The translations under genes were made by a program, and so were the position numbers. From positions 1 to 26,042 of IMG/VR virus record IMGVR_UViG_3300009163_000156: 26,042 bases of DNA. One strand, written 5' to 3'. The notes beneath the pieces were generated by a model. That model saw only the letters and a program-made list of their open reading frames with translations. It had not been told where the DNA came from and did no database searches. Below are positions 1 through 26,042 of this stretch, in pieces. How positions within the stretch are numbered: position 1 is the stretch's first letter; the number at the start of each line of letters is the position of its first letter. The DNA comes from a virus.

Positions 1-237
1 GCCAGCACCCAGTACGCGCAGAACCTGGTGTACCACAAGGACGCCATCACCTTCGCTACCGCCGACCTTCTGCTGCCGCAGGGTGTCGATATGGCGTCGC
101 GTCAGGTGCATAACGGCATCAGCCTGCGTATCGTTCGTCAGTATGACATCAACAACGACCGTATGCCTTGCCGCATCGACGTTCTGTATGGCTACAGCAC
201 GATCCGTCCGCAGATGGCTTGCCGCATCTGGGGCTAA
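1..237 (+). CDS. major capsid (coat) protein, P22 gp5-like, C-terminal part
   Basis: This reading frame is open from base 1 and stops at 235-237, so only the last 78 residues of the protein are present. The visible part contains NLVYHKDAITFATADLLLP, a late VRQYDINNDR segment and the ending MACRIWG. I recognise this as the C-terminal region of P22-type coat proteins, which build the icosahedral head. The gene order downstream (gp4, gp10, gp14, gp7, gp20, gp16 equivalents) agrees with that. A strong hairpin with a UUCG loop follows the stop codon within 10 bases, consistent with a very highly expressed gene that needs its own transcript end. The start and the main coat fold lie outside the window. 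The family call is from memory of the motif and from synteny. Confidence 0.85.
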   Translation, partial: ASTQYAQNLVYHKDAITFATADLLLPQGVDMASRQVHNGISLRIVRQYDINNDRMPCRIDVLYGYSTIRPQMACRIWG

Positions 238-246
238 CCTGAAACC

Positions 247-276
247 GGCCCCCGGTTCGCCGGGGGCCACCTCTTT
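247..276 (+). terminator. UUCG-loop hairpin after capsid gene
   Basis: A perfect 9-bp stem (GGCCCCCGG at 247-255, CCGGGGGCC at 260-268) closes a TTCG loop, followed by ACCTCTTTT. This is a terminator-like structure, probably partial because late genes continue downstream. It lies between the coat gene stop and the ribosome binding site of the next gene. Confidence 0.8.
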
Positions 277-291
277 TGAAAGGATTCTACA

Positions 292-705
292 ATGGCTCTC
301 CCCAATGGCGGCGGTGGTTATCAGGTCGGCGATGGCAACCTGAACGAACCGCTTATCGACGCAATCCCGCTTCCGCTTTCGGTTGCTTCGACTGCAACTC
401 TGACTGCGGCCCAAGTGCTGAACGGCATCCTGCTGGTTGGCAGCGGCGCCACTACGGCACAGACCTACACGCTGCCGACCGTGGCGCTGCTGGAAGCCAC
501 TCTGTCCAACTCGGACAAAGTTGGCACGTCGTTCGTGTTCCGTGTGGTCAACCTCGGCACGTCGTCCGGCACCGCGATTATCGCTGCTGGCACCGGCTGG
601 ACGGTGACGGGTTCGCTGACCATGACCGTTCCGGTCACGACCGGCGCAACCATGATCGCCCGCAAGTCTGACGTTGGCGCTTGGACGCTGTACCGCGTCA
701 ATTAA
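292..705 (+). CDS. small virion protein, probable head decoration or fibre protein
   Basis: 137 aa. The AAAGGA ribosome binding site just upstream supports the ATG at 292. The N-terminus is Gly-rich (LPNGGGGYQVGDGN), and the rest is Ala/Thr/Ser/Val-rich with alternating hydrophobic residues, typical of beta-sandwich virion proteins. The C-terminal half (about 70-137) resembles the beta-domain found at the end of many phage fibre proteins, with repeated TAQTYTLP-like and ATMIARK-like strands. No catalytic motif, signal peptide or membrane segment is seen. Its place directly after the coat gene, between two terminator hairpins, suggests an abundant capsid-associated protein. Decoration protein is an inference from position and composition. 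It could also be a short head fibre. Confidence 0.7.
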   Translation: MALPNGGGGYQVGDGNLNEPLIDAIPLPLSVASTATLTAAQVLNGILLVGSGATTAQTYTLPTVALLEATLSNSDKVGTSFVFRVVNLGTSSGTAIIAAGTGWTVTGSLTMTVPVTTGATMIARKSDVGAWTLYRVN

Positions 706-710
706 TGGGT

Positions 711-742
711 TAGCCCCGGCCTTCGGGTCGGGGCTACCTTTT
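711..742 (+). terminator. UUCG-loop hairpin, second in series
   Basis: TAGCCCCG (711-718) pairs with CGGGGCTA (729-736). An inner GCC/GGT adds three more pairs, including one wobble, and closes a TTCG loop at 722-725. CCTTTT follows. It starts 5 bases after the preceding stop codon and ends just before the AGGAG of the next gene. Confidence 0.8.
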
Positions 743-755
743 CAGGAGACAGACA

Positions 756-1169
756 ATGGCGAACACCAAATCCATCGGCGTTGCCTTCCTTGACCAAGAC
801 ATCGTCGGCGCTCAGTTCATTCTGTCCGACGAACAGCTTGGCTACACCGCAGAGGCTCAAGGCGCCGTCACGCAGTTGACTAGCAAAAGCACGGCAGTGA
901 CGCTGAACAAGTCGGCTGGCGTGATCACCATGAACAACGCTTCGTTGGCCACGGCCACCAACGCCACGTTCACGCTGAACAACAGCCTGATCTCGGCCAA
1001 CGACACCGTAATCCTTACGATCTCTGGTGGTCAGGCTACCGCTGGCTCGTACAACGTGTTTGCAAACGCGCTGGCAGCCGGTTCGGTCAGCATCACCTTG
1101 CGTAACATTTCCGGCGGCACGCTGTCGGAAGCAGTTGTGATCAACTTTGCGCTGATCCACTGCGCCTAA
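756..1169 (+). CDS. small structural protein, beta-rich, head-decoration type
   Basis: 137 aa, with a good AGGAG ribosome binding site at 744-748. Residues from about 32 onward carry VTQLTSKSTAVTLNKSAGVI, then TFTLNNSLISANDTVIL, and end LSEAVVINFALI. I recognise this as a recurrent small virion domain of podoviruses and related phages, usually found close to the coat gene and annotated as hypothetical or structural. Composition is Ala/Thr/Ser-rich with almost no charged residues, which fits an all-beta surface protein. It sits between two UUCG hairpins, like the gene before it, so the first three genes of the window appear to be set up as separately terminated high-output units. The exact role (decoration, head fibre) is unproven. 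Confidence 0.7.
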   Translation: MANTKSIGVAFLDQDIVGAQFILSDEQLGYTAEAQGAVTQLTSKSTAVTLNKSAGVITMNNASLATATNATFTLNNSLISANDTVILTISGGQATAGSYNVFANALAAGSVSITLRNISGGTLSEAVVINFALIHCA

Positions 1170-1174
1170 CGAAG

Positions 1175-1200
1175 TGGGCGGCCTTCGGGCCGCCCATTTT
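1175..1200 (+). terminator. UUCG-loop hairpin, third in series
   Basis: A perfect 9-bp stem, TGGGCGGCC (1175-1183) with GGCCGCCCA (1188-1196), closes a TTCG loop and is followed directly by TTTT. This is the most canonical intrinsic terminator of the three. Expression of gp4 and later genes must rely on read-through, antitermination or another promoter. Confidence 0.85.
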
Positions 1201-1211
1201 AAGGATTTCTT

Positions 1212-1418
1212 ATGACCGTCATTTATATGGTTCACCCCACGCACGGCGCCAAGGTTGCGATCTCCAATGAGGAAGCGATTTTGGATGCATTTGATGGCTG
1301 GGAACGCTATGATGTGGTTACGTCATCTGTGGTGACGGACGATGACGAGGATGAGATCGTCAACGAGATGGCGGCACCAAAGCGGCGCGGACGCCCCCGC
1401 GCGAAGCAGGAAGACTGA
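1212..1418 (+). CDS. 68-aa head-region protein with AT-hook-like C-terminus
   Basis: 68 aa, with AAGGA eight bases before the ATG. The first half (MTVIYMVHPTHGAKVAISNE, then DGWERYDV) resembles short proteins often encoded between coat and head-completion genes in podoviruses. The middle is strongly acidic (DDDEDE around 44-49). The end is strongly basic, with KRRGRPRAKQ around 57-66, which matches the core of an AT-hook minor-groove DNA-binding motif. It is followed after 3 bases by the gp4-like gene. A role at the head-DNA or head-neck interface is plausible but inferred. The acidic and basic halves could also simply be a disordered tail. Confidence 0.6.
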   Translation: MTVIYMVHPTHGAKVAISNEEAILDAFDGWERYDVVTSSVVTDDDEDEIVNEMAAPKRRGRPRAKQED

Positions 1419-1421
1419 CCA

Positions 1422-2132
1422 ATGACGAGCGCCGGCGACATCATCAACGGGTCACTGCGGCTTTTGGGTGTCCTGGCCGAAGGCGAAACGCCGTCAGCCG
1501 AAACGTCGCAAGACGCGCTGGCCGCCATGAACCAGATGATTGATAGCTGGAACACAGAGCGGCTGTCGGTCTTCGCCACGGAGGATCAGGTGTTCACATG
1601 GCCCGCGGGCCTGCTGTCGCGCACGCTGGGGCCGACAGGCAACTTTGTCGGCAACCGCCCTGTGTTGCTGGACGATAGCACCTACTTCCGTGATGCCAGC
1701 ACCGGCATCAGCTACGGCATCAAATTTATCAACCAGCAGCAGTACAACGGGATTGCGGTCAAGACCGTGACCTCGACGTTCCCGCAAGTGATCTTCGTCA
1801 ACAACACGTTCCCCGACATCGAGATGTACATCTACCCGCGCCCGACGCGCGCGCTGGAGTGGCACTTCATCTCTGTCGAGGAACTGACCAAGCCTGCGCT
1901 GCTGGCCACCGAACTGACGTTCCCGCCGGGCTATCTGCGTGCGTTCCGCTACAATCTGGCTTGCGAGATGGCGCCAGAGTTTGGCGTCGAGCCGTCGCCC
2001 CAGGTGCAGCGGATCGCCATGACCAGCAAGCGCAACCTCAAGCGCATCAACAACCCTGACGACATCATGTCCATGCCGTACAGCATTGTGGCAACCCGTC
2101 AGAGGTTCAACATCTTCGCAGGGAACTACTGA
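1422..2132 (+). CDS. P22 gp4-like tail accessory factor / head-completion protein
   Basis: 236 aa. The N-terminus (AGDIINGSLRLLGVLAEGET, then AAMNQMIDSWNTE around 33-45) matches the helical start of P22 tail accessory factor gp4 and related head-completion proteins. These bind the portal ring after DNA packaging, close the head and form the platform for the gp10-type plug. Residues 60-150 are beta-rich with aromatic residues (FTWPAGLL, MYIYPRPT). The C-terminal part (PPGYLRAFRYNLACEMAPEF) is the helical segment usual in this family. P22 gp4 has muramidase activity, and I see no obvious way to confirm it here. Order coat-gp4-gp10 supports the call. The stop is 2 bases before the tailspike ATG. 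Confidence 0.8.
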   Translation: MTSAGDIINGSLRLLGVLAEGETPSAETSQDALAAMNQMIDSWNTERLSVFATEDQVFTWPAGLLSRTLGPTGNFVGNRPVLLDDSTYFRDASTGISYGIKFINQQQYNGIAVKTVTSTFPQVIFVNNTFPDIEMYIYPRPTRALEWHFISVEELTKPALLATELTFPPGYLRAFRYNLACEMAPEFGVEPSPQVQRIAMTSKRNLKRINNPDDIMSMPYSIVATRQRFNIFAGNY

Positions 2133-2134
2133 CG

Positions 2135-3706
2135 ATGGCTAACGTCAAAATCTCTCAGTTGCCGTTGGCAACCTCACCACTGGACAGCACGGTCGAGATG
2201 CCGGTCGTGCAGGGCGGCGTCACCAAGCGCGCCGGGATGACCACCATCGGCTTCTTGCAGTCTGGTACGGGGGCGACGTTGCGTACCGCGCAAGACAAGA
2301 TGCGCGAAACTATTAGCGTTGAAGATTTTGGCGCGGTCGGTAACGGCGTTGCGGACGACAAGGCGGCAATTCAAGCAGCGATTGATGCTTGTTTTGCCGC
2401 TGGAGGCGGCAGTGTATTTTTGCCGACAGGCACTTACCGTGTGGTTGGCGCCCTTGTTTTGAAGCCATACGTGTCGCTGATCGGCGAAAATCAGCGCAGC
2501 ACTGTAATTCAGCAAGCTACGGCGTCAGCTATAACGATAAATTGCAACATTTCACCTAGCATAAACAGCTACGGTAGTGTGGAAAACCTATCTATTGTTT
2601 ACAGCAGCCAAGGGACGGCTGGCGGGACTGCTATTAATCTTGGCAATTGTTTTTACGTAGATGTTGTAAACGTCTACGTATACCGCGCTTATATTGGCTA
2701 TGCGGGCGGAACCAGTTCAAACAGTTGTTTGGTTGAAAGAAGCTCTTTTGAAGATTGCACCCATATAGGCATGTGGGTGTTTAACTCTGAAAACATCTCG
2801 GCCAACTGGACATACGTGTTAAATTCTAACACAACGTTGTGCGCGCTCGGCTGCTTCCGGCTAGAAAATCTTGCACAGGGCTGCAACTTTAGCAACTGCT
2901 ACACGTTCCGGGGCGCTTATCCGCTGATCTCGACGGCTTCGGTTTACGCCGATGGTGTTCGGCCTGCCTTTAACAAGTTTGAGGCAAGCTACTTTGACGC
3001 CGCGCCAAACCCGGCTATTGTTGAAAAAACCATTGAAACGGACTTTAATAATTGCTGGTTTAGCAACGGGCGCGGCAATCTAAAATCGGGTGTTGAGCTG
3101 TCGCAAACTGACGGCATTCGGTTTACGGGCGGCCAAGCAATCAACAGCGGCGCTTATGGCGCGTTGGTCAATGCGAACTGCACCAGAACCGTGTTCAACG
3201 GTTTTGCGGCGCGGGACAACAGCGTTGACGCTGCAAACACATATGATGGCATTGCGTTTGCGGCCAACACCACGGATTTTACCGTTACAAACTGCATTTT
3301 GACCAACGACGTTATCACGTCCTTTGGTACTCAGCGGTACGGCATTAATGTCGCTGCCGGCACTAGTGACCGCTATATTATTACCGGCAATCTGTTGACC
3401 GGCAACGGAACTGGCGGCATTAACGACGGCGGCAGCGGCACAACCAAATACATCTCTTACAACACCGGCTACCGCACCAGCAACAGCGGTTCCGCAACGG
3501 TTCCATCAACACAAACAAGCATTGTGGTTGATCCTGGCTTGTCGCCCACCTTTACCATCAACGATGTTTTGGCAACCGCGCAAGGCGACACTCTTGAACG
3601 GTGGTGGGTTGAAGCAGTAAGTTCGACAACTTTCAAAATTCAGCTTGCAAGCGCCGCTGCGGCTAACCGCACGTTTAGCTGGTCTGTTAGGACAAAGGGC
3701 GCATGA
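2135..3706 (+). CDS. tailspike with pectate-lyase-like beta-helix
   Basis: 523 aa. Residues 1-65 (VKISQLPLATSP, VEMPVVQGGVTKRAGM) form the short adaptor domain common to phage fibres and spikes. From about 62, SVEDFGAVGNGVADDKAAIQ followed by GGGSVFLPTGTYRV is the classic start of a pectate-lyase-3 right-handed beta-helix. The rest has short repeats rich in Asn, Gly, Thr and Phe with many Cys, as in trimeric spikes that bind or cleave surface polysaccharide. Catalytic residues cannot be assigned by eye. From about 2290 to 3650 the DNA is clearly more AT-rich than the neighbouring genes (23 G+C of 60 at 2641-2700), a sign of recent acquisition of the receptor-binding part. The adaptor-coding part keeps the local GC. 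The stop overlaps the next ATG. Confidence 0.85.
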   Translation: MANVKISQLPLATSPLDSTVEMPVVQGGVTKRAGMTTIGFLQSGTGATLRTAQDKMRETISVEDFGAVGNGVADDKAAIQAAIDACFAAGGGSVFLPTGTYRVVGALVLKPYVSLIGENQRSTVIQQATASAITINCNISPSINSYGSVENLSIVYSSQGTAGGTAINLGNCFYVDVVNVYVYRAYIGYAGGTSSNSCLVERSSFEDCTHIGMWVFNSENISANWTYVLNSNTTLCALGCFRLENLAQGCNFSNCYTFRGAYPLISTASVYADGVRPAFNKFEASYFDAAPNPAIVEKTIETDFNNCWFSNGRGNLKSGVELSQTDGIRFTGGQAINSGAYGALVNANCTRTVFNGFAARDNSVDAANTYDGIAFAANTTDFTVTNCILTNDVITSFGTQRYGINVAAGTSDRYIITGNLLTGNGTGGINDGGSGTTKYISYNTGYRTSNSGSATVPSTQTSIVVDPGLSPTFTINDVLATAQGDTLERWWVEAVSSTTFKIQLASAAAANRTFSWSVRTKGA

Positions 3707-3831
3707 TGTGGACGCACTACTGCAAGCCTGACAAGGCATGGTTAAGCGTTGAGCGCGGTGAACCTTGCAACTGGTGCGACGCACCGGAAACGCCGGAAGA
3801 ACCAGACGACGCTGACGACGAACTGGAATAA
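3703..3831 (+). CDS. 42-aa Cys-containing small protein
   Basis: 42 aa, starting at an ATG that overlaps the tailspike stop (ATGA), with the stop 3 bases before the gp10-like ATG. The sequence starts MMWTHYCKPDKAWLSV, continues GEPCNWCDAPE, and ends in an acidic tail (EEPDDADDELE). The three Cys (one, then CxxC) plus His5 could hold a zinc ion, giving a miniature zinc-ribbon-like protein, but this is inference. Similar tiny proteins with a CxxC and acidic tail occur between tail genes of podoviruses. Tight coupling on both sides argues that it is real. Confidence 0.6.
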   Translation: MMWTHYCKPDKAWLSVERGEPCNWCDAPETPEEPDDADDELE

Positions 3832-3834
3832 CGC

Positions 3835-5376
3835 ATGAAGTCGCCCATCCTCGGTTCAAGCTATGTGGCCCGCAGCATCAATGCTGCGGATGCCCGCATG
3901 GTGAACCTCTTTCCAGAGGTTGTGCCAGAGGGTGGGCAGATGCCTGCGTTTCTCAACCGCGCGCCAGGGCTGAAGCTACAGCAGGCCGTTGGCACCGGGC
4001 CGATCCGCGGGCTGTGGGCGCACCAGACGCAAGGCTCTGACTTCTTCGTCGTGTCGGGCAACGAAGTCTACAAACTGTCTTCGCTGACCGGCACGCCGAC
4101 GCTGCTGGGGTCAGTCAATGGCACCGGGCCGGTGTCCATCGCCGACAACGGCGACCAGATCGTCTTTGCGTGCAACCCAGACGCCTTCGTCTACACCGAG
4201 TCTACCAACACGTTTGTGCAAGTCACTGATCCTGACTTCCCGGGCGCGGTGACGGTCGGGTATCTCGACGGCTACTTCGTGTTCAACCCACCTAACAGCC
4301 AGCGGTTGTACGTCACCAGCCTGCTGGACGGCACGCAGATCGACCCGCTGGATTTCGTCAGCGCCGAAGGATCGCCGGACGGCATCGTTGGCCTGATCGT
4401 CGATCACCGCGAAGTGTGGGTGTTCGGCACCGACAGCACCGAAGTCTGGTACAACGCCGGCACGGCGGACTTTCCGCTGGCGCGCATTCAAGGCGCGTTT
4501 AACGAGATCGGCTGCGTCGCGCCATATTCCATCGCCAAGCTAGACAACGGTGTGTTCTGGTTGGGAACCGACGCCCGCGGCCAAGGCATTGTCTACCGGG
4601 CGACGGGCTACGTTGGCCAGCGCGTGTCCACGCACGCGGTCGAGTGGCAAATCCAGCAATACCTCAACATGTCCGACGCAGTAGCATACACCTACCAGCA
4701 GGACGGCCACGCCTTCTACGTCCTGAACTTTCCCTCGGCCAACACGACGTGGGTTCTGGATGTCGCCACCGGGGCTTGGCATGAGCGGGCTTATTTCAAC
4801 GAAGGCGTGTTCTCGCGTCACCGCGGTAACAGCCAGTGCAACTTCCTCGGAAACATCGTCATCGGCGATCACCTGAACGGCAACATCTACACCTTTGACC
4901 TGACGACCTACGCTGACAACGGCACGCCGCAGAAGTGGCTGCGGTCGTGGCGGGCGCTGCCGACCGGCCAGAACAACCTGAAGCGCACGGCGCAGCACAA
5001 CCTTCAGATCATGTTTGAGTCCGGTGTCGGCCTGTCAGGCTACGACCCGTTCGACGTTTTCAACGATTTGTTGCTGACCGAAGGCGGCGACTTTCTTATT
5101 ACGGAGTCGGGCGACTTCATCGAAGTTTCCTTGGGGTCTGTGCAGGGCGCAAACCCACAGGTTATGCTGCGCTGGTCGGACGACGGCGGTCACACATGGT
5201 CGAACGAGCATTGGGTGTCTATCGGTAGGATCGGCGGCTACGGCCAACGCGCCATCTGGCGCCGCCTAGGCATGACGATGAAGCTGCGCGACCGCGTGTA
5301 CGAGGTGTCTGGCACTGACCCGGTCAAGCTGGTGATCATCGACGCCGAACTGATGTTGAGCGGCACCAATGCCTAA
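3835..5376 (+). CDS. P22 gp10-like packaged-DNA stabilization (tail plug) protein
   Basis: 513 aa. The N-terminus (SYVARSINAADARMVNLFPE, then FLNRAPGLKLQQAVGTGPIR) is the conserved opening of the family containing P22 gp10, which binds below gp4 and plugs the portal channel until ejection. The body is a repeated beta pattern (SVNGTGPVSIADNGDQIVF, VTVGYLDGYFVFN, VGLIVDHREVWVFGT, GVFWLGTDARG), consistent with a propeller-like fold. A duplicated LLLTEGGDFLITESGDFIEV is seen around residues 412-431. The C-terminal part has a QVMLRWSDDGGHTWSNE motif, as in many phage stabilization proteins. The start at 3835 lacks a strong ribosome binding site, so translation is probably coupled to the 42-aa gene. 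The stop overlaps the next start by 8 bases. Confidence 0.82.
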   Translation: MKSPILGSSYVARSINAADARMVNLFPEVVPEGGQMPAFLNRAPGLKLQQAVGTGPIRGLWAHQTQGSDFFVVSGNEVYKLSSLTGTPTLLGSVNGTGPVSIADNGDQIVFACNPDAFVYTESTNTFVQVTDPDFPGAVTVGYLDGYFVFNPPNSQRLYVTSLLDGTQIDPLDFVSAEGSPDGIVGLIVDHREVWVFGTDSTEVWYNAGTADFPLARIQGAFNEIGCVAPYSIAKLDNGVFWLGTDARGQGIVYRATGYVGQRVSTHAVEWQIQQYLNMSDAVAYTYQQDGHAFYVLNFPSANTTWVLDVATGAWHERAYFNEGVFSRHRGNSQCNFLGNIVIGDHLNGNIYTFDLTTYADNGTPQKWLRSWRALPTGQNNLKRTAQHNLQIMFESGVGLSGYDPFDVFNDLLLTEGGDFLITESGDFIEVSLGSVQGANPQVMLRWSDDGGHTWSNEHWVSIGRIGGYGQRAIWRRLGMTMKLRDRVYEVSGTDPVKLVIIDAELMLSGTNA

Positions 5377-6091
5377 CCCCGTCAACATCACCAACATCAC
5401 ACCGCCGCGCGTGCAGTTGACTGACCCGAACACAGGGCTGGTCAGCCGCGAATGGTTCAGGTTTTTCCAAAGCCTGTTTCAGTTGACCGGCAGCGGCCAG
5501 AACGACTTCACGCTGCAAGACTTGCAGATCGGCCCTGACAGCGACGCTGCGTCATTGGCGGCTGTGTTGCAGACCGAAATCCAGAACCTGTCCGTGTCGC
5601 CGCCGTACACGCCGCAGTTGCCCCGCCGCCGCTACGGGTCGTTCTACGACACCACCACGCAGACGGCGGCGGCTATCAACACTGCCTACGCCATGACGTT
5701 CAACACCACGCGGACAAGCGAAGGCATTACCTTGGGGACGCCCACGTCCCGCGTCTACGCCGACACGCTGGCCACTTACAACATTCAGTTTTCCGTTCAG
5801 GTCAACACCACGGTGGCGACTGACCAACTGCTGTGGGTGTGGCTCCGCAAGAACGGCACAAACGTGACCGCCAGCACCAGCCAGGTGCGAACCAAGGTTC
5901 TTGATTTTGCGGCTGTCGTTACGAAGAATTTTTTGCTAGAAATGAACCCCGGCGATTATTTTGAACTGATGTGGGCCACAGACAGCACGGGTGTTCAATT
6001 GCAGACATTTGCCGCTTCTGGGTTCTACCCGTCCGTTCCTTCGGTCGCGCTTACCGTGACCAACAACATCGGTTCAGAAGGAAACTACTAA
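5369..6091 (+). CDS. tail protein with probable C1q/TNF-like C-terminal domain
   Basis: 240 aa. The first 60 residues (ITNITPPRVQLTDPNTGLVS, EWFRFFQSLFQLTG) are a conserved opening seen in uncharacterised phage structural proteins next to gp10-like genes. A short helical stretch (DSDAASLAAVLQTEIQNLSV) follows. From about 88, YGSFYDTTTQTAAAINTAYA begins a jelly-roll-like domain of the C1q/TNF type, continuing LATYNIQFSVQVNTTVATDQ and LEMNPGDYFELMWATDSTGV. That domain type is used at fibre and needle tips. In P22 the gene after gp10 encodes the tail needle gp26. This protein sits in that slot and no other needle is apparent, but it lacks a long coiled coil, so needle function is only a possibility. 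Confidence 0.6.
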   Translation: MPNPVNITNITPPRVQLTDPNTGLVSREWFRFFQSLFQLTGSGQNDFTLQDLQIGPDSDAASLAAVLQTEIQNLSVSPPYTPQLPRRRYGSFYDTTTQTAAAINTAYAMTFNTTRTSEGITLGTPTSRVYADTLATYNIQFSVQVNTTVATDQLLWVWLRKNGTNVTASTSQVRTKVLDFAAVVTKNFLLEMNPGDYFELMWATDSTGVQLQTFAASGFYPSVPSVALTVTNNIGSEGNY

Positions 6092-6946
6092 ATGGCCGTC
6101 CTTTCCCCCTCACCCAAAGCGCAGTTTCTGGACGCTTCCGGCAACCCGCTGGTCGGCGGTAAGGTCTACACTTACGCCGCCGGCACGACCACGCCACTAG
6201 CAACCTTTACGACCGGCGCCGGCACGCAGCCAAACACCAACCCGGTGATCTTGGACTCCCGCGGCGAGGCCAACATCTGGTACAGCAACGGCACCTCGTA
6301 CAAGGTCGTGCTGACCGATTCGGCTGACGCTTTGATCTGGACGGTAGACAACATCGTCACGATTGGGTCGATGGCGTTCCAGAACGCCAACGCTGTGGCC
6401 ATCACCGGCGGCACCATCGGGTCGGGCGTGACGTTCAACGGCAACACCACCGGCACGGCGTCCAACGTCACTGGCGTGGTCGCGGTCGTCAACGGCGGCA
6501 CGGGTTCAACCACGGCTGCCAACGCGCGCACCGCCTTGGGCGCAGCCAAGTCAGGCGCTAACGACGACATCACGGCGCTGGATCAAGACGTGGTGCTTGT
6601 GGCTACCGGCACGATTGGCGCGACCAGCATCGGCTACCGCGGCGCACCGCAGAACGCTCAAACGTCAGCCTACCAACTGGCGCTGACCGACAACGGCAAG
6701 CACATCTCAATCACCACCGGCGGCGTCACGATTCCGGCCAACAGCGCAGCGGCGTTCCCGATTGGCGCGACGGTTGTCATCTACAACAACAGCGGCAGCA
6801 GCCAGAGCATTGGCATCACGACTGATACGCTGCGACAGGCTGGCACGACCAACACCGGCACGCGGACACTGGCCAACTACGGTTTGGCGACGTGCGTCAA
6901 GGTGGACACGACCGTGTGGGCCATCACCGGCGCAGGGCTGTCCTGA
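6092..6946 (+). CDS. tail fibre protein
   Basis: 284 aa. The start directly abuts the previous stop and is preceded by AGAAGGAA. Residues 1-88 (SPSPKAQFLDASGNPLVGGK, VYTYAAGTTTPLATFT, NPVILDSRGEANIW, IWTVDNIV) form the N-terminal domain common to many phage tail fibres and spikes, a virion-attachment module. Around 128-150 the VVNGGTGSTTAANARTALGA segment is the short repeat found in phage fibre shafts. The C-terminal part (IGYRGAPQNAQTSAYQLAL, HISITTGGVTIPANS, VVIYNNSGSSQSIGI) is a beta-rich tip domain seen in other fibres. The phage therefore carries both a beta-helix tailspike and this separate fibre. The stop overlaps the next start (TGATG). Confidence 0.75.
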   Translation: MAVLSPSPKAQFLDASGNPLVGGKVYTYAAGTTTPLATFTTGAGTQPNTNPVILDSRGEANIWYSNGTSYKVVLTDSADALIWTVDNIVTIGSMAFQNANAVAITGGTIGSGVTFNGNTTGTASNVTGVVAVVNGGTGSTTAANARTALGAAKSGANDDITALDQDVVLVATGTIGATSIGYRGAPQNAQTSAYQLALTDNGKHISITTGGVTIPANSAAAFPIGATVVIYNNSGSSQSIGITTDTLRQAGTTNTGTRTLANYGLATCVKVDTTVWAITGAGLS

Positions 6947-7371
6947 TGAGCGGCGCGGTGCTGTCCTTGCTGGGTACGTCGGGTGGGGCCGCGTCTGCTG
7001 TGACCATCACGGTTGATCCTGCGTACATATACGGCTTCAACCCCGGATTAACGGCATCGGCTCAGTACCAGCTCAACAGCAGCGGCAGCGCGTTCAAAAG
7101 CGTCAACGGCGGGGCGTCCACACTGCTGTACAACTGGTGCGTCCCTGCGGCTCAGGCGGCCAACTACGAGGTGTACGCCAGCCTGGTGTCAGGGTCGTTG
7201 AGCGGCGGTAGTTCAGCCACCGACACTTGGCTGGCGCTGACCTCGACACGCACTTGGCTGGTCAGCAGCACCACTTTTCAGGACGCAACGCTTAATGTCG
7301 GCATCCGGCGTATCGGCACCACCACCATTTTGGCGTCGGCGGATATCAATTTAGTCGCCGAAGCAATATAA
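6946..7371 (+). CDS. small structural protein, function unknown
   Basis: 141 aa from the ATG at 6946, chosen because it overlaps the fibre stop (TGATG). An in-frame ATG at 6892 lies inside the fibre gene and is less likely. The sequence is Ser/Ala/Gly/Thr-rich and beta-prone: SGAVLSLLGTSGGAASAVTI, LYNWCVPAAQAANYEVYA, WLALTSTRTWLVSSTTFQD, DINLVAEAI. It resembles small fibre-associated or chaperone-like proteins next to phage fibre genes, but I do not recognise a named family. There are no membrane or catalytic motifs. Its place in the tail cluster suggests a virion or tail-assembly role. Confidence 0.6.
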   Translation: MSGAVLSLLGTSGGAASAVTITVDPAYIYGFNPGLTASAQYQLNSSGSAFKSVNGGASTLLYNWCVPAAQAANYEVYASLVSGSLSGGSSATDTWLALTSTRTWLVSSTTFQDATLNVGIRRIGTTTILASADINLVAEAI

Positions 7372-7380
7372 GGATAGGCC

Positions 7381-7716
7381 ATGTCTGTTACCGCCAAAGC
7401 CCTGATCCCGGCCAAGGTCGCGGAAGATACGCAGTCCACGCAGTACACTGCGACCAACGTGACGACGATCATCGACAAGTTTACGGCGACCAACTACGGC
7501 GCGTCCGCCGCGTCGATCAGCGTCAACTTGGTGACGGCAGCCGACACCTCTGGCACGCAGAACCTGATCGTGAAGACCAAGACGCTCCAGCCGTCCGAAA
7601 CATACACGTTCCCGGAACTGGTGGGCCACGTCCTGAACCCGAACGGGTTCATCTCGACGCTGGCGTCCGCGCCGCTAACAATCAACATCCGCGCGTCGGG
7701 ACGCGAGATTAGCTGA
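7381..7716 (+). CDS. small structural protein, function unknown
   Basis: 111 aa with an AAGGA ribosome binding site and a 9-base gap after the previous gene. Features such as LIPAKVAEDTQSTQYTATN, VTTIIDKFTATNYGASAASI, TLQPSETYTFPELVGHVL and INIRASGREI suggest a single beta-sandwich. Similar short proteins with a tail-region location and an ending in IRASG(R)EI recur in podovirus genomes. I recognise the pattern but know no function. The stop overlaps the start of the gp14-like gene by one base (TGATG), so the two are probably translationally coupled. Confidence 0.62.
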   Translation: MSVTAKALIPAKVAEDTQSTQYTATNVTTIIDKFTATNYGASAASISVNLVTAADTSGTQNLIVKTKTLQPSETYTFPELVGHVLNPNGFISTLASAPLTINIRASGREIS

Positions 7717-8132
7717 TGTTGACGCGCAGCTTTGATGTAAACGCTATCAACGCTGCGGCGAACCGTCCCGACGTGCGCCCGTTTATCGGCCCCGCGTCGC
7801 TGGGCGAACTGGATTTCGAAGACGCCGTCACCGACTACAACAACTGGTTCTTGATGGGCGAACACGGCGGCTTTGTCTTGGTCTGGAGTGCGCCGGGCGT
7901 CTACGAAGTCCACGTTTTCATTGCCACCGAAGGCCGCGGCAAGTGGGCCGCCCAGGCTTGGATAGCAGCGCGGGAGTACGCCGCGCAAAATGGGGCCAAG
8001 ATGCTGTGGGCGCGGATTGCGCCTACCGCCAAGTTTGTGTCAATGTTTGCCCGCCGTGGGGGTATGAAGCCCACTTATGAGATGTTATACACGCTAGGGT
8101 CTGCCTACGACGTGTACAAGATGGAGTTGTAA
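7716..8132 (+). CDS. GNAT-fold protein, P22 gp14-like position
   Basis: 138 aa. The pattern FVLVWSAPGVYEVHVFIATE, then GRGKWAAQAWIAAREYAAQN, then LWARIAPTAKFVSMFARRGG, then LYTLGSAYDVYKMEL matches a compact GNAT-like acetyltransferase fold. The GRGKWA segment stands in the acetyl-CoA pyrophosphate-loop position, normally Q/RxxGxG/A. In P22 the equivalent gene before gp7 is 14, a head protein of unclear function, and I believe the gp14 group belongs to this GNAT-like family. The loop here is degenerate, so enzymatic activity is uncertain. A structural or assembly role is possible. Start by TGATG coupling with the previous gene. The next gene begins 2 bases after its stop. Confidence 0.65.
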   Translation: MLTRSFDVNAINAAANRPDVRPFIGPASLGELDFEDAVTDYNNWFLMGEHGGFVLVWSAPGVYEVHVFIATEGRGKWAAQAWIAAREYAAQNGAKMLWARIAPTAKFVSMFARRGGMKPTYEMLYTLGSAYDVYKMEL

Positions 8133-8134
8133 TC

Positions 8135-8938
8135 ATGCCTCCCGCAATTATCGCAGCCGCCGTAGGCGCAGTAGGGGCCGTTGGCGGCGGTCTGATCGCC
8201 GCCGGCGGTGCCAAGAAGGCTGGGCGCGTGCAAGCGGAGGCCGCCGAAAAGGCCCAGTTGGCGCAGGAACGGATGTTCCAAGAGCAGAAGGCTCTGCAAG
8301 AACCATTCCGCCAAGCTGGCCTTACCGCGCAAGAGCAGATCATGCAGTTGCTGGGGATCGGCGGCGACGCATCAGCGGAAGGCTACGGCAGTCTGGCCAA
8401 GCCATTTAGCCAGACTGATTTTGAGCAAGACCCAGGCTACGCTTTTCGCCAAGCGGAAGGTATGCGTGCGCTGGAGCGCAGCGCGTCGGCGCGCGGCAAT
8501 CTGCTGTCAGGCGGCACGCTGCGCGGCATCCAGCGGTTCGGGCAGGACTTGGCCAGCCAAGAGTATGGCAACGCCTTCAACCGCTACCAGATCGAACGCA
8601 ACGCGCGTCTGAACCCGCTTCAGTCGCTGATGGGTTCTGGTCAGTCTGCAACCAACGTGCTGACTAGCGCTGCGGGTCAGGCTGGGCAGAATGAAGCCGC
8701 TAACATTTATAACGCCGGTCAGGCCCGCGCATCTAGCTACGTCGGGCAGGCTAACGCGCTGGGCGGCGCACTGAGCAGCATCGGTCAGGCAGCGGCGTCT
8801 TATCCGCTGCTTCAAGCGCAGATTGGCTATTACAACCGCGGGGCGCCAAGTTTTGGCGGCGGCTTCGGCGGCGGCGCTGCGAGTTTAAACCCAGGTATGA
8901 ACGCATTTAATATGCCTTTGACTTCTGGAGGTAAATAA
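8135..8938 (+). CDS. DNA ejection (internal virion) protein, P22 gp7-like
   Basis: 267 aa. The N-terminus is a hydrophobic Gly/Ala segment (residues 3-26, GAVGAVGGGLIAAGGAKK), followed by a charged helical region to about 60. The central motif block (SQTDFEQDPGYAFRQAEGMR, then RSASARGNLLSGGTLRGIQR, FGQDLASQEYGNAFNRYQ) is the hallmark of the P22 gp7 ejection-protein group and its many podovirus and siphovirus relatives. These proteins travel inside the head and leave before the DNA to help it cross the cell envelope. The C-terminus is Gly-rich (SFGGGFGGGAASLNPG). It is the first of three consecutive ejection-protein genes, the same order as P22 7-20-16. Confidence 0.8.
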   Translation: MPPAIIAAAVGAVGAVGGGLIAAGGAKKAGRVQAEAAEKAQLAQERMFQEQKALQEPFRQAGLTAQEQIMQLLGIGGDASAEGYGSLAKPFSQTDFEQDPGYAFRQAEGMRALERSASARGNLLSGGTLRGIQRFGQDLASQEYGNAFNRYQIERNARLNPLQSLMGSGQSATNVLTSAAGQAGQNEAANIYNAGQARASSYVGQANALGGALSSIGQAAASYPLLQAQIGYYNRGAPSFGGGFGGGAASLNPGMNAFNMPLTSGGK

Positions 8939-8944
8939 ACGACG

Positions 8945-10504
8945 ATGGCTAACCAAGCAATCGCCCTTCAAGCCCGCGCACCGCAAGGCAACTTCTTGGC
9001 GCCTGCGATCCAGCAGGGCGCGCAGTTCATCAACATGATGTCACAGCAGCGTGCTGCTGAACGTCAGGCGGCGATAGCGCAGCAGTCGATGGAAATCCAG
9101 CGTGAGGCTGAAAAGCGGGCTGCGGCGGGCGAAACGCGGGCGGTTGCTAAAGCCGCGCTGGAAAGGGAAGCCGACATCTATGTCAAATACCGCCGCGAGG
9201 CGCCTATAGTGGCTGAAGGTGGCCCGGCTGCATACGCAAGTTATTTGCAAAGGATGTCAGTCGACAATCCCGAAGGCGCGGCTAGGCTTGCGCAAACGAT
9301 GCCTGTCGATAAATTTGACAAAGACACCTTCACGCGCATGATTATGACCGCAGACGATTACGCTGCTGCGCGGTACGGGAAGGCCATCACTAAAGAATTT
9401 ATCACGCCCGAAGGCGACGTTATGGGCGCTAACATCTCAGGCTTTCCTGGCGGTACTTACGCAACCCCGGTTCCCGACATTAGCCGCCCGCTCACGCCTG
9501 CCGCCCCCGCGGCGCCTGCGCCCGCCGCCGGCGGTATGTTCCAGCCCATCTCGGCTACCGGCGCGCAACCGCAAGGCCCAGACCCGCAGGCCGCGCTGCT
9601 GGCGTCGCTGAACGAAGCAAAGCGGACGGGCCAAATCGGCACTGACGTTGTTGAACAACTTCGCCAGTTGGGCGGCCCGCAAGCCGCTCCCGCCGTTGAT
9701 GCGTTCCTCGCGCAGAACAACATCAAGGTCGCGCCGGCCGGGATGCAAAGCGCCGTCTACCGCCCAGAAGGCGGTGCGCCGATGGCGCAGCAAGTCAATT
9801 ACGACCCGAACGCCTTCGCGCCGTTGCGCGCTAAGTCGCCAATGGTGTCGCCTTTGCCTGGGTCGGCCAGCGTGCCGCTTACCCGCGTTAGAGAAGAAGC
9901 GGCGGCAGGGCGTCAGACGCCTGCTGAAGCGGCTGCGGTCGCGTCGGCTACCGCAACGGCTACCAAGGCTGCGGAGCTTAAAGCGGAACAAGCCAAGAAG
10001 TTGCCGGCCAAACGCCAAGTGTCTTCACTGCTGCAAAAACTTCGCAACGCATACGAGACGCTCAACACGGCGGAAGCTATCCCGTCATCGGAACGCGGCG
10101 CGTTTGCAAACGTGTTTGACTATCTGTCCACCACGGGGGCGGGGCGCGAAGTCCAGCGTGCGCTTGGTACTGCGGCTAACAAGCCGTTGAACGAGATTAC
10201 CGGCGCGCGTAAGTTGCTGGCTACGGCGATCAAAAACGCTACTAATATGTCCGCGCAGGAAATGAACTCAAACGTCGAACTGCAACTGACGCTGGACGCG
10301 CTGACCGATCCGACGCAGGGCTACGAGAGCGCCATCAGCCAACTTGATACGCTGGAGCAACTGTACGGCGCCGGTGGCGCTCAAACACCGCCGCCCAGCA
10401 ACGTCGCGCCGCAAAAGACGCCGGTGGCCAAACCGCCAGCGGGCATCTCGGCGGATGATTGGAAATTCATGACCCCAGAGGAGCGTCGGCTGTGGCAGAA
10501 ATGA
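8945..10504 (+). CDS. DNA ejection protein, P22 gp20-like position
   Basis: 519 aa, with GGAGG upstream of the ATG. Residues about 30-70 form a Gln/Arg/Glu/Ala-rich probable coiled coil (MMSQQRAAERQAAIAQQSME). A globular helical domain follows to about 150. Then comes a Pro/Ala linker around 178-195 (LTPAAPAAPAPAAGG), more low-complexity sequence to about 330, and a helical domain (SLLQKLRNAYETLNTAEAIP, TGARKLLATAIKNATNMSAQ). The C-terminus WKFMTPEERRLWQK resembles ends of phage internal proteins. There are no catalytic motifs. Assignment to the gp20 role comes from composition and from its place between the gp7-like and gp16-like genes. Its stop overlaps the next start (ATGA). Confidence 0.7.
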   Translation: MANQAIALQARAPQGNFLAPAIQQGAQFINMMSQQRAAERQAAIAQQSMEIQREAEKRAAAGETRAVAKAALEREADIYVKYRREAPIVAEGGPAAYASYLQRMSVDNPEGAARLAQTMPVDKFDKDTFTRMIMTADDYAAARYGKAITKEFITPEGDVMGANISGFPGGTYATPVPDISRPLTPAAPAAPAPAAGGMFQPISATGAQPQGPDPQAALLASLNEAKRTGQIGTDVVEQLRQLGGPQAAPAVDAFLAQNNIKVAPAGMQSAVYRPEGGAPMAQQVNYDPNAFAPLRAKSPMVSPLPGSASVPLTRVREEAAAGRQTPAEAAAVASATATATKAAELKAEQAKKLPAKRQVSSLLQKLRNAYETLNTAEAIPSSERGAFANVFDYLSTTGAGREVQRALGTAANKPLNEITGARKLLATAIKNATNMSAQEMNSNVELQLTLDALTDPTQGYESAISQLDTLEQLYGAGGAQTPPPSNVAPQKTPVAKPPAGISADDWKFMTPEERRLWQK

Positions 10505-12729
10505 CCGTCGAACAGCAGCGCGCGTTGGCCATTGCCCGCGCGCGCCGCCGCCGCGCAGAAGCCGCGCCCGCGCCATCTGAGCCGACCTTCATGGAGGATG
10601 CGGGCAATTACATGCGCGGCATAGCCCGCGGCGTGGCTACCGGCGATCCCGCCGCGCTGCTGGCGCGTGGCGGTACGTACCTTACCGATGTGTTGGGCCT
10701 GACAACGGGCGCAAACGAGAAGATCAACGCCGTGCTAAACGCCGGTGAGAACACCCAGAATAAGATGTTCCGTACAGGCCAGGTCTTGGGTGAGGTTGCT
10801 TCGACTGCACCGCTGATCGCTGCGGGCGGTGCAGGCGTAACTCGTCTTGGCGGTCAGTTGGCGCGCGTAGCGCCACGCGCTGGCGGCGTTGTCCAGCGCA
10901 CTGGCGCTGCCATTCAGACCGGTGGTATTGGATCGGGCCGCACCGCCGCGCAGACGGCAGCTATGCCGTTGCGGCAGCGCCAAGCACAGCTTCTGGAACG
11001 TACTGCTGGCGCTTCTATTGCTGGCGCTGGCGGTGCAGCGTTGACCGGCGAAGACGCTGGCACCGGAGCGACGTTCGGCGCGGCGCTTCCCGCAGTGGGT
11101 TCTATCGTCCGTAAGGTAACCGGCATACTGCCCGATCTAACCAAGTTGCCTACGTTGCAGGCAGCCCGCATTCTTCGTGAATCGTTGGGCGACAATGTTG
11201 ACGCGGCACGTGCTGCTCTTTCTGCGCTTCCCGCCGACGCGCAGGAACTGGTGCGGCAGACGCTGGTCAAGGCTGGCATTGAGCCGCGCACGTTCATGGG
11301 CTTGGCCGCCGATGTGGAGCGTCTGCGTCCCGATCAGACCGCGCGTATTCTTGAAGGACAAGCCGCTGCGCGTGAAGCGCGGTTGGCTGGTGCTGCTGGC
11401 GGCGCAACGATGGAAGAAATTCGTGCGGCAGCGCGGGAAGGCCGCAAAGCCGTAACCGAAGATTTGGCACCTACGCGCGAAGCAATGTACGAACGTGCGG
11501 GCCGCGCCAGCCGAGAAGTGCCACCCGCGCTTCGCCAGGCGCAGGTGTTGGAGCAGCAGGCGCAGGGGCAATCGGATTTGGCCCGCCGCATGACGTTTGG
11601 CGCAGAGCGGTCGGAAACGCGGCTTAGCCAGATGGATGACTTGGGTGACGCCTTTGACCCCGCTGCGGTTGGCCGTGAGCGCGGCATCGCCGGCGCCATG
11701 ACGCAGCGCGGTGAGCAGGCCGCGCTGAACGCCATCGGGCTGCGCGGCGAAGCTGGCGACCTGTATGACATGGTTGATGATCTGGCTTCGCAGGGTATGC
11801 AGCCTATGCGCGCTGCCGATCTTATTTCGGCGCTGCGCGGCAAATTGGCCGACCCGGAAATTTTGTCGGGGTCGATAGAAGAACGTACAATAAAAAATGT
11901 GGCACGGCAGCTTGAAAAAGCTACCGATGCAAACGGTATGCTTAACCCAAGGGCGCTAGGTAAAATTCGTCGTTCTGGGATCAACGAAATCGTCAACCGC
12001 TTGTCTACGCAAATGGGAGGCGTTCCTTCCCGCACAGGCACACCTGAAGCAGCGCAAGGAACCGTGTTAGAACTGCGCTCATTGATTGACGATACGTTGC
12101 GCCGCGGCGGCGGCGGCGATCTGGTTGATGATTTTCTTCGTCGGTCGGAACAAGGCTACGCCGCCGTCAACCGCGGTGAGTTGGCCGGGGAAGCGTTTCG
12201 GCTGTACAAGCAAGACCCTACCGCAGCGACAGAATTTCGCGCGTTGGTCGGTGGTGACCGGCCAAAAGTCGTTGGAAAATTCATGGGTGGCGGCCCTGAA
12301 AACGAAATTTTTGCCAACGCATTTGCAAATGATCCCGCCCGTTTCAACGCGCTTCAGCAAACTGCGGACGAGATGCGCGTTCTCAACCGCATGGGTGAAC
12401 TGAGCAGCCAAGGCAGCACGGCAGCCACCGAACTGATCGGGCGCGAACGTCCGTTTGTGTCGCGGGCGCTGACGCGCGTTGGCTTGGCAGCGTTCCCGCC
12501 TGCGCGTATCGGCGCCGACGCAGCGCAAGTGGCACTTGCCAGCGCACTGAAGCCGCGGGTGCAGCAGCAGTTGGCAGAAGCCGCTGTTAGCGGCCCGAAC
12601 GCGCTGGCGCTGATGAACCAGTACCCGACGTCGCTGCGGATGTCAGAAGCGGTCAGCAACCTGTCGCCAGGTATGCGGAACGCCCTTGCGCAACTGCTGC
12701 GTAGCGGCGCAGTGAACTACAATCAGTGA
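10501..12729 (+). CDS. DNA ejection protein, P22 gp16-like position
   Basis: 742 aa from the ATG at 10501, chosen because it overlaps the previous stop (ATGA). An in-frame ATG at 10459 is inside the upstream gene. The N-terminus is basic (IARARRRRAEAAPAPSEP). Residues 30-190 hold several Gly/Ala-rich, moderately hydrophobic amphipathic stretches (GVATGDPAALLARGGTYLTD, GQVLGEVASTAPLIAAGGAG, TAGASIAGAGGAALTGEDAG), as expected of a protein that inserts into the envelope channel. The remainder is Arg/Glu/Ala helical. P22 gp16 is about 609 aa, so this version is longer. I see no lytic transglycosylase motif. The function follows from order and composition. Confidence 0.7.
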   Translation: MTVEQQRALAIARARRRRAEAAPAPSEPTFMEDAGNYMRGIARGVATGDPAALLARGGTYLTDVLGLTTGANEKINAVLNAGENTQNKMFRTGQVLGEVASTAPLIAAGGAGVTRLGGQLARVAPRAGGVVQRTGAAIQTGGIGSGRTAAQTAAMPLRQRQAQLLERTAGASIAGAGGAALTGEDAGTGATFGAALPAVGSIVRKVTGILPDLTKLPTLQAARILRESLGDNVDAARAALSALPADAQELVRQTLVKAGIEPRTFMGLAADVERLRPDQTARILEGQAAAREARLAGAAGGATMEEIRAAAREGRKAVTEDLAPTREAMYERAGRASREVPPALRQAQVLEQQAQGQSDLARRMTFGAERSETRLSQMDDLGDAFDPAAVGRERGIAGAMTQRGEQAALNAIGLRGEAGDLYDMVDDLASQGMQPMRAADLISALRGKLADPEILSGSIEERTIKNVARQLEKATDANGMLNPRALGKIRRSGINEIVNRLSTQMGGVPSRTGTPEAAQGTVLELRSLIDDTLRRGGGGDLVDDFLRRSEQGYAAVNRGELAGEAFRLYKQDPTAATEFRALVGGDRPKVVGKFMGGGPENEIFANAFANDPARFNALQQTADEMRVLNRMGELSSQGSTAATELIGRERPFVSRALTRVGLAAFPPARIGADAAQVALASALKPRVQQQLAEAAVSGPNALALMNQYPTSLRMSEAVSNLSPGMRNALAQLLRSGAVNYNQ

Positions 12730-12738
12730 GGCGCTGAC

Positions 12739-12906
12739 GTGACGACCATCGACCAGACCGAAGCGCGGCTGAACACGCATGAGGAAGTGTGCGCTCTGCG
12801 GTACGACGGCATCTGTGCGCGACTGAAACGCTTGGAGAACATCGGCGTAGGCGCGGCGGGTACGATCATCATGCTGCTGGTCACTATCGTAATGAGGATC
12901 GGCTAA
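12739..12906 (+). CDS. small one-TM coiled-coil membrane protein (XhlA-type)
   Basis: 55 aa, starting with GTG. Residues 1-34 form a charged helix (TTIDQTEARLNTHEEVCALR, YDGICARLKRLEN), and residues 36-52 form one membrane span (GVGAAGTIIMLLVTIVM). This architecture matches small haemolysin-XhlA-like phage proteins that assist holin or endolysin function. It lies 9 bases after the gp16-like gene and about 1.1 kb upstream of the lysin. A holin-accessory or inner-membrane virion role is possible. The sequence cannot decide. Confidence 0.6.
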   Translation: MTTIDQTEARLNTHEEVCALRYDGICARLKRLENIGVGAAGTIIMLLVTIVMRIG

Positions 12907-12947
12907 CCACCGCGGTCTGTTCAAAAGACTGCTCTGTAGGGTGATTC

Positions 12948-13994
12948 ATGGCAGTCAATCAGTACGACGTTGACCCAGAGGGCGACGCCAAAATTGCTGA
13001 GTTAGCCGCCGATCTCGGCAGTCAGAACGCAGCAGCACTTCGACTGAACATCAGCCGGGCGGCGGTGCAGAACGCCTGCCGCCGTCATGTGGCGCGGACA
13101 GCCGCGGTTCTGTCGCTCGACACGCCCAAGGCAGACCCGTTGCCGCCAGCCGATCTGCCGTTTGCAGAGCGGCTGGCGCTGATGAAGAAGCGCAACGCGC
13201 TGCGGATCGCACACGCGCAGGCGCAAGCCTGGCAGACCGTGCGGATACCGATCAAAGGCCCATATGCCATCTGCTGGTTCGGCGATCCGCACCTTGACGA
13301 CCCGTTCTGCGACTTGGTCGGCTTCGAGCGTGACGCGCGCATCTGCGCCGAAACCGAAGGGCTGTACGGCGCCAACGGCGGTGATTCTATCAACAACTGG
13401 GTGGGCAGGCTTGAACGCCTGTACGGCGAACAATCCGCCACGGTATCAGAGGGCTGGGAACTGGTCGAGTGGGCGCTGAAGCATCTAGGCGTCAACTGGC
13501 TGCTGTGGATTCTGGGCAACCACGACACATGGAACTACGGCAAGCGCATCTTTGACGGCATGAACACCGAACGCATCCTGATGCGCGACTGGGACGCCAA
13601 GTTGCAACTGGCGTCGCCGTGCGGCGGTATCACCCGCGTCTGGGCGCGGCACGACTTTAAGGGCCACTCAATGTACAACGAGTTGCACGGCTTGAAGCGG
13701 GCGGCGATGATCGACGAACACGCCGACATCTACGCTGCGTTCCACAGGCACACGTTCGGCACCGGCCAGGGCGAGTTTGCCGGCGGGCGGCGCTACACGC
13801 TGGTGCGCGCCAAGGGTTACAAGGAGAGCGACGACTACGCGCTCAAGGGCCAGTTTGCAGAACAGCGCAGCGGACAGTCAGTGGTCACGGTCATAACCCC
13901 GCGCAACGGCGCTGCCCCGGCGGTCAGCGTGTTCGAGGACGTGCAAGAAGGCGCGGACTTCCTGACGTACAAGCGCAGAAAGGCTGGGTTGTGA
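12948..13994 (+). CDS. HTH plus calcineurin-like metallophosphoesterase
   Basis: 348 aa. Residues about 13-48 form a helix-turn-helix (AAALRLNISRAAVQNACRRH). From about 100 a metallophosphoesterase domain shows its full motif set: GDPHLD with Asp113 and His115, GGDSINN with Asp146 and Asn149, GNHD at 190-193, His residues in ARHDFKGHS (235-240), and FHRHTFG with His266 and His268 in place of GHTH. These residues bind two metals in phosphodiesterases and phosphatases, including Mre11-type nucleases. The HTH suggests DNA as a binding partner or substrate. Its place among late genes, just before the lysis cassette, is odd for a replication nuclease, so a role in packaging, DNA maturation or host takeover is open. 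The DNA target and reaction are unknown. Confidence 0.8.
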   Translation: MAVNQYDVDPEGDAKIAELAADLGSQNAAALRLNISRAAVQNACRRHVARTAAVLSLDTPKADPLPPADLPFAERLALMKKRNALRIAHAQAQAWQTVRIPIKGPYAICWFGDPHLDDPFCDLVGFERDARICAETEGLYGANGGDSINNWVGRLERLYGEQSATVSEGWELVEWALKHLGVNWLLWILGNHDTWNYGKRIFDGMNTERILMRDWDAKLQLASPCGGITRVWARHDFKGHSMYNELHGLKRAAMIDEHADIYAAFHRHTFGTGQGEFAGGRRYTLVRAKGYKESDDYALKGQFAEQRSGQSVVTVITPRNGAAPAVSVFEDVQEGADFLTYKRRKAGL

Positions 13995-14053
13995 TCGACC
14001 TTCTGTGGTATTATACCTTCCGGTACGGAAAACGCATGGGCGTTACGCAATGA
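13991..14053 (+). CDS. possible 20-aa coupling peptide before the endolysin
   Basis: A GTG at 13991 overlaps the metallophosphoesterase stop (GTGA). The frame encodes MIDLLWYYTFRYGKRMGVTQ and its TGA overlaps the endolysin ATG (ATGA). The endolysin start has no good ribosome binding site of its own, so a short ORF linking both genes by stop-start overlaps could carry ribosomes to it. It is aromatic-rich, but too short for any functional call. It may be fortuitous. Confidence 0.3.
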   Translation: MIDLLWYYTFRYGKRMGVTQ

Positions 14054-14442
14054 GCATTGTTCTTGGCCCCCGGTCTATCGCCCGCTTGCAGGACGTGCAT
14101 CCTGATCTGGTGCGCGTTGTTCGCCGCGCTGCTGCCATGTCCAGTCTGGACTTCACTGTGCTGGAGGGGCTGCGGACGCTGCCTAGGCAGAAGCAGTTGC
14201 TGGCGCAGGGCGCGACCCGCACGCTGAACTCCCGGCACCTGACCGGCCACGCCGTCGATCTGGCGCCGATGATCGGCGGCACCGTGTCGTGGGATTGGCC
14301 GCTGTACGACCGCTTGGCCAAGGTGGTGAAGGCCGCGGCGGATCATGAAGGCGTACCCATCACCTGGGGTGGTGATTGGGAAAGTTTCAAGGACGGCCCG
14401 CACTGGGAACTACCGTGGAAGCAATACCCCAAAGGAGATTGA
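14050..14442 (+). CDS. endolysin, M15-family (VanY-like) peptidase
   Basis: 130 aa from the ATG at 14050. The start is chosen from the conserved opening (VLGPRSIARLQDVHPDLVRV), and an upstream in-frame GTG/ATG region (from 14005) looks non-conserved. The motif SRHLTGHAVDLAP (61-73) supplies zinc ligands His63 and Asp70. DGPHWEL (115-121) supplies His118 and the nearby acidic catalytic residue typical of L-alanyl-D-glutamate and D-Ala-D-Ala carboxy/endopeptidases of the M15 family, such as the T5 endolysin. It would cleave peptide cross-links of peptidoglycan at the end of infection. There is no signal peptide, so it needs the holin encoded immediately downstream. Confidence 0.9.
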   Translation: MSIVLGPRSIARLQDVHPDLVRVVRRAAAMSSLDFTVLEGLRTLPRQKQLLAQGATRTLNSRHLTGHAVDLAPMIGGTVSWDWPLYDRLAKVVKAAADHEGVPITWGGDWESFKDGPHWELPWKQYPKGD

Positions 14443-14443
14443 T

Positions 14444-14620
14444 ATGAAGATGGTTTCTTGGATTGTGAACCGGCTCAAAGAGCCAAGCACCTACGCCGGC
14501 GTCGCCAGCCTCGCGCTGGCGCTGGGCCTGACCGACGTGCAGTGGGAAGCCATCTCCGCTGCGGTTGCCGGTCTGGCTGGGCTTGCCGCCGTGTTCCTGA
14601 TGGAAAAGCCTGAGGCGTGA
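14444..14620 (+). CDS. holin, small two-TM type
   Basis: 58 aa. A strong AAAGGAG is followed by the ATG at 14444, one base after the endolysin stop. A short basic amphipathic N-terminus (SWIVNRLKEPSTYAG) leads into two hydrophobic segments, about 17-29 (VASLALALGL) and 34-53 (WEAISAAVAGLAGLAAVFLM), with a charged tail EKPEA. This layout and the RLKEPSTYAG opening are common in small holins next to M15 endolysins. Holins form the inner-membrane lesion that releases or activates the lysin and sets lysis time. The end overlaps the i-spanin GTG by 4 bases (GTGA). Confidence 0.72.
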   Translation: MKMVSWIVNRLKEPSTYAGVASLALALGLTDVQWEAISAAVAGLAGLAAVFLMEKPEA

Positions 14621-14820
14621 TTAAACTCCTGACGCTCTTGCTGTCGCTGCTTGACCGGGTGTTTACCGATTTCGGAAACGCCAAGCTGCGGGCGCAAGGG
14701 CGTCAGGATGCACAGGAGCAACTTGATGCGAATGTTGCCAAGGCTGAAGCCGCTATGGACGCTGACGATCCCGCTCGTCTTGACCGGCTGCGTGACAGGT
14801 TCGACCGCGCTCGTCGGTGA
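14617..14820 (+). CDS. inner-membrane spanin subunit (Rz-like)
   Basis: 67 aa starting with GTG in a GTGA overlap with the holin stop. A hydrophobic N-terminal segment (IKLLTLLLSLLDRVF, residues 2-16) is followed by a charged alpha-helical, coiled-coil-prone periplasmic part (AQGRQDAQEQLDANVAKAEA) and a basic end (RLRDRFDRARR). This is the layout of Rz-type i-spanins, and an out-of-frame lipoprotein gene begins inside it, as for lambda Rz/Rz1. The protein is short for an i-spanin, and sequence similarity to Rz itself is not evident, so the call rests on topology and on the embedded partner. Confidence 0.68.
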   Translation: MIKLLTLLLSLLDRVFTDFGNAKLRAQGRQDAQEQLDANVAKAEAAMDADDPARLDRLRDRFDRARR

Positions 14821-14962
14821 CTACTGCCGCATCGCCAAGCCGATCAGCTACGACAGCAAGACGGACACCGCTGAGACGGTGAAGGCAATTGAGACGCACA
14901 ACTCTACGTGGGTGTGTCTGTGTGAATCAGACTGTCCCGCCAGCACTGCAAATACCAAATAG
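14726..14962 (+). CDS. outer-membrane spanin lipoprotein (Rz1-like)
   Basis: 78 aa. The ATG at 14726 is chosen because AGGAG at 14714-14718 lies 7 bases upstream; other in-frame ATGs are at 14708 and 14732. A basic start (MRMLPRLKPL) and hydrophobic segment end in the lipobox LTGC, with Cys22 as the lipidation site. The mature part has DYCRIAKPI, then SKTDTAETVKAIETHN, then WVCLCESDC, a pattern I recognise from lipoproteins next to phage holins. The first 95 bases lie inside the i-spanin gene in another frame. The last 59 bases overlap the convergent DUF3310 gene on the other strand. The C-terminal tail beyond the WVCLC segment is thus encoded by DNA that is coding on both strands. Confidence 0.75.
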   Translation: MRMLPRLKPLWTLTIPLVLTGCVTGSTALVGDYCRIAKPISYDSKTDTAETVKAIETHNSTWVCLCESDCPASTANTK

Positions 14963-15134
14963 CCTTGCCGATCTCCTGCACCGTGGCGTCCTTATGCCCG
15001 GCGCGGCTCATGTACTTCAGCGCGTTGCCGCGGCAGTAGCCGGCGAACTCCTCTGGCGATAGCTTGGCCTGGAGGTAGTCAATCGTCTCGATGCCGCCGA
15101 CCTTGTAGTGGTCGGGATTGACTGCGTCCGTCAT
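14904..15134 (-). CDS. DUF3310 protein (putative nucleotide kinase-like small protein)
   Basis: 76 aa. VNPDHYKVGGIETIDYLQAK, then FAGYCRGNALKYMSRAGHKD, then EIGKAIWYLQCWRD is the full signature of the DUF3310 family, widespread in phages and sometimes labelled SaV-like or nucleotide kinase. The biochemical function is not established. The ATG overlaps the stop of the upstream 63-aa gene (ATGA), so it is the last gene of the minus-strand helicase unit. Its 3' end overlaps the 3' end of the convergent o-spanin gene by 59 bp, with no terminator hairpin visible between the two units. Confidence 0.88.
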   Translation of the reverse strand: MTDAVNPDHYKVGGIETIDYLQAKLSPEEFAGYCRGNALKYMSRAGHKDATVQEIGKAIWYLQCWRDSLIHTDTPT

Positions 15135-15322
15135 GCGCCCAGCCTCGCCATCAGTTCGGCGCGCTCCCGCGCGTTACGCAGCATAGCGTACCGCTGGTGC
15201 AGGCGGCGCACGATCCCGATGCGGCGGCGCGTCGCCATCTCGTCATCCAGCAGGCGCTTGACCTCGGCCTCCGACATGGACGTGAGCGTGGCAGCCAGCG
15301 ACCGCCAATCAACCTTGTTCAT
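15131..15322 (-). CDS. 63-aa helical protein, function unknown
   Basis: 63 aa, Arg/Ala/Leu-rich and probably all-helical (WRSLAATLTSMSEAEVKRLL, then DDEMATRRRIGIVRRLHQRY, then RERAELMARLGA). A good ribosome binding site (AAGGAG, 7-8 bases before the ATG) supports the start. It overlaps the end of the helicase gene by 14 bases and its stop overlaps the DUF3310 start (ATGA). Small basic helical proteins of this kind often follow phage SNF2-type helicase genes. No motif allows a function to be named. Confidence 0.65.
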   Translation of the reverse strand: MNKVDWRSLAATLTSMSEAEVKRLLDDEMATRRRIGIVRRLHQRYAMLRNARERAELMARLGA

Positions 15323-16628
15323 TCTTCAACTCCTTCATCGCTATGTCTGACACGGCACGCTTTTCGTGAAGGGCCGCCCAGATGCGTTCGTCAATTGTTT
15401 TTTCGGTAATCATCACATAGACCCATACCGCATGGGGCTGGCCGCCGCGGTGCAGGCGTCCGACCGTCTGCTCGTACAGTTCCAGCGACCACGGCAGCGA
15501 CACGAACACCATGTGGCAGCCGCCGTGCTGAAGGTTCAGACCGTGGCCGGCGGACTTCGGGTGGATCAGCAGCAGTTCGACCTTGCCCTCGTTCCACCGC
15601 TCTATCACGTCCTTGTCTTCGATGGTCTGGGCGTGCGGGAAGCGCCGGCGCAGTTCAACCAATTCCTCTTGGTAGTTGTACACCACGATGGTGTTGGCGC
15701 GCTGGTTCTCGTCCAGCAGTTCCGCCAGCCGATCAAACTTGTGGCCGCTGAACCAATGCACCGGCAGCGGCCCCTCGCGGTTGTAGACAAACCCGGACGC
15801 CATCTGTTGCAGCTTGGTCGTCACCGACGCGGCGTTCTGGGCGATGACGCGGTCGTCGCCGAACTTGACAACGTAGTCGCGCTTCATCTTCTCGTATGGT
15901 CCGCGATCCGCAAGCTGAACCCGCGTCTCAACGACATGGCACGGCGGCAGCTTGTCCTTGTAGTCGCCTGGGTCAAGCACGAACGTCGCCGGCTTGATCC
16001 GCTCCATCACCTGTTCCAGCGCGCCGGGTGCCGGCGTCCACTGGCCAAACTCGCGGTTGACGCAGTGGAAGTACTGCTGGAGGAACGCGCCCTTGGCACG
16101 GCCCAGCAAGCCTTGGTCGATGATCTTGCATTGACCGAACACATCCTCAAGGCCGTTTGACGTGAACGAGCCTGTCAATCCCCACCGTATCGCCATCGTA
16201 GACATAAGTTTCTCCAGTGCTTTGAACCGCTTTCCGCTGGGGTTCTTCAGCCGTGTCAGTTCGTCAAACACAACGCCGTCAAAACCTGACAAATCTTCTA
16301 GCTTATCAAGGTTGTCGTAGTTGATGACGACCACAGGCGCGGCGCTGGCCAACGCCGCTTTACGCTGCGCCGGGGTGCCGACCGCCAGCGCCGGTGTGAT
16401 GTTTGACCACTTCGGGGCTTCGACCGGCCACACGTCCGTGCAGACGCGCTTGGGGGCAACCACCAGCCACCGCTTGACCAAGCCGTCGTTCAGCATCGCC
16501 TGCATGGCTGTCAGCGTTATCGCGGTCTTGCCGGCGCCCACCGGCGCCAGAATCATCGCCCGGTCGCGCTCGTACAGGAAGTCGGCGGCGTCGTCCTGGT
16601 ATGGTCTTAAGCGAAGCGATTGGCCCAT
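15309..16628 (-). CDS. SNF2/DEAD-like superfamily 2 helicase
   Basis: 439 aa from the ATG at 16628 (GQSLRLRPYQDDAADFLYER). Longer in-frame starts up to 16751 would run into the nuclease gene and encode non-conserved sequence. The motifs in order are the Q-like RPYQ at 8-11, Walker A APVGAGKT at 28-35, motif Ia LVVAPKRV, motif II FDELTRLKNP (Asp122-Glu123) in place of DEAH, motif III LTGSFTSN, and near the C-terminus HPKSAGHGLNLQ and motif VI QTVGRLHRGGQ. Phage SNF2-type helicases of this size accompany VRR-NUC nucleases in replication modules and probably act on recombination or replication intermediates. The gene overlaps the VRR-NUC gene by 22 bases. It seems complete. Confidence 0.88.
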   Translation of the reverse strand: MGQSLRLRPYQDDAADFLYERDRAMILAPVGAGKTAITLTAMQAMLNDGLVKRWLVVAPKRVCTDVWPVEAPKWSNITPALAVGTPAQRKAALASAAPVVVINYDNLDKLEDLSGFDGVVFDELTRLKNPSGKRFKALEKLMSTMAIRWGLTGSFTSNGLEDVFGQCKIIDQGLLGRAKGAFLQQYFHCVNREFGQWTPAPGALEQVMERIKPATFVLDPGDYKDKLPPCHVVETRVQLADRGPYEKMKRDYVVKFGDDRVIAQNAASVTTKLQQMASGFVYNREGPLPVHWFSGHKFDRLAELLDENQRANTIVVYNYQEELVELRRRFPHAQTIEDKDVIERWNEGKVELLLIHPKSAGHGLNLQHGGCHMVFVSLPWSLELYEQTVGRLHRGGQPHAVWVYVMITEKTIDERIWAALHEKRAVSDIAMKELKNEQG

Positions 16629-16882
16629 GAATCCACACCTTCCTTCGACCACAGCACGGCGTAGTGCTGGCGCGCTGTCTCCATCTGTTCTGCAAATACC
16701 TCTTGCAGCGGCGACAACCGCCCGCCGGGCTTCTTCATTTCCACGAACCACGTCTGGCCGTTCGGCAAGCAGGCGATGCGGTCAGCCACGCCCCGCTGCG
16801 TCACGCTGCGGAACTTGTAGCTGTACCCGCCCAGCGCCTTCACGCGCTTCACGAAGTAGGCTTCGATCTCTTTCTCGGTCAT
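16607..16882 (-). CDS. VRR-NUC domain nuclease
   Basis: 91 aa, essentially one VRR-NUC domain. TEKEIEAYFVKRVKALGGYS is the usual opening. GVADRIACLPNGQTWFVEMK carries the PD-(D/E)xK core, with an Asp in GVADR and the ExK of VEMKK. PGGRLSPLQ completes the signature. Stand-alone phage VRR-NUC proteins are structure-specific nucleases, proposed to resolve branched DNA. The enzyme is encoded with the SNF2-type helicase it overlaps, so the two probably act on the same substrates. It is the first gene after the primase terminator, and a promoter candidate lies directly upstream of its start. Confidence 0.9.
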   Translation of the reverse strand: MTEKEIEAYFVKRVKALGGYSYKFRSVTQRGVADRIACLPNGQTWFVEMKKPGGRLSPLQEVFAEQMETARQHYAVLWSKEGVDSWANRFA

Positions 16883-16888
16883 GGCGCT

Positions 16889-16917
16889 ATCCTATGGGTG
16901 CAAACATTCTGTTGCAA
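16889..16917 (-). promoter_or_regulatory. candidate promoter for the VRR-NUC/helicase unit
   Basis: On the minus strand, TTGCAA (16917-16912) and TAGGAT (16894-16889) are separated by 17 bases. Transcription would begin at or within a few bases of the VRR-NUC ATG at 16882, giving an almost leaderless message. The AGGA in the -10 box could instead be the ribosome binding site of a longer transcript. It lies just downstream of the primase terminator, which is why a promoter is expected here. Confidence 0.45.
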
Positions 16918-16925
16918 GGGCCAAG

Positions 16926-16967
16926 CAAAAAGAAACCCCCGGCGCAGTGAGGCGCACCGGGGGTTTC
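16926..16967 (-). terminator. intrinsic terminator after primase-helicase gene
   Basis: Perfect 11-bp stem: GAAACCCCCGG at 16932-16942 pairs with CCGGGGGTTTC at 16957-16967 around a 14-base loop. Reading on the minus strand it is followed by a T-run (complement of the A-run at 16926-16931). It starts 5 bases after the primase stop and separates the replication genes from the VRR-NUC/helicase genes. Confidence 0.85.
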
Positions 16968-16972
16968 CATCA

Positions 16973-19345
16973 TCAACCGCGCTGGTTTGGGGTGCGCTGT
17001 TGATGAATCCCTACCACCTTAGCCCCGGTGGTATCAATGTTTTCCACCATCCGGCGAAGGTCGGATTTGGTATGAACTCTGGCAATCTCCGGTGCTGCGA
17101 AGATATGCCGCTTGGTGTGGAAGTCAGCCGACCCCAGACGCCCGCAGTCCGTCCAACCGGCTTCCTTGAAGGCGTGCAGCAGTGCAGCCTGTGGCACTTT
17201 GACGCCCGCCGGAACCTTACCTTCTGTGACCAAAAGATCACACAGCTTGTGGAACGGCCCGCCGACAACGCCCGACGCAAACGGCCCGACGCGCAGGCGC
17301 ATCATGTCAACCAGGTAGCTCTCGGCTACACTCATGCCCTGCTCGACCATATTCAGCTTCCACTCGGTCACCGGCGGCGCGGCGGCAGGATTGAACGCCG
17401 ACACGTCCCGCAAGTGCAGCCAAGCCCCGATCTTCTCATAGCCGCCGGCCTTGTACCAATCCCACAGCACCGCCGCTTCGTCGGGGTGCATCCGCGGTGC
17501 GCGTGACCACACGCAGAACCAGCGGCGGTCTTGCGTCGGCAGGGTGATCGGCAGCGGATCGTTCGTGAACGCCACCACCTGAACCCGGTTCAGCATCTCG
17601 TAGGGGTGCAAGCCTTTGCGGTTGATCAGCAGCGTCTCTGGCGGCGCGGCAATGATCGGCTTAAGCTTGTTGGCCAGCGCCCGGCGCTCCTTCGCCTCCG
17701 GTTCGCGCAGTTCGTTCAGGATCAGGACTTCAGCCTCCAGGTTGTACCCCCACTGGCTGTTGATCTCGCCCGTCTCAATGATCGAACGGTTGTGCTGGTG
17801 CTTGCCGCCGATGGCCCACAGGAACGGCGCCCACATGGTGTCCTTGCCGCTGCCTTCGTCGCCGCCGTGCAGCACCGCGTGATTGATCTTCACGTTCGGG
17901 TGCTGAACCTTGTACGCCATCACATCCAAGATATGCTCAAGTTCGGATGTTTCTTCGATCAGACTGCGGCAGTGATCCAGCCACGGCGCGATCTGTACGT
18001 CACTGACTGATGCCGTGGCGCTCATGTCGGGGCGGGCGTTAACCCAGCGGTTGCCGTAGACCAGCCCATCGCGCGCCACCAGCACGTCCTCGCCCGCGGC
18101 GTAGGTGATGCCGGTCAGCGCCTTCGCGCCAAACTCCTGCCGGCGCTCGTCGTAGTAGACCGACGCGGCAACTTGCCGCTTGTTGTTGTGGATCGACCGG
18201 CAATCAACGTGGCGGAACAGCGCGTTGAACACGTTGCGCGGCACTTCTTGGCGCGTCACCATGTCGAAGTAGCTGTCGTCAGACTGCACGTAGGCGAAGC
18301 GGTCGAACCACTCGGTCTTCAACAGCCGCCCGGCTTCCTTGCGCTCGACCTCCTTGACGGTGATGGCGGCCTGATCCGGAAAGGCTTCGGTTGGCGAGAT
18401 TTTCTCGGCCATCAGCCGCATCCGTTCGGCGATCAGTTCGTCCCGCAGCCCTGGCGTCACGGTCGGGCCGCCGTTGTCCGACACCCATTTCAGGAACGTC
18501 GTGCTGGTCAGGTCTTGGCAGTGGCCGTGATAGCAGCAGTAGGAGCGATCCAGCGGCTTGTAGCGGCCCTCGATGCTGCCGTCCGAATGCGCGGCATGGT
18601 TAGGGCAGACCACGCCGCACCAGCCCTCGTTGTTGACCCGCGACAGCACCATGCTGTTGTCCGACAGCCACGCCAGCACGTTGTCTTGGCCGGTGTCGCG
18701 TATCTTGATGCTCTTGATCTCTGCGGTGTCCGATTCGGGCGGCACGACGCCCAGCGCCGCGCACACTTCGTCCAGCGTGTACTCGCGGTCGGGGTGGAAC
18801 TCGACCAACCGCGCCTCAAAGTTGCCCCTGCCCCGCTTCAGGTTGACGCTGCCGGGGATGCGGCAGTTGCGGACGGCGTTGGTCGCGCCTGGGTCGGTGT
18901 AGCCCGCGTCGGCGATGGCGGTGATGGCCGCGGTAAAGTCTGCCTTGGACGGCTGTTCGCTGAAGGCGTAGCCCCACTGGAACGACCCTTCGGACGTTTC
19001 CATGATCCACGTCGGGGCCAGCGGCGGCTCCTTGGACTTGGTGCCGATGTCGTCCAGCATCATGAACAGGACATACTCGACGTTCTCTGACTTGGCAGAT
19101 GGCTTGCCGTCCACGAAGCGGTCAACGATGAACGACCCGGTGTTGACGTACCACGCATCGCCCGGCTTGATGTTGGCCTTGGCCGGCAGGAACGACGGGA
19201 AGGTGGCCTTCGGCGCCCCATCGCCGTGGTAGACCATCTCGCCGCCGACCAGCGTCGGCTTCTGCTTCAGCAACAGCGCCGTCTCGCCCGTCTCGAACGC
19301 CAGCTTGGTGACGTATTCGATAAACTTGATGCGATCCTCACTCAT
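16973..19345 (-). CDS. primase-helicase (RepB-like primase plus SF3-type/DUF5906-like helicase)
   Basis: 790 aa. Residues about 1-200 look like an archaeo-eukaryotic-type (RepB-like) primase: FMMLDDIGTK with Asp98-Asp99, then GSFQWGYAF, then RIPGSVNLKRG. A probable zinc-binding knot follows (WCGVVCPNHAAHSDG and CCYHGHC, 242-276). The C-terminal helicase has Walker A GGDEGSGKDT (494-503), a Walker B-like EVLILNELRE (539-548), sensor FTNDPLP (593-599) and an arginine finger in QDRRWF (605-610). It would open and prime the origin for the polymerase encoded next to it. A purine-rich ribosome binding site (GGAG) sits in the 10-base gap after the polymerase stop. A terminator follows the gene. Fold assignments are from motifs, not a search. 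Confidence 0.85.
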   Translation of the reverse strand: MSEDRIKFIEYVTKLAFETGETALLLKQKPTLVGGEMVYHGDGAPKATFPSFLPAKANIKPGDAWYVNTGSFIVDRFVDGKPSAKSENVEYVLFMMLDDIGTKSKEPPLAPTWIMETSEGSFQWGYAFSEQPSKADFTAAITAIADAGYTDPGATNAVRNCRIPGSVNLKRGRGNFEARLVEFHPDREYTLDEVCAALGVVPPESDTAEIKSIKIRDTGQDNVLAWLSDNSMVLSRVNNEGWCGVVCPNHAAHSDGSIEGRYKPLDRSYCCYHGHCQDLTSTTFLKWVSDNGGPTVTPGLRDELIAERMRLMAEKISPTEAFPDQAAITVKEVERKEAGRLLKTEWFDRFAYVQSDDSYFDMVTRQEVPRNVFNALFRHVDCRSIHNNKRQVAASVYYDERRQEFGAKALTGITYAAGEDVLVARDGLVYGNRWVNARPDMSATASVSDVQIAPWLDHCRSLIEETSELEHILDVMAYKVQHPNVKINHAVLHGGDEGSGKDTMWAPFLWAIGGKHQHNRSIIETGEINSQWGYNLEAEVLILNELREPEAKERRALANKLKPIIAAPPETLLINRKGLHPYEMLNRVQVVAFTNDPLPITLPTQDRRWFCVWSRAPRMHPDEAAVLWDWYKAGGYEKIGAWLHLRDVSAFNPAAAPPVTEWKLNMVEQGMSVAESYLVDMMRLRVGPFASGVVGGPFHKLCDLLVTEGKVPAGVKVPQAALLHAFKEAGWTDCGRLGSADFHTKRHIFAAPEIARVHTKSDLRRMVENIDTTGAKVVGIHQQRTPNQRG

Positions 19346-19355
19346 CGCAGTACTC

Positions 19356-21323
19356 CTATTTTCCGTATCGTTGCATGATAGCCACTTCCGCGTTCAGCGG
19401 CAGGCCGGCGGCCCAGAGCGGCGGTGTACACATGATCTTGACCAGCGCGGCGGCGGCGTCCTCGGCGGTGCTGGCGTCGGTCTCCAGCACGATTTCGTCG
19501 TGGACGTGCAGCACTACGTCGAATCCTTCTTCCTCCAACCGCCGCAGCGCGTGTCGCAGCAGATCGTTGGCGATGGCCTGTGTGATGTTTTCGCAGGCCA
19601 GACCGCGCCACAGGCGGGCGCGGGGCCATTCCTTTGCGTCAGCGGCGGGCTTCCACGCCGCCTTGGCGTAGGTGATGTTGCCTTCCTCATCAAAGCGAGC
19701 GAACGGGTAGCATAGCACACGGCCTGACGGCAGGGCATACCAAAGATGCTGCTTGTCGTACAAATATGTCACGCGGCCCGCAGCGATCTCTTTGCCTGGG
19801 TGGCGCATGGCGCCGGTGTACGCCCGCTCCAGCCCCGTCCAGTAGTTGACCGACCACGGGTTCGCCCGGCGCCAGCCATCCACCATCTTGCGGCTGTCGC
19901 TCTCGGTCAGGATGACGTTGTAAATGCGGCCCATGCTGGCGAAGGCGCCCACGCCGCCGGCGAAACCGCAGGCCAGTTCCTGCACCTTGCCGATCTGGCG
20001 CTGATCCTTGTCCACGTCATCATAGCGGACGTGGAATGTCGCCGCGGCGTTGTGCTTGTACACGTCCTCGCCGCGCGCGAAAATGCCCAGCTTCTCTGCG
20101 CCGCTGTTGGTGTTCGACGCCCACGGCGTCACCCGCGCCTCAATGGCGGCCCAATCGGCCACCACCAGCCGCTTGCCTTCGGGCGCCATCAGCGCCGGGC
20201 GCAGCATCCCCTTCAGCACGTCCGTGATCCGGCGTCCGAACTGCGGCACGATCTTGTGACCGCGCACCATTGCCTGCCGTGCTAGTGCAGGGTCGTCGGC
20301 GCATCGTCGTGGGAAATTATGAACTTGCAGTCCAAATGATGAAGCGCGGCCTGTAGCACTACCTCCAGCGAATACGAACGCTCCTCTAACTCGTTGATCC
20401 TCATCGTCTGAGAGCGCAGCCGCGCGCGCAAACTTTGCAACTGACGACGCCCAAAGGTCGTCTGCACATTGGATAACTTCAGCGACGACGGGCGGTACTT
20501 CATCAGGGTTTTCCTCTGCCAGAGCCAACAGATTGAAGCGGACGTTCTTGTCGATTGATAGCTTGGGTTCGCCGTCCTTGTAAACCGTCGCCAGTTTGAG
20601 CGCCTGCGGCCCGACGCGATCCAGCACCCACGCCCGCATCTTGGGGCTGCGGACGGACGTGATCTCGCCGCCGGTGGCCTCCTCGACCGTCTGCTGGATG
20701 TCGGCAGACTCGGCGTCGGCGTACTGCACGGCGGCCAGCGCCAGCGGGCGATCCAGCAGCACGCCGCGGTCGTTGATGCGCTCGTTGACGTGGTAGTCGC
20801 GCAACTCATCAGCGGACAGCGCGCGCTGCGCCTGGGCGATGGCCCGCATGGCGCGCACGTCCTGTTCGCAGTAGGCAACCATCTCAGCCATCAGGCCGGG
20901 GTCGTCGCGGAAGGTGCCATCCGCCTGCGGGATCGACAGCAGCCGGATCAGTTGCGCGCCGCGGTGGTCTTTCTTCATGGACGCGCCAGCGAACCGGCCT
21001 ACGTCCTCCAGGCTGCCCGGCGCGCAGTTGGCGCGGGCTTGTGCTGCGGTGCAGTAGAACTGCTCCAGCGCGTAGTTGATCTGTAGGACGTACCAGCACA
21101 CCAGACGCTCGAACGCGGCGTTGTGCGCCCGTATCTGGCCGGTGTGCTGGCGCACGTCAGCCGGGAACGGCTGGTCAGGCGTCCACGTCCGCACGTCGTC
21201 ATCGTCGAAGGCGTAGGACATACACAGCACGTCGGTGCTGGCGTCCTGCGCGTAGTTGTAGACGCCCTTGGCCGGCAAGTCACAGCGGCTGCGCGTCTCG
21301 AAATCGAGCCATAGGATGGTCAT
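19356..21323 (-). CDS. family A DNA polymerase with 3'-5' exonuclease domain
   Basis: 655 aa. The exonuclease motifs are LDFETRS (Asp7, Glu9), HNAAFE (67-72) and YCEQDV (151-156). The polymerase motifs are A, VADWAAIEAR (Asp390); B, RQIGKVQELACGFAGG (Arg442, Lys446); and C, HVHDE (606-610). There is no 5' nuclease domain, as usual for phage replicative polymerases. In motif B the position equivalent to E. coli Pol I Phe762 or T7 Tyr526 is Leu450, and the Tyr766 position is Phe454. DNA encoding about residues 260-345 (20290-20545) is visibly less GC-rich than the rest, hinting at mosaic exchange. The neighbours (nuclease, SSB-like protein, primase-helicase) form a complete replication module. 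Confidence 0.93.
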   Translation of the reverse strand: MTILWLDFETRSRCDLPAKGVYNYAQDASTDVLCMSYAFDDDDVRTWTPDQPFPADVRQHTGQIRAHNAAFERLVCWYVLQINYALEQFYCTAAQARANCAPGSLEDVGRFAGASMKKDHRGAQLIRLLSIPQADGTFRDDPGLMAEMVAYCEQDVRAMRAIAQAQRALSADELRDYHVNERINDRGVLLDRPLALAAVQYADAESADIQQTVEEATGGEITSVRSPKMRAWVLDRVGPQALKLATVYKDGEPKLSIDKNVRFNLLALAEENPDEVPPVVAEVIQCADDLWASSVAKFARAAALSDDEDQRVRGAFVFAGGSATGRASSFGLQVHNFPRRCADDPALARQAMVRGHKIVPQFGRRITDVLKGMLRPALMAPEGKRLVVADWAAIEARVTPWASNTNSGAEKLGIFARGEDVYKHNAAATFHVRYDDVDKDQRQIGKVQELACGFAGGVGAFASMGRIYNVILTESDSRKMVDGWRRANPWSVNYWTGLERAYTGAMRHPGKEIAAGRVTYLYDKQHLWYALPSGRVLCYPFARFDEEGNITYAKAAWKPAADAKEWPRARLWRGLACENITQAIANDLLRHALRRLEEEGFDVVLHVHDEIVLETDASTAEDAAAALVKIMCTPPLWAAGLPLNAEVAIMQRYGK

Positions 21324-21348
21324 GGATGCCTCACTTCATCCGCTACTA

Positions 21349-21374
21349 GCCGGGGCGGCCCAACCCGCCCCGGC
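21349..21374 (-). other. strong hairpin between SSB-like and polymerase genes
   Basis: GCCGGGGCGG (21349-21358) is the exact inverse complement of CCGCCCCGGC (21365-21374), with a 6-base loop. No T-run follows on the minus strand, so it is more likely an mRNA stability or attenuation element than a terminator. It lies in the longest gap (65 bases) of the replication unit, 15 bases after the upstream stop. Confidence 0.6.
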
Positions 21375-21388
21375 GTTCGCTGCCCAGT

Positions 21389-22036
21389 TTACACGCGGCG
21401 CCGGCGGCGCGGTGCGTCTTCAGCCGGGGCTTCCGCTTCCTCGGCGTCTTCCTCCGCCGGGGCTGCGTCCATGCCAGACCACTTCACGATGTCAAACACC
21501 GGCGTGAAGATGCGGCCATAGCTCTTGTGCTGGTAGTGTTCCTTCTTGAGGCGCACCACCGGCACGGGCTTGTCCTGATCCTTGTCCACCTGTTCAGCGA
21601 TGGCCACGGCCAGACCCTGCACGGCGCGCTTGCCGCCGACGCTGGTCACGCTGTAGCGGACTTGCAGGCCTTCGTCCTCGCCGTTCGTGCAGGCCAGCGT
21701 CATGCCGATCTGCATTTCCCAGCCGCGCTTGGCGGATGGCGGTGCGGGGTCAAGTTCCGGCAGCGGCTCAGACACGCTGACCATCTTCTCGGCCAGCACT
21801 TCGCCATCGCCCCAAGCAATAAAGCCGTGGACGAACGAGAACGGATTGACGGCCCACAGGCTGTCATCCTCGACCTCGGTCTGATCGGCACCGAACACCC
21901 AGTGGCCGGTCTTGTCCATCTTGAGGATGGCCATACCGCCAGCACCAGCCGACGATTCGATGGAGCGCAGCGCAGAAGCCAGAGACTTAACAGACGGCAG
22001 ATTAGAGCCGCCAAACTTGGAGAGTTCATTCGACAT
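21389..22036 (-). CDS. probable single-stranded DNA-binding protein (positional call)
   Basis: 215 aa. Conserved-looking blocks are KFGGSNLPSVKSLASALRSI, GHWVFGADQTEVEDDSLWAV, NPFSFVHGFIAWGD, RGWEMQIGMTLACTNGEDEG and YGRIFTPVFDIVKWSGMD. I recognise the protein as a recurrent phage protein without a named function. The C-terminal tail is first acidic (EEDAEEAEAPAEDAP) and then ends RRRRRV. In DUF2800-polA-primase modules of other phages, the slot between the Cas4-like nuclease and the polymerase usually holds an ssDNA-binding protein (DUF2815 type). This protein occupies that slot and has a beta-rich body with an acidic tail. The terminal arginines are unlike classical SSB tips. Function is inference from position. 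Confidence 0.55.
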   Translation of the reverse strand: MSNELSKFGGSNLPSVKSLASALRSIESSAGAGGMAILKMDKTGHWVFGADQTEVEDDSLWAVNPFSFVHGFIAWGDGEVLAEKMVSVSEPLPELDPAPPSAKRGWEMQIGMTLACTNGEDEGLQVRYSVTSVGGKRAVQGLAVAIAEQVDKDQDKPVPVVRLKKEHYQHKSYGRIFTPVFDIVKWSGMDAAPAEEDAEEAEAPAEDAPRRRRRV

Positions 22037-22048
22037 TATCGTGTTCCC

Positions 22049-23170
22049 TTACTGGATTTTGGCCATTGCCTTCTTGAGCGTATGGCCGATTTGCAACACC
22101 GCGGGCCGGGGGTCATTCCCCGGTGCCAGAGTGTTACCCGTGGAGACGGCGACCACCAAGTCAGCCGGCAATTCGATCTTCATCTTCTTCAGCGCCTTGT
22201 CGGCCACCGCTGGCGTGATCGCCTTCGGTTCGCCCCAGGCTTCAACGCCTGCGCTTGTCAGGAACGCCACAGCCTTGTCCTCGTCGGCCCACTGACGGGT
22301 CGCCCGCTTCGGCACCAGCTTCCAGTCGCCCACCGGATTACCCTCAGTCAGCATCTGTTCCGCCAGTGCCCGCAGGCCAGAAATGAACTCCTCCACCAGC
22401 GGCACCTGATCCAGATAGTGCGCGATCTGATCCACCGGCAGCGCGTCCAGCTTGGTCGCCAGCAGGCGATCCACGGCGCCGGTCATGACAGGGCAGACAG
22501 GCTTTGCAGCGCACCACTTGCAGTGGTCGCCCGCTTTCAGCGGGGCGTCAGGCTTGAGCGCGCGAGTGACGGCGGCCTTCAGGTCACCCTCGAACGCCTT
22601 GATGCGCTCCACCGTGGTTACCCACCGCTTGACGCTGGGCGGCTGCACGATGATCAGTTCGACCTCCTCCACGCCCTCGAACACCCACTTCGTGGCGTCC
22701 GTCCGCATGGCGGCGGCGGCATAGAACATCAGTTGGGCGTTTTCTTCTGCCGCCACAGGGATGCCGTCACCGAATTTCCAATCCAGCACAACAGCGCGCC
22801 AACCAATGCGGCCCAGAAAATCAGTACTACCAAAAACGTCAGGCAGATAATCCCCAAAACCCACCCGGCTTTCGACAGCATATTCCATCCTCCCTTCGGG
22901 GTCGATCTCATCCAGCGCGGCCAGCGCCGGGCGCAGCTTGCGCTCGATCAGGTCTTCATCCAGCGTAATGCCCTCATGGGTGCGCCCCAGATAGAACTCT
23001 GGCGGCTTGTTCTTGTCCAGCACGTCCGCAATAGTGTCGTGCAGCAGCGTCCCCTCATTGGCGTAACTGCTGCTTGGCTGCGGTGGCATCTTGTCCACCA
23101 GCGCCACGCTGCCTGGGCAGGCGATGACGCGCTTGGCGGTTGATCCGCCGACGATCCTACTGTGTTGCAT
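22049..23170 (-). CDS. Cas4/RecB-like nuclease with Fe-S cluster (DUF2800-type)
   Basis: 373 aa. RecB-family nuclease motifs appear in order: GTLLH with His44, GSTDFLG with Asp117, LDWK with Asp130 and Lys132, and QLMFY (146-150, the QxxxY motif). Four cysteines, one N-terminal (Cys18 in VIACPG) and three C-terminal (Cys217, Cys220, Cys226 in HCKWCAAKPVC), match the Fe-S cluster pattern of Cas4 and AddB nucleases. DUF2800 proteins head the replication modules of many phages, directly before the SSB and polymerase genes as here. It probably trims DNA ends for recombination-dependent replication or degrades host DNA. The ATG has AGGA upstream and lies 3 bases after the previous stop. Confidence 0.87.
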   Translation of the reverse strand: MQHSRIVGGSTAKRVIACPGSVALVDKMPPQPSSSYANEGTLLHDTIADVLDKNKPPEFYLGRTHEGITLDEDLIERKLRPALAALDEIDPEGRMEYAVESRVGFGDYLPDVFGSTDFLGRIGWRAVVLDWKFGDGIPVAAEENAQLMFYAAAAMRTDATKWVFEGVEEVELIIVQPPSVKRWVTTVERIKAFEGDLKAAVTRALKPDAPLKAGDHCKWCAAKPVCPVMTGAVDRLLATKLDALPVDQIAHYLDQVPLVEEFISGLRALAEQMLTEGNPVGDWKLVPKRATRQWADEDKAVAFLTSAGVEAWGEPKAITPAVADKALKKMKIELPADLVVAVSTGNTLAPGNDPRPAVLQIGHTLKKAMAKIQ

Positions 23171-23173
23171 CGT

Positions 23174-23599
23174 TCACTGTCCTTTGTTTGGGTGGGTTGT
23201 ATGGCACGTCAAACTTTTGGGTGCAACCGGCGTCATCAGATTGGCGGCTGACCTGGCGTTGCCGTTAGCGCGCGCTTGTTCATAGACAGGCCGGCGATGC
23301 TTCCGCAACGACTCGCTGAATCGGTACACGCTCCCCCAACCATAGTCGTGCGCCAGTTCGGTTAGTGTCTTGTCGCTGATGTCACGATCGGCAGCGGGCA
23401 GCGTGGGCGCGGTGCCTGGCGGCCTGGGCGGATTGTTCGTCCGGCCCTTGGGCGCTGTTTCCTTGGCCATGCGCGCGTCAACAGAGGCCACTTGCGACAG
23501 GTGGGCGCGTATGCGCTCGTTGGCGTATATGCGCTCCCTGCGCCCATCCTCGTACAGCCACCAGAACACGCGATTATGGATGATCGCACGGCGCGTCAT
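23174..23599 (-). CDS. basic protein with possible HTH, function unknown
   Basis: 141 aa from the ATG at 23599, chosen because it overlaps the upstream stop (ATGA). A longer in-frame start at 23686 would lie inside the preceding gene. The N-terminus (RRAIIHNRVFWWLYEDGRRE) is aromatic and basic. The middle is a Pro-rich linker (NNPPRPPGTAPTLPA). Residues about 73-100 (DKTLTELAHDYGWGSVYRFS, ESLRKHRRP) resemble a helix-turn-helix with a GWGS turn. A DNA-binding or regulatory role in early infection is plausible, but I do not recognise the family. Confidence 0.6.
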   Translation of the reverse strand: MTRRAIIHNRVFWWLYEDGRRERIYANERIRAHLSQVASVDARMAKETAPKGRTNNPPRPPGTAPTLPAADRDISDKTLTELAHDYGWGSVYRFSESLRKHRRPVYEQARANGNARSAANLMTPVAPKSLTCHTTHPNKGQ

Positions 23600-23805
23600 G
23601 CCAACAGCCCCCGCGCCTCTACAGCGCGGCGCAGATGGTGCGGGGCATAGCCCCAGCGCCGGGTGCAGTCGCCATACTCGCGGCACAGGGCCGTGATGCG
23701 TTCGTCAAGGGCGCGGGTGGCGTTGTGCAGCCTGTCATGCTCTGCAATGGCCGCAGCGGCGTCCTGCAAGATATCGCGCTCTAGGCGCGGTGATGTGCTG
23801 TTCAT
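23596..23805 (-). CDS. 69-aa helical protein, function unknown
   Basis: 69 aa (SPRLERDILQDAAAAIAEHD, ALDERITALCREYGDCTRRW, HHLRRAVEARGLLA), predicted by eye to be mostly helical and coiled-coil prone, with two Cys in the centre. Its ATG overlaps the stop of the 21-aa peptide gene (ATGA) and its stop overlaps the next start (ATGA), so it is translationally coupled on both sides. No family is recognised. Its early-operon location suggests a host-interaction or regulatory role, which is inference only. Confidence 0.6.
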   Translation of the reverse strand: MNSTSPRLERDILQDAAAAIAEHDRLHNATRALDERITALCREYGDCTRRWGYAPHHLRRAVEARGLLA

Positions 23806-23867
23806 TTGTCATCCTCGATTAGTAGGGCCAGCGCCAAGAGCGCCAGCGCGATGCAAAGCCCGGCCAT
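23802..23867 (-). CDS. 21-aa hydrophobic micropeptide
   Basis: The frame encodes a 21-residue peptide, MAGLCIALALLALALLIEDD plus a final Lys: one complete membrane span followed by a short charged tail. It starts 2 bases after the stop of the 59-aa gene, and its stop overlaps the next ATG (ATGA). No strong ribosome binding site is visible, so expression would depend on coupling. A second 21-aa peptide with the same design is encoded at 25178-25243. An alternative 23-aa frame from 23880 is not membrane-like. Confidence is limited by the small size. Confidence 0.45.
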   Translation of the reverse strand: MAGLCIALALLALALLIEDDK

Positions 23868-23869
23868 GC

Positions 23870-24049
23870 TCAGTCATCATACTGACTAGCCAGCTTGGCG
23901 TCCCATTGGCGCCACAGCTTGGCAATGTCGGCCTGGGCCTCGGTCAACCGTTCGGCCAGCACCAGAGCTAGTTCGCTATCGTGCTTTGCAGCGTCTAACA
24001 GCGCCAAGGTGGGCAGGGTGCGGAGATAGTTTCTGTCGTTCAGTTTCAT
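23870..24049 (-). CDS. 59-aa helical protein, function unknown
   Basis: 59 aa: MKLNDRNYLRTLPTLALLDA, then AKHDSELALVLAERLTEAQA, then DIAKLWRQWDAKLASQYDD. A long amphipathic helix is likely, compatible with a coiled-coil dimer. It lies 3 bases after the stop of the preceding 69-aa gene, where AGG within its end can serve as the ribosome binding site. No family is recognised. Codon use and the tight packing of the neighbours support it as a real early gene. Confidence 0.55.
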   Translation of the reverse strand: MKLNDRNYLRTLPTLALLDAAKHDSELALVLAERLTEAQADIAKLWRQWDAKLASQYDD

Positions 24050-24052
24050 GGC

Positions 24053-24262
24053 TCAAGCCTTTCCTGTGAGTTGTTCAATAATGTCTGCAATGCGCCCATA
24101 GCTCTCTGCAAGCTGCAGCTTGCGGCGTTCATCGCTGGCGCTGTCGCACCATTGCGCTTCACTGTAATAAGCGGCTTCCGTTTCACGGTAGATGCGCGCG
24201 GCCTCCGCGGCGCCATGCGTGGCGATGGCCTGGGCGGCGATCTGTTCGGCTGTCTGGCTCAT
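24053..24262 (-). CDS. 69-aa helical protein, function unknown
   Basis: 69 aa, Ala/Glu-rich and helical (EQIAAQAIATHGAAEAARIY, RETEAAYYSEAQWCDSASDE, QLAESYGRIADIIEQLTGKA). A clear purine-rich ribosome binding site (GGGAAGG) precedes the ATG, and the stop of the upstream gene is 3 bases away. It belongs to the string of small early genes. No motif or family is recognised. Confidence 0.6.
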   Translation of the reverse strand: MSQTAEQIAAQAIATHGAAEAARIYRETEAAYYSEAQWCDSASDERRKLQLAESYGRIADIIEQLTGKA

Positions 24263-24265
24263 GGT

Positions 24266-24439
24266 TTACCTTCCCTCTGTTGCGTTATCGTTCATCATGG
24301 CGTCAAGCGCGGCATTCAGCGAGTCCACGTAGCTAAGGCGCCGGCCTCGCATCTTGTGCTGCGCCCTGATAAGCGCGGCTCTGGCCATTGTTTCAGCGGC
24401 CAATTGATCGGCGATGATCTTAAGGCAAGCCTTGTTCAT
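24266..24439 (-). CDS. 57-aa small protein, function unknown
   Basis: 57 aa from the ATG at 24439, chosen because GGGGAGGGGGAGA lies immediately upstream. A longer in-frame start at 24502 would overlap the Cys-rich gene in its coding part. The sequence is MNKACLKIIADQLAAETMAR, AALIRAQHKMRGRRLSYVDS, LNAALDAMMNDNATEGR. A helical domain with a central basic patch (KMRGRRL) could bind nucleic acid. I do not recognise the family. Confidence 0.6.
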   Translation of the reverse strand: MNKACLKIIADQLAAETMARAALIRAQHKMRGRRLSYVDSLNAALDAMMNDNATEGR

Positions 24440-24455
24440 TGTCTCCCCCTCCCCT

Positions 24456-25136
24456 TCATGCCGCCATTGCGACGGCTGTTGCCTTGCGCTTGCTGGCGCC
24501 ATGCGCCGGAAAGCCGATGATAGCCTTGCGGCCTGTCAGGGCGCATAGGCCACATGTGGCGCATGTGACGTTGTCGCTGATAGTGGCCGGGCATATGGCA
24601 ATCTTGCGTCCGCCTGGCGTCACAGTGGCGCGCGTTGCATCGGCTGGCAGCACGACGACGACGGGTGCGATATTGAGCGCGGCCAGTTCATCGGCATGCG
24701 CCAAGTCATTAGCCGACAGATTGACAGCAAAGCCCTGCCCGATAGCGTCAACGACGGCAGAGGCGTTGTCAGCGTTCATCGGCTTGTGGGTGTAGGTATA
24801 GCCGCGCTTGCCGCGGTTGGCGCGCACAAGGGCGCCCATGGCCTCGCGATCGATCGCGTCACCCATGCCCGGCAGATCCCCGGCCTGATTGTGGCGCCAG
24901 AGAGTCCCCTTGGGCAGCTTGGCAATCTCGGCCATAGCCGCTTCCCATGCCAAGCCAGCCTTGCGCTCTGTCACCTTGCGCCAGAGGATGGCAAGCGGCC
25001 CGCCTTCGGCATAACAGCCATTGCCCTTAAGCGGGCATGCATGCGGGCAGGATTCCTCACTAGTAGTGGTGACGGGGATTGGCCCTGTCTTGGCGTTGCG
25101 GCTTGTGCGGGTGAATTGGATGTAATGCGTTGTCAT
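24456..25136 (-). CDS. Cys-rich phage protein, possible radical-SAM-like TIM barrel
   Basis: 226 aa from the ATG at 25136, supported by AAGGT six bases upstream. In-frame sequence above it (to 25283) crosses the neighbouring small genes and looks non-coding. Seven cysteines form two groups: Cys30, Cys34 and Cys41 (SCPHACPLKGNGCYAE) and Cys182, Cys192, Cys195 and Cys198 (CPATISDNVTCATCGLC). Between them lie LWRHNQAGDLPG (79-90), RGYTYTHKPM (111-120), FAVNLSAND (136-144) and APVVVVLPAD (157-166), which look like successive barrel strands. I recall the family from phages and plasmids but not a function. The first Cys group resembles the CPxxC...CYA opening of mycobacteriophage gp88-type proteins. 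A first Fe-S cluster at the N-terminus and an auxiliary one at the C-terminus are inferred. Confidence 0.7.
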   Translation of the reverse strand: MTTHYIQFTRTSRNAKTGPIPVTTTSEESCPHACPLKGNGCYAEGGPLAILWRKVTERKAGLAWEAAMAEIAKLPKGTLWRHNQAGDLPGMGDAIDREAMGALVRANRGKRGYTYTHKPMNADNASAVVDAIGQGFAVNLSANDLAHADELAALNIAPVVVVLPADATRATVTPGGRKIAICPATISDNVTCATCGLCALTGRKAIIGFPAHGASKRKATAVAMAA

Positions 25137-25177
25137 TGGATTGTACCTTATTTTAGTGGATTGGATTGTATCGGCTG

Positions 25178-25243
25178 TCAGATGAGAGCTAGGCAGGCAA
25201 GGCAGGCGAACAGCGCCAGCATGGCAAGGGCGTCTTTGGTCAT
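25178..25243 (-). CDS. 21-aa hydrophobic micropeptide
   Basis: The frame encodes 21 residues, MTKDALAMLALFACLACLAL plus a final Ile: a short charged start and one membrane span with two Cys (CLAC). GGAGG lies 8 bases upstream of the ATG, a strong ribosome binding site located inside the end of the 53-aa gene, whose stop is 3 bases away. Size, hydrophobicity and position resemble the peptide at 23802-23867. A membrane-acting early peptide is plausible, but no homologue is known to me. Confidence 0.52.
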   Translation of the reverse strand: MTKDALAMLALFACLACLALI

Positions 25244-25246
25244 GGC

Positions 25247-25408
25247 TTAGGCCTCCGTCTCGAGTTCGTCGGCGCCAAACCACAGCACCTCATCACGCGC
25301 GTCCGTTTCGACGGCGTAGCAGTCGCCGTCACGGGCGATCACGCGCCCGGCGTCATTGGTGGCGGGGATGGTGACGAAATCGCCGATAGCGAAGCAGTGG
25401 GCAGTCAT
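25247..25408 (-). CDS. 53-aa acidic protein, possible SH3-like barrel; first early gene
   Basis: 53 aa: MTAHCFAIGDFVTIPATNDA, GRVIARDGDCYAVETDARDE, VLWFGADELETEA. The pattern of short strands with GD-V, GRV and W-F resembles a small SH3-like beta barrel, and the protein is strongly acidic, as are many early phage proteins that bind host enzymes or mimic DNA. AGGAAA is positioned before the ATG, and the promoter at 25442-25469 lies just upstream, making this the first gene of the minus-strand operon. Function unknown. Confidence 0.62.
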   Translation of the reverse strand: MTAHCFAIGDFVTIPATNDAGRVIARDGDCYAVETDARDEVLWFGADELETEA

Positions 25409-25441
25409 TTGCGTTTCCTTTCGTTTCGTGTTGATGCGCCC

Positions 25442-25469
25442 ATCATATCAACGCCAGCGCACCCTGCAA
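25442..25469 (-). promoter_or_regulatory. early promoter for the minus-strand operon
   Basis: On the minus strand, -35 TTGCAG (25469-25464) and -10 TATGAT (25447-25442) are spaced 16 bases. A TGA directly before the -10 makes it an extended -10 promoter (TGnTATGAT). Transcription would start near 25435, about 27 bases upstream of the first early ATG at 25408. The host sigma-70 holoenzyme would be expected to recognise it. The nearest ATTGTC boxes begin about 43 bases upstream of the -35. Confidence 0.68.
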
Positions 25470-25609
25470 CACATTTGTTTGCATCCTTACGCATTTGTAA
25501 TGTTAGCATGGATTGTCACGATTGTCAGATGTTAGGCTGGTTTGAAGGTGGCAATGGCAACGATAAGCGCCTGAATCGCTGGGATAATCAGCCAATTGTC
25601 ATTTAGGTA

Positions 25610-25658
25610 GTGTTAGATTGCTTATCAAAAATAAATATGTGTAGTATATAGCTAACAC
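25610..25658. repeat. inverted repeat bracketing a 35-bp AT-rich segment
   Basis: GTGTTAG (25610-25616) and its inverse complement CTAACAC (25652-25658) flank 35 bases with only 8 G or C. This segment is the most AT-rich of the control region apart from the T-tract, and is a candidate DNA-unwinding element. It also contains TTATCA-N17-TATATA on the plus strand (25622-25650), a weak promoter possibility pointing toward the right end. Confidence 0.5.
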
Positions 25659-25709
25659 AGTAACGCTGGCGCGTGGTGAGCTGCGCCCCCTCGCGTTCTC
25701 AGGTGAACT

Positions 25710-25737
25710 GGAATTGTCGTGCCAAAGTGACAATTCC
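25710..25737. repeat. palindromic ATTGTC operator-like site
   Basis: GGAATTGTC (25710-25718) and GACAATTCC (25729-25737) form a perfect 9-bp inverted repeat with a 10-base spacer. Half-site centres are 19 bp apart, close to two helical turns, as expected for a dimeric helix-turn-helix protein. Both arms contain the ATTGTC box of the surrounding cluster. Confidence 0.6.
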
Positions 25738-25893
25738 GCCCAAAAACCGCCCAAGACGGCCCAAATTGTCACATTGTCACGCAAAGCCGTTCATGTTGGC
25801 CCTCTCTCTCTCGCTTTGCCCAAACCGCCTAACAGCAAAATGGTGCGCGCAAGCTGCGCGCCAGGCGGTTGGATTGTCGGCGCCCAAACCGCC
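25738..25893. repeat. GCCCAA boxes, partly helically phased
   Basis: GCCCAA starts at 25738, 25749, 25759, 25818 and 25882. The first three are 11 and 10 bp apart and are followed immediately by the tandem ATTGTCAC pair. The last two are part of an exact 12-bp repeat GCCCAAACCGCC (25818-25829 and 25882-25893), and a variant with two extra A occurs at 25738-25751. Spacing near 10.5 bp suggests cooperative protein binding on one face of the DNA. Confidence 0.55.
25824..25870. repeat. nested hairpin / cruciform
   Basis: GCGCGCA (25845-25851) and TGCGCGC (25855-25861) form a 7-bp stem with a 3-base loop. Outside it, ACCGCCT (25824-25830) pairs with AGGCGGT (25863-25869), and further pairs follow with one bulge. 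There is no T-run on either side, so it is not a simple terminator. It lies between the two exact 12-bp GCCCAAACCGCC repeats. Confidence 0.5.
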
Positions 25894-25961
25894 CAGCCGG
25901 GGAAATGACCCCGCCAGATTGCTGCGACATGTAGCCGCAGGCTGTGGCCAGGAATGCTGGA

Positions 25962-26035
25962 GGGGGGGGTGGGGGCCGGCGGGCGCGTGGCTGTCACGGG
26001 CACCTCCCGCAAACAATTTTTTATTTTTTATTTTT
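25962..26035. other. G-quadruplex-type G-tract next to phased T-tract
   Basis: G8-T-G5 followed by GG and GGG (25962-25983) can supply four runs of three or more G on the plus strand. About 35 bases later come T6-A-T6-A-T5 (26017-26035), T-tracts repeated every 7 bp. The combination of a G-rich block and an easily melted A/T block is frequent at replication origins and termini. It runs to the window edge, so the rest of the element is unseen. Confidence 0.45.
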
Positions 26036-26042
26036 ACGCAAC

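Follow-up and report, generated by a model that had tools for sequence, protein, structure and literature searches.

A terS-side repeat array in largely uncultured podophages as a candidate replication origin read by a primase-helicase winged helix

We propose that the noncoding gap at the right end of the window (the whole 26,042-nucleotide stretch analysed, a 26-kb fragment of an IMG/VR virus record whose relatives are ~37-39 kb long) is a replication origin, that its short boxes are iterons bound by the C-terminal winged helix of the phage's 790-aa primase-helicase, and that the box word tracks the wing of that domain; judging from sequence, we consider this probable, at roughly three in four (0.77). 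The array region is most likely read by the primase-helicase through a naturally diversified recognition code. Related phages carry such arrays in a conserved place, with words replaced in place, covariation of word and wing, and DnaA boxes. These signs of an origin, together with the covariation, support the initial annotation's option of iterons for a replication initiator, for which the primase-helicase was among the binders listed.

The box array in the window

ATTGTC occurs 13 times in the window against 9.2 expected, and 8 of the 13 copies fall within 25512-25878 (Table 1). Dinucleotide shuffles of 25505-25900 gave a mean of 0.19 copies and a maximum of 4, and none of 5000 reached eight, which bears out the initial annotation's view that the density is beyond chance. 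The tandem octamer and the 9-bp palindrome built from the ATTGTC box, which it also described, are both exact, and all ATTGTC boxes do lie on the upstream side of the putative early promoter TTGCAG-16-TATGAT. A second set of words shares the gap, TTAGG[CT] with three copies and TTGGGC with five. A further small repeat set, TGTTAG, is found within 25501-25830 (at 25501, 25530 and 25611, and on the minus strand at 25652 and 25829). A search of the gap DNA against named phages gave no match.

The terS-side element (25956-26042) is strongly kept even in phages with a different array word; it could be a late promoter, a terminator or a pac site.

Table 1. Features of the early control region and of the primase-helicase gene in the window.
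Feature	Position	Strand	Basis
ATTGTC starts in the gap	25512, 25521, 25595, 25713, 25729(-), 25765, 25773, 25873
ATTGTC box pair ATTGTCAC, ATTGTCAG	25512..25528	+	sequence
TTAGGC box, second word set	25532..25537	+	count; homologous positions in relatives
ATTGTCAT box, then TTTAGGT	25595..25608	+	sequence; relatives' alignment
AT-rich centre TTATCAAAAATAAATATGTGTAGTATATAGCTAAC, putative unwinding element	25620..25660	.	sequence
Inverted box pair GGAATTGTC/GACAATTCC, perfect 9-bp inverted repeat	25710..25737	.	repeat search
TTGGGC boxes, starts 25738, 25749, 25759	25738..25764	-
Exact tandem octamer ATTGTCACATTGTCAC	25765..25780	+
GGCGGTTTGGGC repeat unit	25818..25829	-	repeat search
Box cluster GGCGGTTGGATTGTCGGCGCCCAAACCGCC	25864..25893	.
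Putative early promoter TTGCAG-16-TATGAT, sigma70-like	25442..25469	-	read by eye, putative
First early gene, 53 aa	25247..25408	-
Conserved 70-90 nt element adjoining terS: CGTGACAGNCACG palindrome, C-run, A-rich tract	25956..26042	-
790-aa primase-helicase, proposed box-binding initiator	16973..19345	-
C-terminal winged-helix domain (predicted), residues 673-768	17042..17329	-	AlphaFold2 prediction
Wing tip (predicted), residues 738-745 GSADFHTK; 738 and 740 covary with box word	17111..17134	-

Arrays and origin signs in related phages

A scan with the 790-aa primase yielded at least 600 related stretches, and a search with the conserved element from the window's right end yielded 119, some sharing a contig. 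Gene maps of 30 longer contigs share the same order: TerL, TerS, conserved element, array, early promoter, early genes. Repeated-word content exceeded that of all 30 shuffles in 98 of 101 distinct gaps, and that of every other 560-nt stretch of the same locus in 76 of them; in MW202483 and DSL-LC05, two annotated genomes outside IMG/VR, the strongest repeat windows genome-wide lie at the homologous gap. The words vary by group (TAGGCTAT, TGGGTCAT, GACGTCAT, TAGGTCAT, GTGGACA, GTAGTCA and ATTGTCA), and aligned gaps carry different words at matching sites, such as CTAGGCTATTT, CTGGGTCATTT, GGGACGTCATTT and CTAGGCAATTT; within the window's own subclade, some phages have AAATTGTCAAATTGTCATGG where others have AAATAGGCGGTTTAGGCTATGG. 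Given this exchange in place, ATTGTC belongs to a set of words that can stand in for one another. The initial annotation had taken ATTGTC as the box of the array and its loss from close relatives as evidence against the idea; the array is conserved there but the word is not, and ATTGTC is one of many words across the group, with at least one other beside it in the window.

Several of these phages carry additional or divergent repeats. In the gaps of L041, L051, L052, L123 and L147, several copies of a palindromic second word, GTCATGAC, stand beside TAGGC boxes; extra words of this kind fall outside the wing code described below. DSL-LC05 (OR003940, locus L348) has a dense TGACCCAGTGGGTCA array adjoining terS at 33301-34000, together with a different prim-pol C-terminus and a family B polymerase. 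MW202483 (locus L200) has a GTTTACA/TGTAAAC array at the homologous gap (27901-28320), a deviating primase wing (GMCFAPELSTKR) and, among its early genes, one whose annotation is a DnaA-type helix-turn-helix. A genome scan for the host returned three metagenome-bin contigs of uncertain origin; two primase relatives (L349 and L351) lie in metagenome bins labelled actinobacterium and Rhodoferax, with uncertain host assignment.

Two features expected of iteron origins were found: a noncoding region with a cluster of short repeats, and an AT-rich stretch adjoining them. Across 75 relatives the 50 nt of lowest GC lie mid-gap and average 21% GC, and this AT-rich centre divides the array. On its terS side the boxes are mostly forward (209 forward, 26 reverse in 75 gaps), and on its early side they are mixed (104 forward, 144 reverse). 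In SaPI-style origins, repeats flank an AT-rich region in opposite orientations. The arrays span ~550 bp around the AT-rich centre with its DnaA boxes; a perfect DnaA box (TTATCCACA) occurs in 25 of the 75 gaps vs two in 781 kb elsewhere, and the window itself has none. Cumulative GC-skew minima did not fall consistently at the gap in the loci examined, and terminal repeats were short only and present in some contigs.

Box word and wing tip of the primase-helicase

Pfam matches and a structure model assign the primase-helicase an RepB_primase-like (AEP) N-terminus, a DUF5906 helicase and a C-terminal winged helix. The N-terminus resembles RepB' and S-2L primases, and the helicase part has fold matches to the NrS-1 polymerase CTR, poxvirus D5/E5 and PriRep1 with dsDNA (7pds). 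AlphaFold predicts helices at residues 673-684, 698-707 and 719-728 and strands at 693-695, 732-737 and 746-750, the wing loop 738-745 lying between two strands (pLDDT mostly 78-90); helix H3 is near-invariant. The C-terminus is thereby predicted to fold as a winged helix whose wing tip carries the covarying residues. A fold search with the isolated domain gave weak matches (best E 0.37), many of them winged helices; the P4 origin-binding domain was absent from the best 50 matches, in which winged helices have E values of at least 0.37.

For the 55 loci with both gap and primase, variable columns were scored against similarity of the array words with overall primase identity removed. Residues 738 (0.473) and 740 (0.416) score highest among 371 variable primase columns (mean 0.018, sd 0.069), the shape of the wing code having been seen by eye before scoring; columns 756 and 744, in the same C-terminal domain, rank next. 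On a tree from primase residues 1-660, which leaves out the wing, at least 21 word changes and at least 23 changes at residue 738 are needed, and phylogenetically independent pairs agree with the pairing of TAGG with G738 in 8-9 cases vs 1 (p ~0.04) and of TGGG with A/H738 in 5-6 vs 0. By 738/740 group, the words are TAGGCTAT for G-T, TGGGTCAT for A/H-V, GACGTCAT for N-K, TAGGTCAT for G-K, GTGGACA for K-R and GTAGTCAT for M-R. The core words are TAGG with G738, TGGG with A/H738, GACGTC or GTTGTC with N738-K740, GTGGAC with K738-R740, GTAGTC with M738-R740, and TAGGTCAT with G738-K740.

Eighteen other protein families were scored in the same way, and in 17 of them no column exceeded 0.25. The exception, DUF3310 (n=18), has further columns up to 0.35; its top two, columns 0 and 1, lie in an unaligned N-terminus and were set aside as word readers, being N-terminal extension artefacts in a small sample. 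That none of the other 17, small early proteins included, covaries comparably bears on the second option of the initial annotation, operators for an early transcription regulator, in the manner of stoperator arrays. The array does stand directly upstream of the early promoter, and autoregulation could go together with origin function; against this, the cognate protein was not found among the families tested, and the length of the arrays and their AT-rich centre with DnaA boxes do not suit operators, which we retain as a quite improbable alternative. Only some relatives have the metallophosphoesterase-like protein encoded at 12948-13994 of the window, whose N-terminus includes a helix-turn-helix-like segment (weak Pfam matches).

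DNA-packaging sites made of short repeats are known, as at P1 pac, and terS adjoins the region, so that the boxes might be pac sites for the small terminase; yet TerS columns peak at 0.139 (n=50) vs 0.473 for the primase, and DnaA boxes would be unexpected at a pac site, which makes this highly improbable. There is as slim a chance that the gap and the primase, both in the early half of the genome, merely travel together by recombination without contact. PolI, DUF2815 and DUF2800 adjoin the primase, yet their whole-protein partial r is at most 0.042; no part of the primase other than the wing stands out; and in one clade (L027, L040 and L063) the DUF2800-DUF2815-PolI-primase block has, with respect to the early control region and gap, the opposite orientation to that in the window. 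TerS and pac, linkage, and small early proteins as readers of the word are thus unsupported by the column scores and by the inversion in that clade.

Held-out loci mostly obey the code, with independence that is partial because they are relatives of the training set: GRIGSTE and GRVGSTE wings go with TAGGCTAT, GRIASIEY with TGGGTCA, and GRINSKEY with GTTGTCA or GACGTC. One of them (wing GRIGSKEYMTKR) has TAGGCAA in place of the expected TAGGTCAT and is half as predicted. A scan independent of the conserved element, taking the strongest repeat window of each locus and likewise covering relatives of the training set, paired about 25 K738-R740 loci with GTGGACA. In the same scan TGGGTCA accompanies GRVAS[AG]DF wings, and either GTAGTCA or ATGACTA accompanies GRLM; in a few loci the top window consists of unrelated GC-rich words that may be coding repeats.

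The wing of the window itself is GRLGSADFHTKR, and its array mixes ATTGTC with TTAGG and TTGGGC words. Two relatives from its subclade with a wing identical to the window's have few ATTGTC boxes and carry TTAGG words at homologous positions; because ATTGTC and TTAGG words swap while the wing stays identical, either this wing may accept both, or another factor may read one of them. In the latter case, the wing would read TAGG/TGGG-type words and a second factor, phage or host, would read ATTGTC (TGACAAT) in the same origin and control region. This would account for the coexistence and exchange of the two words at homologous positions beside one wing, and TGACAAT also stands beside the main boxes in other word classes; but ATTGTC matches the shared box format, ATTGTC arrays recur in a sister clade with another wing (GRLASHDYPSKK), and no column of 69b, F10, F28, the 141-aa protein, DUF2800 or DUF2815 separates ATTGTC-rich from ATTGTC-poor loci (few loci being available). 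We therefore regard two readers as unlikely.

With the primase-helicase as reader, binding, helicase loading and origin function are what we infer. Its winged helix would bind the boxes on both sides of the AT-rich centre through the wing tip, the SF3/D5-type helicase ring would be loaded at that centre, the host's DnaA may assist in many relatives from a perfect DnaA box nearby, and the phage DNA polymerase would carry out primed synthesis from the origin. The word would differ between related phages because word and wing-tip residues change together. More tentatively, residues 738 and 740 might set separate parts of the box in a natural, partly modular code, for example G plus K giving TAGGTCAT (TAGG + GTCAT), and lineages might repeatedly adopt an origin word of their own when pressed by competitors, satellites or co-infecting phages that target the origin, enzyme and array changing in concert; we consider this possible, if somewhat doubtful.

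Comparison with known systems

An origin and its initiator are thus proposed, from sequence alone, for widespread, largely uncultured podophages. These phages offer a natural series of about eight initiator/origin specificities, and the changes between them fall at one or two residues of an otherwise conserved domain. The series bears on the joint change of specificity of a multi-copy origin and its initiator. What is new is the scale and fineness, with many words in one phage family and one or two wing residues tracking them.

The initial annotation suggested that the recognition system may be undescribed. Its probable reader, a C-terminal winged helix on a D5/SF3-type primase-helicase, has counterparts of its kind in P4 alpha and SaPI Rep, and the system is therefore not wholly undescribed. 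As in P4 alpha, primase, SF3/D5 helicase and a C-terminal winged helix share one chain; in P4 alpha the winged-helix domain is reported to bind origin repeats, followed by unwinding and priming (cited in PMC4234260). The primase is TOPRIM-type in P4 alpha, whereas here it is AEP-like, so the likeness is one of plan and not of family membership. P4 is moreover a satellite, whereas these podophages are P22-like and encode a terminase and a polymerase of their own, and the natural series of word specificities seen here is not known to have a counterpart for P4 alpha.

The SaPI Rep/PriRep and SCCmec Cch2 iteron origins resemble the present case in C-terminal iteron binding (reported for SaPI Rep and Cch2; PMC7581432), and PriRep1 (7pds) is a fold match. 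SaPI origins, however, lie directly downstream of rep, whereas in these phages several kilobases separate the gene from the array, which adjoins the early promoter and has a diversified word with a traceable residue code. The polymerase of NrS-1, a vent phage replisome prim-pol with an SF3 helicase, is the best sequence and fold match of the helicase part (phmmer E 1.8e-5, residues 491-611; Foldseek E 6.9e-11). It differs in that its 8-nt site, of which the NrS-1 genome has two copies, serves for priming on ssDNA, and in a Tail fold described as novel (PMC8718748; PMC7102993). Coupled change of iterons and initiator is already known from PLE RepA, in which the initiator's DNA-binding domain forms a covarying module with the iterons, under selection by the origin-directed ICP1 nuclease Odn (PMC8263062); PLE RepA is, however, a RepA_N initiator without helicase or primase, and its exchange is by domain swap, while in the phages described here it is mostly by substitution at the wing tip.
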